From Microbacterium sp. (lineage in GTDB: Bacteria; Actinomycetota; Actinomycetes; Actinomycetales; Microbacteriaceae), in assembly GCA_017306415.1 (NCBI GenBank), contig JAFKIL010000002.1, positions 124,001 through 188,000 of the forward strand: 64,000 nucleotides of DNA. The letters run 5' to 3'. Position 1 is the first letter of the stretch. Each line of letters begins with the position of its first letter. The notes under the pieces were generated by a model that was not told where the DNA came from, did no database searches, and was given only the letters and a program-made list of their open reading frames with translations. This document shows positions 1-64,000 of the stretch, in pieces. The translations under genes were made by a program, and so were the position numbers.

Positions 1-1106
1 ACGAACAGCCACAGCAGGTCGATGTTCCACTCGGTGAACCACCGCGCGATCGTGAGCTCGGGGGGCAGCGGCGAACTCGTGAGGATCTCGGCCGGGGTCT
101 GCACGTCCGGGAGCTGCTCGACGTTCGGCGGTGCGGTGCGGGCGAGGGCGGCGGCCGCACCGCTCGCGATGCCCATGAAGGCGAGCTCGAGCGTCACCAG
201 CCACCAGAAGCGACGGGATGCGTCATCCTCGCGCAGTCGCGCGATCAGCCGCGTGCGGTAGACCGCGCCCAGGAACCCGATGACGAGGAGCGCCACCACC
301 TTGACCAGCAGGATCGTGCCGTAGGCCGAGTCGAGGCCGGACCACCCGCCGAGCCCGACGGCCGCGCGCACCGTGCCGGAGACGGCGACCACGACGAACG
401 CGACGAGCGCGATCGTCGAGTAGCGCGAGAGGACGTCGGCCATTGCGCGACGCTTCATCGCCGGGCGGATGAAGACCATCAGCACGAGCCCGCCGAGCCA
501 GACCGCGGCACCCAGCATGTGCAGGATCAGCGACGTGGTCGCGACGTTGTGCGTGGAGAGCTCGCCGGAGTGGCCCTGGGTGCCCATCGGCACGAGCGTC
601 GCGAGCGCGAGGAGCGCGACGAACAGGGTGGCGGTCCAGCTGCGGACCGCGAAGGCGAGCACCGTGAGCGCTGCGCCGGCGATCGTCGTGATGAGCCACG
701 TGCGCCCGGCCTCGGTCTGCACGAGCCACTGGCCGAGCTGGGCGCCGAAGGTGCTGTCGAGGCTGGGCTTCGCCGCCGAGAAGTCGAGGTAACCGAGGTA
801 GCCGACCAGCGCGCTGGCGATCGTGAAGACCGCGGCCGAGATGGATGCCGCGGTGAGGGCGATCTCGAAGGGCTTGTCGCCGGATCGCAGGGCGAAGAGG
901 GCGGCGACGAGCGTTCCGCACATACCCGCGGCCGACAGGTTGACGACCATCGTCGCGATCGGGAGTCCCCACCGGACCACCGCTCCCGGGTCGGCGAGCT
1001 CGAGCGGTGCAGCGCCGCCGCCGAATGCGAGGGCCCACACGATCGCCGCGAGCGCTGCCGCCAGCAGGATCGCCGGTCCGGCGACACGCAGCGCTCGGGA
1101 GTTCAC
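1..1106 (-). CDS. CopD-domain membrane protein, 3' end outside window (partial)
   Basis: The minus strand is open from a GTG at 1106 to the window edge (368 codons seen). An in-frame TAG lies just upstream of that GTG, so it is the first possible start; a GGGGGAG sequence directly abuts it. The protein is a string of hydrophobic segments of the CopD (copper resistance D) type. The last visible part (LTIARWFTEWNIDLLW) resembles the junction into a CtaG/caa3 cytochrome oxidase assembly domain, which in actinobacteria is commonly fused behind CopD. Expected role: copper handling or cytochrome oxidase maturation in the membrane. The CtaG half is inferred because it lies off the window. Confidence 0.75.
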   Translation of the reverse strand, partial: MNSRALRVAGPAILLAAALAAIVWALAFGGGAAPLELADPGAVVRWGLPIATMVVNLSAAGMCGTLVAALFALRSGDKPFEIALTAASISAAVFTIASALVGYLGYLDFSAAKPSLDSTFGAQLGQWLVQTEAGRTWLITTIAGAALTVLAFAVRSWTATLFVALLALATLVPMGTQGHSGELSTHNVATTSLILHMLGAAVWLGGLVLMVFIRPAMKRRAMADVLSRYSTIALVAFVVVAVSGTVRAAVGLGGWSGLDSAYGTILLVKVVALLVIGFLGAVYRTRLIARLREDDASRRFWWLVTLELAFMGIASGAAAALARTAPPNVEQLPDVQTPAEILTSSPLPPELTIARWFTEWNIDLLWLF

Positions 1107-1167
1107 TCCCCCAGCCTAGGCGCGCCACGCGGGGCGTCCGCCCTCAGATCGGCGCCGCGAACGCCGA

Positions 1168-1199
1168 AGGGGGGACGCCGCGGTCGCAGCATCCCCCCT
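1168..1199. terminator. Possible hairpin terminator downstream of hup
   Basis: Perfect 8-bp arms AGGGGGGA / TCCCCCCT around a 16-nt loop, 13 nt after the HU stop codon. No U-tract is visible, so termination is only a suggestion. Confidence 0.35.
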
Positions 1200-1212
1200 C
1201 GACGATGTGGTC

Positions 1213-1500
1213 TTACTTGACGGCTGCCTTCAGCTTCGAGCCGGCGGTCACCTTGACGCGCTTGCCGGCGGCGATCTTGATCTCGGCGCCCGTCTGCGGG
1301 TTGCGGCCGGTGCGGGCCGCGGTGGCGACCTGCTCGAACGCGATCCAGCCGGGGATCGAGACCTTGCTGCCCTTGGCGACGGCCTCGGCGACCGTGGAGA
1401 AGAGGGAGTCGAGCACGCTCGACACGGCGGACTGGCTCTGTCCCGTCGCGCTCGCGATGCTCGCGACGAGTTCGGTCTTGGTGATGGACTTGTCGGCCAT
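1213..1500 (-). CDS. hup: HU family DNA-binding protein
   Basis: 95 residues, the normal length of bacterial HU. It begins MADKSITKTELVASIA and carries the conserved HU core (GRNPQTGAEI in the beta-arm, then AAGKRVKVTAGSKLK). There is no long Lys/Ala-rich tail of the kind seen on mycobacterial HupB. HU binds DNA as a dimer and bends and compacts the nucleoid. The ATG at 1500 is preceded by GGAGGA at a good distance. It stands alone, with 225 bp of non-coding DNA upstream that contains a strong palindrome at 1605-1622 and a small GC hairpin close to the ribosome-binding site. Confidence 0.95.
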   Translation of the reverse strand: MADKSITKTELVASIASATGQSQSAVSSVLDSLFSTVAEAVAKGSKVSIPGWIAFEQVATAARTGRNPQTGAEIKIAAGKRVKVTAGSKLKAAVK

Positions 1501-1604
1501 GTGGGTTTGTCCTCCAGACGGCGGAGCCGCCGCCTTCATTGCGGGGACCGAGAGGCCGTTTGCCCCCCGGCTGGTCGGATCGACCGCGTCGAATGTACCA
1601 AGTT

Positions 1605-1622
1605 TCCGCGGAATTCCGCGGA
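1605..1622. promoter_or_regulatory. 18-bp perfect palindrome upstream of hup
   Basis: TCCGCGGAATTCCGCGGA is perfectly self-complementary and lies about 105 bp upstream of the HU start codon. It is the most striking element of the 225-bp gap 1501-1725. Its function is unknown; a regulator site is possible. Confidence 0.4.
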
Positions 1623-1725
1623 TTTCCGGCCATCCTGCGTCGTATTGACGGCGTGTCGCGGCAGATCCTGGGGCTGATGTGACGGATGTGGCCGCCGGAG
1701 CGTCATGCGGGACCATGGTCGACGC

Positions 1726-2328
1726 TCAGCGATGTGTGTCGATGACCGTGTGCGCGGTGCTCCGGAACGTCCCCACCACGGTCTCCGGACGGTCGAGATA
1801 CCCGCCGACCATCGCCGCATCCCGCAGCAGCACGAGAGCGCCGGCCACCTCGTCCGGATCGCGCAGGCCCGCCGCCGCCGCGAGATCGGCCAGCGTCTGC
1901 CGGAACCAGGTCCGGTGCTCCGCGATCAGCGCGCGGACCGGGCCGTCGTCCGGGTACTCCGCCGCGGCATTGATGAAGGGGCACCCGCGCGTGTGGCGAT
2001 CGCGGATGTCGGCGGCGATGCCCTCGACGACGAGGTCGAGAAGACGGGAGGGATCGCTCGTCGCCTCTCCCGCCACGGCGAAGACAGTGCGGATGACCTC
2101 GTCCTCCCCGTGCAGGTAGGCGAGGACGAGGCCCTCCTTGCCGGCGAACTGCTTGTACATCGTGGCCCGCGTGACGCCGGCCTCATCGATGATGCGGTCC
2201 ACCCCGACGGAGTGGATGCCTTCGCCGTAGAACAAGCGCGTCGCGGCATCCAGCAGCCGCTGCCGCGCGGACGGTCGGGCGGTGTCCGACGTCGTCGTAC
2301 CGGTGGCCGGCGTTCCGATGGTGCTCAT
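1726..2328 (-). CDS. TetR family transcriptional regulator
   Basis: 200 residues. A TetR helix-turn-helix lies at about residues 20-65 (RQRLLDAATRLFYGEG, then GVTRATMYKQFAGKEGLVLAYL). The C-terminal helical domain contains RGCPFINAAAEY, typical of TetR regulators of the YxaF/AcrR-like group. The ATG at 2328 was preferred to one at 2358 because GGGGGAG sits about 9 nt before it. It is divergent from the alpha/beta hydrolase gene at 2454 with a palindrome between them, so it probably represses that gene and itself. The ligand is not predictable. Confidence 0.85.
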   Translation of the reverse strand: MSTIGTPATGTTTSDTARPSARQRLLDAATRLFYGEGIHSVGVDRIIDEAGVTRATMYKQFAGKEGLVLAYLHGEDEVIRTVFAVAGEATSDPSRLLDLVVEGIAADIRDRHTRGCPFINAAAEYPDDGPVRALIAEHRTWFRQTLADLAAAAGLRDPDEVAGALVLLRDAAMVGGYLDRPETVVGTFRSTAHTVIDTHR

Positions 2329-2395
2329 GCGTGTGCTCTCCCCCGTCCATCGTGCCATCGCCCGGCAGCGGTCGGTGCGAAGACAGTGACTTGTA

Positions 2396-2415
2396 TAGAT
2401 AGAACGTTCGGTCTA
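2396..2415. promoter_or_regulatory. Probable TetR operator between regulator and hydrolase
   Basis: TAGATAGAACGTTCGGTCTA is a 20-bp dyad with 16 of 20 positions symmetric around GAACGTTC. It is centred in the divergent intergenic region, 38 bp before the hydrolase start and 67 bp before the TetR start. Assignment to this TetR is by position. Confidence 0.6.
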
Positions 2416-2453
2416 CTCTAGCGGATGACCGCGAACCTCGAGGAGTAGACACC

Positions 2454-3269
2454 ATGACCGCAGACAAGCCCCCGATCGTCCTCATCCATGGCCTGTGGAT
2501 GACACCCAAGAGCTGGGACACGTGGGCCGGACGCTTCCGCGCCCGTGGCTACGACGTGATCGTGCCCGGCTGGCCCGGTGTCGATGACCGCGATGTCGTG
2601 GACATCCGTGAGCACCCGGATGCGCTGAAGGGCATCGGGATCCGTCAGATCGTCGACCACTACGACGCCATCATCCGAGCCCTCCCCCGGCAGCCGATCA
2701 TCATGGGCCATTCGTTCGGCGGGCTCTTCACGCAGATGCTCGCGGACCGCGGTCTCGGCGTCGCGGCCGTGGGTGTCACGCCCGGTCAGCCCGCCGGGAT
2801 CTCGACTCTGCCCGCGTCGACGCTGTGGACGGGCACACCGATCCTGTCGAACCCGTTCGGTCGCAACGGCGCGAAGCCGCTGTCGAAGGCGCACTTCCAC
2901 TTCACCTTCGGCAACGACCTCGACCGGGCCGCGTCCGACGCTCTGTGGGACGAGTTCGCGATCCCCTCGTACAACCGCGTCTTCTTCGAGGGCGTCGGCG
3001 CCGCGTTCAACGAGAAGGGCGGGGCGAGCCATGTCGACTACGCCAAGGCCGACCGCGCTCCGCTGCTGATCCTGACCGGCTCACGCGACCACGTCGTTCC
3101 GCCCGCGATCGGCCGCGCCATCCTCACGAAGTACCGGGCGACGGGAAGCCCCGCGGTGGTCGACTACCGGGAGTTCCCAGGGCGCACGCATCGCATCGTC
3201 AGCCAGGACGGCTGGGAAGAGGTGGCCGACTTCGCGATCGAGTGGGCCGAGGCGCATCTCGCGTCCTGA
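2454..3269 (+). CDS. Alpha/beta hydrolase
   Basis: 271 residues, one alpha/beta hydrolase domain. An oxyanion-hole motif occurs near the N-terminus (VLIHGLW). The nucleophile elbow is GHSFGG (Ser at about residue 84), the acid is in TGSRDHVVPP (Asp about 212) and the histidine is in GRTHRIV (about 244). No signal peptide is present, so it should be cytoplasmic. Substrate unknown; such TetR-paired hydrolases often act on small esters or lactones. The ATG follows GAGGAG with good spacing. It converges on rpsN with a strong shared terminator. Confidence 0.88.
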   Translation: MTADKPPIVLIHGLWMTPKSWDTWAGRFRARGYDVIVPGWPGVDDRDVVDIREHPDALKGIGIRQIVDHYDAIIRALPRQPIIMGHSFGGLFTQMLADRGLGVAAVGVTPGQPAGISTLPASTLWTGTPILSNPFGRNGAKPLSKAHFHFTFGNDLDRAASDALWDEFAIPSYNRVFFEGVGAAFNEKGGASHVDYAKADRAPLLILTGSRDHVVPPAIGRAILTKYRATGSPAVVDYREFPGRTHRIVSQDGWEEVADFAIEWAEAHLAS

Positions 3270-3287
3270 CCCGACGGGGTCATGCAG

Positions 3288-3321
3288 AAGGCCCGGACCC
3301 CCGCGCGGGGGTCCGGGCCTT
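3288..3321. terminator. Bidirectional terminator between hydrolase gene and rpsN
   Basis: Perfect 16-bp stem, arms AAGGCCCGGACCCCCG / CGGGGGTCCGGGCCTT with only CG between them. It ends 14 nt before the rpsN stop codon and begins 18 nt after the hydrolase stop. The A and T pairs at the stem ends suit termination in both directions. Confidence 0.85.
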
Positions 3322-3335
3322 CGTGGCTGTGCTGC

Positions 3336-3641
3336 TTACCAGCTCGACTTGGTCACGCCGGGCAGCTCGCCACGGTGAGCCATGTCGCGGAAGCGGACAC
3401 GCGAGATGCCGAACTTCGTCAGGACGCCGCGCGGGCGGCCGTCGATGACGTCGCGGCTGCGCAGGCGCACCGGCGACGCGTTCTTGGGAAGCTTCTGCAG
3501 GCCGACGCGGGCGGCTTCACGCTGCTCGTCGGTGCTGGTCGGGTCGACGAGCGCCTTCTTCAGCTCGGCACGCTTCGCGGCGTAGCGGTCGACGACCACC
3601 TTGCGCTGCTCGTTGCGCGCGATCTTGCTCTTCTTCGCCAT
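3336..3641 (-). CDS. rpsN: 30S ribosomal protein S14 (Cys-free type)
   Basis: 101 residues, the longer S14 form, with the S14 signature [28 protein letters not shown] near the C-terminus. It has no cysteine, so the CxxC zinc site of the short S14 form is absent. S14 sits in the head of the 30S subunit. It is the last gene of rpmB-rpmG-rpsN, starting 3 nt after the rpmG stop. In mycobacteria and Streptomyces this Cys-free set is the zinc-starvation version; in Microbacteriaceae it may be the ordinary copy. Confidence 0.96.
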
Positions 3642-3644
3642 GGA

Positions 3645-3815
3645 TCAGCGCTCCTCTCGGAATTCGACGTGCTTGCGGACGACCGGGTCGTACTTCTTCA
3701 GCACGATGCGGTCGGGGTTGTTGCGGCGGTTCTTCTTCGTCACGTAGGTGTACCCCGTGCCGGCGGTGGAGCGCAGCTTGATGATCGGACGGACGTCCTG
3801 AGCCTTCTTGGCCAT
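3645..3815 (-). CDS. rpmG: 50S ribosomal protein L33 (Cys-free type)
   Basis: 56 residues with the L33 core [16 protein letters not shown] and the C-terminal [16 protein letters not shown]. No cysteines are present, so it is the zinc-independent form. Its ATG overlaps the rpmB stop codon (TGATG, 1 nt), giving translational coupling. L33 lies near the E site of the large subunit. Too short for many gene callers but clearly real. Confidence 0.96.
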
Positions 3816-4051
3816 CAGAGCTTCACCCCCTTGGCGAGGAGGTCCTTGACGACCGACTCGATGCCGCGCGCGTCGATGACCTTGATGCCCTTGGCGGACA
3901 CGTTCAGCTTGATGTTGCGACCGAGCGACGGGACGTAATACGTCTTCTTCTGCACGTTCGGGTCGAAGCGGCGCTTCGTCCGGCGGTGCGAGTGCGAGAT
4001 GTTGTGACCGAAGCCGGGAACTGCTCCAGTCACCTGGCACACTGCTGCCAT
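3815..4051 (-). CDS. rpmB: 50S ribosomal protein L28 (zinc-independent type)
   Basis: 78 residues beginning MAAVCQVTG, with the L28 signature [18 protein letters not shown]. Only Cys5 remains; the CxxC of the zinc-binding form is replaced by CQVT. It is the first gene of the rpmB-rpmG-rpsN operon, with an AAGGAG ribosome-binding site 9 nt before the ATG. A TAGACT -10-like box lies about 140 nt upstream. No Zur-type palindrome is visible between 4052 and 4262, unlike in front of znuA and znuC, so zinc control is not supported here. Confidence 0.96.
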
Positions 4052-4119
4052 AGTGGTGTCTCCTTAGTACCGTGAGGCCGGACGGCCCCACCCAAGATCC
4101 CTTGTCTGCACCCGCGCCC

Positions 4120-4142
4120 GATTCCGGCCGATTCCGGCCGAT
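4120..4142. repeat. Short tandem repeat in rpmB leader region
   Basis: The 10-bp unit GATTCCGGCC occurs twice in tandem followed by a partial third copy (GAT), within the 211-bp gap 4052-4262. No function is apparent. The rest of this gap holds only promoter-like AT-richer patches for rpmB. Confidence 0.5.
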
Positions 4143-4262
4143 CTGCGGGAGTGGGTACGAACTGCGTGCTGGAGTGCGCGCAGACAAAGAGTCAGTCTAG
4201 CACGGACGGCGTGTCGGCTTGACGTGCGCTCACCGCCCTCACCGCGGTGATCCCGCCCGTTG

Positions 4263-5597
4263 TCACGCGGTGAGTGTGTAGCGGGATCCGCCGCTGCGGC
4301 GCGGCACGCGCGCGGGATCGATCCAGGGCGGCGGGATGAGCCACACCGTGGCATGGATGCCCACCCCGTCGACGCGGATCTCCCAGCCGTCGGCGTGCAG
4401 ACGATGGTGGCAGCCGGTGCAGAGGAGCACGCCGTTCGCCAGGTCTGTGCGGCCCGCATCGCGCTCCCACCACGCGAGGTGATGGACGTGACACCACGCG
4501 GGCGGCGCTCCGCACGAGACGCACCCGCCGTCACGCGCGGCGAGGGCGAGCTTCTGCGCGGGGGTGAACAGGCGCTTCGCCCGCCCCCAGTCGAGGATCT
4601 CGCTCTCACCGCCGAGGACGGAGGGAATGACCTGCACATCGGCGGCGAGCCGACGAACGGCCGCCGCGGACACGGGCTCGGCCACGCCGTCGATCATCGC
4701 GGCACCGATGCCCGCTTCGAGGTCGGCGAGATCGATGCGCACCACCACCGTGGCCGAAGGCCCCGTCGGCACCTCGGCGCAGCCGATCGCGTGCCGACAC
4801 ACGTCGGCGAGTGCGTCGGCCTGCATCTGCTTCACCGACCGCCCGTCGCGCGCGCCCTCGTCGGCGTGCTCGTTGCGACGGAGCCCGGCAGCCACGAGTG
4901 CGTCGATCGCCGCCTTGACGGGAGCGGCCGTCTCGGGATCGAGCCTGCCGGTAAGCAGGAACATGCCCTCGCGCTCCTGGAGGAGGAGAGTGCGCTCGTC
5001 GCGCCGCGCCTCATGCCGAGGCTCGATGCCGTCAGGATCGAGGTGCGCCTCTGCGCGCGCGAGGAGCTTGGCGAGCTCGTCGGGGCGGAGACCGGGAGCC
5101 AAGGCGACCAGCTGGCGCTCCGCTTCTTCGAGCCGACGCTTGTCGACGCGGAGCGCCACGCGGTCGAGCAGTGTGATGATCGCCGACGCCGCCGACATGC
5201 CGATGCTGCCTCGGCCGACCGCGTCGCCGACCTGAGGATGCTTCGACGGGAGCCGTTCGCCCGTGAGCGACATGCGCGGAGCGGTCGCCTCGCCCACCTG
5301 CATGATGCGCACGGCTTCGTGGACGCTCGTACCCGCCGCGGTCGAGATCAGCACCGCCGGTGAGACGAAACCCTGTCTCTTGGCGAGCGAGTCCGTTCCG
5401 AGCTCACGACGCGATTGGCGAGAGATCTCGGCGGCGACCGGGGCGAATGCCGCGTCGACGTGGCGCTTGAGCGCACCGAACGCGGCGTTGACCGCGATCA
5501 GTTCGCCCGGCGCCAGCGCCGACGCCGGCCGGTCGCCACCCGCCGCGGCGAGGGCGCGGAGCGCCCGCGCGATGCCGTCGAGGGGGGAATCGTCCAT
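4263..5597 (-). CDS. DUF222 / HNH endonuclease (13E12-repeat type)
   Basis: 444 residues. The N-terminal two thirds is the DUF222 helical region (for example LRPDELAKLLARAEAHLDPDG around 170-190). The C-terminus is an HNH nuclease with two zinc pairs: CVSCG at about 362 and CTGCHH near 400, bracketing HVHHLAWWERDAGRTDLANG. These proteins are abundant, often multicopy, in actinobacteria. Their biological role is poorly known; mycobacterial relatives in the REP13E12 group are reported as LexA-regulated. A 16-bp SOS-like box ends 10 nt before the start codon (5608-5623), so DNA damage induction is likely. It lies downstream of mpg on the same strand, separated by 124 bp. Confidence 0.92.
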   Translation of the reverse strand: MDDSPLDGIARALRALAAAGGDRPASALAPGELIAVNAAFGALKRHVDAAFAPVAAEISRQSRRELGTDSLAKRQGFVSPAVLISTAAGTSVHEAVRIMQVGEATAPRMSLTGERLPSKHPQVGDAVGRGSIGMSAASAIITLLDRVALRVDKRRLEEAERQLVALAPGLRPDELAKLLARAEAHLDPDGIEPRHEARRDERTLLLQEREGMFLLTGRLDPETAAPVKAAIDALVAAGLRRNEHADEGARDGRSVKQMQADALADVCRHAIGCAEVPTGPSATVVVRIDLADLEAGIGAAMIDGVAEPVSAAAVRRLAADVQVIPSVLGGESEILDWGRAKRLFTPAQKLALAARDGGCVSCGAPPAWCHVHHLAWWERDAGRTDLANGVLLCTGCHHRLHADGWEIRVDGVGIHATVWLIPPPWIDPARVPRRSGGSRYTLTA

Positions 5598-5607
5598 GCC
5601 ACGAGTT

Positions 5608-5623
5608 TAGAACATATGTACGA
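5608..5623 (-). promoter_or_regulatory. LexA (SOS) box upstream of the HNH gene
   Basis: Read on the minus strand: TCGTACATATGTTCTA. It matches 14 of 16 positions of the ideal actinobacterial SOS palindrome TCGAACATATGTTCGA, keeping the central ACATATGT and both inner half-site bases. It lies 11-26 nt upstream of the HNH start codon, where LexA would block transcription. Confidence 0.75.
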
Positions 5624-5721
5624 CAATCCGTAGATGTCGCCGGAGGCTGTGGACAACTCCGCACGAGCCCTACGCGGGCTGTGACAGCCGGATCCGCCCG
5701 CCACCACGTCGCGGCATCCCG

Positions 5722-6396
5722 TCACTCCGCGGCAGCCTCCCGCGCCCCCCGGCCCCACCGGAACGGCGAGACGGTCGGATCGCCGGGAATCCAGAAGCGC
5801 CAGGGAAAGGCATCCGTCCCCGCCAGCCCGGCCACCCCGACGCGGGGGCCGGAGGCGACACCCGCCAACGGCTCGTGCCGCAGCTCCAGCAGAGCGATCG
5901 CGCCGTGCCACGGCTCACCCGTGACGGCGTCGATCCCGTCATGGAGCGGATGCCGCAGCCCGATCGCATCGCCGAGCCTCCCCGGTCCGCGCGCCAGCTC
6001 GCGATCAGTTCGCGCCGCAGGGCGACGGCGGTGCGCCGCATCCCGCCCGGCCACGATCTCACCCGCCCGCAGCAGCACGCCACCGCCCGCCTCCCCCTCC
6101 GGCCCGCACACCACGTTCACGCACGAATGGATGCCGTGACTGAGGTACACGTACAGGTGCCCTGGCTCCCCCCACATCGTGGCGTTGCGCGCGGTCCGCC
6201 CCATGCGCGCGTGGGATGCGGCATCCGGAACGTCGCCCATCCCCTTGCCGTGGTAGGCCTCGACCTCGGTGAGCCGCACCGCGACGGTCTCCCCGGCGAC
6301 GGTGGTGGTGAGGACGGCACCGAGGAGCCGCGGCGCCGCCTCGACGGGCAGCGCGGCGAGCGCCTGCCGTGTCGCGGGGACGAGGACGGCGCTCAT
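5722..6396 (-). CDS. mpg: DNA-3-methyladenine glycosylase (AAG/MPG type)
   Basis: 224 residues, normal for a bacterial AAG. The catalytic region LTEVEAYHG supplies the glutamate at about residue 45. Further family motifs are RNATMWGEPGHLYVYLSHGIH and ARGPGRLGDAIGL. It excises alkylated purines as the first step of base excision repair. Its ATG at 6396 overlaps the stop of the preceding gene (ATGA), so translation is coupled to that membrane protein and, further up, to the zur-permease genes, an unexpected neighbourhood for a repair enzyme. Confidence 0.93.
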   Translation of the reverse strand: MSAVLVPATRQALAALPVEAAPRLLGAVLTTTVAGETVAVRLTEVEAYHGKGMGDVPDAASHARMGRTARNATMWGEPGHLYVYLSHGIHSCVNVVCGPEGEAGGGVLLRAGEIVAGRDAAHRRRPAARTDRELARGPGRLGDAIGLRHPLHDGIDAVTGEPWHGAIALLELRHEPLAGVASGPRVGVAGLAGTDAFPWRFWIPGDPTVSPFRWGRGAREAAAE

Positions 6397-7862
6397 TGCG
6401 AGGGCGGGGGCGGGACCTGGCACCACGAGATGTCGAACCCGGAGAAGGCATGCACCTGGCGTCCGGTGGCGAGCTCGATCACGTGGGTCACCACCTTCTC
6501 GGGCATCGGCAGCAGATAGGTGTCGTACGGATTTGAGACGATGTCCGGCCCCTCGAGCACCGCGGCGTAGCGCCCGCTGGGCGACACGCACGTCTGCAGG
6601 ATCGCCGAGGTGGCGGGGAGCGTGGAGACGGCGGTCGCCCTGCCGTCGTCGGCGACGCGGAAGATGGTCGTCCCCTGCCCCGACGCGGGCCCGGTCACGA
6701 TCGAGTACGGGCGCACGGATCCGGCCTTCGTCCCGGGGATCGGCGTCACGACCCCCATGAACCCCGGCACCGCCGCACCGCTCGCGGAGGTCGCGTTCAC
6801 GAGCGCCGCCTGCGTGCCGTTGGTGAGATCGACCGTGAACATGCCGTCCGCGCGCTGGATGACCGCGATCGACGACCCGCGCGCGATGCCATCGATCGCC
6901 GTGCCGTTCCCGAGGTCCGCCGCGTTCGCCCCCGTCGCGCCGCTGAGCAGCAGCCGGCCGTCGTAGGTCAGCACCAGGATGCTGTCGGTGTCGGGCACGA
7001 AGTGCCAGTCGACCACGCGCTTCTCCCGGCCGGTGACCGCGACCGGCGTGGGCTTCGCATGCGCCGCAGAGTCCTTCAGGGACGCGATGTACAGCGCGCT
7101 CTCGCGCGTGCCCCCGCTGCCGAGGTCGGCATCGGAGTAGGTGTAGCCGATGAGCTCGCCGCGGTCGGCGCTCTGGAGCTCCGAGACCGTGCCGTTGCCG
7201 GGGAGCGGGAGGTCGCGCCGGTGCGACCCGTCGAGGTCCGTGACGACGAGGCGCGCGCGACCGTCGGCGTCGAGCACCGACACGACGAGGTGGCTGCTCG
7301 TGACGCGGAAGTCCTCGATGTGGTCGTCGCGGAACACCGGGACGGGGTCGGCGTCGGCCAGGTCCGTGCGGACGATGGTGTCGCCCACGGCGTTGCGCTC
7401 GAGCAGGTAGACGTGCAGCTTCGGCGTGCGGAATCGCTCGGTCACCGTCGCGGCGGGGCCGCCGCCGAGGCCCGCGATGCCGGTGAAGCGCACCGTGTAC
7501 TCGGTGTCGTCGTGCAGTGGCAGGGTGAAGCGGACGCCCATCCCCCGGCCCGACGTGTCGACGGTGAAGGGTGCGGCGGGCGTGACCACGACCTGCGAGG
7601 TCTTCACCTTCTCGAGCGATTGGTTCATCGTGACGATGAGCCGCGACCCGGAGGCGGCCGCGGCCGCGGCCGGGTCCATCTCGACCGACGTCACGCGGGG
7701 TCCCTGCATCCCGCTCGCGGCCGCGCCCACGAGGCCCGCCGCCGCCAGCACCGCGATCACCACACCGAAGGTGCCGAGGAACAGCCCGCGGCGCCGGCGG
7801 CGGGCACGCGCGCGTCTCCCGTCGGGCACCGGATGCGCGCCCGAGCGACGGTCAGTACTCAT
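6393..7862 (-). CDS. Membrane-anchored extracytoplasmic protein, Ig-like plus propeller-like repeats (unknown function)
   Basis: 489 residues. A very basic N-terminus (RRARARRRRRG) is followed by one hydrophobic segment at about 27-50, so it is an inside-anchored protein with an exported body. Residues about 55-145 look like a bacterial Ig-like (Big_5) domain. The remainder is beta-rich with repeated blade-like segments (VVTDLDGSHRRDLPLPGNG, SILVLTYDGRLLL, CVSPSGRYAAVLEGPD) resembling a WD40/YncE-like propeller. It overlaps the TIGR03943-like gene by 11 nt and mpg by 4 nt, so it belongs to the zur-permease operon. Function is unknown; an accessory role at the outer face of the permease is a guess. 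Confidence 0.7.
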   Translation of the reverse strand: MSTDRRSGAHPVPDGRRARARRRRRGLFLGTFGVVIAVLAAAGLVGAAASGMQGPRVTSVEMDPAAAAAASGSRLIVTMNQSLEKVKTSQVVVTPAAPFTVDTSGRGMGVRFTLPLHDDTEYTVRFTGIAGLGGGPAATVTERFRTPKLHVYLLERNAVGDTIVRTDLADADPVPVFRDDHIEDFRVTSSHLVVSVLDADGRARLVVTDLDGSHRRDLPLPGNGTVSELQSADRGELIGYTYSDADLGSGGTRESALYIASLKDSAAHAKPTPVAVTGREKRVVDWHFVPDTDSILVLTYDGRLLLSGATGANAADLGNGTAIDGIARGSSIAVIQRADGMFTVDLTNGTQAALVNATSASGAAVPGFMGVVTPIPGTKAGSVRPYSIVTGPASGQGTTIFRVADDGRATAVSTLPATSAILQTCVSPSGRYAAVLEGPDIVSNPYDTYLLPMPEKVVTHVIELATGRQVHAFSGFDISWCQVPPPPSQ

Positions 7863-8679
7863 ACGGGTCCCTGGGCTCCGCGACGTCCTTCACCGTCGTG
7901 GCCGCGATCTCGAGGCGGCCGGATGCGGTCGAGCGCACGGTGCCCGAGATCTCGACCCATTTCCCCGTGCGCGGCGTGGACACCGCCGCCGCGACGGGGA
8001 TGCTCGCCGGCTGCGCGTCGATCACGCAGTGCGTGATCACGAGTCTCGTCAGCTGGAAGCCGCCGCCGCTCGAGAGCGGCGTGACGAAGCCGGTCAGCGT
8101 GACCGCGTCGCCCTCGAACGCGTCGGGGTTCGTGGCGGTCGCGAACACGCTCGCCCAGTCGCCGACGCCGAACTTCGCGGTGTCGCCGTGCGTCGCGAGG
8201 GCGACGACGTCCGCGCCCGCGAAGAGCGGCGCCGACCCGACATCGCGTGTCTGCGCGATCTCCGCCGACAGGGAGGCCGGAGGCAGCAGCACGACAGAGA
8301 GCATGACGCCGGATGCCACCACCCCGCCGCCGACGGCAGCGAGCGTCCCGACGACCGCGCGCCCGGACGGCCGCGCGCGGCGGGCCTCGTCACCGTGGTC
8401 GTGGTCGTGGTCATGGTCGTGGTCGTCGTGGTCCTGGCCGTGGCCGCCGCCGGTGCCGTGGTCATGGCCGTGATCCTCCTCGGCGCCGAGCGGGAGCAGG
8501 AAGCTCAGTGCCGCGCCCACGAGCAGCAGCACGGCCATGGGGATCGCGAACCAGTTCGAGGAGGGGTTGATGTAGAGCGCCAGCCGCCCGGTGAACGCAA
8601 GGCCCAGCGTCACGACGGCCAGGCACGAGGCGAGCCCCACGCCCAGCCAGCGGTTCCACGCCGATGCGCCCCTATGCAA
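7852..8679 (-). CDS. TIGR03943-like putative permease subunit with His/Asp-rich loop
   Basis: 275 residues. Two membrane segments at the N-terminus (about 12-32 and 43-63) are followed by a His/Asp-rich stretch at about 67-97 (EEDHGHDHG and repeated HDHD), a third membrane segment at 105-130, and a soluble C-terminal domain. This is the layout of the TIGR03943 proteins, partners of DUF318/ArsP-like permeases. The His/Asp loop is a likely zinc-binding element, consistent with the adjacent zur and znu genes. It overlaps the permease by 8 nt. Metal export or zinc/cofactor handling is inferred. Confidence 0.8.
   Translation of the reverse strand: MHRGASAWNRWLGVGLASCLAVVTLGLAFTGRLALYINPSSNWFAIPMAVLLLVGAALSFLLPLGAEEDHGHDHGTGGGHGQDHDDHDHDHDHDHGDEARRARPSGRAVVGTLAAVGGGVVASGVMLSVVLLPPASLSAEIAQTRDVGSAPLFAGADVVALATHGDTAKFGVGDWASVFATATNPDAFEGDAVTLTGFVTPLSSGGGFQLTRLVITHCVIDAQPASIPVAAAVSTPRTGKWVEISGTVRSTASGRLEIAATTVKDVAEPRDPYEY
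8395..8435. repeat. Hexanucleotide-like repeat encoding the His/Asp loop
   Basis: Imperfect GTGGTC units run in tandem. On the minus strand they encode His-Asp repeats of the preceding protein. This is a coding low-complexity tract, prone to slippage, not an independent element. Confidence 0.7.
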
Positions 8680-9709
8680 GGAGGTTCACCCCCACCGCGA
8701 TCGCGAAGGCGGCCAGCACGACCGTGACGACCATGCCCACCAGCACGCGCGAGGTGAAGGTCGTGCGCAGGAGCGCCAGCATCTTGATGTCGACGAGCGG
8801 CCCGACGAGAAGGAACGCGACGATCGAGCCGGGCGTGAACGTCGACGCGAACGAGAGGGCGAAGAACGAGTCGACGTTCGAGCAGATCGACACGATCATC
8901 GCGAGCATGACCATCGCCACGATCGACAGCACCGGGTTCGAGCCGATCGCGAGGAGGGCGTCCCGCGGCACCAGGACCTGGACGGCACCGGCGACGGCCG
9001 ACCCCAGGATGAGCGCCGGCATCACCGCCCGCAGCTCCACGATGAACTGGGCGATGCTGCGGCGGCCACGCCCACCGGGCTCGTGCACGACGAGCTCGCA
9101 CGTCTCGCGGAAGCGGTCCGTCAGGAGTGCGTCCTGGTCGGGGTGGCGGCTGTACAGCCATCCGATCAGGTTCGCGATGAGGTAGCCGCCGATCAGGCGC
9201 GCCACGAGGATGCCGTCGCTGAAGCCGAACGCCTGATGGGTCGTGATGATCACGATCGGGTTCACGATGGGGGCGGCGATGAGGAACGTCAGGGTCTCCG
9301 GCACGGTGAAGCCGCGCATCAGGAGGCCGCGCGCGAACGGCACGTTGCCGCACTCGCACACCGGCACGATCATGCCGAGGAGGGACAGCACCGCCCGGCG
9401 CGCCCACGCCCGGCGCGGCATCCATCGCTCGATGACGCCCGGCGGGATCCACACCTGCACCACGATCGACAGCACGACGCCGAGCACGACGAACGGGAGC
9501 GACTCGATGAGGACGCTGATCGCGAGGGTGAGGCCGTCCTGCGCGCGGGTCGGCACGCCCGGCATGAGGCTCGGGGCGAAGGCGTCGATCGCGAACAGCA
9601 GCGCGATGAGGGCGATGCCGATCCCGAGTGCGAGACCGGTGCGCGGGCGACGTGCGCCGGCACGCAGGCGGACGGGGGATGCCGCTGCCGCGGTCTCGGC
9701 GCGCGTCAC
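8672..9709 (-). CDS. DUF318/ArsP-like permease
   Basis: 345 residues with about eight hydrophobic segments. The family core is visible as IVPVCECGNVPFARGLL (Cys-Glu-Cys, about 105-120), followed by FLIAAPIVNPIVI, with a second family repeat near LAMIVSICSNVDSFFALSF. The family includes ArsP organoarsenical exporters and B. subtilis YcgR-like permeases. Here the pairing with a TIGR03943-like subunit and with zur argues for the YcgR-like branch. GTG start at 9709, one nucleotide after the zur stop codon. Confidence 0.85.
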   Translation of the reverse strand: MTRAETAAAASPVRLRAGARRPRTGLALGIGIALIALLFAIDAFAPSLMPGVPTRAQDGLTLAISVLIESLPFVVLGVVLSIVVQVWIPPGVIERWMPRRAWARRAVLSLLGMIVPVCECGNVPFARGLLMRGFTVPETLTFLIAAPIVNPIVIITTHQAFGFSDGILVARLIGGYLIANLIGWLYSRHPDQDALLTDRFRETCELVVHEPGGRGRRSIAQFIVELRAVMPALILGSAVAGAVQVLVPRDALLAIGSNPVLSIVAMVMLAMIVSICSNVDSFFALSFASTFTPGSIVAFLLVGPLVDIKMLALLRTTFTSRVLVGMVVTVVLAAFAIAVGVNLLA

Positions 9710-9710
9710 G

Positions 9711-10136
9711 TCAGCTCGCGCCGGCCGTGTCGTCCGGGGCCGTCGCCCGCAGACGGGTGCAGTCCGCGCACAGGCCGAAGATGTCGACGATGTGCTCCGG
9801 CGCGGTGAACCCGTTGCGGGCGGCCGTCTGCTGCGCCCACTCCTCGACGTCGGACGCCTCGATCTCGACCGTGAGACCGCAGGACCGGCAGATCAGGTGG
9901 TGATGATGACCGGGGCTCGTGCACGCGCGGTAGAGGCTCTCGCCCTCCGGGCTCTGCAGCGAATCGGCCTCGCCGTGGGCGGCCATGCCGGCGAGGGCCC
10001 GGTAGACGGTCGCCAGCCCGATGCCGGTGTTGCCGTCGCGCAGGGTCGCGTGGAGGTTCTGGGCGCTGATGAATCCGGGGGCTCCGGCAAGGGCTTCACG
10101 CACGCGTTCGCGCTGCCACGTGTTCCGCTGGGCCAT
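9711..10136 (-). CDS. zur: Fur-family zinc uptake regulator Zur
   Basis: 141 residues. The N-terminal winged helix contains ISAQNLHATLRDGNTGIGLATVYRALAGM. The C-terminus has the metal motifs HHHHLICRSCG (about 77-87) and CADC (about 123-126), a structural CxxC pair as in FurB/Zur. Placement behind znuA and znuCB and the Zur-type boxes at 11897 and 12924 make a zinc sensor far more likely than an iron or peroxide sensor. Zur with zinc would repress the znu genes. It starts 68 bp after znuB with no Zur box of its own visible, so it probably shares the znuCB transcript. Confidence 0.92.
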   Translation of the reverse strand: MAQRNTWQRERVREALAGAPGFISAQNLHATLRDGNTGIGLATVYRALAGMAAHGEADSLQSPEGESLYRACTSPGHHHHLICRSCGLTVEIEASDVEEWAQQTAARNGFTAPEHIVDIFGLCADCTRLRATAPDDTAGAS

Positions 10137-10204
10137 GGGCGGGAGTCTACCTTCGGCCTCTGGACGCGCGCCGGGAGATGACGCAGAGGAGGCCGGGCGC
10201 CGCG

Positions 10205-11068
10205 TCAGGCGTCCGAGCGGGTCGCGCGGTCGCGACGGGCGCCGATCCCGCGGCACACGAGATAGAGGACGAACGAGATCGTGGTGATGTACGGGCTGAC
10301 CGGGAGCGTGCCCGCGACGGCGAGCAGGATGCCGCCCACCGCCGAGAAGACGCCGAACACGGCGGCGAGGAGCGGCACCGACAGGGGGCCGCTCGCGACC
10401 CGCATCGCCGCCGCGGCCGGCGTCACCACCAGGGCGAGGACGAGGAGCGCGCCGATGATGTGCACGGCGACCGCCACGATCAGCCCGAGGAGGAGCATGA
10501 AGGCGAACGACACCCACCGGGTCGGCACGCCGCGTGCGGCGGCGGCCTGCGGGTCGAGCGAGTCGAACCGCAGCGGCCGCCAGATGAGCAGCAGCGCGAC
10601 GAGCACGACGGCGCCGATGCCGATGAGCCAGCCCAGCTGGTCGCTCTGCACCGAGACGATCTGACCGGTGAGCAGGCTGAACCGGTTGGCGCTGCGCCCG
10701 CTGTACAGCGACAGGAACAGGATGCCGAGGCCCAGGCCGAACGGCATGAGCACGCCGATGATCGAGTTGCGCTCCCGCGCCCGCGCCCCCAGCCAGCCGA
10801 TGAGGCCCGCCGCGATCAGGGAGCCGACGATCGATCCGGTCACCACGTCGAAGCCGAACAGCAGTGCCGCCGCCGCGCCCGCGAACGAGAGCTCCGAGAT
10901 GCCGTGCACGGCGAACGCCATGTCGCGCTGCATGACGAACACCCCGATGAGCCCGCCGACGAGCCCGAGGACGGCGCCCGCCCACACCGAGTTCGAGACG
11001 AGCGCGAGGATGTCGCCGTAGTCGGCGATGCCGCCGAACATCGCGTTCCACACGTCCGACCAGTTCAT
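10205..11068 (-). CDS. znuB: Zinc ABC transporter permease ZnuB
   Basis: 287 residues with about eight membrane segments, ABC-3 family. Motifs include FAVHGISELSFAGAAAALL and the late VVTPAAAAM typical of metal ABC permeases. It forms the membrane channel for zinc delivered by ZnuA. The ATG overlaps the znuC stop (ATGA), so the two are coupled. Confidence 0.94.
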   Translation of the reverse strand: MNWSDVWNAMFGGIADYGDILALVSNSVWAGAVLGLVGGLIGVFVMQRDMAFAVHGISELSFAGAAAALLFGFDVVTGSIVGSLIAAGLIGWLGARARERNSIIGVLMPFGLGLGILFLSLYSGRSANRFSLLTGQIVSVQSDQLGWLIGIGAVVLVALLLIWRPLRFDSLDPQAAAARGVPTRWVSFAFMLLLGLIVAVAVHIIGALLVLALVVTPAAAAMRVASGPLSVPLLAAVFGVFSAVGGILLAVAGTLPVSPYITTISFVLYLVCRGIGARRDRATRSDA

Positions 11069-11883
11069 GCGCGGGCCTCGTCGTGGTGATGATGGGATGC
11101 CTCGGCATCCGGCGCCCCGACGACGACGAGCCGGTCACCGGCCCGGAGGACGAAGACCGGCGCGCCGTAGAGGTCGGACAGCACGCGCGAGTTCAGGACG
11201 TCGTCGGGGCTGCCGAGCGTGAACCGGCCCCCGGCGAGGTACAGGATGCGGTCGACCTTTCCGAGCACCGGATTGATGTCGTGGGTGACGAGCAGCACGG
11301 CGGCGCCCGTGTCGCGGCGGTGGCCGTCGATGAGGCCGACCACCGCCTGCTGGTTCGCGAGGTCGAGACTCGTGAGCGGCTCGTCGCACAGCAGCAGGCG
11401 CGGCTCGTCCGCGAGCGCCTGGCCGATGCGCAGGCGCTGCTGCTCGCCGCCGGACAGGAGGCCCACCGGTCGGTCGGCGAAGTCGCGGCCGCCGACCGCG
11501 TCGACGAGCGCATCCACCCTCGCGCGCTCACCGCGGCGAGGGAAGGGGAAGCCGAAGCGGTGGCCGTCCACGCCGAGGCGGACGAGGTCCCGGCCCCGCA
11601 GGGCCGTGTCCCGCGGCAGCGGGCGCTGCTGCGGGACGTAGCCGATCCGGCGGTTGCCCGCGCGGCGCACGTCGGAGCCCAGCGCCGTGATCCGCCCCTC
11701 GCTCAGCCGGTCGAGGCCGAGCACCGCCCGCAGGAGCGTCGTCTTGCCCGACCCGGAGGGGCCGAGGACGGCGATGAGCTCGCCCGGCTCGACGGTGAGG
11801 TCGAGACCCGACCAGAGTTCGCGGCCGCCCCGGCGGAGGGCGGCGCCGCGGATCTCGAGGGGCGACGCGGCGTTCACTCGCAC
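11065..11883 (-). CDS. znuC: Zinc ABC transporter ATP-binding protein ZnuC
   Basis: 272 residues. Walker A GPSGSGKT (about 41-48), ABC signature LSGGEQQRLRIGQ, Walker B LLLCDEP and the switch histidine in LLVTHDINPV are all present. The C-terminus ends with a His-rich tail (ASHHHHDEARA), a possible zinc sensor or binding element. It drives ZnuB. A Zur-type palindrome lies 14 nt upstream of the start (11897-11911), giving znuCB a zinc-regulated promoter separate from znuA. Confidence 0.94.
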   Translation of the reverse strand: MRVNAASPLEIRGAALRRGGRELWSGLDLTVEPGELIAVLGPSGSGKTTLLRAVLGLDRLSEGRITALGSDVRRAGNRRIGYVPQQRPLPRDTALRGRDLVRLGVDGHRFGFPFPRRGERARVDALVDAVGGRDFADRPVGLLSGGEQQRLRIGQALADEPRLLLCDEPLTSLDLANQQAVVGLIDGHRRDTGAAVLLVTHDINPVLGKVDRILYLAGGRFTLGSPDDVLNSRVLSDLYGAPVFVLRAGDRLVVVGAPDAEASHHHHDEARA

Positions 11884-11896
11884 ACTCTATCCGTGC

Positions 11897-11911
11897 TGAG
11901 AACGGCTCTCA
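11897..11911 (-). promoter_or_regulatory. Zur box upstream of znuC
   Basis: TGAGAACGGCTCTCA: 5-bp perfect outer arms TGAGA/TCTCA with a less symmetric centre. It matches the outer bases of the stronger box before znuA. Confidence 0.7.
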
Positions 11912-11947
11912 CTCCTGCACCGGCCTGCCAGGCGCAATGGCGCCCGC

Positions 11948-12904
11948 TCAGCCGAGGGCCTTCTTCAGGGCGTCGGCATTGCCCTGCATCCATTCGAGGT
12001 AGGTCTTGCCGTCGGGCAGGATCTCGGAGAAGCGCAGCACCGGCACCTTCGCGCCCTTCGCCTTCTCCTCCACCTGCGTCGTCTCGGCGCCCGCCGCCTG
12101 GGCGTTCGTGATGACCACCGCGACGTCTCCGGAGGCGATCGTCCGCAGCGCCGCGAGCAGCGTCGCGGGCGGCACGTCCTGCCCCTCCTCCACGGCCTCG
12201 CTGAACGCGGCAGGGGTCTTGTTGTCGAGCCCGGAGGCGTCGGTCAGGTACAGCGGCAGCGGCTCGGTGACGAACACGCCGGCACCCCCGTGCGCGGCGG
12301 CGATGCCGGCGAGGGTCGCCTCGATCTTCCCGGTGCCCGCGGCGAAGCTCTTCGCGTTCGCCTCGAAGGATGCCGCGTGCGCCGGCTCGAGCTTCGCGAG
12401 CCGGTCGGCGATCTCCTGGGCCAGCTTGGCCATCACGGCCGGGTCGTAGAAGACGTGCTCGTTGAAGCCCTCGAGGTGATCGTGCGCGTGGTCCGCGTCG
12501 TCCTTGTGGCTGTCCAGGTTGCCGTCGGCGGGGTACTCCGGCGACAGCTCCGCGGCCGTGATCACGGGCGCCTTCGTTCCGGACGCCGTGATCAACGACT
12601 CCATGAACGGGTCGTAGCCACCGCCGTTCTCGATCAGCAGCCCTGCGCGCCGCACGAGCAACTGGTCGCTCGCGCTGGCCTCGAACTCATGCGGATCCTG
12701 GCTCACGGAGGCGATCATCGACGTCACCTCGACGGCGTCTCCGCCGACGGCCTCGGCGATCGAGCCGTAGACGTTGGTGGATGCGACCACCTGGACGCGA
12801 CCGCCTGGGGTCGACGTCTGCGTGCCGGTCGCGCCGGCGGCGCAGCCCGCGAGGAGGAGGAGGGATGCCGCGACCGCGGCCAGCTTGAGGATTCTCGTCG
12901 TCAC
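11948..12904 (-). CDS. znuA: Zinc ABC transporter substrate-binding lipoprotein ZnuA
   Basis: 318 residues. The lipoprotein signal ends LLLLAGCAAG with Cys at about 21. The fold is of the cluster A-I metal receptor type; a His/Asp-rich loop (DSHKDDADHAHDH, about 128-140) and FNEHVFYDPAVMAKLA fit ZnuA rather than a manganese receptor. GTG start, because the nearby ATG reads straight into a stop. A perfect Zur palindrome ends 20 nt upstream. It captures zinc outside the membrane for ZnuBC. hipA ends 45 nt upstream on the same strand. Confidence 0.94.
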   Translation of the reverse strand: MTTRILKLAAVAASLLLLAGCAAGATGTQTSTPGGRVQVVASTNVYGSIAEAVGGDAVEVTSMIASVSQDPHEFEASASDQLLVRRAGLLIENGGGYDPFMESLITASGTKAPVITAAELSPEYPADGNLDSHKDDADHAHDHLEGFNEHVFYDPAVMAKLAQEIADRLAKLEPAHAASFEANAKSFAAGTGKIEATLAGIAAAHGGAGVFVTEPLPLYLTDASGLDNKTPAAFSEAVEEGQDVPPATLLAALRTIASGDVAVVITNAQAAGAETTQVEEKAKGAKVPVLRFSEILPDGKTYLEWMQGNADALKKALG

Positions 12905-12923
12905 ATGGCGACTCTAACGCTAG

Positions 12924-12938
12924 TGAGAATCATTCTCA
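12924..12938 (-). promoter_or_regulatory. Zur box upstream of znuA
   Basis: TGAGAATCATTCTCA is a 15-bp palindrome, perfect apart from its central base and of classical Fur/Zur form. It lies 20-34 nt upstream of the znuA start, between the hipA stop and znuA. Confidence 0.88.
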
Positions 12939-12949
12939 AAATTGGATGG

Positions 12950-14341
12950 TCAGCCGGCCGGACCGCCCCACCCGCCGGGCGGCTGCTTCGGGAGCCACAC
13001 CTCGGGCGCGCTGTGTTCCGTCTCGGCGAAGCTACCCGGTGCGCCCCCCCTCGCCGTCTCCCCGAGACGGCGGGACGTCCGGCGGGCCGGACGCGCACCA
13101 CTCCCTGCTGGCGTCCGGGCAGGTGGGTCGGCGAACTCGTCGAGCATCCGCTGAGCGGCATTCTCCACTGCATGGTCGAGACCACCGTGCGCGGCAGGGT
13201 GCGGACGCTCCACTCTCGCCGTCTCGACGACCGCCTCCGCCACTTCCGCCACGATCCGCTCGGGCTGGCGGATGCCCCAGGAGCGCCCTTCCGCTGCGAC
13301 GTCAGCGAGGGTGATCTCGTCTGCTTCGCGTTTGCCGTTGACTGCCAGTGCGAAGCTCTGGTCGACGTTCAGATGCGCGGAGGGGATGACGTCGTACATC
13401 GGCGCGAGGACGACGTCCCCGTCCGGATAGTGCAGCAGCCCGATGTTCTTGGCGTGCATGTCGTAGTTGTGAAGGACGACCGAGAGGGCGGTCATACGGA
13501 GGAGATTCTGGAGGTCCCGGCTGCCGGCGTGGCTGCGGAGGACCTCGGCGATCCTCCTCAGCCGGTCCGTCTCATGCGGCTGCTCGTACTTGGCGTCGCC
13601 GATGTGACCGAGTGCCTGGTTGAAGTCCTCCTGGTGGATTCGTCCGCCCTCACGGTCGCGGTCGAACCGTTCGATGACGAGCGCGCTGGCACCGTCGAAG
13701 ACTTCGATGGTCGTCGAGAACGCAGCGAGGTTCAGCGCGCGGACGAATCGCGACCCGTACTCCTCGTCGAAAATGAGGCTCGGAATCACCGTGTTGATGG
13801 GCTTGATGATGTGCGTCGACGGGTATCCGTCGAGAGGCTCCGCCCACCCATCGAGCGTGCGAACCAGAAGGACTTTGTCCTGTACGCCTGCCAAGCTCGA
13901 CACGCGCCGTCGGCCGGCGTTGCCCAGGGGCGAGAGCTTGACCTCTTGGAACATGGTCTTCACTTCGGCGGCGGTCACCGGGCGCGCTTCGGGGATGCGC
14001 GGCTCCGCCGCATCCTGCTCATTCCAGATCTGAAGAGCGCCGGCGGTGTCCCGCCCGTAGCGCGCCAGCAGTCCCAGTGTGTTATCGCTGTCTAGACGCG
14101 CGTTCGCTGCGAGGGTGCGGCGCACGCCACCCTCCGACAGGACCTCCTCGAAGAATGCTCGTCGCTTGCCCTGGTCCTCATCACGGGTCGTCCGGATGAG
14201 CGGAACGGTGATGGACATGACCTGGCTACCGAGGCCGAAGCGCTCGAGCCCGTCGTGGTGCGCCTCGAAGTCGATTCGGTCCCGCTCGCCGGAGAGCGTC
14301 CCGACGTGCACCCCATAGAGTTCGACCCTCAGATCAGGCAT
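12950..14341 (-). CDS. hipA: HipA-type serine/threonine kinase toxin
   Basis: 463 residues. The N-terminal HipA-associated domain (MPDLRVELYGVHVGTLSG) is followed by the kinase with SSLAGVQDKVLL (ATP-binding loop, about 149-160), the catalytic loop HNYDMHAKNIGLL (about 292-304) and APMYDVIPSA (DFG-like region). HipA kinases phosphorylate aminoacyl-tRNA synthetases such as GltX and arrest growth. The last 60-70 residues are a Pro/Arg/Gly-rich tail unlike the family end, perhaps reading through a lost stop. Its ATG overlaps the hipB stop (TAATG). Confidence 0.9.
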   Translation of the reverse strand: MPDLRVELYGVHVGTLSGERDRIDFEAHHDGLERFGLGSQVMSITVPLIRTTRDEDQGKRRAFFEEVLSEGGVRRTLAANARLDSDNTLGLLARYGRDTAGALQIWNEQDAAEPRIPEARPVTAAEVKTMFQEVKLSPLGNAGRRRVSSLAGVQDKVLLVRTLDGWAEPLDGYPSTHIIKPINTVIPSLIFDEEYGSRFVRALNLAAFSTTIEVFDGASALVIERFDRDREGGRIHQEDFNQALGHIGDAKYEQPHETDRLRRIAEVLRSHAGSRDLQNLLRMTALSVVLHNYDMHAKNIGLLHYPDGDVVLAPMYDVIPSAHLNVDQSFALAVNGKREADEITLADVAAEGRSWGIRQPERIVAEVAEAVVETARVERPHPAAHGGLDHAVENAAQRMLDEFADPPARTPAGSGARPARRTSRRLGETARGGAPGSFAETEHSAPEVWLPKQPPGGWGGPAG

Positions 14342-14562
14342 TACGTGGGCGTCTCCAGGTACAGGCGCCCCCCCGTGCGGGAGATGAACCGGAGGAGGCG
14401 TTCGACGGACTTCGTCGGCTTGCCCTGCTCCAGCTCCACGATGTATCGCTGAGTGACGTCGAGCTCCTCGGCGAGTTGCCGCTGGGTCAGCCCGGCCTCG
14501 GCGCGCAACTCGACGAGTAGACGGCCGAGCGTCGCGGCGTCTCGAATCGGTGCACTGCGCAT
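14341..14562 (-). CDS. hipB: HipB-type antitoxin / XRE regulator
   Basis: 73 residues, one helix-turn-helix: AGLTQRQLAEELDVTQRYIVELEQGK. HipB neutralises HipA and represses the pair. The ATG at 14562 has GAAAGG upstream and gives the usual short HipB; an upstream in-frame start at 14619 would add 19 residues but would run through the operator region. A near-identical direct repeat lies at 14594-14641. Confidence 0.88.
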   Translation of the reverse strand: MRSAPIRDAATLGRLLVELRAEAGLTQRQLAEELDVTQRYIVELEQGKPTKSVERLLRFISRTGGRLYLETPT

Positions 14563-14593
14563 TTTGATTACCTTTCTCACATCAAGATTACGT

Positions 14594-14641
14594 GATGAGG
14601 TTTTCCTACTCAACCCCATTTGATGTGGTTTTTCTACTCAA
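14594..14641. promoter_or_regulatory. Two near-identical 20-bp repeats, likely HipB operators
   Basis: GATGAGGTTTTCCTACTCAA (14594-14613) and GATGTGGTTTTTCTACTCAA (14622-14641) differ at 2 of 20 positions and start 28 bp apart. They are AT-rich against a GC-rich background and lie 32-79 nt upstream of hipB. The rest of the gap to 14816 shows nothing recognisable. Confidence 0.7.
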
Positions 14642-14816
14642 AAGCCCATGATGAGATTATTCGCACTACGCGCAATCTCGCGCCGCGCGCGACACGGCCG
14701 AGCTCCCCAAGCCCTCGAGAGCGGCCTCGCCCGCGGACTCAGGATCTGGCTGCACGCCTTCTCTGCGCGCGGTGGCGAGCCGACATCCGCTGAAGCAGGT
14801 CCAGGGTCGTCTCACG

Positions 14817-16160
14817 TCAGTCGAGCAGCAGCGCCGGCTCCTCCAGGATCGACGCGACGTCCGCGATGAACCGCGACATGCCGTCGCCGTCGATGACGCG
14901 GTGATCGAACGAGCCGGCGACCGTGGTCACGTACCGCGGCCGCACCTCGCCGTCGACCACCCACGGCTTCTGCCGGATCGTGCCGAGGGCGACGATGCCG
15001 GACTCGCCCGGATTGATGATCGGCGTTCCCGCATCCATCCCGAACACGCCGATGTTCGTGATCGTGATCGTGCCGTGCTGCTGATCCGCGGGAGAGGTCT
15101 TGCCCTCGCGGGCCGTCAGCGTGAGCTTCTCGAGAGCCCGGGCGAGCTCGCGCATCGACAGATCCTGCGCGTCCTTGATGTTCGGGACGAGGAGCCCCCG
15201 CGGGGTCGCGGCGGCGATGCCCAGGTTCACATAGCGCCGCACGCGGATCTCGGCCCCGCCCTCGGCGTCCACCCACGCCGCGTTCACCATCGGCGTGCGG
15301 CGGGCCGCCCAGATGACCGCGCGCGCCATGATCAGCAGCGGCGAGACGCGGATGTCCGCGAAGTCCGGCGACGCCTTGAGGCGCTTGACGAGCTCCATCG
15401 TCCGCGTCGCGTCGACATCGGTCCAGACCGACACGTGCGGCGCGGAATACGCCGACTGCACCATCGCGGAGGACGTCGCCTTGCGGACGCCCTTGACCGC
15501 GATGGTCTCCTCGCGGCCCGCGGCGTCGGGCGCGGGAGCGGCCGGGCTCACGACGGCGGGACGGGACGCGGCGACCGGGATGGTCTCCTCGCGCACGTCG
15601 CCCCACTCGGGGGTCTCGATGTTGCGGAACACGCTCGCCTGCGAGGCGTGCTTCACGACGTCGTCGCGGGTCACCTCGCCCGCGGGCCCGCTCGGCACGA
15701 CGGCGGCCAGGTCGACGCCGAGGTCGCGCGCCAGCTTGCGGATCGGCGGCTTCGCCACCACGCCGACGGATGCCGCGACCGGCCGCTCGGCGGGCTTGCG
15801 GCGGCGCGACTGCACCTGTCCCCCCGTGCCGTAGCCGACGAGCACCGAGCCGCCGGCTTCGGCCTCCGGCGCGCCGTGCTCGCTCTGCCCGACGGTGACG
15901 TCCGCCGGGGAGCCGGCCGCGGCATCCGCGATCGTGATGATCGGCGCGCCGACGACGACCGTCGCCCCCTCGTCGGCCAGCAGCTCGCCCACGACCCCGC
16001 CGAAGGGCGACGGGAGCTCGACGAGCGACTTGGCCGTCTCGATCTCGACGAGCACGTCGTTGACGGCGACGCTGTCGCCCGGGGCGACACGCCACTGCAC
16101 GATCTCGGCCTCGGTGAGACCCTCGCCGACGTCGGGGAGGAGGAAGGTCTGGGTGCTCAT
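14817..16160 (-). CDS. bkdC: Branched-chain 2-oxoacid dehydrogenase E2 (dihydrolipoamide acyltransferase)
   Basis: 447 residues. One lipoyl domain with the lipoylated lysine in [12 protein letters not shown] (about 43), an E3/E1-binding domain [21 protein letters not shown] (about 137-157) and a catalytic domain ending [11 protein letters not shown] (His about 419) with [16 protein letters not shown]. It transfers the acyl group from lipoate to CoA. It is the third gene of E1alpha-E1beta-E2; no E3 gene lies in the window. Confidence 0.93.
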
Positions 16161-16180
16161 GTCGGGCTCCGTTCAGTACT

Positions 16181-17200
16181 TCAGTACGCCAGGGCGCGGT
16201 CGACGGCTTCGAGGATGCGGTCGGGGTCGGGCAGGTAGACGCCCTCGAGCTTGGCGGGCGGGAAGGGCGTGTCGAAGCCCGAGACCCGCAGCACCGGCGC
16301 CTCCAGCGCGTAGAACGCGCGCTCCATGACGGTGGCTGCTACCTCGGAGCCGAGCGATGCGAAGCCCTGCGCCTCCTGCACGTAGACCATGCGGCCCGTG
16401 CGCCGGACGGAGTCCAGGATCGGGCCGTAGTCGACGGGCGAGAGGGAGCGCAGGTCGACGACCTCGCAGCTCGTGCCCTCCTGCTCGGCGAGGGCGGCAG
16501 CCTGCAGGAGCGTCGTCACCATCGCGCCGTGCCCGACGAGGGTCACGTCGGTGCCGCGGCGCACGAGGCGCGAGGCGTGCAGCGGCAGGGCCCGCGCCGA
16601 CGTGTCGACCTCACCCTTCTGCCAGTACTTCGCCTTGGGCTCGAGGAAGATCACCGGGTCGGCGGAGGTGATCGCGTCCTGGATCATCCAGTACGCGTCG
16701 TTCGGCGTCGAGGGGCTCACCACCCGCAGGCCCGGGGTGTGCGCGAAGTACGCCTCGGGGCTCTCCTGGTGGTGCTCGACGGCGCCGATGTGCCCGCCAT
16801 AGGGGATGCGGATGACGACGGGCATGCTGAGCGCGCCCTCGTGCCGGTTCGTGAGCTTCGCCAGCTGCGTCGTGATCTGGTCGAACGCCGGGAAGACGAA
16901 GCCGTCGAACTGGATCTCCACCACCGGGCGGAACCCGGCCATCGCCAGGCCGATCGCCGTGCCGACGAGTCCCGATTCCGCCAGCGGACTGTCGAGCACC
17001 CGGCGCTCGCCGAACTCCGCCTGGAGGCCCTCGGTCACGCGGAAGACGCCGCCGAGCCGCCCGATGTCCTCGCCCATCAGGACGACATGGTCGTCCTCGG
17101 CCATCGCCCTGCGCAGCCCGGCGTTGAGCGCGCGGCTGAACGGCAGCGTCTCGACGACCGCGGGGGTCGTCTCGGGCGGGGTCGTCACGAGGTCGGTCAT
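16181..17200 (-). CDS. bkdB: Branched-chain 2-oxoacid dehydrogenase E1 beta
   Basis: 339 residues with transketolase-like pyrimidine and C-terminal domains: VLMGEDIGRLGGVFRVTEGL, FDGFVFPAFDQI and RIPYGGHIGAVEHHQESPEA. It pairs with E1alpha to decarboxylate branched-chain 2-oxoacids with thiamine diphosphate. The start at 17200 overlaps the E1alpha stop (ATGA) with GAGGAGG upstream; a longer upstream reading is less likely. Confidence 0.94.
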   Translation of the reverse strand: MTDLVTTPPETTPAVVETLPFSRALNAGLRRAMAEDDHVVLMGEDIGRLGGVFRVTEGLQAEFGERRVLDSPLAESGLVGTAIGLAMAGFRPVVEIQFDGFVFPAFDQITTQLAKLTNRHEGALSMPVVIRIPYGGHIGAVEHHQESPEAYFAHTPGLRVVSPSTPNDAYWMIQDAITSADPVIFLEPKAKYWQKGEVDTSARALPLHASRLVRRGTDVTLVGHGAMVTTLLQAAALAEQEGTSCEVVDLRSLSPVDYGPILDSVRRTGRMVYVQEAQGFASLGSEVAATVMERAFYALEAPVLRVSGFDTPFPPAKLEGVYLPDPDRILEAVDRALAY

Positions 17201-18345
17201 CGCGCCTCCTCCTCGAAGGATGCCTCGTACGCGGCGAGCCACGCCTTCTGCTCGTCGATGAGGGGATGCGGCTCGGTGTAGACGTGGTCGAACATCAGGC
17301 TCGCGGGGACCGAGCCGAGCGCGTTGGTGCGCTCGCGCGTGTCATCGGCGACGGCCTGGGCCGCGGCATCCACCTCGGCGAAGAACGCCGCGGATGCACC
17401 GCGCCCCTCGAGGAACGCACGCATGCGCGCGATCGGGTCGCGGCGCGCCCACGACTCCTCCTCCGCGGAGGTGCGGTACTTCGTGGGGTCGTCGCTCGTG
17501 GTGTGCGCGCCCATGCGATACGTGATCGCCTCGATCGCGCGGGGCCCGAGGCCGGCGCGCGCCTCGTCGAGCGCCACCCGACTCACCGCATAGCTCGCGA
17601 GGACGTCGTTGCCGTCCACCTGCACGCTCGGCATCCCGTAGCCCTCGCCGCGACGGAACAGCGGCGCGCGCGCCTGGGTGGACACCGGCACCGAGATCGC
17701 CCAGTGGTTGTTCTGCAGGAAGAACACCTCGGGGGTCTGGTAGCTCGCCGCGAACACCATCGCCTCGTGGACGTCGCCCTGGCTCGACGCGCCGTCGCCG
17801 TAGTAGACGATGACCGCCTCGTCGCGCTCGGGATCGCCGCCGCCCGAGCGCCCGTCGAAGGCGAGCCCCATGGCGAAGCCGGTGGCGTGCAGCGTCTGCG
17901 ACCCGAGCACCAGCGTGTAGATGTGCGTGTTGCCGTTCTTGGGGTCGGTCGGATCCCAGCCGCCGTGGGAGAGCCCGCGCATGACCCGGATGATGTCGAT
18001 CGGATCGACGCCGCGGATCGTGCAGACGACGTGCTCGCGATAGGACGGGAAGAGGTGGTCCTGCGGGCGGGCGGCGCGGGCCGAGCCCACCTGCGCGGCC
18101 TCCTGCCCGAGGCTCGGCGGCCACAGCGCGAGCTGGCCCTGCCGCTGGAGGTTGGTCGCCTGCCGGTCGAACGCGCGGATCACGACCATGTCGCGGTAGA
18201 ACTGCTCGAGCTCGGCATCGCCGAGGCCCTCGATCAGCGCCAGGTACGGCTCCGCGGCAGCCGATGGGGTCACCGTTCCGTCTGCCGCGAGGATGCGGAC
18301 GAGTCGTGGGTCCTCGGCACCAACCGAGTCGTCGGTCTGGATCAC
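17197..18345 (-). CDS. bkdA: Branched-chain 2-oxoacid dehydrogenase E1 alpha
   Basis: 382 residues. The thiamine diphosphate motif GDGASSQGDVHEA (about 182-194) continues to QNNHWAISVP, and HTTSDDPTKYR follows later. The N-terminal motif RQGQLALWPPSLGQEAAQVG is typical of BkdA/PdhA of actinobacteria. First gene of the bkd operon, feeding Val, Leu and Ile breakdown and branched fatty acid primers. The aminotransferase gene lies 4 nt upstream, so all four may be one transcript. Confidence 0.93.
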   Translation of the reverse strand: MIQTDDSVGAEDPRLVRILAADGTVTPSAAAEPYLALIEGLGDAELEQFYRDMVVIRAFDRQATNLQRQGQLALWPPSLGQEAAQVGSARAARPQDHLFPSYREHVVCTIRGVDPIDIIRVMRGLSHGGWDPTDPKNGNTHIYTLVLGSQTLHATGFAMGLAFDGRSGGGDPERDEAVIVYYGDGASSQGDVHEAMVFAASYQTPEVFFLQNNHWAISVPVSTQARAPLFRRGEGYGMPSVQVDGNDVLASYAVSRVALDEARAGLGPRAIEAITYRMGAHTTSDDPTKYRTSAEEESWARRDPIARMRAFLEGRGASAAFFAEVDAAAQAVADDTRERTNALGSVPASLMFDHVYTEPHPLIDEQKAWLAAYEASFEEEAR

Positions 18346-18349
18346 CGTT

Positions 18350-19459
18350 CTACGCTAGCTTCCGTCCGGGGTGGTCCTCTGGGAGGTCTTCCACAACGGA
18401 TGCCGCGATCGATAGGACCTTGTCGACAGCCTCCGGCTCCCCGACCGAGATGCGGACCCCGTCGCCCGCGAACGGCCGCACGATCAACCCGGCTTCCTCG
18501 AAGCGCTCCGCCGCCGCCGAGGTCTCCTCACCGGTCGCGAGCCACACGAAGTTGCCCTGGGCTTCCGGGACACGCCAGCCCTGGGCGCGCAGTCCGGCCA
18601 CGAGGCGGTCACGGCGCTCCGCGATGACGCGCACGCGCTCGATCAACTCGGACTCGGCGTCGAGGCTGGCGAGCGCCGCCTCCTCGGAGTGGGCGGTGAC
18701 CGACAGCGGGATGGCCGTCGACCGCGCCGCGTCGAGGATGCGGCGATGCCCGACGGCGTAGCCGACCCGGAGACCGGCGAGGCCGTACGCCTTGGAGAAC
18801 GTGCGGAGGGCGACCACGTTGGGACGGCCGTCCAGGCCGAGGGTGCGCAGGCCGTCGACGGCCTCCGGGTCGGTGACGAACTCCGCGTAGGCCTCGTCGA
18901 GGATCACCAGGACGTCGGGCGGCAGCTCCGCCAGGAGCGCGTCGAACTCGGCCTGGGTGACGATCGGGCCGGTCGGGTTGTTGGGACTGCACACGATGAC
19001 GGCGCGCGTGCGATCGGTGACCGCCGCGGCCATCGCCGTCAGGTCGTGGCGCCCGTTCGACGTCAGCGGCACCTCGATCGGCGTCGCACCGGCGATCAGC
19101 ACGAGACCCGGGTACGCCTCGAAGGAACGCCAGGCGTAGACGACCTCGTCGCCCGGACCGGCGGCGGCGAGGAGCAGCTGCGACAGGATCGAGACGCTGC
19201 CCGCCCCGACGTGGACCTCGTCCGGCAGGACGCCGAACCGCTCGGCGAGACGGTGACGCAGGCGGGAGGCCGTGGCATCCGGATACCGGTTGACGCCGTC
19301 GGCGGCCCGCAGCGCGTCGACGACGCTCGGCAGAGGCTCGAACGGATTCTCGTTGCTCGACAGCTTGAACGACTCCGGTCCGGCCTGCTTGCCCTGCCGA
19401 TACGGCGGCAGCGCGGCGATCTCGGGGCGGATGCGGATGGGCAGATCGTCAGCGGTCAC
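18350..19459 (-). CDS. HisC-like / aromatic amino acid aminotransferase
   Basis: 369 residues, class I/II PLP aminotransferase. It shows [13 protein letters not shown] near the N-terminus, [18 protein letters not shown] and the PLP lysine in [15 protein letters not shown] (about 224). The family covers histidinol-phosphate and phenylalanine (Pat) aminotransferases. With no other his gene nearby and the bkd genes 4 nt downstream, an aromatic or branched-chain amino acid role is as likely as histidine synthesis. GTG start. Confidence 0.85.
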
Positions 19460-19504
19460 CCTGCCGAGTCTAGGAGAGCGCCCCCCAGATCGCGGCGGGG
19501 GAAC

Positions 19505-19546
19505 GAGACCTCGGGATGAACCTGGGGGTGCGCATCCCGAGGTCTC
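19505..19546. repeat. Long perfect hairpin between AraC gene and aminotransferase
   Basis: Perfect 14-bp arms GAGACCTCGGGATG / CATCCCGAGGTCTC around a 14-nt loop that contains GGTGCG. It lies in the 227-bp gap 19460-19686, 140 nt after the AraC stop and 46 nt before the aminotransferase start. It could be a terminator, an RNA leader structure or a repeat element; compare 32441-32486. The rest of the gap shows nothing. Confidence 0.7.
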
Positions 19547-19686
19547 TCGCCGGCGTGGCCGACGCTATCGACGCCGGCGCGCGCTGCACAACGGACGGAG
19601 ACGGGTGTGGCGCACGATGAAGGGGAACATGGCACCCGCTGGACGGTGGGTCATCTCAGGCCGCGCACTCCCGCGAGCCGGTGATG

Positions 19687-20784
19687 TCACTCCGCGATCG
19701 TCGCTGCCGGCGACGGGCGACCCCGTGCGGTCTGCTCTGCGGTCAGGAGCATCGCATCGGGGACCGGGACCGCGGCGGCGGCCGCACGGCGGAACGCGGC
19801 CGGGCCGATGCCGAACGACCGGAGGAACCGGCTCCGCATCGCACCGCCGTCGGCGAAGCCGCACTCGCGTGCGATCGACTCCAGGTCGCGGTGGGGAACG
19901 GTCAGGATCATTCCCCGCACCGCGGCGAGCCGCCGAGTCAGGATCGCCTGCTGGACGGTACGCGGCGCACCCGAGAAGTAGCGGTTGAGCTGGCGCCTGC
20001 TGACGTGGAGCTCGGCCGCCAGCTGAACGGCATCGAACTCCACGTCCGTGTAGCGTCGCTCGATCACATCCATCGCGGCGGCGCGCATGGTCGCCGCGAG
20101 TCCGTCGGCGGCGCCCGCCGTCTGGGCCAGCGCGGTACGGACGAGGCCGACGAGGGCATTCTCCAACGCCGCGTCTCCGGGCGTCTCCCTCACGAGGAGC
20201 TCGTGCAGCGCGCCCGCCAGGAATGTTCCCGCTGCGCGGGTCAGGACGGTGTCGGGCAGGAGGCCGACCCCGGGGGCGAGCCGATCTCGCACCGGGCCGA
20301 GGAGGTCCGTCGGCAGGACGACCCCCGTGGTCTCGGAGATGCCCACGTGCTCGAGAAGGGACGGGGCGAAGCTCGACATGAAGCCCATCCGGCCCACGCC
20401 CATGTCCTCCACGGTGCCGGTCGCCGTCCGGTGCAGGCGCTGCAGTCCCGTGCCGGTCCGACCGACGATGACGATGTCCGGGCCGCTCGCGAGGCCGCCG
20501 TACGTGACGACGTGAGCGGTCTCGAGGGTGCTGAAGAGCATCACCTCACCCACCGACACGCGCAGCAGCGACGCCTCGAACTCGTCGGGCACCGGCGCCG
20601 TCGTCACGCCGAAGTTGGAGAGCTCCTCGAGACCGCGCGCACCCCGCAGGACGATGCGCGAGCGCTCGAGCCACTCCGGGACGTCTCCACGATCGGAGTC
20701 CGGCGCCGGTCGACTTTCCGCGTGCGGCGACGCGCTCGCGAGCCGATCCGCCCAATCCCGCACGTCCGCTGCCGGAATCCCCAT
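19687..20784 (-). CDS. AraC family transcriptional regulator
   Basis: 365 residues. The C-terminal AraC/XylS domain (about 235-345) has two helix-turn-helix units: FDAVQLAAELHVSRRQLNRYF and LESIARECGFADGGAMRSRF, then FGIGPAAFRR. The N-terminal 200 residues resemble the AraC-binding-like domain of the NphR/FeaR group. The ATG at 20784 has GAGGAGG upstream; the open frame running further upstream is not coding. The effector and target are not evident. It is divergent from the toxin-antitoxin pair. Confidence 0.85.
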   Translation of the reverse strand: MGIPAADVRDWADRLASASPHAESRPAPDSDRGDVPEWLERSRIVLRGARGLEELSNFGVTTAPVPDEFEASLLRVSVGEVMLFSTLETAHVVTYGGLASGPDIVIVGRTGTGLQRLHRTATGTVEDMGVGRMGFMSSFAPSLLEHVGISETTGVVLPTDLLGPVRDRLAPGVGLLPDTVLTRAAGTFLAGALHELLVRETPGDAALENALVGLVRTALAQTAGAADGLAATMRAAAMDVIERRYTDVEFDAVQLAAELHVSRRQLNRYFSGAPRTVQQAILTRRLAAVRGMILTVPHRDLESIARECGFADGGAMRSRFLRSFGIGPAAFRRAAAAAVPVPDAMLLTAEQTARGRPSPAATIAE

Positions 20785-20886
20785 GCCGCCTCCTCTTCGC
20801 CGTGTCGGCGACGACACGATCGCCGTCACGGACGAAGACGTCCGGATGCCGCGTATATGACGCGGAACCCGCGAAAGGAGCCGGTG

Positions 20887-20901
20887 ATACCATTCTGGTA
20901 T
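20887..20901. promoter_or_regulatory. Palindromic operator overlapping antitoxin start
   Basis: ATACCA-TTC-TGGTAT: perfect 6-bp arms. The right arm overlaps the first two bases of the antitoxin start codon at 20900. Typical placement for autorepression by an RHH antitoxin. Confidence 0.7.
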
Positions 20902-21106
20902 GGCCATGACCGTGCGACTGCCCGAGGAACTCGACCGCAAGCTCGAGGCGATCGCCGCGGCTGAGCACGTCTCCAAGCATGCGCTCCTCGTCCAGGGCGC
21001 GGAGTTGATCGCAGAGCGTCGGGCGCGGGGCGACCTGATCGCCGGCGCGATCGACTTCGTCACGTCCCATGACGCCGCACTTCTGGAACGCCTCGCAGAC
21101 GCATGA
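20900..21106 (+). CDS. Ribbon-helix-helix antitoxin (CopG-like)
   Basis: 68 residues, MTVRLPEELDRKLEAIAAAEHVSKHALLVQGAEL being a classical ribbon-helix-helix DNA-binding unit, followed by a short acidic C-terminus likely to hold the toxin. Two ATGs are possible (20900 and 20906); the second leaves MTVRLPEEL, the usual RHH start. It overlaps the toxin by 4 nt (ATGA). Confidence 0.85.
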   Translation: MAMTVRLPEELDRKLEAIAAAEHVSKHALLVQGAELIAERRARGDLIAGAIDFVTSHDAALLERLADA

Positions 21107-21477
21107 CGGAGTACCTCACGCTCGACGACGCACTCCGGGTCACCCAGTCGTACGGCTTCCACGTGAGGGATGCGGGCCTGCTCGCGTCCGCCCTGGCCAG
21201 ACCGTCGGCGTCGATGTTCGGGGAGGACGCGTATGCCACCCTCGACCGGAAGGCGGCCGCTCTGCTCGAATCGCTCGTCCGGAATCACCCGCTGTTCGAC
21301 GGTAACAAGCGCGCAGGCTGGACGATCATGGTCGCGTTCCTGTGGATCAACGGGTGGAAGCACGACTTCGGCACGGATGACGGCTTCGCACTGGTGGTGG
21401 GTGTCGCAGAGGGCGCGCTCGGTCTCGACGACGCCGAAGCGCGCATCAGCGCGCACCGCGTCCTGCGAGACGAGTAG
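21103..21477 (+). CDS. doc: Doc-type (Fic fold) toxin, death-on-curing family
   Basis: 124 residues. The Fic/Doc motif is HPLFDGNKRAGW (about 63-74), with the N-terminal YLTLDDAL common to Doc proteins. Doc kinases phosphorylate EF-Tu; the GNKR form here is closer to canonical Fic (HPFxxGNxR) than P1 Doc, so AMP transfer is also possible. Coupled to an RHH antitoxin rather than Phd. Confidence 0.88.
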   Translation: MTEYLTLDDALRVTQSYGFHVRDAGLLASALARPSASMFGEDAYATLDRKAAALLESLVRNHPLFDGNKRAGWTIMVAFLWINGWKHDFGTDDGFALVVGVAEGALGLDDAEARISAHRVLRDE

Positions 21478-21525
21478 CAGGGAGCCCTTCGCGGGCGGGG
21501 CGCGGCGTGCCACACTGGACGGACC

Positions 21526-21921
21526 ATGCGCTTCCTCATCCGCGTCGTCGTGAACGCCTTCGCCATCTGGGTGGTGACGCTGATCCCCGCCCTCAAGGTG
21601 ACGGTGATCCCGTTCGCCCCCGGCGAGACGCTCCAGCTCGTGCTCACGCTGCTGCTCGTGGCGGTCATCTTCGCGATCGTCAACACGATCATCGGCACCG
21701 TGATCAAGGTCCTGGCCTTCCCGCTCTACATCCTGACCCTCGGGCTCATCTCGCTCATCATCAACGGGTTCCTGCTGTGGCTCACCGCGTGGCTGACGCA
21801 CTGGTGGAACTGGGGTCTGCGCGTCGAGGACTTCTGGTGGGGCGTGGTCGCGGCTCTCGTGATCTCGCTCATCAACTGGATCTTCGGCATCTTCCTGCGC
21901 CCGAAGCGCCGCAACGACTGA
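21526..21921 (+). CDS. Phage holin family 4-like (YvlD) membrane protein
   Basis: 131 residues, four hydrophobic segments (about 7-27, 36-52, 58-85, 102-122), ending in a basic tail. The pattern NTIIGTVIKVLAFPLYILTLGLISLIINGFLLWLTAW matches the PF04020/YvlD family, which is chromosomal and not a real phage holin. Probably a small inner membrane protein linked to envelope stress; no phage genes lie around it. Confidence 0.85.
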   Translation: MRFLIRVVVNAFAIWVVTLIPALKVTVIPFAPGETLQLVLTLLLVAVIFAIVNTIIGTVIKVLAFPLYILTLGLISLIINGFLLWLTAWLTHWWNWGLRVEDFWWGVVAALVISLINWIFGIFLRPKRRND

Positions 21922-21930
21922 CCTCGCCGG

Positions 21931-23229
21931 TCACCCACCGCGCACCGCGCCGTACTCGGTGACCTCGACGGATGCCGCGGCATCCAGCTCGCCCAGGACT
22001 CGCGTGAGGCCGGCGACCCGCGGGTCGGGTGAGCCGTCCAGCTCCCGCGCGGTGTCGATGTATGCGCCGAGGTGATGCGGCGCCAGGGTGAGGTCCTGCG
22101 GGCCGAGGAGCGGATCGGCGAGCCGCTCCACGATCACGCTGCCGGGCGCCCCGACCGTGCCCGGACTCGCGCCGACCGCGAGCGCGGCGACGGGGTCGTC
22201 ACGGTGACGCAGCTGGACGCTGACGGTGTCGGGGCCGGCCTGAGCCTCCGTCGGCGAACCGGCCGTCACGAGCAGCCGTGTGTCGAATCCGCCCTCCATG
22301 GCGACTCTGTCCGCGATCATCCCGCCCTGGGAATGGCCGAAGACGTACGCGGCGTCGCCCGGTCGCGCCCCCGCGTCGCGGAGCGCGGCGAGCGTCGCGT
22401 CGTACGACGACGAGCGCTCGCCCGCGTAGAGCTGCAGATTCGACCGCATGTCCCACGGCTCCGCGCCGCCGTCGATGCTGCCGCTGCGCGTGCCGGCGAC
22501 GTAGACCGCGAAGCGTCGCGAGCCGTCCGGCATCGCGTACCGCTCGACCCGCACGCGGGCGCCGTCGGCTCCCGGGGGGATGCGCCCGAGTGCCGCCGCG
22601 AGGGAGTGCGGAGGCGCTCCATCGCGGCGGACCGCCCCGACCGGTGCGACGACGACCGGCTCCGCGGATCCGCGCAGGCGCTCACCGTGGCGCACCCTTC
22701 CCGCCCCGAGGCCGGCGAGCGACGCCATCAGGAGGATGCTCGTCGCCTGCGCATTCGCGGGCAGCGCCCCCGACGTCACCGGGCCTGCGACCGTCGTCAG
22801 GACGCGCACATCCCATGCCACCTCGAGTTCGGCGGCGGCGATGCCGGCCAGCGGGTCGTCGTGCTGGAGGCGGTCGAGCGTGCGGTCGAGTCGCTCCACC
22901 ACGGCCTCGTCCCCCGCGGCCGCCGCCGCGGCCCGCGCCGCGCGCAGCTCGACGAACTCGTAGACGGCGGCGAGCGACCGCAGCCGGCGCTCCAGGCCGG
23001 CCGCGCGCGCGGCGACGCCGTCGACGTGGTCCGCGATCAGCGCAACCCGCCCCGGCGCACCGTCGCCGGTCGGATCGACGAGGTCGGACAGCCGCGCGGC
23101 CTCCAGCCGGAGCCGCCGGCACACGTCGTCCAACTCGGCGCGCTCGGACGCATACCGATCCGCGGCGGCCCTCAGCGCATCGGTGTCCACGGCGACGACG
23201 CCGCCGCCGCGGATGTCGATCCCGCTCAC
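21931..23229 (-). CDS. Alpha/beta hydrolase with helical N-terminal domain, coupled to a WXG-like protein
   Basis: 432 residues. The N-terminal half (about 1-170) is Ala/Arg-rich and helical, resembling a WXG100-like or PE/PPE-like scaffold (RYASERAELDDVCRRLRLEAARL, LERRLRSLAAVYEFVELR). The C-terminal half is an alpha/beta hydrolase with the nucleophile in FGHSQGGMIAD. GTG start at 23229 overlapping the 94-residue upstream gene by 4 nt. Similar proteins occur near type VII secretion genes in actinobacteria, but no ESX core gene is present here. Substrate unknown. Confidence 0.75.
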   Translation of the reverse strand: MSGIDIRGGGVVAVDTDALRAAADRYASERAELDDVCRRLRLEAARLSDLVDPTGDGAPGRVALIADHVDGVAARAAGLERRLRSLAAVYEFVELRAARAAAAAAGDEAVVERLDRTLDRLQHDDPLAGIAAAELEVAWDVRVLTTVAGPVTSGALPANAQATSILLMASLAGLGAGRVRHGERLRGSAEPVVVAPVGAVRRDGAPPHSLAAALGRIPPGADGARVRVERYAMPDGSRRFAVYVAGTRSGSIDGGAEPWDMRSNLQLYAGERSSSYDATLAALRDAGARPGDAAYVFGHSQGGMIADRVAMEGGFDTRLLVTAGSPTEAQAGPDTVSVQLRHRDDPVAALAVGASPGTVGAPGSVIVERLADPLLGPQDLTLAPHHLGAYIDTARELDGSPDPRVAGLTRVLGELDAAASVEVTEYGAVRGG

Positions 23230-23510
23230 CCGCGCTCCCACCCCGACCGGGCGACGAGGTCGCGGCGGGTGTTCGCCAGGTCGTCGCGCACCCGGTCGAC
23301 CTCGCGGGCGACGTCCCGTACGGCGGCCTCCCACGCCGACGCCCGCCGGCGGTATGCCGCCACCGCGTCGGACCGCCAGTCCGTCTCGTCGACGATCGCC
23401 GACGCCCGCCGGCTCACCGCGGCCAGCGCAGCCTCGATGTCGACGAGTCTCGCGCGCGCCGCATCGATGAGCTCGACCCCCCAGCCGCCGTCCGTCGTGC
23501 ATCCCGCCAT
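23226..23510 (-). CDS. Small helical WXG100-like protein
   Basis: 94 residues, about the length of WXG100 proteins, helical, with a Trp in the turn region (DETDWRSDAVAAYRRRASAWEAAV, about 41-64). The W followed by AVAAY is close to the WxG-SDAAxAF pattern of this superfamily, though the strict Gly is missing. Its stop overlaps the start of the hydrolase gene (GTGA). No signal peptide. Probably an export partner or chaperone of the downstream protein. It is divergent from the phosphatase gene. Confidence 0.65.
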   Translation of the reverse strand: MAGCTTDGGWGVELIDAARARLVDIEAALAAVSRRASAIVDETDWRSDAVAAYRRRASAWEAAVRDVAREVDRVRDDLANTRRDLVARSGWERG

Positions 23511-23624
23511 CCCTCCACCCTGGTCACCTCGACGGGCGGGCGGTCCGCGCGGCGGCGGGGTCGTGCAGGCGGCGTCGTGAACCCGGCCTGTGCAGGACCG
23601 GGCCGATTGGCCACAATAGAACCC

Positions 23625-24143
23625 ATGGTCGATCGCGGAGAGAGCGCACCCGCTCCGTTCCGCGTCGTCTTCGTCTGCACCGGCAACATCTGCCGCTCCG
23701 CCATGGCGGAGGTGGTGTTCCGCTGGTTCGCGGACTCGGTCGGTCTCGGCGCGCACGTCGTGTCGTCGAGCGCGGGAACGGGCGACTGGCACGTGGGCGA
23801 GCGGGCCGACCACCGCACGATCGAAGCCCTCGAGCGACGCGGCTACGACGGCACCCGCCACAGGGCCCGCCAGTTCACCTCGCGCGACTTCGACGAGAAC
23901 GACCTCGTCGTCGCGCTCGACCGCACGCACGACCGCATCCTGCAGGGCTGGGCGCGCAGCGAGGCGGATGCCGCGAAGATCGCGCTGCTGCTGTCCTTCG
24001 ACGCGAGCGCGGGGGCCGTGCGCGACGTCCCGGACCCCTACTACGCGGGGCCGGCGATGTTCGACGACGTGCTCGGTATGATCGAGAGCGCCTGCCGGGC
24101 GCTCTTCCGGCAGCTCGAACCCGCGATCCGCACCGCCGTCTAG
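23625..24143 (+). CDS. Low molecular weight protein-tyrosine-phosphatase
   Basis: 172 residues. P-loop VCTGNICRSAMAE (CX5R, Cys about 17) at the N-terminus and the acid loop DVPDPYY at about 136-142. Such enzymes dephosphorylate phosphotyrosine and, in relatives (ArsC), reduce arsenate; no arsenic genes lie nearby. The start at 23625 gives the family length. purB begins 36 nt after the stop. Confidence 0.9.
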   Translation: MVDRGESAPAPFRVVFVCTGNICRSAMAEVVFRWFADSVGLGAHVVSSSAGTGDWHVGERADHRTIEALERRGYDGTRHRARQFTSRDFDENDLVVALDRTHDRILQGWARSEADAAKIALLLSFDASAGAVRDVPDPYYAGPAMFDDVLGMIESACRALFRQLEPAIRTAV

Positions 24144-24179
24144 CGGCGCTCCCGGGTCGGCGATCCGAACGGAAGCCTC

Positions 24180-25559
24180 GTGACCTCTCTGCCTCCGCAG
24201 CCCCTCAGCCCGCTCGACGGCCGCTACCGCGCCGCGGTGTCCGCGCTGGCCGACCACCTCTCCGAGGCGGGTCTGAACCGGGCGCGGATCGAGGTCGAGG
24301 TGGAGTGGCTCATCGCGCTCACCGACCGGTCGCTGTTCGGGACGCATCCGCTCGGCGACACCGACAAGGACCGCCTGCGCGTGCTGTACCTCGACTTCGG
24401 CCCGCGCGAGATCGACTGGCTCGCCGAGCGCGAGGCCGTCACGCGGCACGACGTGAAGGCCGTCGAGTACCTCGTGCGCGACCGGCTGTCCCAGCTCGGG
24501 CTGGACGCCATCGCGGAGCTCACCCACTTCGCGTGCACGAGCGAGGACGTCAACTCCACGGCCTACGCCCTCACGGTCAAGCGGGCCGTGCACGACGTGT
24601 GGCTGCCGAAGCTCCACGGGGTGATCGACACCCTGAAGCGACTCGCCGTGAAGCACCGCGACGCCGCCATGCTCTCGCGCACGCACGGCCAGCCGGCGAC
24701 CCCGACGACGATGGGCAAGGAGCTCGCCGTCTTCGCATGGCGCCTCGAGCGGGTGGCCGCGCAGGTCGCGGCATCCGACTTCCTCGCCAAGTTCTCCGGC
24801 GCCACGGGCACGTGGTCGGCGCACATCGCCGCCGAGCCGGACGTCGACTGGATGCTGGTCTCGCGCGAGTTCATCGAGAGTCTGGGGCTCGGGTTCAACC
24901 CCCTCACGACGCAGATCGAGTCGCACGACTGGCAGGTCGAGCTCTACGACCGCGCGCGCCACGCGGGCGGCATCCTGCACAACCTCGCCACCGACATCTG
25001 GACGTACATCTCGCTCGGCTACTTCGCGCAGATCCCCGTCGCCGGAGCGACCGGGTCGTCGACGATGCCGCACAAGATCAACCCCATCCGGTTCGAGAAC
25101 GCGGAGGCGAACCTGGAGCTCGCCGGCGGTCTGTTCGCGACGCTCGCCTCGACGCTCGTCACCTCGCGCCTCCAGCGCGACCTGACGGACTCGACCACTC
25201 AGCGCAACATCGGCGTCGCCTTCGGTCACTCACTGCTCGCGCTCGACAACCTGCAGCGCGGCCTCGGCGAGATCCTCCTGCGCGAGGACGTCCTGCTGGC
25301 CGACCTCGACGACAACTGGGAGGTGCTGGCCGAGGCGATCCAGACGGTCGTCCGCGGCGAGATCGCCGCCGGCCGCTCGCAGATCACCGACCCCTACGCG
25401 CTGCTCAAGGACCTCACGCGCGGCCGCAGGGTAGGCGCGGAGCAGCTCGCCGAGTTCGTGCGGGGCCTCGACGTGTCGGATGCCGCGAAGGAGCGCCTGC
25501 TCGCGCTCACGCCGGCCACGTACACGGGACTCGCGACGGACCTCGTCGGCCTCGTCTGA
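24180..25559 (+). CDS. purB: Adenylosuccinate lyase
   Basis: 459 residues, matching the E. coli-type PurB in length and sequence (LSPLDGRYRAAVSALADHLSE at the N-terminus). The fumarase/ASL signature GSSTMPHKINPI is at about 295-306; SRTHGQPATPTTMGKEL supplies the general acid/base histidine. It acts twice in purine synthesis: SAICAR to AICAR and adenylosuccinate to AMP. GTG start at 24180 with GGAAG before it. Confidence 0.96.
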   Translation: MTSLPPQPLSPLDGRYRAAVSALADHLSEAGLNRARIEVEVEWLIALTDRSLFGTHPLGDTDKDRLRVLYLDFGPREIDWLAEREAVTRHDVKAVEYLVRDRLSQLGLDAIAELTHFACTSEDVNSTAYALTVKRAVHDVWLPKLHGVIDTLKRLAVKHRDAAMLSRTHGQPATPTTMGKELAVFAWRLERVAAQVAASDFLAKFSGATGTWSAHIAAEPDVDWMLVSREFIESLGLGFNPLTTQIESHDWQVELYDRARHAGGILHNLATDIWTYISLGYFAQIPVAGATGSSTMPHKINPIRFENAEANLELAGGLFATLASTLVTSRLQRDLTDSTTQRNIGVAFGHSLLALDNLQRGLGEILLREDVLLADLDDNWEVLAEAIQTVVRGEIAAGRSQITDPYALLKDLTRGRRVGAEQLAEFVRGLDVSDAAKERLLALTPATYTGLATDLVGLV

Positions 25560-25580
25560 CGCGAGGCGCGCGACCGGGGC

Positions 25581-26012
25581 TCAGGCGCGGGGCGCCGCGG
25601 GTCCGGAGTCCGCGTCCGGCTCGCCCGATGCTGGGTCACCCGCCGCCGGCTCCTCCGCCGCGGCGCGTTCGGCCGGCGTCGCGGACTCCGCGGCCGCCGG
25701 CGTCGCGGGCTCGGTCGCCGGAGCGGCCGCGCCCTTCGGAAGGAGCACCGGTCGGTCGAGCTCGCGCGTGACCTCGGCCGGGTCGACCGCCAGCAGCAGC
25801 AGGGCGATGACGACGATGGTGACGATGAAGACGATGCCCGTCACGACGAGGGCGACCACGAGCGCGTGCGGCGACTGCGAGGCGAAGCGCTGCTGGAAGA
25901 AGCCCATCGAGATGAGCGTGACCAGTCCCGAGAACAGGGAGGCGACGAGGGCGAGCCCGAGCAGCTGCACGGGCTTCATGAGATCACGACGCGTGGGGTG
26001 TTCCTTGCTCAT
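25581..26012 (-). CDS. Two-helix membrane protein of unknown function
   Basis: 143 residues. Two membrane segments (about 16-38 and 50-73) are followed by an Ala/Pro/Glu-rich, low-complexity acidic tail from about 95. Its ATG overlaps the stop of the upstream membrane protein gene (ATGA), so the two form a unit. I do not recognise a family; the tail is probably disordered and cytoplasmic. Confidence 0.6.
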   Translation of the reverse strand: MSKEHPTRRDLMKPVQLLGLALVASLFSGLVTLISMGFFQQRFASQSPHALVVALVVTGIVFIVTIVVIALLLLAVDPAEVTRELDRPVLLPKGAAAPATEPATPAAAESATPAERAAAEEPAAGDPASGEPDADSGPAAPRA

Positions 26013-26683
26013 GCGACTCTCCCGGACTCTTCGCCGGCGGTCGCGGCATCCGGATGGCGCTCCGGCTCGATGCGGCGGGGCGAGAAGCCCGCGATGCCCA
26101 GATAGACGGCGACGATCGCCGCGTAGGCGCCGAGGATGCCGACGCCGATCGTGATGCCGGTGAGCACGAACGTCTGGTGGGCCTCGTCGATGTGGTACCG
26201 CAGCGCGTACTGCGCCGGGACGAAGGCGAGTGCGACGCCGAGCACGAGTCCGAGTGCGCCGACCGTGATGGCGTCACGCGCCTCGGAGCGCTCCTGCGCC
26301 GTTCCGCTCTCCCGCGCCGTGCGGCGGGCGAACCAGCCGATGCTGGCCTCGGCGAAGCCGGTGACCACGCCCCACGCGATGACGACGACGAAGAACAGCT
26401 CGGGCGTGCGGATCAGCGGGACCCCGGCGACCATCCCGGCGATCAGGTCGAGCACCGCGAGCCCGATCGCCGGCGCGCGCCGCCCGGACGGGAAGACGAG
26501 CCAGGCCGAGATGAGCAGGACGAGGCCGGTGGTGATCGTGAATCCGCTGAACACCGACAGCCCGTAGGACGCGGAGTGGTCGGACGAGAACGTGATCATC
26601 GCCGCGGCGAGCGCCGCGAGGACGGCGCGCGCGATCTGGAGGTGGCGCACCTCGAGGGTGCGCGCTGCGGGACTGGTTGACAC
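26009..26683 (-). CDS. HdeD/DUF308-like membrane protein
   Basis: 224 residues with six or so hydrophobic segments in the HdeD-like arrangement (SGFTITTGLVLLISAWLVF, then LAVLDLIAGMVAGVPLI, then FFVVVIAWGVVTGFAEASIGW). Function unknown; relatives are acid-stress or general membrane proteins. GTG start at 26683. Coupled to the two-helix protein downstream. Confidence 0.65.
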   Translation of the reverse strand: MSTSPAARTLEVRHLQIARAVLAALAAAMITFSSDHSASYGLSVFSGFTITTGLVLLISAWLVFPSGRRAPAIGLAVLDLIAGMVAGVPLIRTPELFFVVVIAWGVVTGFAEASIGWFARRTARESGTAQERSEARDAITVGALGLVLGVALAFVPAQYALRYHIDEAHQTFVLTGITIGVGILGAYAAIVAVYLGIAGFSPRRIEPERHPDAATAGEESGRVA

Positions 26684-26783
26684 GGAGGAACCTCGGCCGG
26701 GGTGAGGGATGCCTCCAGTCTAAGTCGTGCCGCGGGGACCCCCGTCCGCGGCGGGATGGGGAAGACTGGTGCGGGAGGTGCAC

Positions 26784-28184
26784 GTGGGATCACGGTCCAC
26801 GTTCAGCAGGGGGCTCGCCCTCCTCGTCGCGGCGACGTTCTTCATGGAGAACCTGGATGCGACGATCATCCAGACGGCGGCGCCGGCGATGGCGCGCGAC
26901 TTCGGCGTGCAGCCCGCCGACCTGAGCGTCGCCATGGTGGCGTACCTGCTCGCGGTGGGCGTGGGCATCCCGGCGACCGCGTGGCTCGCGGACCGCTTCG
27001 GCGTCCGCGTGCTGTTCCTCTCGGCGGTCGTCGTCTTCACGGCGGCGTCGCTGCTGTGCGCGCTGGCGCCGACGCTCGGGCTGCTGGCCGCGGCCCGCGT
27101 GCTGCAGGGAATCGGCGGGGCGCTCATGGTGCCGGTCGGGCGGCTGGCGGTGCTGCGCGCGGTGACCCCCACCGACCTCCTCGACGCGATGGCCTACCTC
27201 ACGTGGCCTGCGCTGCTGGCGCCGGTGGTGGCGCCCGCGCTCGGGGGCCTGCTCGCCGACACGGTCGGGTGGCACTGGATCTTCCTCGTGAACCTCCCGA
27301 TCGGCGTGGTCGCCTTCATCGCCGGGCTGATCCTCGTCCCGCGCAGCGCGGAGCGCCGGCGCGTGCCCTTCGACGGATGGGGCTTCGCCCTTGTCGCGGG
27401 GGCGCTCGTGCTCGTGACCGCCGGCGCGGAGGTCGTGGCCACGTCGTCCGGTGCGGCCGCGGTGGGCGGCGCCGTCGCGATCGCCGCGGGCGTCGGCGCG
27501 GGGTTCCTCGGGGCGTTCGTGATGCGTCGGCGCGAGCATCCGCTCTTCGACGGGAGCGTGCTGCGCATCCGCACCTTCCGCGTCGCGAACGTGAGCGGTG
27601 CTTTCTACCGCCTCATGATCGTGGCGGCGCCGTTCCTGTTCACGCTGCTGTTCCAGGTGGTGTTCGGCTGGAGCGCCTTCGGCGCGGGCCTCGCCGTGAT
27701 GGCGGTGTTCATCGGCAATGTCGCGATCAAACCCGTCACGACCCCCCTGATCCGATGGCTCGGGTTCCGCCGGGTCCTGGTGTGGTCGAACATCGTCGGC
27801 GGCGTCATCCTCGCCGTCTTCGTCGCCGTGGGGCCGACCGCGCCGCTCCCGCTGCTGCTGGCGCTGCTGTTCCTCAGCGGCGTCGTACGGTCGATCGGCT
27901 TCAGCGCCTACAACACGGTGCAGTTCGTGGACGTCCCGCCCGACCGCACGAACGCCGCGAACACGCTCGCCTCCACGCTGCAGCAGGCCGCGACCGCGCT
28001 CGGGCTCGCGATCGTCGCCGTCTTCGTGAACCTCGGCACGTGGGCGGCGGGGGAATGGACGGGCACACCGCTGCTCGGCTATCACTGGGCGTTCGTCCTC
28101 GCGGCGCTCACGCTCGTGATCCCGCTCGTCGGGGCGCTCACCCTCCCCGCGGACGCCGGTCGCCACGCGGTGCGCCGCGCCTGA
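26784..28184 (+). CDS. MFS transporter, DHA2/EmrB-QacA-like
   Basis: About 466 residues with some 13-14 membrane segments. DHA2 motifs: FFMENLDATIIQTAAPAM in helix 1 and LADRFGVRVLFL (motif A), then RVLQGIGGALMVPVGR (motif C region). It exports drugs or dyes by proton antiport. The GTG at 26784 was chosen because GGGAGG lies 4-5 nt upstream; in-frame starts exist up to 26727. The UvrA-like ATPase gene starts 52 nt downstream on the same strand. Confidence 0.85.
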   Translation: MGSRSTFSRGLALLVAATFFMENLDATIIQTAAPAMARDFGVQPADLSVAMVAYLLAVGVGIPATAWLADRFGVRVLFLSAVVVFTAASLLCALAPTLGLLAAARVLQGIGGALMVPVGRLAVLRAVTPTDLLDAMAYLTWPALLAPVVAPALGGLLADTVGWHWIFLVNLPIGVVAFIAGLILVPRSAERRRVPFDGWGFALVAGALVLVTAGAEVVATSSGAAAVGGAVAIAAGVGAGFLGAFVMRRREHPLFDGSVLRIRTFRVANVSGAFYRLMIVAAPFLFTLLFQVVFGWSAFGAGLAVMAVFIGNVAIKPVTTPLIRWLGFRRVLVWSNIVGGVILAVFVAVGPTAPLPLLLALLFLSGVVRSIGFSAYNTVQFVDVPPDRTNAANTLASTLQQAATALGLAIVAVFVNLGTWAAGEWTGTPLLGYHWAFVLAALTLVIPLVGALTLPADAGRHAVRRA

Positions 28185-28236
28185 TCGAGCACGACCGGAG
28201 AAGTGCGCGTCCGAGCCTCGCCGTAGCCTGGTGGCC

Positions 28237-30603
28237 ATGACGACCGCGACGGATGCGCCCCACCCCGCCGACAGCCACGACCTCATCCGCGTGCAGGGCG
28301 CGAGAGAGAACAACCTCAAGGACATCAGCGTCGAGCTGCCGAAGCGGCGGCTCACCGTCTTCACCGGCGTCTCCGGGTCCGGCAAGAGCTCGCTCGTGTT
28401 CGACACGATCGCGGCCGAATCGCAGCGCATGATCAACGAGACCTACAGCGCGTTCGTGCAGGGGTTCATGCCGTCGGTCCCGCGCCCCGACGTCGACGTC
28501 CTGGAAGGACTCACGACCGCCGTCATCGTCGACCAGGAGCGACTCGGGGCGAACCCGCGCTCGACGGTCGGAACGGTGACGGACGCGAACGCGATGCTGC
28601 GCATCCTCTTCTCCAAGCTCGGCGAGCCGTACATCGGCGGGCCGACGGCGTTCTCGTTCAACATCCCGACGCAGAAGGCGAGCGGCGTCATGATCGGGCC
28701 GAACGGCGAGAAGAAGATCGTGCAGGATGCGATCTACCTCGGCGGCATGTGCCCGCGGTGCGAGGGCCGCGGGTCGGTGTCGGACATCGACCTCTCCCAG
28801 GTGGTCGACGAGTCGAAGTCTCTCGACGAGGGCGCGATCATGGTCCCGGGGTACACCGCCGACGGGTGGATGGTGAAGGCCTTCTCGCAGTCCGGGTTCT
28901 ATCCCGGCGACAAGCCGATCGCGCAGTTCAGCGAGAAGCAGCGCCGGCTCTTCCTCTACGGCGAGGTCACCAAGGTCAAGATCAGCGGCATCAACATGAC
29001 CTACGAGGGGCTCATCCCGAAGATCACGAAGTCGATGCTCTCGAAGGACCTCGATGCCCTGCAGCCGCACGTCCGCGCGTTCGTCGAGCGCGTCGCGACG
29101 TTCGCGACGTGCCCCGAGTGCGACGGCACCCGGCTGACGGAGGGCGCGCGGTCGTCGAAGATCGCCGGGATCAGCATCGCCGACGCGTGCCGGATGCAGG
29201 TGACCGACCTCGCCGCGTGGGTCCGCGACCTCGACCGGCCGGAGGCCGGACCGCTGCTGACGACCCTCGGGGCCAACCTCGACGCGTTCGTGACCCTCGG
29301 CCTCGGCTACCTGAGCCTGGAGCGCCCCTCGGGCACGCTGTCGGGAGGCGAGGCGCAGCGCATCAAGATGCTGCGCCACCTCGGATCGTCGCTCACCGAC
29401 GTGACCTACGTGTTCGACGAGCCCACGATCGGGCTGCACCCGCACGACATCCAGCGCATGAACGGCCTGCTGCGCCAGCTGCGCGACAAGGGCAACACGG
29501 TGCTCGTCGTGGAGCACAAGCCCGAGATGATCGAGATCGCCGACCACGTCGTCGACCTGGGGCCCGGCGCCGGGCGCGCGGGCGGCGAGATCTGCTTCGA
29601 GGGGACCGTCGAGGGGCTGCGTGCCAGCGGCACCCTCACGGGCCGGCACCTCGACGACCGCGCGGCGCTGAAGCCGTCCGTCCGCGCGGCGGAGGGCGCG
29701 ATCGAGGTGCGCGGCGCGAGCGAGAACAACCTGCAGGGCGTCGATGTCGACATCCCGCTCGGGGTGCTCACGGTCGTCACCGGCGTGGCGGGTTCCGGCA
29801 AGAGCTCGCTCATCCACGGTCACGTCTCCGGGCGGGACGGCGTGGTCTCCATCGATCAGACCGCGATCCGCGGATCACGCCGCAGCAACCCCGCCACGTA
29901 CACGGGACTGCTCGAGCCCATCCGCAAGGCGTTCGCGAAGGCGAACGGCGTGAAGCCGGCGCTGTTCAGCGCGAACTCCGAGGGGGCGTGCCCCACGTGC
30001 AAGGGCGCGGGGGTCATCGTCACCGAGCTCGGCTTCATGGATACGATCGAGACGCCGTGCGAGGACTGCGGCGGGAAGAGGTTCCAGGCCGAGGTGCTGG
30101 ACTACAAGCTCGCGGGCCTCGACATCACCGAGGTGCTCGACCTCCCCGTCGCCCAGGCGCGTGCGTTCTTCTCGGAGGGCGAGGCGAAGATCCCGGCGGC
30201 GGCCGCGATCCTGACCCGGCTGCACGACGTCGGGCTCGGATACATCACGCTCGGACAGCCGCTGTCGACCCTCTCCGGCGGCGAGCGCCAGCGCATCAAG
30301 CTCGCGATCGCGATGGGCGAGGAGGGCGAGGTGTACGTGCTCGACGAGCCGACCACGGGGCTCCACCTGGCGGACGTCGAGAACATCCTCGGCCTCCTCG
30401 ACCGGCTGGTCGACGCCGGCAAGTCCGTCATCGTGATCGAGCACCACCAGGCGGTCATGGCGCACGCCGACTGGATCGTCGACCTCGGGCCCGGCGCGGG
30501 CCACGACGGCGGCCGCGTCGTGTTCGAGGGCAGGCCGGCCGACCTCGTCGCGGCGCGCAGCACCCTCACCGGAGAGCACCTGGCGACGTACGTCCGGGCG
30601 TGA
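28237..30603 (+). CDS. UvrA-like ABC ATPase lacking the UvrB-binding domain
   Basis: 788 residues against about 950 for true UvrA. Two ABC modules: Walker A GVSGSGKSS (about 44) and GVAGSGKSS (about 515), signatures LSGGEAQRIK (about 368) and LSGGERQRIK (about 677). Zinc pairs CPRCEGRG (170), CPECDGTR (291), CPTCKGAG (584) and CEDCGGKR (607). Only about 126 residues separate Walker A from the first zinc pair, versus about 216 in E. coli UvrA, so the UvrB-binding domain is missing. This is the UvrA2/DrrC type, linked to drug tolerance. The ATG at 28237 was preferred to a GTG at 28231. Confidence 0.88.
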   Translation: MTTATDAPHPADSHDLIRVQGARENNLKDISVELPKRRLTVFTGVSGSGKSSLVFDTIAAESQRMINETYSAFVQGFMPSVPRPDVDVLEGLTTAVIVDQERLGANPRSTVGTVTDANAMLRILFSKLGEPYIGGPTAFSFNIPTQKASGVMIGPNGEKKIVQDAIYLGGMCPRCEGRGSVSDIDLSQVVDESKSLDEGAIMVPGYTADGWMVKAFSQSGFYPGDKPIAQFSEKQRRLFLYGEVTKVKISGINMTYEGLIPKITKSMLSKDLDALQPHVRAFVERVATFATCPECDGTRLTEGARSSKIAGISIADACRMQVTDLAAWVRDLDRPEAGPLLTTLGANLDAFVTLGLGYLSLERPSGTLSGGEAQRIKMLRHLGSSLTDVTYVFDEPTIGLHPHDIQRMNGLLRQLRDKGNTVLVVEHKPEMIEIADHVVDLGPGAGRAGGEICFEGTVEGLRASGTLTGRHLDDRAALKPSVRAAEGAIEVRGASENNLQGVDVDIPLGVLTVVTGVAGSGKSSLIHGHVSGRDGVVSIDQTAIRGSRRSNPATYTGLLEPIRKAFAKANGVKPALFSANSEGACPTCKGAGVIVTELGFMDTIETPCEDCGGKRFQAEVLDYKLAGLDITEVLDLPVAQARAFFSEGEAKIPAAAAILTRLHDVGLGYITLGQPLSTLSGGERQRIKLAIAMGEEGEVYVLDEPTTGLHLADVENILGLLDRLVDAGKSVIVIEHHQAVMAHADWIVDLGPGAGHDGGRVVFEGRPADLVAARSTLTGEHLATYVRA

Positions 30604-30616
30604 GCCGCGCGGGCGC

Positions 30617-30635
30617 GGGCCGGGTCGTCCGGCCC
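30617..30635. terminator. Hairpin between convergent UvrA-like gene and ald
   Basis: Perfect 7-bp arms GGGCCGG / CCGGCCC with a 5-nt loop, filling most of the 36-nt gap between two convergent stops. Confidence 0.55.
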
Positions 30636-30639
30636 CCGG

Positions 30640-31740
30640 TCAGACCGGCTCGAGCTCCAGCCCGAACGCCGCGGCCACGCCGGCGTTGGTGACGCGGCCG
30701 GCGCGGGTGTTGAGCCCTCGCGCGAGCGCGGCATCCTGTGCCGTCGCCGCCTCCCACCCCTTGTCGGCCAGCGCCGTGAGGTAGGGCAGCGTGGCATTCG
30801 TCAGGGCACGCGTGGAGGTCTCGGGGACGGCGCCCGGCATGTTCGCGACGCAGTAGTAGAGCGTCTCGTGCACGGCGAAGGTCGGGACGTCGTGAGTCGT
30901 GGGATGCGACCCCTCGAAGCAGCCGCCCTGATCGATCGCGATGTCGACGAGCACGGCGCCCGGCCGCATCGTGGCGACCATGGCGTCGGTGACGAGCTTG
31001 GGCGCCGCGGCGCCGGGGATGAGCACCGAGCCGATCACGAGATCGGCGGTGGCGACCTGCTCCGCGATCTCCCAGCGGCTCGACGCGCGCGTCTGCAGGG
31101 CGCCGACGTAGCGGTGCTCGAGTTCGCGCAGGCGAGGGAGCGACAGGTCGATGACCGTCACGTCGGCACCGAGGCCGAGGGCGTTGGCGGCCGCGTGCTC
31201 GCCCGCCACGCCGCCGCCGATGACGACGACCTTGGCCTTCTGCGTCCCGGCGACGCCGCCCATGAGCGTTCCGCGGCCGCCGGCGGCGCGCATGAGGAAG
31301 TAGGAGCCGACCGTGATCGACAGGCGGCCGGCGACCTCGCTCATCGGCGAGAGGAGCGGCAGCGTGCGATCCGGGAGCTGCACGGTCTCGTACGCGATGG
31401 CCGTGGTGCCGGCGGCGAGGAGCGCGTCGGTCAGCGGGCGGTCCGCCGCCAGGTGGAGGTAGGTGAACAGCACCTGGTCGTCGCGGAGATACCCGTACTC
31501 GGCGGGGATCGGCTCCTTCACCTTGGTGACGAGGTCGGACGCCCCCCACACCTCTTCGGCGGACTCCACGATCCGCGCTCCCGCGGCGGCATAGGCGTCG
31601 TCGACGATGCGCGAGCCGAGGCCGGCGCCGCGCTGCACGAGCACCTCATGGCCGCGGGCGACGAGCGCGTCGACCCCGGCGGGGGTCATGGCGACGCGGT
31701 TCTCGTTGTTCTTGATCTCGGTGGGGACGCCGATGCGCAT
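30640..31740 (-). CDS. ald: Alanine dehydrogenase
   Basis: 366 residues, slightly short of the usual 370. N-terminal MRIGVPTEIKNNENRVAMTP is diagnostic; KVKEPIPAEYGYL, SEVAGRLS and the NAD loop VVIGGGVAGEHAA (about 170) follow. It interconverts L-alanine and pyruvate plus ammonia with NAD. The ATG at 31740 has GAGGAGCTC upstream. Divergent from an Lrp/AsnC gene, its likely activator. Confidence 0.95.
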   Translation of the reverse strand: MRIGVPTEIKNNENRVAMTPAGVDALVARGHEVLVQRGAGLGSRIVDDAYAAAGARIVESAEEVWGASDLVTKVKEPIPAEYGYLRDDQVLFTYLHLAADRPLTDALLAAGTTAIAYETVQLPDRTLPLLSPMSEVAGRLSITVGSYFLMRAAGGRGTLMGGVAGTQKAKVVVIGGGVAGEHAAANALGLGADVTVIDLSLPRLRELEHRYVGALQTRASSRWEIAEQVATADLVIGSVLIPGAAAPKLVTDAMVATMRPGAVLVDIAIDQGGCFEGSHPTTHDVPTFAVHETLYYCVANMPGAVPETSTRALTNATLPYLTALADKGWEAATAQDAALARGLNTRAGRVTNAGVAAAFGLELEPV

Positions 31741-31840
31741 GTGAGCTCCTCTTCGAACGGCACGACTCCGGTACGATCGCATGGGATTCGTTGAAACCGC
31801 AATGAGATCGAAGATCCTTCTGTCGATGAGAGGCCGAATG

Positions 31841-32362
31841 ATGAGCCATCCGGAATCGACCGGCGCGAAGCCATCCACGCCGAAGGATCTGCGCTCCCCG
31901 GAGCTGGATGGGATCGACGCCGAGCTGGTCCGTCTCCTCGCGCGGGACGGTCGCACCACGAACGCCGAGCTCGCCGCCGCCGTCTCGGTGGCGCCCTCGA
32001 CCGCGCACGTCCGCGTCCGCTCCCTGGTCGAGCGCGGCGTCATCACCGGATTCCACGCCGCCGTCGACCAGACCGCGATCGGGCGCGGGCTGCAGGCGAT
32101 GGTCGGCGTCACCCTCCGTCCGGGCTCGCGGCAGGAGAGCATCAGCGAGTTCGCCGACGAGGTGCGACGGCTGCCGCAGGTCGTGCAGCTCTTCTTCGTC
32201 GGCGGCGCGGACGACTTCCTCATCCACATCGCCGTGCCCGGATCGAGCGAGCTGCGGGAGTTCGTGGTGGAGCACCTGTCGGCCCAGCGCAGCGTCGCCT
32301 CCACGCGGACGAGCGTGATCTTCGACTACCACCGCAACGTCGTCGCGGCATCCTTCGACTAG
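31841..32362 (+). CDS. Lrp/AsnC family regulator (likely AldR-like)
   Basis: 173 residues. The helix-turn-helix DAELVRLLARDGRTTNAELAAAVSVAPSTAHVRVRSLVERGVITGF (about 25-70) is followed by an AsnC/RAM domain with GGADDFLIHIAVP. Of two adjacent ATGs (31838, 31841) the second has GAGAGG at better spacing. Divergence from ald and the family function argue that it controls ald in response to alanine or related amino acids. Confidence 0.88.
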   Translation: MSHPESTGAKPSTPKDLRSPELDGIDAELVRLLARDGRTTNAELAAAVSVAPSTAHVRVRSLVERGVITGFHAAVDQTAIGRGLQAMVGVTLRPGSRQESISEFADEVRRLPQVVQLFFVGGADDFLIHIAVPGSSELREFVVEHLSAQRSVASTRTSVIFDYHRNVVAASFD

Positions 32363-32440
32363 CGCGGCTGCGGGTACGGGGTCTCGCCCGCTCGGCCTGG
32401 TTCAGCCCGGCCACGCCCGGCCCACTCCCTTCGCCGAGAC

Positions 32441-32486
32441 ATCACGTGGCGCGCGATACGCACCGTGGTCTCGCGCGCTGCGTGAT
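32441..32486. repeat. Long imperfect hairpin between lrp and MFS genes
   Basis: Arms ATCACGTGGCGCGCGA / TCGCGCGCTGCGTGAT pair at 14 of 16 positions around a 14-nt loop containing CGCACC. It sits in the 197-bp gap 32363-32559 between convergent genes and may terminate both. Loop length and loop sequence (GGTGCG on the opposite strand) resemble the hairpin at 19505-19546. Confidence 0.6.
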
Positions 32487-32559
32487 TTCTGGGCGACGGG
32501 CCCCGGGAGCGGACACCCCGGGCGGGGGTCGGACAGGGGCGGGGCGGGCAGGTTCCGGG

Positions 32560-33759
32560 TCAGCCCCGGCGGATGCGCAGGACCGCAGCCGCCGCCGCGA
32601 GCACCGCCACGACGATGCCGTAGCCGTAGGCGACCGGCCCGAGACCGACGAGCTGCACGAGCACGCCCGCGATGACCGCGGGGATCCCGAAGGCGAGGTA
32701 CGACACCAGGAAGATCACCGCGAACACGTCGGCGCGCTCGGTCGCGGGGATGTGCGGCGCGAGCGAGCGGACCACGCCGAAGAAGGCCGTCCCGAAGCCC
32801 GAACCGGCCACGACGACCGCGGCGAGGTAGCCGGGGAGCGAGCCCAGCGCGAGAGCGAGGAGCGTGAGCAGGGTGCCTCCGGAGAGCGCGACGGTGCCGT
32901 AGATCGTGATGGCCCGCGCCGACCGGCGCCGGATGAGGAACGCCGCGATCGCGCCCGCCCCGGCGAGCAGTGCCACCGACAGCCCCTGCCACACGTGCGC
33001 CACCCCGCCGAGCTCGATGTGGACGATGCTGGCGCCGAGCGAGAGGAAGAAGCCGCCCGTCGCCCATCCCGCGAAGATGGCGGGCGTGCTCTGCAGGAAG
33101 AGCGTCCGCATCGAGGCGGGAACCTTGAGCCGGAAGCCGAGGGACGCGAGCGCGCCGGGCTTGCGGGGAGCCGTCTCGGGAGCGAACCACACGAGCGCCG
33201 CGAGCACCACGTACAGCACCGCGAGCGGAGCGAAGACGTCGACGAGCGCGTCCTTCGTGGCATCCAGCACGGCACCGGCGACGAGCGCGCCGATCGCGAG
33301 CCCGGCCATGGGGGCGACCGCGTTCCACACCGCCGCCGAGCCGGGCCGCGACGCCGGCTCGAGATCGGCGATCGCCGCCGATACCGACGACAGCAGGAGT
33401 CCGCTCGCCACGCCCTGGAGCAGCCTCGCGAGGACGAGGAGTCCCGTCGCGTCGGCGTTCCAGAAGACGACGACGCTCACCGCGAGGAGCAGCAGCCCCG
33501 CGCTCGCGACCGGGCGCCGGCCGATGTGGTCGGAGAGCGACCCCGCCGTGACGAGCGTCGCGAGAAGTGCGACGGCGTACACCGCGAAGACGATGGTCGT
33601 GACGACGGCGTCGAAGCCGATCCGCTGGGCGAGGACGGGGTAGAACGGCGACGGCGCGCTCGCACCCGCCATCATCGCGACCAGGCTGACGATCGCGAGC
33701 GTGAATCCGTAGGTCGCACCGCGGATGCCCCGCGTGCGCGTCGAGATGACGGCGGTCAT
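32560..33759 (-). CDS. MFS transporter (YfcJ/EmrD-like drug exporter type)
   Basis: 399 residues, 12 membrane segments. Motif A is SLSDHIGRRPVASAG (about 74-88); LARLLQGVASGLLLSS marks helix 4. Substrate unknown, probably a toxic compound, given the divergent ArsR-type regulator with a clear operator between them. Confidence 0.85.
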   Translation of the reverse strand: MTAVISTRTRGIRGATYGFTLAIVSLVAMMAGASAPSPFYPVLAQRIGFDAVVTTIVFAVYAVALLATLVTAGSLSDHIGRRPVASAGLLLLAVSVVVFWNADATGLLVLARLLQGVASGLLLSSVSAAIADLEPASRPGSAAVWNAVAPMAGLAIGALVAGAVLDATKDALVDVFAPLAVLYVVLAALVWFAPETAPRKPGALASLGFRLKVPASMRTLFLQSTPAIFAGWATGGFFLSLGASIVHIELGGVAHVWQGLSVALLAGAGAIAAFLIRRRSARAITIYGTVALSGGTLLTLLALALGSLPGYLAAVVVAGSGFGTAFFGVVRSLAPHIPATERADVFAVIFLVSYLAFGIPAVIAGVLVQLVGLGPVAYGYGIVVAVLAAAAAVLRIRRG

Positions 33760-33778
33760 CGGTCCCCCTCAGAAGTCG

Positions 33779-33796
33779 GTTCGAAGGTTTTCGAAC
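33779..33796. promoter_or_regulatory. ArsR-type operator palindrome
   Basis: GTTCGAA-GGTT-TTCGAAC, perfect 7-bp arms, 20 nt from the MFS start and 49 nt from the regulator start. Likely bound by the divergent winged-helix regulator. Confidence 0.65.
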
Positions 33797-33844
33797 GACC
33801 GGGGTTCTCGGTCCATTCCCGAATTGTCCAACTATTATCGAACC

Positions 33845-34195
33845 GTGAGCGCGACGGGAGAGCTGCCCCACCCCGACAGGGCCGACCTGACCCTCACCGG
33901 CGTGCTCTTCGCCCTGAGCGATCCCGAGCGACTCGCGATCGCCCAGCAGCTCGTCGACGGGCCGCTCGACATGGCCGCCTGCTCGGTCACCGACCCGACG
34001 ATGCCCAAGTCCACCCGGTCGCACCTCATGAAGGTCCTCCGCGAGGCCGGCGTCATCCGCAACGAGCCGAACGGCCGGCGGCGGCTGCTGTCGCTGCGGC
34101 GCGACGACCTCGAGGCGCGGTTCCCCGGCGTGCTGGATGCCGTGCTCGGCGCGGCCGACCCCCTGCCCGTGCCGGAGTCGGCCCTCGCCGACTGA
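33845..34195 (+). CDS. ArsR-like winged-helix regulator
   Basis: 116 residues. LTGVLFALSDPERLAIAQQL and STRSHLMKVLREAGVIRNEPNGRRRLLSLRRDDLEARFPG are the ArsR winged helix (about 17-90). There is no CxC metal site, so it belongs to the non-metal branch. The GTG at 33845 was chosen; upstream in-frame sequence runs through the operator. Probably represses the divergent MFS gene. Confidence 0.82.
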   Translation: MSATGELPHPDRADLTLTGVLFALSDPERLAIAQQLVDGPLDMAACSVTDPTMPKSTRSHLMKVLREAGVIRNEPNGRRRLLSLRRDDLEARFPGVLDAVLGAADPLPVPESALAD

Positions 34196-34206
34196 CGCGG
34201 CGGGGG

Positions 34207-35244
34207 CTACAGCGTCGGCGCCGGCTCGGCCGGGTCGGCCGGCACGACCGCGTCGGGCACCGTGGTGCGGCCGGGACGGGTGCCGTCGGTCACGATCGTG
34301 ACGGCGGTCGGATCCGCGTCGCCCACGCTGACGACGACCGATCCGTCGGAGGCATCCCGCACGGCGGCGGCGATCCGCGCGGCCGCGTCGTCGTCGATCC
34401 GCACGGGACGCTCGGACGCCGGCGCCAGCAGGGCGACCCGCACTCCCCGTGCGCGCGCCACCGCCGCCGCAGTCGTGACGAGGGGATGCGTCAGAGTCGG
34501 CGCGCGCATCCGATCCCGGATCGTCCCCTCGAGCACCGCCACGCGCGCGTGCACGTCGTCGTCGATCGGGATGCCGTCGCGGAGCTCCGCGAGGACGGGG
34601 AGGACCTCCGCCCTGACCTCGGCCAGCTCGCGGCGGAACCGCCGGGTCGCGACCTCCGCGGCGGCCGCCTGGCGCTCGGCGCGGGCCTGCTCGGAGCGGT
34701 GCGCGCGTTCGCGCGCCACGATCCAGCGCAGCACGACACGCCACACCACGCCGAGCACGAACGACAGCATCGGGATCGCCAGCATCGCGACGATGCCGGA
34801 CGGCGGCTGCGCGGTGGCGGTCCCCCACCCGACGACGAAGAGCACCTGCCCCGCGCCGCCCGCGAGCCCGAAGGCGGGGTTGCCGCGCGCGAGCATCAGC
34901 GCGAGGAGGTAGGTCGAGAAGTCGAGCAGCCAGACGTCGGCGGCGTGGGTCGTGGTCACCACGGCCACGACCGTGGCGGCCAGGGCAACGGCGGTCACGG
35001 CCGCCGCGCGACCACGGCCGAGCGGCCGGTCGCTCGGAGCCGTGAGCAGGAACACGCCGGCCAGCACCGCCGCGTGCGCCGCGATCACGAGCACCGTCGG
35101 CGGGCTGAAGACGCCCTCCAGGAGACCGCGCGCGATACCGGTCGTCCACACGAACACCATCGCCCAGCGCGCCGCCCGCGTCGCGAGACCGGAGGCGCCG
35201 GTGCCGCGCGCGGTGACGACGTTCAGCTCGCCGCGGGGTCCCAT
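34207..35244 (-). CDS. Degenerate histidine-kinase-like membrane protein
   Basis: 345 residues. About five membrane segments (25-185), then a coiled coil (RERAHRSEQARAERQAAAAEVATRRFRRELAEVRAEV) where a dimerisation helix would sit, then a domain resembling an ATPase C-terminus (IDDDAAARIAAAVRDASDGSVVVSVGDAD) but lacking N and G boxes. It overlaps the preceding kinase gene by 22 nt. Likely a non-catalytic partner of that kinase. The ATG at 35244 is tentative. Confidence 0.6.
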   Translation of the reverse strand: MGPRGELNVVTARGTGASGLATRAARWAMVFVWTTGIARGLLEGVFSPPTVLVIAAHAAVLAGVFLLTAPSDRPLGRGRAAAVTAVALAATVVAVVTTTHAADVWLLDFSTYLLALMLARGNPAFGLAGGAGQVLFVVGWGTATAQPPSGIVAMLAIPMLSFVLGVVWRVVLRWIVARERAHRSEQARAERQAAAAEVATRRFRRELAEVRAEVLPVLAELRDGIPIDDDVHARVAVLEGTIRDRMRAPTLTHPLVTTAAAVARARGVRVALLAPASERPVRIDDDAAARIAAAVRDASDGSVVVSVGDADPTAVTIVTDGTRPGRTTVPDAVVPADPAEPAPTL

Positions 35245-36437
35245 GCCACCCACACTCTCGTTCCCTCGCCCGGCGCGGACTCCACGCCGGCCGCACCGCC
35301 GATGTCCGCCATCCGGCCCGCGATGCTCTCCGCGAGGCCCATGCGCCCCGCGCGCGCGGCCCGCGGGTCGAAGCCGACGCCGTCGTCCGACACGACGACC
35401 CGGATGCCGCCGGCGCGGACCCGCACGGATGCCGCGACCCGCGCCGCGCGTGCGTGCCGGTGCGCATTCCGCACGGCCTCCAGCGCCGCGGCCGCGACCG
35501 CGTCGAGCACGTGCGACGGAACCGGGGCGCCCGCCGCCTGCTCCACCCGCACCTCGGGGAGGGACGCCGCGAGCCGCTCCCTGACCTGCTCCGCGGCGAC
35601 GGCGGCCGGCACGAGGCGCGGGTCGCGGTCCCGCTCCACGATCGCGCGGTCCAGGACCCCGACGGCGGTGGCGGCCTCGTCCCGCAGGACCTGCGGCGGC
35701 GGCCCGGCGAACATCAGGGCGGCGTTCAGCACGGACAGCACCTCGTCGTGCACCAGCCGTGCGAGTCCCGCCTCGCGGTCGGCGATCGCGGCGGCCACCG
35801 CGCTCTGCTCTGCGGCGCGACGGGCGGTGTCCTCCGACTCGTTCAGGACGATGACCCGGTTCCGGATGCCGAGGAAGATCACCACGAAGCCGATCTCGCT
35901 CATGTGGAACGGCGTGTTCCAGGCGACGATGAGCGGCACTGCGCCGGTGAACATCCACGCCGAGAGCGCGACGGTCCCGCCGGCCACGATGGTGGCACCG
36001 ACGGCGACGGCCGGTCGCGCGACGAACACGAGCAGCGTCAGCGCGGCGGGCTCCAGGCGCCAGACCCACGGCGACACCGGCGGCGCTCCGCTGTCGAGCA
36101 CCGCGTAGGAGGAGAGCTGGAGCGTCACCACGAGCGCGGGGACGCTCCACCACAGCACCCGGAGCAGACGTTGCGGAAGCCACAGCCCCACGGCGGCGAG
36201 CGCGACCAGCGCGGCGGTCGCCAGCAGGCCGGCGGCATTCCACCACACCGGGAACAGCGCCGCCTGAGCGAGGAAGTCGGGCAGTGCCTGGCCGACGACC
36301 GACAGCATCCCCCCGAGGACCACGAGCCACGCGACCCGCCGGTCGGCGCGTTCGCGCGGGGACCGGGACGGCGCGGGGCTCATCCGCGGAGCGCCGGGGA
36401 TGCGGTGAGCGACGCCCGGCCGGAGCCCGCGGAACAC
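35223..36437 (-). CDS. Sensor histidine kinase, NarL-partner (HisKA_3) type
   Basis: 404 residues. About six membrane segments to residue 190, a helix with the likely phospho-acceptor in LARLVHDEVLSVLN (about 222), and a HATPase with ALEAVRNAHRHARA (N box, about 315) and VVVSDDGVGFDPRA, then GRMGLAESI. It should autophosphorylate and signal to a LuxR-type response regulator, but none is adjacent. The GTG at 36437 has GGGGAG about 9 nt upstream; an ATG at 36383 is the alternative. Confidence 0.82.
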   Translation of the reverse strand: MFRGLRPGVAHRIPGAPRMSPAPSRSPRERADRRVAWLVVLGGMLSVVGQALPDFLAQAALFPVWWNAAGLLATAALVALAAVGLWLPQRLLRVLWWSVPALVVTLQLSSYAVLDSGAPPVSPWVWRLEPAALTLLVFVARPAVAVGATIVAGGTVALSAWMFTGAVPLIVAWNTPFHMSEIGFVVIFLGIRNRVIVLNESEDTARRAAEQSAVAAAIADREAGLARLVHDEVLSVLNAALMFAGPPPQVLRDEAATAVGVLDRAIVERDRDPRLVPAAVAAEQVRERLAASLPEVRVEQAAGAPVPSHVLDAVAAAALEAVRNAHRHARAARVAASVRVRAGGIRVVVSDDGVGFDPRAARAGRMGLAESIAGRMADIGGAAGVESAPGEGTRVWVAWDPAAS

Positions 36438-36506
36438 GTCATCCGTCTCCCCTTCCGAACGCTTCCCAGAGCGTACACCGGGGGCCGGCGACCGCCGGCG
36501 ACGAGG

Positions 36507-37631
36507 TCAGGCCGTGGCCGGCGCCGTCGGGGGCTCGGGAGCGGCGGGGGCGAGCTCGGCTGCGGTGCGCCGGTGCCCGATGAGGGTGAGGAGGACGCCG
36601 CCCACGAGCCACGCAGCCAGGGTGAGCCACTGCGCGGCGGTCGCGGCATCCGGGAAGTAGCTCGTCGAGCGAAGCAGCGTGACCGACGCACCGGGGACGA
36701 ACCACTGCCCGATCGCGCCCCACGGGCTGGGCAGGAACGGCGACGGGACCGCGGCCCCGGCGATCGGGTTGGCCACCAGGAGGGTGATGACGGCCCCGAC
36801 GCCGATGCCGATCGGGCCGAGGAGCGCCGCAAGCCCGATGATGAGGGCGCCGGTGGCCGTCACGCTCAGGGCGACGGCGGCGGCGTTGAGGAGCCAGCTG
36901 CCGGCGAGGATGCCGAACCACGTCTGCATCACCGTGACGATCACCACGCCCGCGGCCACGCCGAACGCCGCGAGCCCGACGAGCCGGCGGATGGCTCCCT
37001 GGACGCGGAGCGTGAGGATGATCCCGCCGAGCATGCCGCCGAGGACGAGCGGGAACGCGGCGGCCGCGAGCCCCGCGCCCGTCGGATCTCCTGCGGCGAC
37101 GGGCACCACGTCCGTCACATGGACGGTGGGAACGGCGCGCGGGGCGGTGCCTGCGTCCGGCAGGGTCGGCCGCTCGCCCGCGGCGAGTGCCTGCGAGATC
37201 GCGGTCAGCTGTGCGATGAGCGCGCTCTGCGCCGACGCATCGATCTGGGACTGCAGCTCGGCGGCGACGGCCCGCAGCGCCTGCGCCGGCGCGGGGCCGG
37301 CCGCCGTGGCGACGAGGACCTCGGGGGTGTCGCCGAGGAGGACGGCGCCGTACAGCGTCCGCTCCGTGATGCGGGCCACCGCGTCGGCGCGCGAGCTCAC
37401 CTTCTCGAGGGCGAACGGGGCGGGGTCCTGCGCAGCGAGGGCCTTCTCGACCGCGGCCACGGATGCCGCGGGCCCGCTGATCCCGATGGGCAGGTTCTGC
37501 GGCTTCGCGGTCGCCGCCGGCCACACGAACGCCATCACGATGACGCCGATGGCGACCGCACCGACGAGCCCGAGGACAGCGGCGACGGCCCAGCGGGAGG
37601 GACGCGACGCGGAGACTGCAGGATCGCTCAT
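36507..37631 (-). CDS. ABC-2/YhgE-Pip-like membrane protein
   Basis: 374 residues. One membrane segment at about 14-37, an extracytoplasmic region (about 40-185), then five or six membrane segments to 355 (FPLVLGGMLGGIILTL onward). This is the YhgE/Pip or ABC-2 permease layout; no ATPase gene is adjacent. The divergent TetR gene and two operators suggest an inducible exporter or envelope protein. RBS GAGGAG precedes the ATG. Confidence 0.7.
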   Translation of the reverse strand: MSDPAVSASRPSRWAVAAVLGLVGAVAIGVIVMAFVWPAATAKPQNLPIGISGPAASVAAVEKALAAQDPAPFALEKVSSRADAVARITERTLYGAVLLGDTPEVLVATAAGPAPAQALRAVAAELQSQIDASAQSALIAQLTAISQALAAGERPTLPDAGTAPRAVPTVHVTDVVPVAAGDPTGAGLAAAAFPLVLGGMLGGIILTLRVQGAIRRLVGLAAFGVAAGVVIVTVMQTWFGILAGSWLLNAAAVALSVTATGALIIGLAALLGPIGIGVGAVITLLVANPIAGAAVPSPFLPSPWGAIGQWFVPGASVTLLRSTSYFPDAATAAQWLTLAAWLVGGVLLTLIGHRRTAAELAPAAPEPPTAPATA

Positions 37632-37646
37632 GACTGCTCCTCAAAG

Positions 37647-37689
37647 AGAATGGTTGTTCTTTTTGTCACGATAACAGAACGGCTATTCT
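37647..37689. promoter_or_regulatory. Two TetR operators in a divergent promoter
   Basis: AGAATGGTTGTTCT (37647-37660) and AGAACGGCTATTCT (37676-37689) share AGAA-N6-TTCT with a GG/Y core, 29 bp apart start to start, one close to each divergent start codon. Confidence 0.65.
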
Positions 37690-37695
37690 TTTTCC

Positions 37696-38286
37696 ATGCC
37701 CAAGGTGAGCGAGCGCTATCGCGAGGCGCGGCGCGACGAGATCGCCCAGGCCGCCCTCCGCTGTCTGGAGCGCAACGGCGTCCGCGACACGTCGATCGCC
37801 GACATCGTCGCCGAGTCGGGCCTCTCGACCGGTGCGATCTACTCGCACTTCCGCAACAAGGCGGAGCTCGCGCGATACATCGTGGGCCGGTTCCTCATCG
37901 TCCGGATCGACGTCCTGGAGGAGCGCGGCACCGCGGGCGAGGTCGTCCCGCCGCGCGAGGCGCTCCTCGGCATGCTCGGGATCTTCGGCGAGGCCGGCCT
38001 CTCCCCCGCACTGGTCGTGCAGTTCTGGGGCGAGGCCATGGTGGACGCCGATCTCAAGGCCGAGATGACGCGGACGGCGGGGCGCCTCTTCGCCGCCCTC
38101 ACGACCGCGCTGCTCCCGTGGGCACGCACCCGGACGAGCAGCGAAGAGGATGCCGCGGACCTGGCCCGCCACGCGGCTCGCTCCCTCGCCGCCCTCGCGC
38201 AGGGCTACATCGCGAACGCCGCCGTGTTCGGCGCGCTGGACCCGGCGGAGTACGTCGAGGCCGCGGCATCCGTCCTGGCGTCCTGA
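37696..38286 (+). CDS. TetR family regulator
   Basis: 196 residues. DNA-binding domain at 8-55: RRDEIAQAALRCLERNGVRDTSIADIVAESGLSTGAIYSHFRNKAELARYI. The ligand domain is typical of TetR_C_6-like regulators. Divergent from the YhgE-like membrane protein with twin operators between, so likely its repressor. Ends before a strong bidirectional terminator. Confidence 0.87.
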   Translation: MPKVSERYREARRDEIAQAALRCLERNGVRDTSIADIVAESGLSTGAIYSHFRNKAELARYIVGRFLIVRIDVLEERGTAGEVVPPREALLGMLGIFGEAGLSPALVVQFWGEAMVDADLKAEMTRTAGRLFAALTTALLPWARTRTSSEEDAADLARHAARSLAALAQGYIANAAVFGALDPAEYVEAAASVLAS

Positions 38287-38295
38287 GCGACGGAG

Positions 38296-38327
38296 AGGGC
38301 CCCGCCGGATCGCTCCGACGGGGCCCT
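38296..38327. terminator. Bidirectional terminator between TetR and MFS genes
   Basis: Arms AGGGCCCCGCCGGA / TCCGACGGGGCCCT pair at 13 of 14 positions around TCGC, between two convergent genes, 10 nt after the TetR stop. Confidence 0.8.
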
Positions 38328-38350
38328 CCGCTCGCCCCGAGGGGCGGGGT

Positions 38351-39853
38351 TCAGTGCGCGATCACGGGCTCCGCACCCAGGTTCGACTCGGGCAGGTGCG
38401 CGGTCCCGAGGGACAGCCCCTGTCCGCGGCGGCGGAAGAGCAGCGCCGCGACGACGGCCCCGAGTGCGAAGAATCCCGCACCCCACGAGTACGCCGTCGC
38501 GTAGCTCGCGAGTGCCGCGTGCACGCCGACCTCGGGCGTGGGGGGCGTGTGAGCGCTCAGGTAGTCGGCCGCGGCGGTCGCCGCCAGGGTGTTCAGCAGC
38601 GCCGTGCCGATCGATCCGCCCACCTGCTGGCTCGTGTTCACCATCGCAGAGGCGACGCCGGCGTAGCGGCGGTCGACCCCGAGGGTCGCCGTCTGCATCG
38701 AGGCGGGCATGATCGTGCCCATCGCGGCGCCGATGATCATGAGCGGCGCGAGGACGTTGCCGGCGTACGTGCTGTGCTCGTCGAGGAGCGTGAGCAGGAG
38801 CATCCCGACCACGCCGAGCGACATGCCGACCGGCACGAGCACCTTCGGGCCGAACCGCGGCACGAGGAAGTTCGTGCCCAGCTGGGCGGCGATCACCAGC
38901 ATCCCGATCATGGGCAGGAACGCGAGCCCCGTCTGGATCGGCGAGTACTTCAGCGTCAGCTGCAGGTAGTAGGTGACGAAGAGGAAGATCCCGAACATGC
39001 CGGCCCCCGCGATGAGGACCGAGAGGTACGCGGCGGCACGGTTGCGGTCCAGCACGATGGGCAGCGGCAGCAGCGGGTGCGTGGCGCGGGTCTGCCACAC
39101 GACGAAGGCGACGAGCAGGATGACCGCGGCGCTCAGCATCCCCCACGACAGCGGGGAGTCCCAGCCGTCCGTCTCGGCGTTCGAGAAGCCGTAGACGAGG
39201 CCGAAGAGCGCGCCGGACACCAGGAGCGTGCCGGGCACGTCGAGCTTCGGGCGCGGGCCCTCGCGCACGATCGACGGCACGAACAGCGCCGCGCCGACGA
39301 GGGCGAACACCGCGATGATGACGTTGATGTAGAGGTTCCAGCGCCAGTCGAGCGCCTCGGTCAGGACGCCGCCGAGGAGGAGGCCGACCGCCCCACCGGC
39401 CCCGGCGATCGCCCCGAAGACGCCGAACGCGCGGGCCCGCTCCTTGGGGATCGTGAAGGTCGTGGTGAGCACCGCAAGTGCGGTGGGCGCGAGCAGGGCG
39501 CCGAACACACCCTGGAGCGCGCGGGCCGCGACGAGCAGTTCGAACGAGCCCGCGGCGCCGCCCAGGGCGGAGGCGAGAGCGAAGCCGATCAGGCCGATCA
39601 CGAACGTCCGCTTGCGGCCGATCAGGTCGGAGAGGCGGCCGCCGAGGAGGAGGAGGCTGCCGAAGGCGAGGGAGTAGGCGGTGATGATCCACTGCCGCTG
39701 GCCGTCGGAGAACCCGAGGTCGGCCTGAGCGGACGGCAGGGCGATGTTGACGACGGTGGCGTCGAGCACCACCATCAGCTGCGCGAGACCGACCACGACG
39801 AGGGTGACCCAGCGGCGGCGATCCGCCGCGGGTGCAGGTGAAGAAGAAGACAT
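38351..39853 (-). CDS. MFS multidrug exporter, DHA2/EmrB-QacA type
   Basis: 500 residues, 14 membrane segments. LDATVVNIALPSAQADLGFS is the DHA2 helix 1 motif; GRLSDLIGRKRTFV is motif A; RALQGVFGALLAPTALAVL is the motif C region. Proton-driven drug efflux. The ATG at 39853 was chosen over a GTG at 39862. Divergent from a TetR gene, its probable repressor. Confidence 0.9.
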   Translation of the reverse strand: MSSSSPAPAADRRRWVTLVVVGLAQLMVVLDATVVNIALPSAQADLGFSDGQRQWIITAYSLAFGSLLLLGGRLSDLIGRKRTFVIGLIGFALASALGGAAGSFELLVAARALQGVFGALLAPTALAVLTTTFTIPKERARAFGVFGAIAGAGGAVGLLLGGVLTEALDWRWNLYINVIIAVFALVGAALFVPSIVREGPRPKLDVPGTLLVSGALFGLVYGFSNAETDGWDSPLSWGMLSAAVILLVAFVVWQTRATHPLLPLPIVLDRNRAAAYLSVLIAGAGMFGIFLFVTYYLQLTLKYSPIQTGLAFLPMIGMLVIAAQLGTNFLVPRFGPKVLVPVGMSLGVVGMLLLTLLDEHSTYAGNVLAPLMIIGAAMGTIMPASMQTATLGVDRRYAGVASAMVNTSQQVGGSIGTALLNTLAATAAADYLSAHTPPTPEVGVHAALASYATAYSWGAGFFALGAVVAALLFRRRGQGLSLGTAHLPESNLGAEPVIAH

Positions 39854-39950
39854 GGCCGCCACTATATACGGTACTGTTGAGTTTCGGATCTACATCGTTC
39901 AGGAATTAACCCGCTGGTAACGTGGTACTCGAAGGAAGGAGGCGGCTGCG

Positions 39951-40580
39951 ATGGCGCAGATCGACCTCGCCGAGGACAAGCCGCGACTCGGGCGCAAGAG
40001 GGATCACTCACGCGACCCGGAGATCCTCGAGGCGGCGCTGGACGTGCTGACGGAGTGCGGCTACGACGGCATGACGATCGACATGGTCGCGGCGCGCGCG
40101 AAGGCAGGCAAGGCCACGCTCTACCGGCGCTGGCCCTCCAAGTCCGAGCTGGTGCTCGAGGCCGTCGCGTGCATGAAGTCGAGCCACGTCGACCTCAGCT
40201 CACCGCCCGACACCGGGACGCTGCGGGGCGACCTCGTGGCGATGGTCCGCTCCCCCACCCTCCGCGACAGCGAGCGCAAGCTGAAGGTGATGGCCGGCAT
40301 CGTCTCGATGATCGCGCGCGACCCCGAGCTGGCCGTCGCCGCGCGCCAGGCCCTCGTCGAGCCGCGCGCGCGCGCGAACCGCATCATCTTCCAGCGCGCG
40401 ATCGACCGCGGCGAGATCCCCGCGGACGCGGACGTCGACACGCTGTGCATGATCTCGCCCTCCCTCGTCTCCTACCGCGTGCTGATGCTGGGCGAGCACG
40501 TGGACCGTGCCTTCCTGCTCCACGTCATCGACCACATCATCCTGCCCGCGGTGGGTCTCGCACCGCCCGCCGAGGGCTGA
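39951..40580 (+). CDS. TetR family regulator
   Basis: 209 residues. DNA-binding domain at 22-70: DPEILEAALDVLTECGYDGMTIDMVAARAKAGKATLYRRWPSKSELVLEAV, then a TetR_C_16-like ligand domain. The pairing with a divergent DHA2 exporter is the common LfrR/LfrA-like arrangement. GGAAGGAGG precedes the ATG. No convincing operator dyad was found in the 97-bp intergenic region. Confidence 0.87.
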   Translation: MAQIDLAEDKPRLGRKRDHSRDPEILEAALDVLTECGYDGMTIDMVAARAKAGKATLYRRWPSKSELVLEAVACMKSSHVDLSSPPDTGTLRGDLVAMVRSPTLRDSERKLKVMAGIVSMIARDPELAVAARQALVEPRARANRIIFQRAIDRGEIPADADVDTLCMISPSLVSYRVLMLGEHVDRAFLLHVIDHIILPAVGLAPPAEG

Positions 40581-40621
40581 CCGAGCGAGAGGCGCGAGCC
40601 GCCCGGGCGTCTGGGACCGGA

Positions 40622-41560
40622 TCAGCGGCGCGGGCGATCGGCCGAGCGGACCCGCCGGGAAGCGGTCCGCTCGAAGAACGCGGGGGGCGTCGAGGGCAGC
40701 AGCGCGGCCCCCTGCAACGGGTCACCCGACGGATTCCGCTCCTCCAGGCCCGCGGCGCGAACACGCGCACCCCAGCTGGACCGGATGAACGGAGAGTCGA
40801 AGACACCGCCGACAGCCGATACGGAGACGCCCGCGGCATCCGCACCGAACGCCCGATCGGCACACGCGATCGTCGTTCGCGCGAGCTCGGCGGCGGCATC
40901 CTCCGCGATCGCCCTCGCGGCGTCATCGGACTCCGCCGCCGCGAGCACGTCCTTGGCGAACGCCGCGACCGCGGCCGTGCTCGGCTGCGCCGCGGAGGGC
41001 ATCAGGGCAGGGAGCGGGCCGAACCGGCGCTCCGCGGCAGCAGTGAGATCGGTGCGCTGCCCGGCGCCGTCCCGCTCCGCGGTCGCCGCCCGAAGTCCCG
41101 CGCGGCCGATCCAGAAGCCGCCGCCGCGGTCGCCGAGGAGCGCCCCCCAGCCGTCGCTGCGCGCGACGGCGGAGGGAGACACCCCGAGCGAGACGACCCC
41201 GGTGCCGGCGGCGATGACGACCCCGTCCCGACCCGAGAGCGCACCGACATGGGCTGTGACCGAGTCGTGGGCGATACACGCCTCGGTGGCGCGCAACGCG
41301 TCCATGATCTCGAGCGCGAATCGGTCGAGCGCGGCATCCTGATGCTCGCCGGTGACACCGATGCCGACCACACGTGCGCTGATCCCCTCGCACGCCACGC
41401 GCAGGCGCCCCGCGAGCTCCGTCAGCGACAACGTCGACGAGGCGTCCAGACCCACCGGGGATCGCCACTGCGTCGACCCGCCGTCGGCGTCACGGAGCTG
41501 CATGCGCACGCCGCTCTGCCCGACGTCGATCGCGGCGAGTTCGAACGTCCGGTCGCTCAC
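40622..41560 (-). CDS. BadF/BadG-type ATPase, N-acetylglucosamine kinase-like
   Basis: 312 residues. ASKHA-fold motifs: AIDVGQSGVRMQL (phosphate 1, about 9-21), IGVTGEHQD, IAAGTGVVSLGV (phosphate 2, about 118-129) and the adenosine motif SAVGGVFDSPFIR. Such proteins phosphorylate amino sugars (NagK-like). Its GTG overlaps the DUF4127 stop (GTGA). With NanE in the same operon it is likely an amino-sugar kinase, the place usually held by a ROK-family NanK. Confidence 0.85.
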   Translation of the reverse strand: MSDRTFELAAIDVGQSGVRMQLRDADGGSTQWRSPVGLDASSTLSLTELAGRLRVACEGISARVVGIGVTGEHQDAALDRFALEIMDALRATEACIAHDSVTAHVGALSGRDGVVIAAGTGVVSLGVSPSAVARSDGWGALLGDRGGGFWIGRAGLRAATAERDGAGQRTDLTAAAERRFGPLPALMPSAAQPSTAAVAAFAKDVLAAAESDDAARAIAEDAAAELARTTIACADRAFGADAAGVSVSAVGGVFDSPFIRSSWGARVRAAGLEERNPSGDPLQGAALLPSTPPAFFERTASRRVRSADRPRR

Positions 41561-43023
41561 GTCACGTTCCGCAGCTCGAAGTCGATCTCGAACGTCCGGT
41601 TCCAGGGGAAGTCGAACGCGAACGGCTCCCAGCGCGAGCCGGACATCTCCGCGGCGGCGGCGACGAGTCGCTCTGCGACCGCGCCGCGGTAGCGGTGCGC
41701 GACGACGTCGTCGGTGAACGGGAGCGAGAAGTGCTCGCGGTACTCCCCGATGCCACCGAGCTCGGTGCGCACGCGGCTCTGGTAGAAGTCGTCCTCGATG
41801 ATGCGATGCCACAGCTGCCGCTCCCGCAGGGCGGCGGTGTCCACTCCAGCCCGCGCGCTCAGCACCGATGCCACCGCCGTCGCGACGACGCCGCCGATGG
41901 TGTTGCCCGCCGTGTTCCACCCCCCGTAGGCCAGGAGCTCTCCGAGCAGCCCGCGACCGGCCAGGAGGTCGGTGAGCGCCGTGTCCGAGCCGTTCGGCTC
42001 CCAGACGTCGGCGAGCGCGACCGCCCTCCCCTCCTCGAGAGCCCTCTCGACGAGGACCGCCGCGGCGGTCCGGGCCTCGTCGGCGGCACCGCCGCTCGGC
42101 CCGTGGACGATGAGGACGACGTCCGGATCCGCTCCCGCCGACGAGGTGGCACCGGCGGCGCGGATCTGGCGCTCGACGGTGATGCGGGCGGGGACGTTCT
42201 CGAACGGCGCGATCCGCTCGGCCGCGCCCGGTGACGCGAAGGCCGGCGACAGCCGTACCGGTGTCGCTGCGTCCGCCGAGAGGGTGCGGGCCACGAGGAC
42301 CGCGCCGACCTCGTCCGCGCCGGGGTAGCTGTGGGTCGCTCCCCCGATGCCCGGCGCCTCCGCCCACCGATCGATCCACAGCTGCTCCAGCGTGCCCGCC
42401 GCGCGGGCGGCGGTGTCGTCGGCGGTCAGGAACAGCTCGCGGAACGCACCACGCGCGGCGCCGTGGACGAGGGAGAGGTTGACGATGTGATTGCGCAGAC
42501 GTCGTTCGTGGAAGTCGCGCAGGACATCGACCGGCACGGTGGCCGCAGCGTCGAGCCGCGAGCGCTCGCGCAGGAACATCTCGTGCTCCTGGGCGCCGAG
42601 GCGGTGCAGCTCGCGGCCGTGGTCGGACCAGTATTCGGGCTCCTCGGAGCTGCTGTAGGAGTCCGATGCGCGCATCACCGTCGACATCACGCGGATCGGC
42701 CGATCCGGGCGCGACTCGGACATCCGGCGGACGGTCTCGAGCCGTCCGAGGATCTCGGCCAGGGAATCGTCGTTCGTCCGGGAAGGTATGAGACCGCCGT
42801 AGCCGAGGGTGTCCGCCGAGACGATCACGGCGTCGGCGTCCGCAGCGACGTCGAGCAGCCATCGACGGATCGCCTCGGGGTCGCCTCCGTCGCGCATGCG
42901 GGGCAGGGCCGCGGCGGGTGGGAGCAGGAGCTCGGCGCCGCCGATCCGCGCCACCTCACGCGGCAGCGACACGTTCACGGGCCGTTCGTCGAGCGGGACG
43001 AGCGCGATCGTGCGGACGTTCAT
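41557..43023 (-). CDS. DUF4127 family protein
   Basis: 488 residues. It begins with the family hallmark IALVPLDERPVNVSLP and has VIVSADTLGYGGLIPSR (about 70-86) and AYGGWNTAGNTIGG (about 379-392). DUF4127 has no assigned reaction; the conserved Asp, Asn and His clusters suggest a hydrolase or lyase acting on a sugar derivative. It sits between NanE and the BadF kinase with 4-nt overlaps on both sides, so it must act in the same pathway. Confidence 0.85.
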   Translation of the reverse strand: MNVRTIALVPLDERPVNVSLPREVARIGGAELLLPPAAALPRMRDGGDPEAIRRWLLDVAADADAVIVSADTLGYGGLIPSRTNDDSLAEILGRLETVRRMSESRPDRPIRVMSTVMRASDSYSSSEEPEYWSDHGRELHRLGAQEHEMFLRERSRLDAAATVPVDVLRDFHERRLRNHIVNLSLVHGAARGAFRELFLTADDTAARAAGTLEQLWIDRWAEAPGIGGATHSYPGADEVGAVLVARTLSADAATPVRLSPAFASPGAAERIAPFENVPARITVERQIRAAGATSSAGADPDVVLIVHGPSGGAADEARTAAAVLVERALEEGRAVALADVWEPNGSDTALTDLLAGRGLLGELLAYGGWNTAGNTIGGVVATAVASVLSARAGVDTAALRERQLWHRIIEDDFYQSRVRTELGGIGEYREHFSLPFTDDVVAHRYRGAVAERLVAAAAEMSGSRWEPFAFDFPWNRTFEIDFELRNVT

Positions 43024-43721
43024 CGGAGACCTCCGGCGAAGCGGGCGGCGAGGGCCCGCGGATCCGAGATCGCCGTCCCGACGACGACGGACCACGCCCC
43101 CGCGGCGAGCGCCGCGGTCACCTCGGACGGGACGGTGACGCCGCCCTCCAGCACGGCGCGCACACCGGATGCCGCGAGCGCTCCGAGGAGATCGAGGTCG
43201 GGCTGCGGTCGTCCCGTGGTCGACGACGTATGGCCCGAGAGCGTGGTCGCCACGAGCGCGGCGCCGGCATCCCAGGCGTGCACGCCCTCGGCGAGCGTGG
43301 ACACGTCGGCCATGATCGGCGCGCCGAGCTCATCCGAGACCCGGGCGAACAGGTCTGCGATCTCGCCGGGCCGACGCGAGTCGGCCACCGCTTCGACCGC
43401 GAGGATGTCGGCACCCGCCTCGACCAGGCGCGCACAGTCGTCGAAGTCGGGCGTGATGAAGGGCCGCGGCGATGCGTCGCCGTAGCGCTTGGTGAGTCCG
43501 ACGATGGGCAGAGCCGTGTGCGCGCGCACGGCCGCGACGTGTTCGGGCGACGCGATGCGCAGTCCCGACGCCCCTCCGCACTCGACCGCCGCGGCGACGG
43601 CCGCGATCACGTGGGACGCGGCCATGGGCGAGTGAGGCGGCGCCTGACAGGAGACGACGAGTCCCCCGCGGATCGCCGCGACCGCCCCGGTTCGATCGAC
43701 CTCGCCGATCACTGTCGTCAT
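43020..43721 (-). CDS. nanE: N-acetylmannosamine-6-phosphate 2-epimerase
   Basis: 233 residues, a TIM barrel. Motifs LVVSCQAPPHSPM (about 21-33), IVGLTKRYGDASPRPFITPDF and LEGGVTVPSEVTAALAAGAWSVVVGTAI are those of NanE. It converts ManNAc-6-P to GlcNAc-6-P in sialic acid or ManNAc use. The ATG at 43721 has GGGAG upstream. First gene of nanE-DUF4127-badF; no canonical nanA, nagA or nagB follows. Confidence 0.88.
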   Translation of the reverse strand: MTTVIGEVDRTGAVAAIRGGLVVSCQAPPHSPMAASHVIAAVAAAVECGGASGLRIASPEHVAAVRAHTALPIVGLTKRYGDASPRPFITPDFDDCARLVEAGADILAVEAVADSRRPGEIADLFARVSDELGAPIMADVSTLAEGVHAWDAGAALVATTLSGHTSSTTGRPQPDLDLLGALAASGVRAVLEGGVTVPSEVTAALAAGAWSVVVGTAISDPRALAARFAGGLR

Positions 43722-43825
43722 GGGTGCCACTCCCGAGCTCTGCTGCCTCTTGCCGATGCGCCTGATGGAATACCCTGTCGAAACCTTGAACGAGCCGGTG
43801 AGCCGACTGCGATAGATCCCAAGGA

Positions 43826-43842
43826 TTCCGCTATGGCGCGGA
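43826..43842. promoter_or_regulatory. Candidate IclR-type site in nanE-tatA intergenic region
   Basis: TTCCGCTATGGCGCGGA has a perfect left half TTCCGC and a degenerate right half. Its core CCGCTATG is identical to that of the dyad at 52043-52057. The 195-bp gap 43722-43916 also contains the divergent promoters of nanE and tatA. Confidence 0.35.
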
Positions 43843-43916
43843 CTACTTCACCATGCTAGCGTGACAGCAACATTCACTGAGTGTAACTATCCGCCTCACG
43901 CTATTGGAGTGTCGCT

Positions 43917-44168
43917 GTGCTCTCAAATCTCACGGGATGGCACGCCATCATCATCCTCGCCATCGTTCTGCTGATCTTCGGCGCCGCCAAGCTCCCCGCG
44001 TTGGCGAAGAGCGTCGGGCAGTCCGTCCGCATCCTCCAGAAGGAGGTCAAGTCCGGCGCGAAGGAGAAGGCCGACGTCGGCACGCTGGAGCAGCAGGCCG
44101 CTTCCGCCGACGCGCCGAGTCTGGTCGTCGTCGAGACCTCGACCCCGGGCACCACCGCGAACGCCTGA
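43917..44168 (+). CDS. tatA: Twin-arginine translocase subunit TatA
   Basis: 83 residues: an N-terminal membrane helix (WHAIIILAIVLLIFGAAKLPALAKSVGQS), the FGAAKLP hinge and an amphipathic helix, then a short tail. TatA multimers form the export pore. GTG start at 43917. First of tatA-tatC-tatB, a complete Tat set inside a carbohydrate catabolic cluster. Confidence 0.93.
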   Translation: MLSNLTGWHAIIILAIVLLIFGAAKLPALAKSVGQSVRILQKEVKSGAKEKADVGTLEQQAASADAPSLVVVETSTPGTTANA

Positions 44169-44174
44169 CCGCGC

Positions 44175-44969
44175 ATGCGCCTCACAGCGACGCGCCCGGC
44201 GGGCGGAACGATGTCCCTCGCGGAGCACCTCGGAGAGCTCCGCCGCCGGGCGGTGCGCGCAGCGATCGCCCTGGCGGCGGGGATGGTCGCCGGGTGGTTC
44301 CTCGCCGATGTCGTCCTGGCGCTGTTGCGGGATCCGATCGCGGTCGCGGCCCTGCAGCAGGACAGGCCGGTCGCGCTCAACTTCACCTCGGTCTCGGCCG
44401 CGTTCGATCTGCGCGTCCAGATCGCGGTCGTCGCAGGCATCGTGATCGCCAGCCCGGTGTGGCTCTACCAGCTGTTCGCCTTCTTCATGCCGGCGCTGAG
44501 CAGGCGCGAGCGTCGCTACACCCTCGGCTTCACCTTCGCCGCCCTCCCCCTGTTCCTCGCCGGGTGCGCTGCCGGAATCTGGGTGGTCCCCCACATCGTC
44601 GCCCTGCTGACCGCGTTCGCGCCGGCGGATTCGCTCACGTACCTCGACGCACGCTCCTACTTCGATTTCGTGCTCCGCCTCGTCCTCATCACGGGGGTCG
44701 CCTTCGTCCTGCCTCTGGTGCTCGTCCTACTGAACTTCGCGGGAGTCGTGTCGGGGGTCGCCATCCTGAAGGCGTGGCGGTGGGCCGTGCTGTCGATCTG
44801 CCTCTTCACCGCGATCGCGACGCCGGCGGCAGACGTCATGGCGATGCTCCTGCTCGCCATCCCGATGGTCCTCCTCTACGTCGGCGCGTGCGGCGTCGCC
44901 CTCCTCTCCGACCGTCGCCGCAGCCGCGCGCTCAGCGCGACGATCGACCTCCCCGCTGTCGAGGTCTGA
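44175..44969 (+). CDS. tatC: Twin-arginine translocase subunit TatC
   Basis: 264 residues, six membrane segments. The conserved SLAEHLGELRRR (about 14-25), FTSVSAAFDLRVQIAV and IVIASPVWLYQLFAFFMPAL are TatC hallmarks; it binds the twin-arginine signal. A start at 44211 (MSLAEHL) is possible and would match many TatC proteins. It begins 6 nt after tatA. Confidence 0.95.
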   Translation: MRLTATRPAGGTMSLAEHLGELRRRAVRAAIALAAGMVAGWFLADVVLALLRDPIAVAALQQDRPVALNFTSVSAAFDLRVQIAVVAGIVIASPVWLYQLFAFFMPALSRRERRYTLGFTFAALPLFLAGCAAGIWVVPHIVALLTAFAPADSLTYLDARSYFDFVLRLVLITGVAFVLPLVLVLLNFAGVVSGVAILKAWRWAVLSICLFTAIATPAADVMAMLLLAIPMVLLYVGACGVALLSDRRRSRALSATIDLPAVEV

Positions 44970-44972
44970 CCG

Positions 44973-45305
44973 ATGCTGGGACTCACCTTCGACAAGATCC
45001 TGATCCTGGGCCTCATCGCCGCCGTGATCGTCGGACCTCGCCGCCTCCCCGCGGCGGCGCGCTGGCTCGGCAGACTGGTGCGCAACCTGCGCACGCTCGC
45101 GTCGGACACCACCGCGCGTGTGCGCGACGAGGTCGGGCCGGAGTTCGACGAGATCGACTGGACGCGGCTCGATCCGCGTCAGTACGACCCCCGGAGGATC
45201 ATCCGGGACGCCCTGACCGCAGACATCTCCGAAGCGCCGCCCCGGGACCGCACATCCGGGGAGGCCGGGAGCGCGGAGCGGGCGAAGGACGTCGCCGAAC
45301 CCTGA
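44973..45305 (+). CDS. tatB: Twin-arginine translocase subunit TatB
   Basis: 110 residues. N-terminal helix FDKILILGLIAAVIVGPRRLPAAARWLGRLVRNLRTLA with the TatB-type GPxRLP hinge, then a longer polar region (PEFDEIDWTRLDPRQYDPRRI) typical of actinobacterial TatB. It forms the receptor complex with TatC. Starts 3 nt after tatC. Confidence 0.92.
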   Translation: MLGLTFDKILILGLIAAVIVGPRRLPAAARWLGRLVRNLRTLASDTTARVRDEVGPEFDEIDWTRLDPRQYDPRRIIRDALTADISEAPPRDRTSGEAGSAERAKDVAEP

Positions 45306-45334
45306 CGCGCGGGGGCATCGCCGGCGGCGCCGGG

Positions 45335-46117
45335 TCACGCGGGCGCGGGCACCCGGCTCACGGACCAGGACAGGGTCGCATGGCGGCGGGCGCCGTCCGG
45401 ATGCCCGAGCCTCGTGGGCAGGTCGGACAGCGGCTCGACGCAGAACGCGCCGGGGAAGGTCTCGCACACGATCCACGCTCGCGCCTCAGCGGATTCCAGT
45501 CGCAGCCCGAGGACGCCGGGCCACACGACGACAGGATCGGACCGAAGGGCGTGGACCACCGCATCCCGAGGGGGCGGGGGTGGCGCCGTGTCCCGCCCCG
45601 CGCCGTCGACCCACCGGCCGCCGTCGAGCATGACGCTCCCGCGGGAGCCTCGGAGCTCTTCACGGAACCAGGGATGCCAGCCCAGCACGACGGGACCCGG
45701 CAGATCGGAGTCCCAGCGGAGGGTCGCCGCGATGCGGTCCTCCGCGACGCTCCATCGGATGCGCGCCCGCGCGGGGGTGACCCACGGTTCGCCGACGCGC
45801 GTCTCCAGCGTTACCGACAGGTCGGAGCGATCCACGACCGTCCAGGCGCTGCTGTGCACCAGCCCGTGGTCGATGTGCCCGTCCCGATGGGTGGGCTCGA
45901 GGGCGATCCGGCGCCGACCGGCCGCCACGCCGGCCGCGGGGAGTCTCCCGGCGAACGGCGCCAGCAGGAATGCGCCGTCGTAGAAGCCCGCGAGATCGCC
46001 CGGTTCCGGGGTCGACGACCCGAGCACCTCGTCGCCCCCGAACGTCAGCGACACCGCCCGGGCACCGCGCCGCTCGTCCACGACGAGCGTCGTCGAAGAG
46101 GCGCGGAGCTCGATCAC
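45335..46117 (-). CDS. Aldose 1-epimerase family protein
   Basis: 260 residues. GAFLLAPFAGRLPAAGV, HIDHGLVHSSAW (catalytic His about 93) and WHPWFREEL (second His) are galactose mutarotase-like motifs; CETFPGAFCVEPLSDLP near the end supplies the glutamate. It equilibrates anomers of a sugar substrate. GTG at 46117 overlaps the SDR stop (GTGA). Last gene of the operon from the Rid gene. Confidence 0.85.
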   Translation of the reverse strand: MIELRASSTTLVVDERRGARAVSLTFGGDEVLGSSTPEPGDLAGFYDGAFLLAPFAGRLPAAGVAAGRRRIALEPTHRDGHIDHGLVHSSAWTVVDRSDLSVTLETRVGEPWVTPARARIRWSVAEDRIAATLRWDSDLPGPVVLGWHPWFREELRGSRGSVMLDGGRWVDGAGRDTAPPPPPRDAVVHALRSDPVVVWPGVLGLRLESAEARAWIVCETFPGAFCVEPLSDLPTRLGHPDGARRHATLSWSVSRVPAPA

Positions 46118-46905
46118 CTCGACCGCTCGTCCGGCACGATCTGGGCGGCCATCGCCACATTCCCCGCCATCAGCCCTCCGTCGACGATGAGGGACTCGCC
46201 GTTGATCCACCCGGACTGGGAGCCGGTGAGGAAGACCGCCGCGTCCGCGACATCCTCCGGGCGTCCGAGCCGCGTCGACGGATACCATCGGCGACTGTCC
46301 TCGAGCACGTGCGGGTCCTGCGCGATCCGGTGGTCCCACGCGGGAGTGACGATCGTTCCGGGGACGATCGCGTTCGCGCGGATGCCGTCCGCCCCGAACC
46401 GCACCGCGAGGCTCCGGGTCAACGAGATCAGCCCGGCCTTCGCGGCGCTGTACGAGACGTTCCCGAGATACTGCAGGGCGTTGACCGACGAGATGTTGAC
46501 GATCGATCCGTGGCCCGCGGCGAGCATGTCGGGAAGCGCCAGCTGGGCGGTGTGGAACGCGGCCGTGAGACACACCGAGACATCCCGCTTCCACTCCTCG
46601 ACCGTCAGATCGAGGAAGTCGGCGTCGGCGCAGGTCATCGCGTTGTTGATCAGGACGGAGACAGGGCCGCGTCGATCGCGCACCTCCCGGAACACCTCCG
46701 CCAGCCGCCCCCGATCGGTGACGTCGGCCTGGAACCAGATCGCCCCCGTCGCCTGGGATGCTGCCCGCTCGGCGGCATCCGCGTCGATGTCGACGATCAC
46801 CACCCTCGCCCCGAGCGCAGCGAACCGCTGCGCCATCACCGCGCCGATGCCCGAGCCCGCGCCCGTGATCAGTACGCACTCGTCCTGCCGTCGCTCCGTG
46901 GTCAT
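46114..46905 (-). CDS. Short-chain dehydrogenase/reductase
   Basis: 263 residues. Cofactor loop TGAGSGIGAVMA (about 14-25), LINNAM (about 85) and catalytic NISSVNALQYLGNVSYSAAKAG (Ser, Tyr and Lys about 139-156); the C-terminus SLIVDGGL is normal. Asp at the end of strand 2 (VIVDIDADAA) predicts NAD. Probably oxidises a sugar or sugar acid hydroxyl. It starts 19 nt after the D-aminoacylase stop. Confidence 0.9.
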   Translation of the reverse strand: MTTERRQDECVLITGAGSGIGAVMAQRFAALGARVVIVDIDADAAERAASQATGAIWFQADVTDRGRLAEVFREVRDRRGPVSVLINNAMTCADADFLDLTVEEWKRDVSVCLTAAFHTAQLALPDMLAAGHGSIVNISSVNALQYLGNVSYSAAKAGLISLTRSLAVRFGADGIRANAIVPGTIVTPAWDHRIAQDPHVLEDSRRWYPSTRLGRPEDVADAAVFLTGSQSGWINGESLIVDGGLMAGNVAMAAQIVPDERSR

Positions 46906-46924
46906 CGCTCGCTTCCGTCCTCTC

Positions 46925-48490
46925 TCATCCTCGGATCCCGCCGCCGACGAGGGATCCCGTCAGCCGGCCGTCGGCGAGCACCGGCACGCCGGCGACCAGG
47001 ACGTCGTCCACTCCGACCGCGGTGCGCCGCGGGTGGCGGTACGTCGCACGGTCGCGGATGCGCCGCGGGTCGATGACGGCGATGTCGGCCACCGCCCCCG
47101 GCCGGATCCGCCCGCGGTCGTCGAGGCCGAGGATCTCGGCCGGGAGCGCCGCCAGATGCACCGCGGCATCCGCCCACCTAAGATCACCGCGCTCGGCGGT
47201 GTACACGGACAGCAGTCGAGCGAAGGTGCCCCACGCCCGCGGGTGCGGACTCCCCCCGAGCGGGATGCCGTCGGATCCGCCGGTGAACCAGGGACTCGTG
47301 AAGATGCGCGCGAGTTCGTCGTCGCTGCGGCGTCGGGGGTTGCGTGCGACGACCACCGCATGGAGACGCGTCGCCGCCAGCACCCGGCACGCCAGATCGA
47401 GCGGATCCTCGCCGCGGGACGCGCCGGCCTCGGCCAGCGTCATCCCCTCGATGTCGCGCAGCTCCGGGGCGGGGACGGACGAGTAGCTGATGGCGTCGAG
47501 CCATGCCCCGCCGAGATCAGGGCGGCGGGCGACCTCGGGGAACCACGTACGCTTCAGCTCCCGCACCCTGTCCGGCTCGGAGAGCGCGCGCGCCGCTTCG
47601 TCCAGCCCCGATGCGACCAGCTCGGGTGGCAGGATCAGCATGCCGAGGAGCGTGCATCCTCGGCGGTACGGGTAGGCGTCGAACGTGCCTCGGCGGCCGC
47701 CCGCGTCGAGCCGCGCCATCTCGGACAGGACGAGGTCGGGCTCGCCGTGCAGGTGGGAGATGTGCACTCGCGCCCCCGAGCCGTCCGCGATCCGGATGAC
47801 CTCGTCGACGCCCTGGGGGATCGCGCGCTCGTATCCACCCCGCATGTGCGTCACGTACACCTTGCCCGCGTCTCCCGCGACGCGGGCGAGCGTGACGAGC
47901 TCGCGGGTGTCGGCGAAGGCCCCCGGGACGTAGTCCAGACCCGACGACACACCCACGGCCCCCTCTGACAGGGCATCCGCGACCAGTGTCGACATCCGCT
48001 CTATCTCGTCCTCGCTCGCGGCTCCGGGGACGTCACCGCGCACCAGATGCCGGATCGTGCCCAGGGGCGCCAGGTACGCGACGTTGACCCGGATGCGGCC
48101 GTCGTAGCCCCGCAGGAGGGCGCCGACCCCGGTGCCGTCGTAGTGCCGGATGCCGTCGAGTATCCCACCGAAGTAGTCGGCGCCGTGCGACCCCGGACCG
48201 GGAGCGAACGACACGCCGTCCTGTCCCGCGACCACGGTGGTCACACCCTGCCGGAGGAGCGCTTCCTGCACGTCGTCGTCGTACACCCTGCCGTCGGCGT
48301 GCGAATGCATGTCGATCAGTCCCGGCATGACGACGCGCCCGGCGCAGTCGATCACCCGCGCATCCACGACATCGATGTCGGGTCCGACCTCCGAGATCGA
48401 CCCGCCCTCGACGAGGACGTCCGCGCGGACGCCGTCGCGACCGGATCCGTCCACGACGAACCCGCGGCGCAGGAGAACCCGGGTGCTCAC
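46925..48490 (-). CDS. N-acyl-D-amino-acid deacylase (D-aminoacylase family)
   Basis: 521 residues, amidohydrolase fold. Metal ligands: MPGLIDMHSHAD (HxH, about 62-64), VTHMRG (about 212), HISHLHGEPD (about 241) and the catalytic Asp in GGSDGIPLGG (about 374); GRVRP-like GRIRPGAVADIAVIDP closes the barrel. It removes the acyl group of N-acyl-D-amino acids or related N-acyl compounds. GTG at 48490 overlaps the upstream stop (GTGA). With a Rid protein and a D-amino-acid PLP enzyme nearby it supports a D-amino-acid-containing substrate. Confidence 0.88.
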   Translation of the reverse strand: MSTRVLLRRGFVVDGSGRDGVRADVLVEGGSISEVGPDIDVVDARVIDCAGRVVMPGLIDMHSHADGRVYDDDVQEALLRQGVTTVVAGQDGVSFAPGPGSHGADYFGGILDGIRHYDGTGVGALLRGYDGRIRVNVAYLAPLGTIRHLVRGDVPGAASEDEIERMSTLVADALSEGAVGVSSGLDYVPGAFADTRELVTLARVAGDAGKVYVTHMRGGYERAIPQGVDEVIRIADGSGARVHISHLHGEPDLVLSEMARLDAGGRRGTFDAYPYRRGCTLLGMLILPPELVASGLDEAARALSEPDRVRELKRTWFPEVARRPDLGGAWLDAISYSSVPAPELRDIEGMTLAEAGASRGEDPLDLACRVLAATRLHAVVVARNPRRRSDDELARIFTSPWFTGGSDGIPLGGSPHPRAWGTFARLLSVYTAERGDLRWADAAVHLAALPAEILGLDDRGRIRPGAVADIAVIDPRRIRDRATYRHPRRTAVGVDDVLVAGVPVLADGRLTGSLVGGGIRG

Positions 48491-49461
48491 ACTGCCTCCA
48501 CACGGACCGCCCACATGGGTGCGCGCAGACCGGTGATCTCCTCGGTCCAGGCGCCGGTCTCCGGGTCGAGGTCCAGGATCCTCCCGCCGTCCCGGTCGAC
48601 GACCAGCAGGCGACGACCGTCGCTCAGCAGCTGCTGCGGCCACGAGCCGGGGATGGCGACCTCCCGCTCGACGGCGACGGTTCCCGCGTCCCGCGTCAGT
48701 ACGCTGACGCTGGAGCGCCCGCGGATCGCGACGACGACACCGCCGGGGACGCGCGCGACGTCACCCGGGTACGCCGGGCCGTCGGCACCGATCGAGGTCG
48801 CCGCCACCGACGACACCACATTCCCCGCCTCGTCGACCACCGTCACGGTGCCGTCGAGCTCGCCCGAGACGATCAGCGAACCGTCCGCGACGACGACGTG
48901 GCGCGGTCCCGCTCCCGGTTCGAGCTCCGCGAACGTGGCCACATGCCATCCGTCGGCGTCGCGATCGAGGGACCAGAGCGCGTCGCTGCCCAGGTCGACG
49001 ACGATCGCGTCGTGGCCGCCGAATCCGGCCAGGACGAAGTGCGGATGCGGCCCCCGCTGGCGCACCGGGTCGGGCCCGGATCCCGAGAGTTCCACGATCT
49101 CCGGCCCCCGGACGGGGATGCCGGTCTCGTCGAGGTCGAAGATCGACACCGTGCCGCTCTCGTAGTTCGCGACGACCAGCCTGTCATCGCCGACGATCGC
49201 CGCGTGGCAGGGCTCGGCGCCGAACGTCCTGCGGGCGTCGAGGACGGTCAGGCCCCCCTCGTCGGCGCGGATCGTCAGCACCTCGCCGCCGCTCACATCC
49301 CCGCACAGCACGTGGAACGTGCGCGCACGTCGTCCGGCGAGGACGAACGCCGCGTACGAGGCCGGGACGGAGGCCACGACGCCGTCGCCGGACGACGGGA
49401 TCCAGTCGACGCCGCCGTCGGGACCGTAGCGCGCCATGACGAGCCCGCCGTCGAGCGTCAT
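48487..49461 (-). CDS. Lactonase-like seven-bladed propeller protein
   Basis: 324 residues, beta-propeller resembling 6-phosphogluconolactonase (PF10282). Family-like motif GPHPHFVLAG at about 128-137, later ELEPGAGPRHVVVA and VLTRDAGTVAVEREV. No signal peptide. It may open a sugar lactone made by the SDR. ATGA overlap with the Rid gene and GTGA overlap with the deacylase gene. Confidence 0.75.
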   Translation of the reverse strand: MTLDGGLVMARYGPDGGVDWIPSSGDGVVASVPASYAAFVLAGRRARTFHVLCGDVSGGEVLTIRADEGGLTVLDARRTFGAEPCHAAIVGDDRLVVANYESGTVSIFDLDETGIPVRGPEIVELSGSGPDPVRQRGPHPHFVLAGFGGHDAIVVDLGSDALWSLDRDADGWHVATFAELEPGAGPRHVVVADGSLIVSGELDGTVTVVDEAGNVVSSVAATSIGADGPAYPGDVARVPGGVVVAIRGRSSVSVLTRDAGTVAVEREVAIPGSWPQQLLSDGRRLLVVDRDGGRILDLDPETGAWTEEITGLRAPMWAVRVEAV

Positions 49462-49826
49462 CGGTCGGCCAGCCGCGCGATGCAGTCGATCTCGACCGAG
49501 ATGCCCGCCAGGGCGGCCCCGACCGTCGTGCGGGCCGGCGCGGCTCCGGAGAAGAACTCCCCGTACGCCGCATCCATCTCGGCGAAGTCCGCGATGTCCG
49601 CGAGGAAGACCCCGCATCGCACGACGTCGTCGAGCGTGGCTCCCGCGGCGGCCAGCACGGACTGGACGTTGCGCAGGGTGATCCGCGTCTGCTCGGCGAC
49701 CGTACCCGCGACGACCACGCCGTCGACGAGGGGACCCTGGCCGGAGACGAAGACGAATCGGCCCTCGGCGACGACCGCCGGGGAGTACGTCCCGGTCGGC
49801 GTCGAGCCGTCTGTGATGTGCTCCAT
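49458..49826 (-). CDS. RidA/YjgF family enamine/imine deaminase
   Basis: 122 residues, a single Rid domain. The substrate-binding Arg is in PARTTVGAALAG (about 100) and the Glu in ISVEIDCIA, so an active deaminase is expected. It hydrolyses 2-aminoacrylate-type enamines released by PLP enzymes such as serine/threonine dehydratases; the D-TA-like enzyme at 50749 is a likely source. First gene of a five-gene operon. Confidence 0.9.
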   Translation of the reverse strand: MEHITDGSTPTGTYSPAVVAEGRFVFVSGQGPLVDGVVVAGTVAEQTRITLRNVQSVLAAAGATLDDVVRCGVFLADIADFAEMDAAYGEFFSGAAPARTTVGAALAGISVEIDCIARLADR

Positions 49827-49834
49827 GTCACCTC

Positions 49835-49859
49835 CACTGGAAGACTATTGCGTCCAGTG
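49835..49859. promoter_or_regulatory. Inverted repeat upstream of the Rid operon
   Basis: CACTGGA-N11-TCCAGTG, perfect 7-bp arms, 9-33 nt upstream of the Rid start codon and between it and the iclR stop. Candidate operator for the adjacent IclR or another regulator. Confidence 0.55.
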
Positions 49860-49881
49860 TAAGGGTACCGAGTCGGGGCGG

Positions 49882-50667
49882 TCAGCCGGCCTGGACGCCG
49901 AGACCCTCCTCGATGATCGCCGCGGCGGCGAGGAGCCGATCCGCGATGACGCCCTCGCGGTCGGGCGTCATGCGATATGCGGGGCCGCTGGCGGAGAGCG
50001 CGTACTCATAGCGGCCGGAGCGCCCGCGGAACGCCACCCCGACGCAGCGCAGCCCCTGCTCGCTCTCCTCGTCGTCGATCGCGTAGCCGCGCTCGCGCAC
50101 CCGATCGAGCTCGACGCGCAGCGCCGCCGCGGTGGTGCGGGTGTTCGGGGTGAAGGCGTTGAGCGATCGGCCCGCGAGGACCTCGGCCACGTACTCGTCG
50201 CCCGCCTGGGCGAGGATCGCCTTGCCCACCGACGTGGCGTGCCACTCCTCGAGATCGCCTACCCGCGCCTCCTTGCGGATCGCGTGAGACCCGGGATAGA
50301 CCGCGAGAACGACCAGCTGCCGTCCCTCGGCGCTCGCCAGCTCGACGGTCTCGCCCAGCAGCGACGCCAACTCCATCAGGGGGCGCTCGGCCACCGAGCG
50401 GGGGTCGGTCTCCACGGGAGCGGCCTGACCCCACTCGTAGAGCTTCACACCCAGGCGATAGCTGCCGTCCTTCACGTCGCGCCCCACGATGTGATGCTTC
50501 CGGAGCGCCGCGAGGTAGCGCAGCGCGGTGGGCTCGCTCAGACCGGTGGCACGCGCGATGTCCGCGAGGCTCGCCGTGCCGACGTCGCGCAGCGCGTCGA
50601 TCACCGAGATGGCACGGTCGACAGCGACCAGCCCCTCGCCCTGCTTCGAGTCCACGTGCTTCACCAC
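49882..50667 (-). CDS. IclR family transcriptional regulator
   Basis: 261 residues. N-terminal winged helix ASLADIARATGLSEPTALRYLAALRKHHIVGR (about 31-62) and a C-terminal IclR effector domain (HATSVGKAILAQ, about 143-154; RGYAIDDEESEQGLRCVGVAF, about 193-213). It sits centrally in the catabolic supercluster, upstream of the Rid operon on the same strand, and is the only specific regulator of the region, so it probably controls several promoters there. Confidence 0.88.
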   Translation of the reverse strand: MVKHVDSKQGEGLVAVDRAISVIDALRDVGTASLADIARATGLSEPTALRYLAALRKHHIVGRDVKDGSYRLGVKLYEWGQAAPVETDPRSVAERPLMELASLLGETVELASAEGRQLVVLAVYPGSHAIRKEARVGDLEEWHATSVGKAILAQAGDEYVAEVLAGRSLNAFTPNTRTTAAALRVELDRVRERGYAIDDEESEQGLRCVGVAFRGRSGRYEYALSASGPAYRMTPDREGVIADRLLAAAAIIEEGLGVQAG

Positions 50668-50748
50668 GTCGCGACTCTATCAGCGGCTGGTTCCGTCCAA
50701 CAGATCATCCGAACACCGAGTGAAATCTCGAACCATCTGCCCCCGCGG

Positions 50749-51990
50749 TCAGAAGTGGGTGCGGATCGCCCCGACGATCGCCGCGGACGGATCGCCCCGA
50801 TGCCGCACCGTCGCGATCACCGGCCACCGGTCGAACGTCGTGCACGGATGCGAGACGCCGAACTCCACGAGGTCGCCGACCTCGACGGACGCGGTACCGC
50901 TGTCCAGAGCGAGGTAGGCGTGCTGGTCGTCCAACGCGGTCACCCTCGCCCCCGCCGCCACGGACTGCGGGCCGCGGTGGATGCCGAGCACGAGCGGCAT
51001 GCCCTGGTCGTAGCCGATGTCCCGCCGGCCGACGTCCACGAGGGCCAGCCCCGGCTCGGGCGCGCTGACGACGCGCCCCCACACCGCGACAGCCGCGTGC
51101 AGCGGCAGCGCGGGTTCCTTCATGCCCTCGTAGTAGCCGTCATCGTGAGCGATTGAGACGCCGGACCGCACGATGACCCGCGCGGACGTGTCGCCGAGAC
51201 CCTCCCTCACCAGGCGCACCGTCTCCGCGATCCCGGCCGAGCCCCCGATGCTCAGCACCGCCGTGCCCGTCGGCACCCGCGGTGCGACCAGATGGAACGC
51301 GGCGACGACGTCGGAGAGGTACGCCCTGAGGCGTCGCTGATCATGGTGCACACCGGGGACCGCGCCCTCGTACGCCCCGATCCCGCGCAGCGCGAGTCCG
51401 TCCGCGTCCCGGACGGCATCGGCGACACGTGCCGCGTCCGCGAGTGAGCGGACGCCCGTACGGGCACCCCGCGACCCCACGTCGACGAGCACCCCGATGC
51501 GGGGGCCCGGACCGGAGCCGCCGGCCGCGAGCACCGCGGCGGGCGAATCCGCCCAGATCAGCGCCTCATCGAGCTCGCCCCGCTGGAGTGCGTCGCGCAC
51601 CGGGGCCATCGCGCCCGGCCGCGCGATCGGGGTGGCGACCTGGATGCGGCGCACACCGGCGTCGAGCGCGACGGCGAGCTGATGCTCGTTCGCCACGGTG
51701 ATCCCCCACGCACCCGCCTGGAGCTGCCGCAGCCACAGCGAGGGGGCCATCGTCGTCTTGCCGTGCGGAGCGAGCTCGACACCCTGGTCGACGCACCACC
51801 TCGCGACAGTGGTCGCGTTGTGGTCGATCTCGTCGGCCGCGAGGACCATCACCGGGGTCGGGAGATCCTCGATCCGAAGGCCGAGCTCTGCGATCTCCCT
51901 CGGGGCCGCCGGGGAGAACGGAAGGGCGCCCTTCAGCTCCACCCGCAGCGGCTGGCGCTGCTCTTCCGCGACATACTCTTCCAGGAACAT
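50749..51990 (-). CDS. D-threonine aldolase / D-serine dehydratase-like PLP enzyme
   Basis: 413 residues, fold-type III (alanine racemase-like) PLP enzyme. The PLP lysine is in LAPHGKTTM (about 77). Near the C-terminus GVSHPCTTFDRW contains the His and Cys that bind the metal in D-serine dehydratases. It would cleave or deaminate a D-beta-hydroxy amino acid. Divergent from a DapA-family gene. It would supply enamine to the Rid protein. Confidence 0.85.
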   Translation of the reverse strand: MFLEEYVAEEQRQPLRVELKGALPFSPAAPREIAELGLRIEDLPTPVMVLAADEIDHNATTVARWCVDQGVELAPHGKTTMAPSLWLRQLQAGAWGITVANEHQLAVALDAGVRRIQVATPIARPGAMAPVRDALQRGELDEALIWADSPAAVLAAGGSGPGPRIGVLVDVGSRGARTGVRSLADAARVADAVRDADGLALRGIGAYEGAVPGVHHDQRRLRAYLSDVVAAFHLVAPRVPTGTAVLSIGGSAGIAETVRLVREGLGDTSARVIVRSGVSIAHDDGYYEGMKEPALPLHAAVAVWGRVVSAPEPGLALVDVGRRDIGYDQGMPLVLGIHRGPQSVAAGARVTALDDQHAYLALDSGTASVEVGDLVEFGVSHPCTTFDRWPVIATVRHRGDPSAAIVGAIRTHF

Positions 51991-52042
51991 GAGGCGCCTT
52001 CCGTGCCATTCGGGTTCCGCTCGGCGAGAATCCGTAGATGTC

Positions 52043-52057
52043 TGCCGCTATGCGGAA
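52043..52057. promoter_or_regulatory. Candidate IclR operator in the DapA-like promoter
   Basis: TGCCGCTATGCGGAA: dyad CCGC-TAT-GCGG extended on one side. It lies directly upstream of a perfect TATACT -10 box (52058-52063), where a repressor would block the DapA-like gene, and in the divergent region shared with the D-TA-like gene. Assignment to the IclR protein is by position. Confidence 0.5.
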
Positions 52058-52063
52058 TATACT
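52058..52063 (+). promoter_or_regulatory. -10 box of the DapA-like gene
   Basis: TATACT, an exact match to a strong -10 element, 33 nt before the start codon. A -35 candidate (TAGATG, 52035-52040) lies 17 bp upstream. Confidence 0.5.
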
Positions 52064-52096
52064 AACGTTGGGTGAAACACTAAGAACAGGATCCAC

Positions 52097-53029
52097 ATGG
52101 CTTTGCTCGGCGGCATACTGCCGGTTCTCTCCACCCCTTTCGATGCGCGGGACGACGTCGACTTCGATGCTCTCGGTTCCGAGATCGATTGGCTTCTCGC
52201 GATCGGGGCAGACGGGGTGACCGTCGCCATGGTTTCAGAGATCCTTCGCCTCGACGCCGACGAACGTCGACGCGTCGGCGAATTCGTGGTCGAAGCGGTC
52301 GCCGGCCGCGCCTCGGTGGTGCTCTCGGCGGGAGCGGAGTCGACGAAGCAGAGCGTGCGCCTCGCCGAGCACGCCGCCACCGTCGGCGCCACGGCCATCA
52401 TGGTGAATCCGCCGCTGAACACGATGGCGGACTCCCGCAGCCTCACGACCTACTTCCGCACCGTGGCCGATGCGACCGGCGAGTTCCCGATCATCGTGCA
52501 GGACGCCTCGGGCTACGTGGGAGCACCCATCCCCCTCGACGTCCTCGTGGGGCTGCTCGACGAGTTCGGTCCGGTGAAGATCCAGTTCAAGCCGGAGGCG
52601 GAGCCCCTCGGGCCGCGCCTGACCGAACTGCTGCGGGCGACCGAGGGAACGGCACGGGTGTTCGAAGGCAGTGGCGGACGGAACCTCATCGAGAGTCATC
52701 GGCGCGGGATCGTCGGCACGATGCCCGGATCCGACCTCGTGTTCGCCATCGTCGCCATCTGGCGTGCGATCGAGTCCGGCGATGCCGAGGCGGCCTATCG
52801 CGTCCAGGAGGGCGTCGTCCCCATCCTCTCCCTGGTCGCCTCTCTCGATTCGTACGTCGCGGTGGAGAAGCATCTGCTGCGGCTGCAGGGCGTGTTCCCG
52901 TCGGCGCGACAGCGGGGCCCGGTGCAGTACACCCTCGACGACATGGCCGTCGCCGAGCTGGAGCGCCTCTTCGCGCGGCTGACATTGATCGTGTCGGGTC
53001 TGGAGACGGCGGACGCGCGCCGCGCCTGA
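52097..53029 (+). CDS. Dihydrodipicolinate synthase family aldolase/lyase
   Basis: 310 residues, TIM barrel of the DapA/NanA family (GGILPVLSTPFDARDDVDFDALGSEIDWLLAIGADGV). The usual YNxP motif is replaced by VQDASGY (about 134-140). The Schiff-base lysine lies in VKIQFKPEAEP (about 159-164) instead of GIKExSG. Relatives cleave sialic acids or dehydrate sugar acids; this variant probably uses a different substrate. Monocistronic, with the gene remnant at 53040-53165 behind it. Confidence 0.8.
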   Translation: MALLGGILPVLSTPFDARDDVDFDALGSEIDWLLAIGADGVTVAMVSEILRLDADERRRVGEFVVEAVAGRASVVLSAGAESTKQSVRLAEHAATVGATAIMVNPPLNTMADSRSLTTYFRTVADATGEFPIIVQDASGYVGAPIPLDVLVGLLDEFGPVKIQFKPEAEPLGPRLTELLRATEGTARVFEGSGGRNLIESHRRGIVGTMPGSDLVFAIVAIWRAIESGDAEAAYRVQEGVVPILSLVASLDSYVAVEKHLLRLQGVFPSARQRGPVQYTLDDMAVAELERLFARLTLIVSGLETADARRA

Positions 53030-53039
53030 CGCGCCGAGG

Positions 53040-53165
53040 TCACTCAGGCGATCCCGAACGCGCTCGTCCGGTTCGTCGAAGGGACCGACGGGTCCACCGG
53101 CGGAGAGAAGGCCAGGACCAACTCATCGCGGCCGCGATCACCGCCTGCTACCCATACTCACGCGA
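53040..53165 (+). pseudogene. Possible decayed coding remnant
   Basis: The 149-bp gap 53030-53178 reads in one frame as TQAIPNALVRFVEGTDGSTGGE and, after a shift, as GQDQLIAAAITACYPYSREEG. Both pieces look protein-like, as if one reading frame had been broken. There is no start codon or RBS, and the parent gene is not recognised. Confidence 0.25.
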
Positions 53166-53178
53166 GGAAGGCAGTTGT

Positions 53179-54329
53179 TCAGCGTTGCTCGAGCACGTAG
53201 TCCGTGAATCCGGGGAGGGTGAAGGAGAGTCGGCCGTGGCTCGTCGCATCGATGAGCCCCTTCTGCAGCAGCTTGTCCCGCGGGACCCCGAGCGCCTGCG
53301 TGCCGACGCCGAGATGAGCGGCGATGTCTTCACGCTTCACGTCTGTACCCCCGAGGGCAGCCATTGCCATCATGAGTTCGCGCTGCTTGACCGATGCCGA
53401 CCGCCATCTGGTGGTGAATAGCGTCCGCATCTTCTTCTCTACGATGGGGCTGGCCGCGGCCACTTGCGCGGCGCGGATATGACCGCCGGCGTCCGGTCGA
53501 CCGGCCGCGAGCCAGCACTCCTCGCCTATCAGCTGCACCTTGTACGCGTAGCCATCGGAGATGGTGACGGCAGACCGGAGCGCGTCTGTGTCCCAGATCA
53601 CGCCGAGATCCTGAGCGGGACTGACAAGGGCTGCCGTTGCACCCAGTTCACCGATGCCGAACAGGGGCTCGAAGTCGAAGCGTTCGCTGAACGTGATCGC
53701 GGACGTGAGGTGGTCCTGGCTGCCGGGCAGTCCGACACAGAACAGACCCGCCGGCGGCGCCTCCGGATCGCTCGCCAGCTCCTGCCAACCTTGTGCGAGG
53801 GCACGCAGGCTCGGCTTGTCGGCAGACTGGACTTCATCGATGAGCACGACAACGCCCTTCGCTCCCCCTCCAGGAGGGACTTCGCAATCGTCGTGAACGC
53901 GCGGATGAACGCCTTCGCGGCTGAGGCCGCGGCCACCGTGCCCGGCTTCACGGTAAGAGTTCCTTTGACCGGCCCGGCGCCGAGGGAGACAGACACGCTG
54001 TCGATGAGCTCGGCGAGTTCCGCCGTCTTCCGTTTCGCGGCAGGCAGCTTCTCGCGTAGCGCGGCGAGGATGGTGGGCAGCAGTTTCTCGTCCTCGTTAG
54101 CTGTCACCCACACCGTGGCAATGTCGTACTTTTCGAACCGGCGCTGCGCTGCTCGCAGCAAACTGGTCTTCCCCACCCCGCGCGCGGCGTGGTCCACTCG
54201 GACTCGACCGATGAACCGCCCGAGCATCGCAAAGAGCTGAGCGCGTTCTTCATAGAACGCGAGCTGGGCGGTGCGGCCTGGGACAGTCTTCGCGACTTCA
54301 CCCGGCGTATACGGGCTCGGCTGAGGCAT
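53179..54329 (-). pseudogene. Frameshifted P-loop ATPase (AAA/STAND-like)
   Basis: Two overlapping frames make one protein of about 380 residues. The first part, from ATG 54329, holds the Walker A region AARGVGKTSLL, whose leading Gly is Ala. The second part holds Walker B VVVLIDEV, GLFCVGLPGSQDHLTS and a C-terminal winged helix (DVKREDIAAHLGVGTQALGV). The frame breaks at a C5 run (53864-53868); one extra base restores it. Flanked by an inverted repeat at 54352-54376. A sequencing error or phase variation could also explain the break. Confidence 0.8.
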
Positions 54330-54351
54330 CGAGTTCCCCTCGTGACGCGGA

Positions 54352-54376
54352 CTTACACATCAAGGAAATGTGTAAG
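54352..54376. promoter_or_regulatory. Inverted repeat upstream of the ATPase pseudogene
   Basis: CTTACACAT-CAAGGAA-ATGTGTAAG: perfect 9-bp arms, AT-rich against the background, 23-47 nt upstream of the pseudogene start. Candidate operator. Confidence 0.6.
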
Positions 54377-54484
54377 CGAGAGCCACGACCCCGGCAAAGG
54401 ACGTGCGCCTCACCTCGTGGAACTCGAAGCGCACCTGTCGATGCCCTGCCGGGCGTCGACCGATCCAGTCTGGCTGCAGGGGGG

Positions 54485-54518
54485 CGAGGGGGTGCGGGGC
54501 GAGCCCCGCACCCCCTCG
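54485..54518. terminator. Terminator of the dpp/beta-helix operon
   Basis: Perfect 16-bp arms CGAGGGGGTGCGGGGC / GCCCCGCACCCCCTCG with GA between, 4 nt after the beta-helix stop codon. No U-tract, as usual in GC-rich actinobacteria. Confidence 0.85.
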
Positions 54519-54522
54519 CAGG

Positions 54523-55683
54523 TCACCGCATCTCGTAGGCGCCGAGGTCCGGGCGACCGCCGCGCACGCGCGGCCGGCCGAGGATGTCCGTCCGGATCCC
54601 GGGGATCGTCGTGCCCGCGTTGATCGCCGGCGACGTGAGACGGAGGCGGAAATCCATGTGCGACGGGTCCTTGAACAGCGGGTCGTACTCGAACACGTCC
54701 TCGACCACGACCGCGTAATCTGAGCCGCCGCCCGTCGTGTCCAGTGCGCCGCCGGCGTTGCCCCAGAAGCAGTTGTGGCTGATCTCCACACCCGTGCCGT
54801 GGGCGTCGTACGACCAGAGGCCCGCGTACGCGTCCCGCTGACCGTTGTCCGCGAAGATGTTGTTCCGGATCTTCACCCCGTCGACGGGCATCCACAGCAC
54901 CATTCCGCCATGCCCGTTCCCTGCGAGGACGTTCTGGTAGATGCGCATGTTGGACACCGTCTCGTAGCCCGCGACCTGGATGCCGTTGTCCCGGTTGTAC
55001 GCGATGACGTTGTTGACGATGAGTTCGTCGTCCGCCTGCAGGTACATGCCGTGGTCGACATCCCATCCGGGTTCGACGTCCCACGGACGACCGTTGTGGT
55101 GGATGAGGTTGCCGATGTACGAGTGGCCGCGCGTGCCCGCACTCGACAGGATGCCCTCCTGCCCGTACGGCTCGGTCGTGGGCGCGATCCCGGTGTGGTG
55201 GATGTCGTTCCCGATGACCTGCAGGAAGTCTCCGGTGACGATGTAGATGCCGCAGAGCTTGCTCCCGCGCATCTCGAAGTCCTGCACGACGTTGTGGCTG
55301 GCGCCGCGCACCGCGATGAGGTTGTTGCTCGTGTAGTTCTCGATGACCGCGCGGTGCTTGACACGGGAGCGGATGACGATCGGCGCGGCGGCGGTGCCGC
55401 TCCGATCCAGCGTGAGCTCGTCGGGCTCGGTGTAGACGCCGGGTTCGACGAGGACCGTGTCTCCCGGGTCCGCACGGCGATAGGCCGCGCCGATCGTGCG
55501 GAAGGGTCGGATCAGCGTGCCGGAATTACTGTCGTTCCCGTGGGGTGCCACGTGCAGGACGGACCCTCCGAACGTCGACGCCTGAGCGGGCGATCCGCCG
55601 GATGCGACGACGGATGCGGCGACCGCGGCACCACCGCCCATGATGCCGAGCATGCCGCGACGCGATACCTGCATGGATTCCAT
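54523..55683 (-). CDS. Tat-exported right-handed parallel beta-helix protein
   Basis: 386 residues. A twin-arginine signal SRRGMLGIMGGGAAVAASVV (about 7-26) ends near ASGGSPAQA. The mature part opens HVAPHGNDSNSGTLIRPFRTIGAA, the usual start of beta-helix lyases, and carries repeated PbH1-like turns (NYTSNNLIAVRGASHNVVQDF, VIGNDIHHTGI, YIGNLIHHNGRPW, RIYQNVLAGNGHGG), ending GRPDLGAYE. Polysaccharide lyase or glycan-binding activity is likely; substrate unknown. Last gene of the transporter operon. AGGAG precedes the ATG at 55683. Confidence 0.85.
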   Translation of the reverse strand: MESMQVSRRGMLGIMGGGAAVAASVVASGGSPAQASTFGGSVLHVAPHGNDSNSGTLIRPFRTIGAAYRRADPGDTVLVEPGVYTEPDELTLDRSGTAAAPIVIRSRVKHRAVIENYTSNNLIAVRGASHNVVQDFEMRGSKLCGIYIVTGDFLQVIGNDIHHTGIAPTTEPYGQEGILSSAGTRGHSYIGNLIHHNGRPWDVEPGWDVDHGMYLQADDELIVNNVIAYNRDNGIQVAGYETVSNMRIYQNVLAGNGHGGMVLWMPVDGVKIRNNIFADNGQRDAYAGLWSYDAHGTGVEISHNCFWGNAGGALDTTGGGSDYAVVVEDVFEYDPLFKDPSHMDFRLRLTSPAINAGTTIPGIRTDILGRPRVRGGRPDLGAYEMR

Positions 55684-55732
55684 GATGTGTCTCCTTCTGT
55701 CGGTCTTGCCTTGCTTCGTTCCCGGATGGGCT

Positions 55733-56749
55733 TTAGAGGGCGACGGCGACGCGGCGCCCGGTTCGCGCGGATTCCTGGGCGGCGAAGACGATGGACAGCG
55801 AGCGCAGACCCGCATCCAGATCGGGCAGCGGAGGGTGTTCGTCGCCGCGGACCATGTCGAGGAACGCCGTGAGGAGCGCCTCGTCGACGTTCTCCCCGAT
55901 CGAGAGTTCGACGGCCGATCCGGTCGCGCCGTCGACCCCGCGGACGGCCGCATCGAAGAAGTCGATGTCCGCCGTTCCGCCGGTGGCGAGGACGTGCAGC
56001 CATACGCCGCCCCACCGTGGCGCCGTGTCGGGCAGCGACCAGGAGCAGTCGATCGAAGCGATGACCCCGTCGGCGTACTCCACCAGGACGAGACCGCCCG
56101 TCTCCACGTCCGCGCGGTCGCGGTGGAGGATGCCGTTGGTCACGGCCGCGACGCTGACCGGCGGGGAGTCCAGGAGCACGTCGAGGAGGTCCGCGACGTG
56201 TACGACGTGATCGAACAGCGCGCCCCCGCCGGCGAGGACCGGATCGGTGAACCAGTCGCGGCTGGAGGGCAGTTTGCCGTTGTTCTCTCCGCGGACGGCG
56301 ACGATCTCGCCCAGGGCGCCCGAGTCGCGGATGCCCACGAGCTGCCGGAAACTCGTCGCGAAGCGCACGGGGTACGCCGTCGCGAACCGCACCCCCGAGC
56401 GCGACACGGCATCGCGGATCGCGTGCGCGTCCGCCCGCTCGGTCGCCAGGGGCTTCTCGCACAGGATGTCGGCGCCGGCGTCGGCCGCCCGCTCGACGAG
56501 CTCCCGGTGCCGGCTGTTCTCGCTCGTGATGATGACGGCATCCGGCTGCCACGCGAACAGCTCGTCGTAGCTGCCGCCATCGGCCGCGCCGAGGCTCTCG
56601 ATGCCGGCGCGCCCGCGATCGGGTGCGCCGAGCCCTTCACCGTCGGGATCCGCGACGCGCACCTCGACGTCGGCGATCCGCGCCAGGATGTCGACGTACG
56701 AGGCGGCGTGCACGTGCGCGAGCGACAGCACACCGACCTTCACCGTCAT
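55733..56749 (-). CDS. Gfo/Idh/MocA family oxidoreductase (1 of 3)
   Basis: 338 residues. N-terminal Rossmann region KVGVLSLAHVHAASYVDIL (the usual GxGxxG is replaced by SLAHVHA), then ILCEKPLATERADA (EKP, about 99) and a C-terminal GFO-like domain with GGALFDHVVHVADLL (about 183-197). Probably an NAD(P)-dependent sugar dehydrogenase or dehydratase; the atypical glycine loop suggests altered cofactor use. ATGA overlap with the next upstream gene. Confidence 0.85.
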   Translation of the reverse strand: MTVKVGVLSLAHVHAASYVDILARIADVEVRVADPDGEGLGAPDRGRAGIESLGAADGGSYDELFAWQPDAVIITSENSRHRELVERAADAGADILCEKPLATERADAHAIRDAVSRSGVRFATAYPVRFATSFRQLVGIRDSGALGEIVAVRGENNGKLPSSRDWFTDPVLAGGGALFDHVVHVADLLDVLLDSPPVSVAAVTNGILHRDRADVETGGLVLVEYADGVIASIDCSWSLPDTAPRWGGVWLHVLATGGTADIDFFDAAVRGVDGATGSAVELSIGENVDEALLTAFLDMVRGDEHPPLPDLDAGLRSLSIVFAAQESARTGRRVAVAL

Positions 56750-57735
56750 CGCGCGACGCCCGTCTCGCTCAATCGCACGAGCTGCCCCGTGCGCGCGGAC
56801 AGGACGGCCGCCTCGGCGATCCGCACCGCCTCGTGGCCGTCCTCTGCCGTCACCCGCGGGGTCGAGCCCGTGCGCAGGCTCTGCAGGAAGTCCGCGACCT
56901 CGAGGGCGTAGGGATCGACCGCGGCGGAGAGCGCCGGGAGATGGCCGCCGTCGGTGGCGACCGGTGCGAGGTCGAAGGACAGCTCCGTCTCCCGGGAGCT
57001 CGAGTACTCGAGGCGGCCGCGCGACCCGGCGACGGAGAACCCGGTCGTGAACTCGAGATGATGGGGACCCCAGACACCCGCGCACGAGCTGATCGCCCCC
57101 GAAGCGTGCCGGAGGAGCACGTGGGCGGCGTGGACGGGATCCCCCTGGGATCGCCGCGTCGCCTGCGCGAAGACGCTCTCCACCTCGCCGGCGAGCCAGC
57201 GGGCCTGATCCAGGTCGTGGATCATCTGATCCAGGATGATGCCTCCGGACAGCTCCTCCGCGCCGTACCACTCCGCGCCCGCAGGGTAGGCGGACGAACG
57301 CGAGAAGCGCAGCACGGCGAGCTCGCCCAGGCGCCCCGACTCGACGGCCCTCCGCAGCTCTGCGTACGCCGGGAAGTAGCGCACGACGTGGGCGGGGAAC
57401 AGCGGCACGCCCGCGCGACGGGCGAGGTCGACGAGCTCTGCGCTCTGCGCGCTCGTGCGGGCGAGCGGCTTCTCCGCGATCACCGGGACCCCCGCGGCGA
57501 GCACGCGCCGGGCGATCTCGTGGTGGGTATGGGTGGGAGTTGCGATCAGGACCACATCGCTCGCGGCGATGAGCTCGTCGAGGCTCGTGACGATGTCCAT
57601 GCCGTGCTGCGCCGCCAGTTCTCCGGCACCCTCGTGGGCGAACACGGTCACATCGCCGAACGCGACGAGGTTCGGGGCGTGGAGCGACACGATGCCGCCC
57701 GCTCCGACCAGACCGATCCGTGGCCGTTCCTGCAT
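56746..57735 (-). CDS. Gfo/Idh/MocA family oxidoreductase (2 of 3)
   Basis: 329 residues. Canonical nucleotide loop GLVGAGGIVSLHAPNLV (about 8-24), VIAEKPLARTSAQ (EKP, about 92), and GGIILDQMIHDLDQARWL (about 185-202) with the family Asp-His pair. Likely a sugar or inositol-type dehydrogenase. Its stop overlaps oxidoreductase 1. Confidence 0.88.
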   Translation of the reverse strand: MQERPRIGLVGAGGIVSLHAPNLVAFGDVTVFAHEGAGELAAQHGMDIVTSLDELIAASDVVLIATPTHTHHEIARRVLAAGVPVIAEKPLARTSAQSAELVDLARRAGVPLFPAHVVRYFPAYAELRRAVESGRLGELAVLRFSRSSAYPAGAEWYGAEELSGGIILDQMIHDLDQARWLAGEVESVFAQATRRSQGDPVHAAHVLLRHASGAISSCAGVWGPHHLEFTTGFSVAGSRGRLEYSSSRETELSFDLAPVATDGGHLPALSAAVDPYALEVADFLQSLRTGSTPRVTAEDGHEAVRIAEAAVLSARTGQLVRLSETGVAR

Positions 57736-57790
57736 TCGGATGCTCCTTCCTCTCCGGCCGGCTCGCGCCGGCGCTCGGGCTCGGCGTGCG

Positions 57791-58693
57791 TCAGTGCGTG
57801 CCGCGTACGGGGGCGCGCTGCGCGGGCAGTCGCGCGGCGATGTGGTCGAGCAGCTCGACCGAGCGGACCATCTCGCCCGCCGGGACCACTGGGCTCCCGG
57901 TGTCGACCGCCGCGAAGAACGCGGAGATCGCGGGCCAGAAGTAGTCGCTCGACAGGGTGAGGGGCGTCGGCTCGCTCTCGGGAGGGATCGCCGCCGGGCC
58001 GGCGCGCAGCGCGAAGCGTCCCGTCGCAGCGGGCATCCCGTGCAGCACGAGCTCGTCGACGTCCGTGCGTGCGGATGCGACGAAGCCGCCGTCTCCGTCC
58101 GCCTCTACATGCACGTCCTGCAGTGCACCGCGGACGAGGCTCACTGCGACGTCCGTCAGATGACTGCCGTAGTAGTAGACCCCTCCGTACGGACTCCGCG
58201 TGTCCACCGGCCCGAAGACCTCGACCCGGCGCGGCCCCCTGTCCCGGCTCAGCTCGTCGGCGATGCGGAGCACCTCGGGCGCGAATCGCAGGGCCGAGCA
58301 CGACATCAGGACCACGCAGCGATCCCGTGCCCGCTCCACCAGCTCTCGCGCGTCGGCGGCATCCGTCGTGAACGGCTTGTCGACGAACACCGGCACGCCC
58401 TGGTCGATGAACGCCGCGGCGATCGCCGCATGGGCGCCACCGTCGCGCTCGCAGACGATGGCCGCGTCGATCCGCCCCGCCACCTGTGCGGCGTCCGCGA
58501 CGACGGTGTCGATCCGCCCGCGCCGCGCCAGCTCCGCGGCACGCACGCCGTCGCCGCCGACGAGCGCGGCGACCCGCGTGGAGGGCAGACGCCCCTCGGC
58601 GTTGAGAAGACGGATCACCTCGTCGGCGTGCGAGCTCTCGAGGCCGCTCAGGGCGACGCGGCGCACGCCCGCGGACTCCGTGACGGTCACCAT
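57791..58693 (-). CDS. Gfo/Idh/MocA family oxidoreductase (3 of 3), divergent
   Basis: 300 residues. VRRVALSGLESSHADEVIRLL replaces the glycine loop, EKP becomes VDKPFTTDAADA (about 107-118), and YGSHLTDVAVSLV (about 174-186) is the catalytic His/Asp region. Weaker family match than its neighbours, so the cofactor or reaction may differ. Start at 58693, overlapping the DapA-like stop by 7 nt. Confidence 0.75.
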   Translation of the reverse strand: MVTVTESAGVRRVALSGLESSHADEVIRLLNAEGRLPSTRVAALVGGDGVRAAELARRGRIDTVVADAAQVAGRIDAAIVCERDGGAHAAIAAAFIDQGVPVFVDKPFTTDAADARELVERARDRCVVLMSCSALRFAPEVLRIADELSRDRGPRRVEVFGPVDTRSPYGGVYYYGSHLTDVAVSLVRGALQDVHVEADGDGGFVASARTDVDELVLHGMPAATGRFALRAGPAAIPPESEPTPLTLSSDYFWPAISAFFAAVDTGSPVVPAGEMVRSVELLDHIAARLPAQRAPVRGTH

Positions 58694-59709
58694 GTCCGGC
58701 AGATGTCGGGGTACAGCTCCATCACCCGGGTCACCTCGTCCGCCTGGCCCGGCGAGAGCCGCTCGGCATCCGAGAGGCACCGGTTCCCGGCGAGCAGCCC
58801 GGACCGGGCGAGCGCCTCGTTGACCCCGGCGATGCTTCCCGCGAAGGCGTTGCCGGGGTCGAACACCGCGGCGTTCGCGGCGGTCAGGTCCGCGCCGAGA
58901 CGGAGCAGGTCGAGCGGGACGTCAGCGCCGGCGGTGACGAGGGAGCGGATCCGGCGATGCAGCTCCACGGCCGCCGGCGTCCAGACCGCCCACTGGCCGA
59001 GAAGCCCCCCGACGATGTGCACCGTGGCGTCGCCGAAGCGGAACGGCGTGAGCAGATCGAAGACGATGTTGTCGTCGTTGCCGGTGTAGAGCGCGATGTC
59101 GTCCTCGCGACCTTGCGGGGTGCTCCGTCCGGCGTCGACGACGGCCCGGACGACGTCGATCGTGTCGTAGCGGTCGAACGGCGCGATCTTGATGCCGACC
59201 ACCCCGGGGATCTCGGCGTACCGACGCCAGAAGTCGTACCCGAACCGTCGCCCGGTGAGCGTCGACTGCATGTAGAAGCCGAACACCGGCATGACCGCGG
59301 CGACGGCGGCGACCCCCGCGAGGATCTCGCCCTCCGGCGCGTCCTTCCAGCCGGCCATCGCGACCAGGGCGACGTCGTACCCGACCGATGCCGCGAGCTC
59401 CGCCTCTCGGACGGCGCGGTCGGTCGGCCCGAGCACGCCCGCCACCAGTACCGCGTCATCGTGCGCGCGGGCCTGCTCGGCGGCCATCCGCAGCACGGGT
59501 TCATACAGCCCGACGTGGGGGTCGCGGATCTCGAACTGCGTCGTGTGGACCCCGACCGCCACGCCCCCCGCCCCCGCGTGACCGAGGTAGTAGTCGGTGA
59601 GGCCGCGCTGGCGATCCCCGTCGAAGGAGCCGTCGGCGTGCAGCGCCAGCGCGTGCGCCGGAATCACGATGCCGTCGCGCAGCCGCTGACGCTTCCGAGC
59701 GGTCAGCAT
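58687..59709 (-). CDS. Dihydrodipicolinate synthase family protein (second copy)
   Basis: 340 residues. DapA-like barrel: RDGIVIPAHALALHADGSFD, GFYMQSTLTGRRFGYDFW (Tyr about 147) and GVVGIKIAPFDRY (Schiff-base Lys about 173). Unlike the copy at 52097 it keeps the G-x-K context. The long C-terminal part (about 220-340) is typical of the subgroup found with class III aminotransferases and oxidoreductases. Probably a sugar-acid aldolase or dehydratase. Overlaps the epimerase gene stop by 1 nt (TGATG). Confidence 0.8.
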   Translation of the reverse strand: MLTARKRQRLRDGIVIPAHALALHADGSFDGDRQRGLTDYYLGHAGAGGVAVGVHTTQFEIRDPHVGLYEPVLRMAAEQARAHDDAVLVAGVLGPTDRAVREAELAASVGYDVALVAMAGWKDAPEGEILAGVAAVAAVMPVFGFYMQSTLTGRRFGYDFWRRYAEIPGVVGIKIAPFDRYDTIDVVRAVVDAGRSTPQGREDDIALYTGNDDNIVFDLLTPFRFGDATVHIVGGLLGQWAVWTPAAVELHRRIRSLVTAGADVPLDLLRLGADLTAANAAVFDPGNAFAGSIAGVNEALARSGLLAGNRCLSDAERLSPGQADEVTRVMELYPDICRTW

Positions 59710-60725
59710 CAGTACTTGCCCTCGCGCTCGGTGAAGTGCGTGGGCTTGTCGAGCAGCGCGCCGCCGCCGCGGATCCACTCCACGGTCGTGTCGAGCATGC
59801 CGGCCAGCGGCATCTGCGGGTATCCGAAGAGACCGAACGAGCGGCCGGCGTCGGAGAGGAGCGCGGTCGGAGCCTCCGTCCCCTCGAAGGTCGGTGCGAG
59901 ACCGAGGCGTCCGCCGATCTCCTCGGCGAGCCGGCGGACGGATGCCGTCTCCGGGCCCGTCACGTTGATGATCCTCGGCGGGTTGTCGGCGTGCGCGAGG
60001 CTGGCGAGTGCGAAGCGGTTCGCGTCGCCCTGCCAGATGACGTTCACCATCCCGTTGCCGAGCGAGACGGGCGTACCGGCGATGATGTTCTTCGCGATGT
60101 CCGTCAGGACGCCGTAACGTCCGTCGTTGGCGTAGTTCAGCCGGATGATCGAGATCGGCGTGCCGTTGCGCTCGGCGTAGTAGGTGAAGATCTTCTCGCG
60201 CCCCAGACAGGACTGCGCGTACTCGCCCACGGGTTGAGGCTCGATGCCCTCGTGCGCGCCGCCGCTCTCGGAGGGGACGAGCGGGTACACGTTGCCCGAG
60301 GAGAACACCGCGATGCGCGAATCCCGGTAGCGCTGCGCCACCAGCGCGGGGATGATCGTGTTCGACGCCCAGGTGGGAGCCGAATCCCCGGTCGTGCCGA
60401 ACTTCCGTCCGGCCATGAAGACGACGGCCGCCGCATCGGGAAGCGCGGCGATCTGATCGGCGTCGAGGAGGTCGCACGAAACCGTCTCGACGCCGTTCTC
60501 CTCCAGCTCTGCACGCGCCGCGGGATCCGAGAAGCGGGAGACGGCGTACACCGTGCGCGTGCCGTCGAGCGCCGCGGCCGCCATCCGGGACAGGCTGACG
60601 CCCATCTTGCCGCCGGCGCCGATGATCACGAGGTCGCCCGTGAGATCGCGCAGCGCGTCCCTCACGAGGTCACCGGGCTCCCACACGGACCGGGCGATCC
60701 GCTCGAGCGTTTCGTTCGTCGTCAT
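59709..60725 (-). CDS. NAD-dependent epimerase/dehydratase family protein
   Basis: 338 residues, extended SDR. Cofactor loop VIIGAGGKMGVSLS (about 32-45), IAVFSSGNVYPLVPSE (Ser about 125), EYAQSCLGREKIFTYYAER (YxxxK variant, about 149-167) and ARRN-like IIRLNYANDGRYG. In place of the usual Tyr-x3-Lys the spacing is unusual, so activity is less certain. Likely acts on the same carbohydrate intermediate. AAGGAG precedes the ATG; it starts 19 nt after the aminotransferase. Confidence 0.8.
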   Translation of the reverse strand: MTTNETLERIARSVWEPGDLVRDALRDLTGDLVIIGAGGKMGVSLSRMAAAALDGTRTVYAVSRFSDPAARAELEENGVETVSCDLLDADQIAALPDAAAVVFMAGRKFGTTGDSAPTWASNTIIPALVAQRYRDSRIAVFSSGNVYPLVPSESGGAHEGIEPQPVGEYAQSCLGREKIFTYYAERNGTPISIIRLNYANDGRYGVLTDIAKNIIAGTPVSLGNGMVNVIWQGDANRFALASLAHADNPPRIINVTGPETASVRRLAEEIGGRLGLAPTFEGTEAPTALLSDAGRSFGLFGYPQMPLAGMLDTTVEWIRGGGALLDKPTHFTEREGKY

Positions 60726-60744
60726 CAGTACTCCTTGAAGCGCG

Positions 60745-61956
60745 TCAGTCCTGCAGCTGCTCGCAGGCGGTCCGCAGTCGGTCGAGGGTCTCGGCGATGT
60801 CCGCATCGCCATGGCTGAAGGTGACGTAGGGGATGCCGCCGATCGCCACGCCGTTCCGATAGCCGGCGCGGACGAAGTCGTCGAAGGCCCCGGGGGAATC
60901 CGGGTGCGGAACGATCGCGGGACAGGGTGCGAAGCCCTGCACCGTGAGCGGGACGTCGAACTCGCGGAACAGCTGCGCGACGCCGTCCCAGAGAGTCGTG
61001 GAGGTCCGCCACATGTGGTCGGTGACCCCCCGCTCGCGGTAGGTGGTCATGGTGGCCTTCGCCGCGGCGAGCGACAGGGCGTCTCCTGCGAGGGTCGACG
61101 TCACCACCACCTCGCCCCGGTCGATCAGGTCCAGCACGTCTTTGCGCCCGGTGTACACCGACAGCGGCATCCCGTTCGCGAGACCCTTCGCGAACACGGC
61201 GAGGTCCGGAACGACGCCGAAGTACTCGCTCACCCCGCCGATCGCGATGCGGAACCCGGTGACGATCTCGTCGTAGATCAGGAGAGCGCCTTCACGGTCG
61301 GCGAGCTGACGCAGCGCGGGGTAGAACGTCGCGCCGTCCGCCATCCCGGCGTAATCCGCGGCGACGACGATGGCGGCGATCTGCCCGGGGTACGCGCCGA
61401 AGACCTCCTCGAGGGCATCGAGGTCGTTCCACGGCAGCTGGTGGTGCAGTTCCGCGAGCGCGAGCGGAACGCCGGACGGATGGTCCGCGCGATGTCCCGG
61501 CCTGGTCATGGCACCGAGCGCAAGACTGTTCAGCCAGCCGTTGTAGCCGATCTGAACGATGTGGTCGCGCCCCGTGAAGGCGCGCGCGAGGCGGATGGCG
61601 GCGGCGTTCGCCTCGCCGCCCGTCTTGAGGAACCGCGCCTGCTCGGCACCGGGTACCAGGCTGCAGAAGAGCTCGGCCACCTCCGCCTCGAGCGGATGCG
61701 GCTCGCCGAACGAGATCCCGTCCTCGAGCTGCCGGCGGATGGCATCGTCGACGGCCCCGAACCGATGCCCGAGGGTGACGGGGCCGAGCGCGACCTTGTA
61801 GTCGATGAACTCCCGCCCCTTGTCGTCCCACACCCGGCAGCCGTCCCCGCGCACGATGACCTCCGGCTCTTCGGGCAGGAGCCGCGAGGCCTTGCTGTTC
61901 GTGCTCGATCCCCACGGGATCGATGCGTGCAGGCGTGTCTTCCATGATTCGGTCAT
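60745..61956 (-). CDS. Class III aminotransferase, glutamate-1-semialdehyde aminomutase-like
   Basis: 403 residues. VWDDKGREFIDYKVALGPVTLGH (about 42-64), RFLKTGGEANAAAIRLARAFTG, DEIVTGFRIA (PLP Asp about 225) and the PLP lysine in FAKGLANGMPLS (about 252). It resembles GSA aminomutase but the setting is catabolic, so it more likely transfers an amino group to or from a sugar or keto-acid intermediate. ATGA overlap with the transporter ATPase gene. Confidence 0.86.
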   Translation of the reverse strand: MTESWKTRLHASIPWGSSTNSKASRLLPEEPEVIVRGDGCRVWDDKGREFIDYKVALGPVTLGHRFGAVDDAIRRQLEDGISFGEPHPLEAEVAELFCSLVPGAEQARFLKTGGEANAAAIRLARAFTGRDHIVQIGYNGWLNSLALGAMTRPGHRADHPSGVPLALAELHHQLPWNDLDALEEVFGAYPGQIAAIVVAADYAGMADGATFYPALRQLADREGALLIYDEIVTGFRIAIGGVSEYFGVVPDLAVFAKGLANGMPLSVYTGRKDVLDLIDRGEVVVTSTLAGDALSLAAAKATMTTYRERGVTDHMWRTSTTLWDGVAQLFREFDVPLTVQGFAPCPAIVPHPDSPGAFDDFVRAGYRNGVAIGGIPYVTFSHGDADIAETLDRLRTACEQLQD

Positions 61957-62756
61957 GAGGTCGTCCCTCCCCTGGTGTCGGTGGCGCTCCGGTTGACGGA
62001 CAACACGGATCGCAGCAGCTCGCGCGTGTACGGATCCTGCGGCGAGGCGAACACCTCGTCGGTCGCGCCGCGCTCGACGACCTTGCCCGCGCGCATGACG
62101 AGCACGCGATCGGTCATGCGCTGCGCGACAGCGAGATTGTGCGTGATGAAGACCATCGAGAAGGCGAGTCGCTCCCGCATCCCCTCGATGAGCGTGAGGA
62201 TCTGCGCCTGGATCGAGACGTCCAGGGCCGAGGTGGGCTCGTCGCAGACGAGCAGCTCCGGACCCAGCGCGAGCGCGCGCGCGACCCCGATCCGCTGCTG
62301 CTGGCCCCCGGAGAGCTGACGCGGATACAGGTTGGCGTAGCGCGCCGGCAGACCGACCAGGTCCATCAGCTCCTGCGCCTTCTCACGTCGTTCGGCGGGC
62401 GTGCCGATCCGGTGGATCCGCAGCGGCTCGGCGATGTTCTTCTCCACGGTGAGGCCCGGGAGCAGCGACCCGTAGGGGTTCTGGAACACCATCTGCATGT
62501 GCTCGCGCTGACGCCGGAGCATCCGCCCGCGGAGGGCGAGGAGATCCTCCCCGGCATACGTGAGGGATCCCGACGTGGGTTCGATCAGCCGCAGGATCAG
62601 CCGCGCGAGGGTCGACTTGCCGCTTCCGGACTCGCCGACGATCGCGATGCTCTCGCCGCGGGCGACGTCCAGGTCGACCCCGTCGACCGCGCGCACATCG
62701 CCTCCGCGGCCCGTGAACGTCTTGACGAGGTCGCGCGCGACCAGGAGCTCAGCCAC
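61953..62756 (-). CDS. Oligopeptide-type ABC transporter ATPase (DppF/OppF)
   Basis: 267 residues. Walker A GESGSGKST (about 41-49), signature LSGGQQQRIGVARAL, Walker B LLVCDEPTSALD and FITHNLAVAQ. Shorter than usual DppF: the C-terminal Cys-containing oligopeptide domain is missing. Overlaps the DppD gene by 8 nt. Confidence 0.92.
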   Translation of the reverse strand: MAELLVARDLVKTFTGRGGDVRAVDGVDLDVARGESIAIVGESGSGKSTLARLILRLIEPTSGSLTYAGEDLLALRGRMLRRQREHMQMVFQNPYGSLLPGLTVEKNIAEPLRIHRIGTPAERREKAQELMDLVGLPARYANLYPRQLSGGQQQRIGVARALALGPELLVCDEPTSALDVSIQAQILTLIEGMRERLAFSMVFITHNLAVAQRMTDRVLVMRAGKVVERGATDEVFASPQDPYTRELLRSVLSVNRSATDTRGGTTS

Positions 62757-63771
62757 GATCCGTCGCCTTCCAGCATCGGGCCGTCCGGTCGCCCACCTGG
62801 ATGAGAGGCTGGGGCTGGAGACAGCGGTCTTCGACCAGAGGACATCGCGGGGCGAACCGACAGCCTCGCGGCGCGGCGGACGGGTCCGGAGGCTGTCCGG
62901 GGATGGTGTGGAGCGGAGAGTCGTCCCCGAGCTCGAGCACCGAACCGCGCAGTCCCTCGGTGTAGGGGTGCAGCGGACCGTCCAGCACCTCGTCGATCGT
63001 GCCCTGCTCGACGATCTGCCCCGAGTAGAGCACCGAGATGTCGTCGCAGAAGTAGCGCGCGACGCCCAGATCGTGGGTGATCATCACGATCGCCATGCCC
63101 TGCTTCTTCAGATCGTTCAGCAGGTCGAGGATCTGGAGCTGCACGGTCACGTCGAGGGCGGTCGTCGGCTCATCGGCGATCACGATCTCGGGCTTGACGA
63201 TCGTGGCCATCGCGATCATGACCCGCTGCCGCATCCCGCCGGAGAGCTGGAAGGGATACATCTTCACGCGCCGCTCGGGCTCGGGGATGCCGACCGCCCT
63301 GAGCGCCTCCACCGCTCGCCGAGACGCCTCCTCGCGATCGCAGAGCCCATGCCACAGCAGGGGTTCGCACAGCTGCGTCTCCACCGTGAGGGTCGGATTC
63401 ATCGCGTCCATGGCGTTCTGGAAGATCATCCCGATCCTCGCGCCGCGCACGGATCTCATCGACGACGCCGGCATGCCCACGAGTTCCGCATCGCCCACCG
63501 CGTCGCCGCGCAGCGTGGCGCTGCCCGTCACCCGCGCCTGCGGGAGGAGCCCCATGAGCGCGCGCATGGAGACGCTCTTGCCCGATCCGGACTCACCCAC
63601 GAGAGCGTGCGCACGACCGGCATGGAGATCGAGCGACAGCCCGTCGACCACCGTGATCGGGCGGCGCTTGGGCGGCAGGAAGGTCACCGTGAGGTCGCGC
63701 ACCTCAAGCACGGGCCTGTCGTCCGTCCCGCTCGCCGGGACCGGCACGCGCCGGGGCTCAGGCATGGCCAT
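62749..63771 (-). CDS. Oligopeptide-type ABC transporter ATPase (DppD/OppD)
   Basis: About 340 residues. Walker A GESGSGKS (about 60-67), signature LSGGMRQRVMIAMA, Walker B IVIADEPTTALDVT, and the C-terminal OppDF domain CRFAPRCPLVEDRC. It energises uptake with DppF. Starts at 63771 or 63765 are possible; both overlap dppC and lack a clear RBS. Confidence 0.92.
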   Translation of the reverse strand: MAMPEPRRVPVPASGTDDRPVLEVRDLTVTFLPPKRRPITVVDGLSLDLHAGRAHALVGESGSGKSVSMRALMGLLPQARVTGSATLRGDAVGDAELVGMPASSMRSVRGARIGMIFQNAMDAMNPTLTVETQLCEPLLWHGLCDREEASRRAVEALRAVGIPEPERRVKMYPFQLSGGMRQRVMIAMATIVKPEIVIADEPTTALDVTVQLQILDLLNDLKKQGMAIVMITHDLGVARYFCDDISVLYSGQIVEQGTIDEVLDGPLHPYTEGLRGSVLELGDDSPLHTIPGQPPDPSAAPRGCRFAPRCPLVEDRCLQPQPLIQVGDRTARCWKATDRG

Positions 63772-64000
63772 CGTTGTTGACGTCGAAGGCATCGCGGAGT
63801 CCGTCTCCCACCCAGGTGAAGGCCAGCATGGTCAGAGCGAAGAGGATCAGGGGCGCGAGGATCAGATACGGGGCGTTGAAGAGCTGCCCGTATCCTTCGA
63901 TGATCATCGTTCCCCACGACGGCGTCGGCGGCGCCACCCCGAGGCCCAGGAGCGCCAGTCCCGATTCGGCCATGATCGCGGCGGGGATCCCGAAGCTGGT
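63758..64000 (-). CDS. Oligopeptide-type ABC transporter permease (DppC/OppC), partial
   Basis: The last 80 residues of a permease that enters from beyond the window: FGIPAAIMAESGLALLGLGVAPPTPSWGTMI is the conserved DppC region, ending VWVGDGLRDAFD-like VGDGLRDAFDVNNDGHA. Overlaps the DppD gene. The partner permease and substrate-binding protein presumably lie upstream, off the window. Confidence 0.93.
   Translation of the reverse strand, partial: TSFGIPAAIMAESGLALLGLGVAPPTPSWGTMIIEGYGQLFNAPYLILAPLILFALTMLAFTWVGDGLRDAFDVNNDGHA

Follow-up and report, generated by a model that had tools for sequence, protein, structure and literature searches.

The window, a stretch of 64,000 nucleotides from Microbacterium sp. 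(contig JAFKIL010000002.1), contains a tatA-tatC-tatB set (43917–45305) of three intact genes in direct succession on the plus strand. The features of this region are as follows:

40622–43625, minus strand: catabolic genes to the left of tat, for a BadF/NagK-like ATPase, a DUF4127 protein and NanE
43917–44168, plus strand: tatA (accessory), with a GTG start; PF02416 53.3 bits, TIGR01411 54.4, just above its cut-off of 53.9
44175–44969, plus strand: tatC (accessory), with 44211 as another possible start; PF00902 181.9 bits (Pfam cut-off 25.1), TIGR00945 155.5 (cut-off 132.7)
44973–45305, plus strand: tatB (accessory), directly after tatC; PF02416 26.4 (cut-off 21)
within 45335–53029, minus strand: genes to the right of tat, for aldose-epimerase-like, SDR, amidohydrolase, lactonase, RidA-like (by its look), IclR and D-serine-dehydratase-like proteins
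within 45335–53029, plus strand: a DHDPS-like gene, also to the right of tat
54523–55683, minus strand: beta-helix protein carrying a Tat signal, a possible cargo and the last gene of its run; PF13229 53.7 bits
55733–63973, minus strand: the rest of that run within the window, with Gfo/Idh/MocA oxidoreductases, an epimerase-like protein, a class-III aminotransferase and genes of an oligopeptide-type ABC transporter

The profile scores of the three tat genes rule out chance open reading frames as their origin. TatA and TatC score above the cut-offs of their specific families, while TatB scores 45.4 against TIGR01410, below the cut-off of 56.5, though above that of PF02416; it is 49% identical to the other TatB of the genome (residues 2–92). 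When aligned with E. coli TatC, the window TatC keeps the residues corresponding to E15, R17, E103 and D211, of which E15 and E103 are signal-recognition residues. Profile matches identify the flanking genes on both sides as catabolic, in agreement with the setting that the initial annotation had assigned to the set. The cluster presumably resembles those for sialic-acid use, but this role is not claimed here, the DHDPS-like protein scoring far below the nanA cut-offs. A search for a shared operator found no palindrome with arms of at least 6 bases in the region upstream of tat (43626–43916), and none of the 13-mers of that region, with one mismatch allowed, recurs in the other short intergenic segments past 40 kb. 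Elsewhere, one palindrome with 7-base arms was observed at 53125–53138.

The initial annotation also pointed to the beta-helix protein as a Tat substrate encoded about 9 kb away, and both the signal and the distance hold. Its N-terminus carries SRRGMLGIMGGGAAVAASVVASGG, with the twin-arginine motif SRRGMLG, and it is the only one of the 68 called window genes to pass a strict Tat filter; residues 42–115 resemble the pectate lyase 1ru4 (E 5e-8). The gene starts 9.2 kb past the end of tatB (∼10.2 kb from tatC), with nine called genes between, and lies on the opposite strand in a separate gene run. This run extends past the end of the window to an SBP_bac_5 lipoprotein with a twin-arginine signal (1759–3522 of L005, ∼65759–67522 in window numbering). 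That signal, ARRTFLG, fails the strict filter but passes a relaxed one, and an arginine pair is also found in two of the nine other SBP_bac_5 genes of the genome. Within the window, the pairing of tat with the beta-helix gene is loose, given the distance, the opposite strand, and the fact that 5 of 46 arbitrary stretches are equally positive. In all relatives possessing a strict candidate, it lies closer to tat (0.4–6.0 kb). A conserved pairing with the beta-helix protein was sought in the loci of relatives and in the 98 other same-genus genomes, and was not found; in the latter, the protein has no match at E 1e-10. The most likely candidates for the cargo of the window set are this beta-helix enzyme and the SBP_bac_5 lipoprotein encoded in the same run.

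A search for other tat genes identified tatA-tatC at a housekeeping locus and a tatB on its own elsewhere in the genome. The window set is therefore not the only tat operon, and it is a true second set, as had been proposed. The genome encodes two TatC proteins, the window copy and one at C1:243060, which are 47% identical. In the window set tatB adjoins tatC, unlike the housekeeping tatB of the same genome. The set also differs from housekeeping actinobacterial Tat in lying outside surroundings of the pafBC/helY type. It possesses the same three components as the housekeeping Tat of Corynebacterium glutamicum, of TatABC type; the excerpt of PMC4383559 used here describes a tatAC operon with a distant tatB in that species, and actinobacterial tatB as normally apart from tatAC.

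Extra tat loci were then compared across the genus and family. At least two tatC genes are present in 23 of 99 same-genus genomes; the sample from other genera consists of 20 stretches, three of them housekeeping loci, from part of the multi-copy genomes. Tat signals were identified with a home-made filter, run on all groups both in a first version, using called starts, and in an any-start version, added because some gene starts are mis-called. Excluding a tatB-less, exopolysaccharide-like type, a Tat-signal gene lies within ∼10 kb of 32 of the family's 34 extra tat loci, L069 and L070 (on contigs of 5.3 and 3.1 kb) being left out of this count. This compares with none of 18 housekeeping loci, and with 5 of 46 arbitrary 20-kb stretches, hand-chosen at round-number positions in genomes with extra tat and unmatched for secreted genes. 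The association is found for dioxygenase-linked sets (9/9 in the genus, 5/5 in other genera), a group to which L018, L058 and L060 were reassigned by hand, after a weak helicase match had first labelled them housekeeping. It is likewise found for the other, mostly catabolic sets (8/8 and 10/12). Among the tatB-less exopolysaccharide-like sets, a Tat-signal gene is found at one of eight loci.

Near extra tat genes, the candidate cargo comprises two kinds of lipoprotein, dioxygenase-like and sugar-binding, along with ferritin-like proteins and glycosidases. Of the binding proteins encoded near catabolic tat, 7 of 7 are of Tat type, compared with 0 of 4 near dioxygenase-linked tat and 5 of 46 elsewhere. 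tatB adjoins in all 14 dioxygenase-linked loci, and in 15 of 21 others. The proposal that the window set is a dedicated exporter, induced together with its substrate, stands in part: the vicinity of extra tat sets is strongly enriched in Tat-signal genes compared with housekeeping loci and arbitrary stretches, whereas in the window the beta-helix protein is a candidate cargo, its pairing with tat is not conserved, and joint induction is a possibility. Dioxygenase cargo is encoded in 44 of the 99 genomes, only nine of which possess the full cassette, and such cargo therefore needs no Tat of its own. Beside the same dioxygenase-locus cargo, the cassette may be whole, reduced to tatA, or absent.

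The TatC tree, from which the long-branched L085 was left out and in which housekeeping sequences were thinned to 36 of 64, reveals several separate origins of the extra copies. Dioxygenase-linked sets form one clade across genera, which indicates a lasting pairing. The window TatC clusters with that of Leifsonia L039 (100/99) and with L050 (96/87), and is nearest to the Leifsonia protein, not to the housekeeping TatC of its own genus. Both clade partners lie in catabolic loci, and in each a sugar-binding lipoprotein with a Tat signal is encoded no more than 6 kb away. A comparison of flanks (80 kb in Leifsonia, 50 kb in L050 and 60 kb in L051; E 1e-15 over half of the query) matched only tat and large families, namely SDR, ABC ATPases, dehydrogenase-complex and MFS proteins, as well as, near L050, a match to a Gfo/Idh-type gene from L005. 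L067 has a RidA-like protein in common with the window locus, 40% identical.

These results suggest that in relatives, exporter and cargo have been repeatedly paired, and the window set is probably, though far from certainly, a complete accessory TatABC of a recurrent family class adjoining Tat-cargo genes. A second set could instead be a general-purpose spare that exports housekeeping Tat substrates and adds dose only, its catabolic location being incidental. The retained TatC recognition residues, the persistence of dioxygenase-locus cargo without adjoining tat in most genomes, and the tatB-less sets would all fit such a role, but the contrast between the other extra sets and housekeeping loci in their proximity to Tat-signal genes, and the single dioxygenase-linked clade, make it rather unlikely. 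Less probable still is a tat cassette that entered a changing catabolic island by transfer or duplication and was kept there without linked function: the affinity to Leifsonia, the variable neighbours among close relatives and the cassettes found whole, reduced or absent beside the same cargo agree with this, but all three genes are intact, the TatC residues are retained, and Tat-signal genes accompany such sets far more often than they do the controls.

If the set is indeed a cargo-linked accessory translocase, its TatB and TatC would bind cargo, produced while the catabolic cluster is on, by its twin-arginine signals. They would then recruit TatA, and the proton-motive force would drive export of the folded cargo. 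The cluster would thereby bring along export capacity of its own, or else a receptor adapted to its cargo.

In the part of PMC3827258 drawn on here, Bacillus subtilis is described as having TatAdCd-PhoD and TatAyCy-YwbN, with phoD located with tatCd and one set called on in a particular situation, when phosphate is limiting. As in B. subtilis, more than one Tat set is present in the cell, and the window set is of the TatAdCd-PhoD kind in being additional to a housekeeping set. Unlike in B. subtilis, the catabolic and dioxygenase-linked extra sets mostly include tatB, and a single bacterial family shows numerous unrelated cargo families and TatC copies of several separate origins, here judged from genes alone. 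A second tatC in Actinobacteria is already in print: Table 2 of that survey lists extra tatC loci in this phylum, and gives Microbacterium testaceum as having two tatC loci. In the same part of the paper, neighbouring substrate genes are examined for Bacilli only, and cargo linkage, a tatB-bearing cassette and several origins are not mentioned; the initial remark that such an arrangement is rarely described therefore seems fair.

More broadly, Microbacteriaceae Tat sets may be evolutionary modules, with TatA(B)C duplicated or transferred several times independently and each copy fixed beside one cargo class (dioxygenase-like lipoproteins, sugar-binding lipoproteins, ferritin-like proteins or glycosidases). 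This would yield cargo-tuned, condition-specific export machines, of which the window copy would be the sugar-cluster version, a possibility that I put somewhat short of even. The usual view is of one general Tat exporter in each cell, and isoforms dedicated to particular cargo are known chiefly from Bacillus. The many natural Tat-cargo pairings, of several origins and some in sugar-uptake loci, are a ready set for comparison, and the loci that have the same cargo but differ in their cassette, from whole to tatA alone to none, provide natural controls. Across the family, these pairings allow one to ask whether TatB-TatC discriminate between twin-arginine signals, and those in sugar-uptake loci, what would lead a binding protein to take the Tat route rather than Sec.

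The initial annotation proposed an extra, complete Tat translocase in this genome (3.76 Mb in 13 contigs; window on contig C11, 124001–188000, G+C 71%), and this is borne out. The plus strand of the window carries tatA, tatC and tatB side by side, and alignment shows that the residues matching E15, R17, E103 and D211 of E. coli TatC, which I take to be functionally important, are retained. A search for a second set located one, with TatC at C1:243060, TatA at C1:242742 and TatB at C1:781135 on another contig (C1). The neighbours of this TatC/TatA pair match those at other housekeeping loci, presumably pafBC and helY. Since these genes are separate, the window holds an extra, complete set. Its surroundings are as follows:

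43917–44168, plus strand: tatA, above Pfam and NCBIfam cut-offs
44175 or 44211 to 44969, plus strand: tatC, above Pfam and NCBIfam cut-offs
44973–45305, plus strand: tatB, above the Pfam and below the NCBIfam cut-off
left of tat, minus strand: BadF/NagK-like ATPase, DUF4127, NanE
right of tat, minus strand: aldose-epimerase-like, SDR, amidohydrolase, lactonase, RidA-like (by look), IclR, D-serine-dehydratase-like
right of tat, after the D-serine-dehydratase-like gene, plus strand: DHDPS-like gene
53179–53847: weak open reading frame without Pfam match
minus-strand run of ten window genes, the beta-helix gene last, extending beyond the window end: Gfo/Idh/MocA oxidoreductases, epimerase-like protein, aminotransferase, ABC transporter genes
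same run, outside the window, minus strand: SBP_bac_5 lipoprotein, signal ARRTFLG...LAGC

Between the two catabolic blocks lies 53179–54522, made up of the weak reading frame and a 675-base stretch with no called gene; it may be the remains of a gene or a junction.

TatC was found in all 99 same-genus genomes searched, and at least two copies in 23 of these, the source genome included. In a sample of 147 further genomes from across the phylum, nine had at least two matches; in one of the nine, a gene broken across contigs apparently accounts for this. The part of a 2013 survey drawn on here gives two tatC loci for Microbacterium testaceum, and multiple tatC outside Bacilli at 2% (PMC3827258).

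Neighbourhoods of up to 20 kb were gathered around one Leifsonia locus and around extra tat copies, 26 from the 22 multi-copy genomes besides the source genome and 17 from other genera, some on short contigs (locus L069, 5.3 kb; L070, 3.1 kb). Three kinds are distinguished. In kind A, the gene immediately ahead of tatA-tatC-tatB encodes a Tat-lipoprotein that has a domain like that of intradiol dioxygenases; in kind B, tatA-tatC without tatB lies amid genes resembling (by look) an exopolysaccharide locus; kind C comprises every remaining extra locus. With a home-made twin-arginine filter allowing any start, at least one Tat-signal gene was found at 9/9 kind A loci in the genus and 5/5 in other genera, at 8/8 kind C loci (seven same-genus and Leifsonia) and 10/12 in other genera, and at 1/8 kind B loci, as against 5/46 arbitrary stretches and 0/18 housekeeping loci. 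Fisher values for the two C groups are 1e-6 and 3e-6, treating as independent loci that are in part related. With called starts only, the counts are 9/9 for A, 7/9 for C, 1/9 for B, 4/40 for arbitrary stretches and 0/15 for housekeeping loci. The kind C loci without a filter match are L069 (outside the any-start count), L206 and L214, and one of the five positive stretches (L119) owes its match to the dioxygenase-like lipoprotein, which in that genome has no cassette beside it. Eight loci (L071, L073–L079) form a tatB-less tatA-tatC clade at conserved exopolysaccharide-like loci, one of the eight having a Tat-signal gene nearby.

Secreted binding proteins of sugar clusters served as a further control. 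Those of SBP_bac_1/8 kind are Tat-type in 7/7 cases near C-type tat and 0/4 near A-type tat, while 5/46 elsewhere pass the filter (Fisher 5e-6, again treating related loci as independent). These 46 are all 17 SBP_bac_8 genes of the source genome and 29 from three relatives, which gave 41 matches and loci for 30, L176 being left out as a binding protein at a tat locus.

The cargo families near extra tat are Dioxygenase_C, SBP_bac_1/8, a DUF3502-type binding protein, GH43, xylose-isomerase-like TIM barrel and amidohydrolase. Ferritin_2 was matched in four scanned cargo proteins (L213, L217, L221, L224), and L222, outside the Pfam scan, has a signal identical to that of L221; the extra tatA-tatC sets beside these five Tat-signal proteins belong to four distinct TatC lineages. 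The L219 binding protein, which has no Pfam match, shares 37% identity with its L085 counterpart; for the L209 and L067 candidates, all domain matches are below cut-off. At L218 and L225, where the Pfam scan covered binding proteins only, extra tat is accompanied by a fructan-hydrolase-like gene (by look), two genes for permease-like proteins and one for a Tat sugar-binding lipoprotein.

In a tree of 80 TatC, kind A (14/14 sequences; support 100/99) and kind B (9/9; 100/100) each form one clade, and kind C sequences are scattered over several parts of the tree; its well-supported branches require four or more changes for the binding-protein-linked label and likewise four or more for the Ferritin-linked one. 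A larger, quicker tree (109 rows) forces at least six changes for kind C; L070 was assigned to kind B after it. This tree also groups the housekeeping TatC from a contig named as Microbacterium indicum with those of the source organism's genus, which is thus probably Microbacterium. The window TatC clusters with those of Leifsonia sp. CL147 (100/99) and L050 (96/87), both of which have a Tat sugar-binding lipoprotein no more than 6 kb from tat.

The dioxygenase gene is present in 44/99 genomes, nine of which have the full cassette, implying that the cassette is gained and lost next to a cargo that is not dependent on it. The genes tatA, tatB and tatC all accompany the dioxygenase at six of the 30 loci examined, and 22 loci lack any tat gene within 1.5 kb. 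At the other two, only tatA is present, and the gene after it is one that at other loci follows either the complete cassette or the dioxygenase directly. One dioxygenase-lipoprotein locus shows three states (compared across L250 and L253; L246, L249 and L251; L248 and L252): a complete cassette, a cassette cut down to an intact-looking tatA, or no cassette, and a similar gene follows each time.

For the window set, the candidate cargo consists of the beta-helix enzyme, whose likeness to pectate lyase 1ru4 is confined to residues 42–115, and the SBP_bac_5 lipoprotein, whose ARRTFLG signal failed the strict Tat filter and passed the relaxed one. An RR pair precedes the core in 3/10 SBP_bac_5 genes of the genome, and RRxFLG occurs solely in that of the run. 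Both candidates lie on the strand opposite to tat, and so do not form one operon with it. The nearest lies at a distance of 9.2 kb from tatB, or about 10.2 kb from tatC, farther than in any relative having one (0.4–6.0 kb); given this distance and the Tat-signal genes in arbitrary stretches, the proximity in this single case could be chance. The dedicated export proposed in the initial annotation is unproven for the window copy, but has good support for the extra loci as a class, kinds A and C mostly lying near Tat-signal genes and housekeeping loci not. By analogy with known Tat systems, the extra TatBC receptor would bind twin-arginine signals and then recruit TatA. The linkage suggests that such sets may add export capacity while the cargo encoded nearby is being produced, or may provide a TatBC receptor tuned to that cargo.
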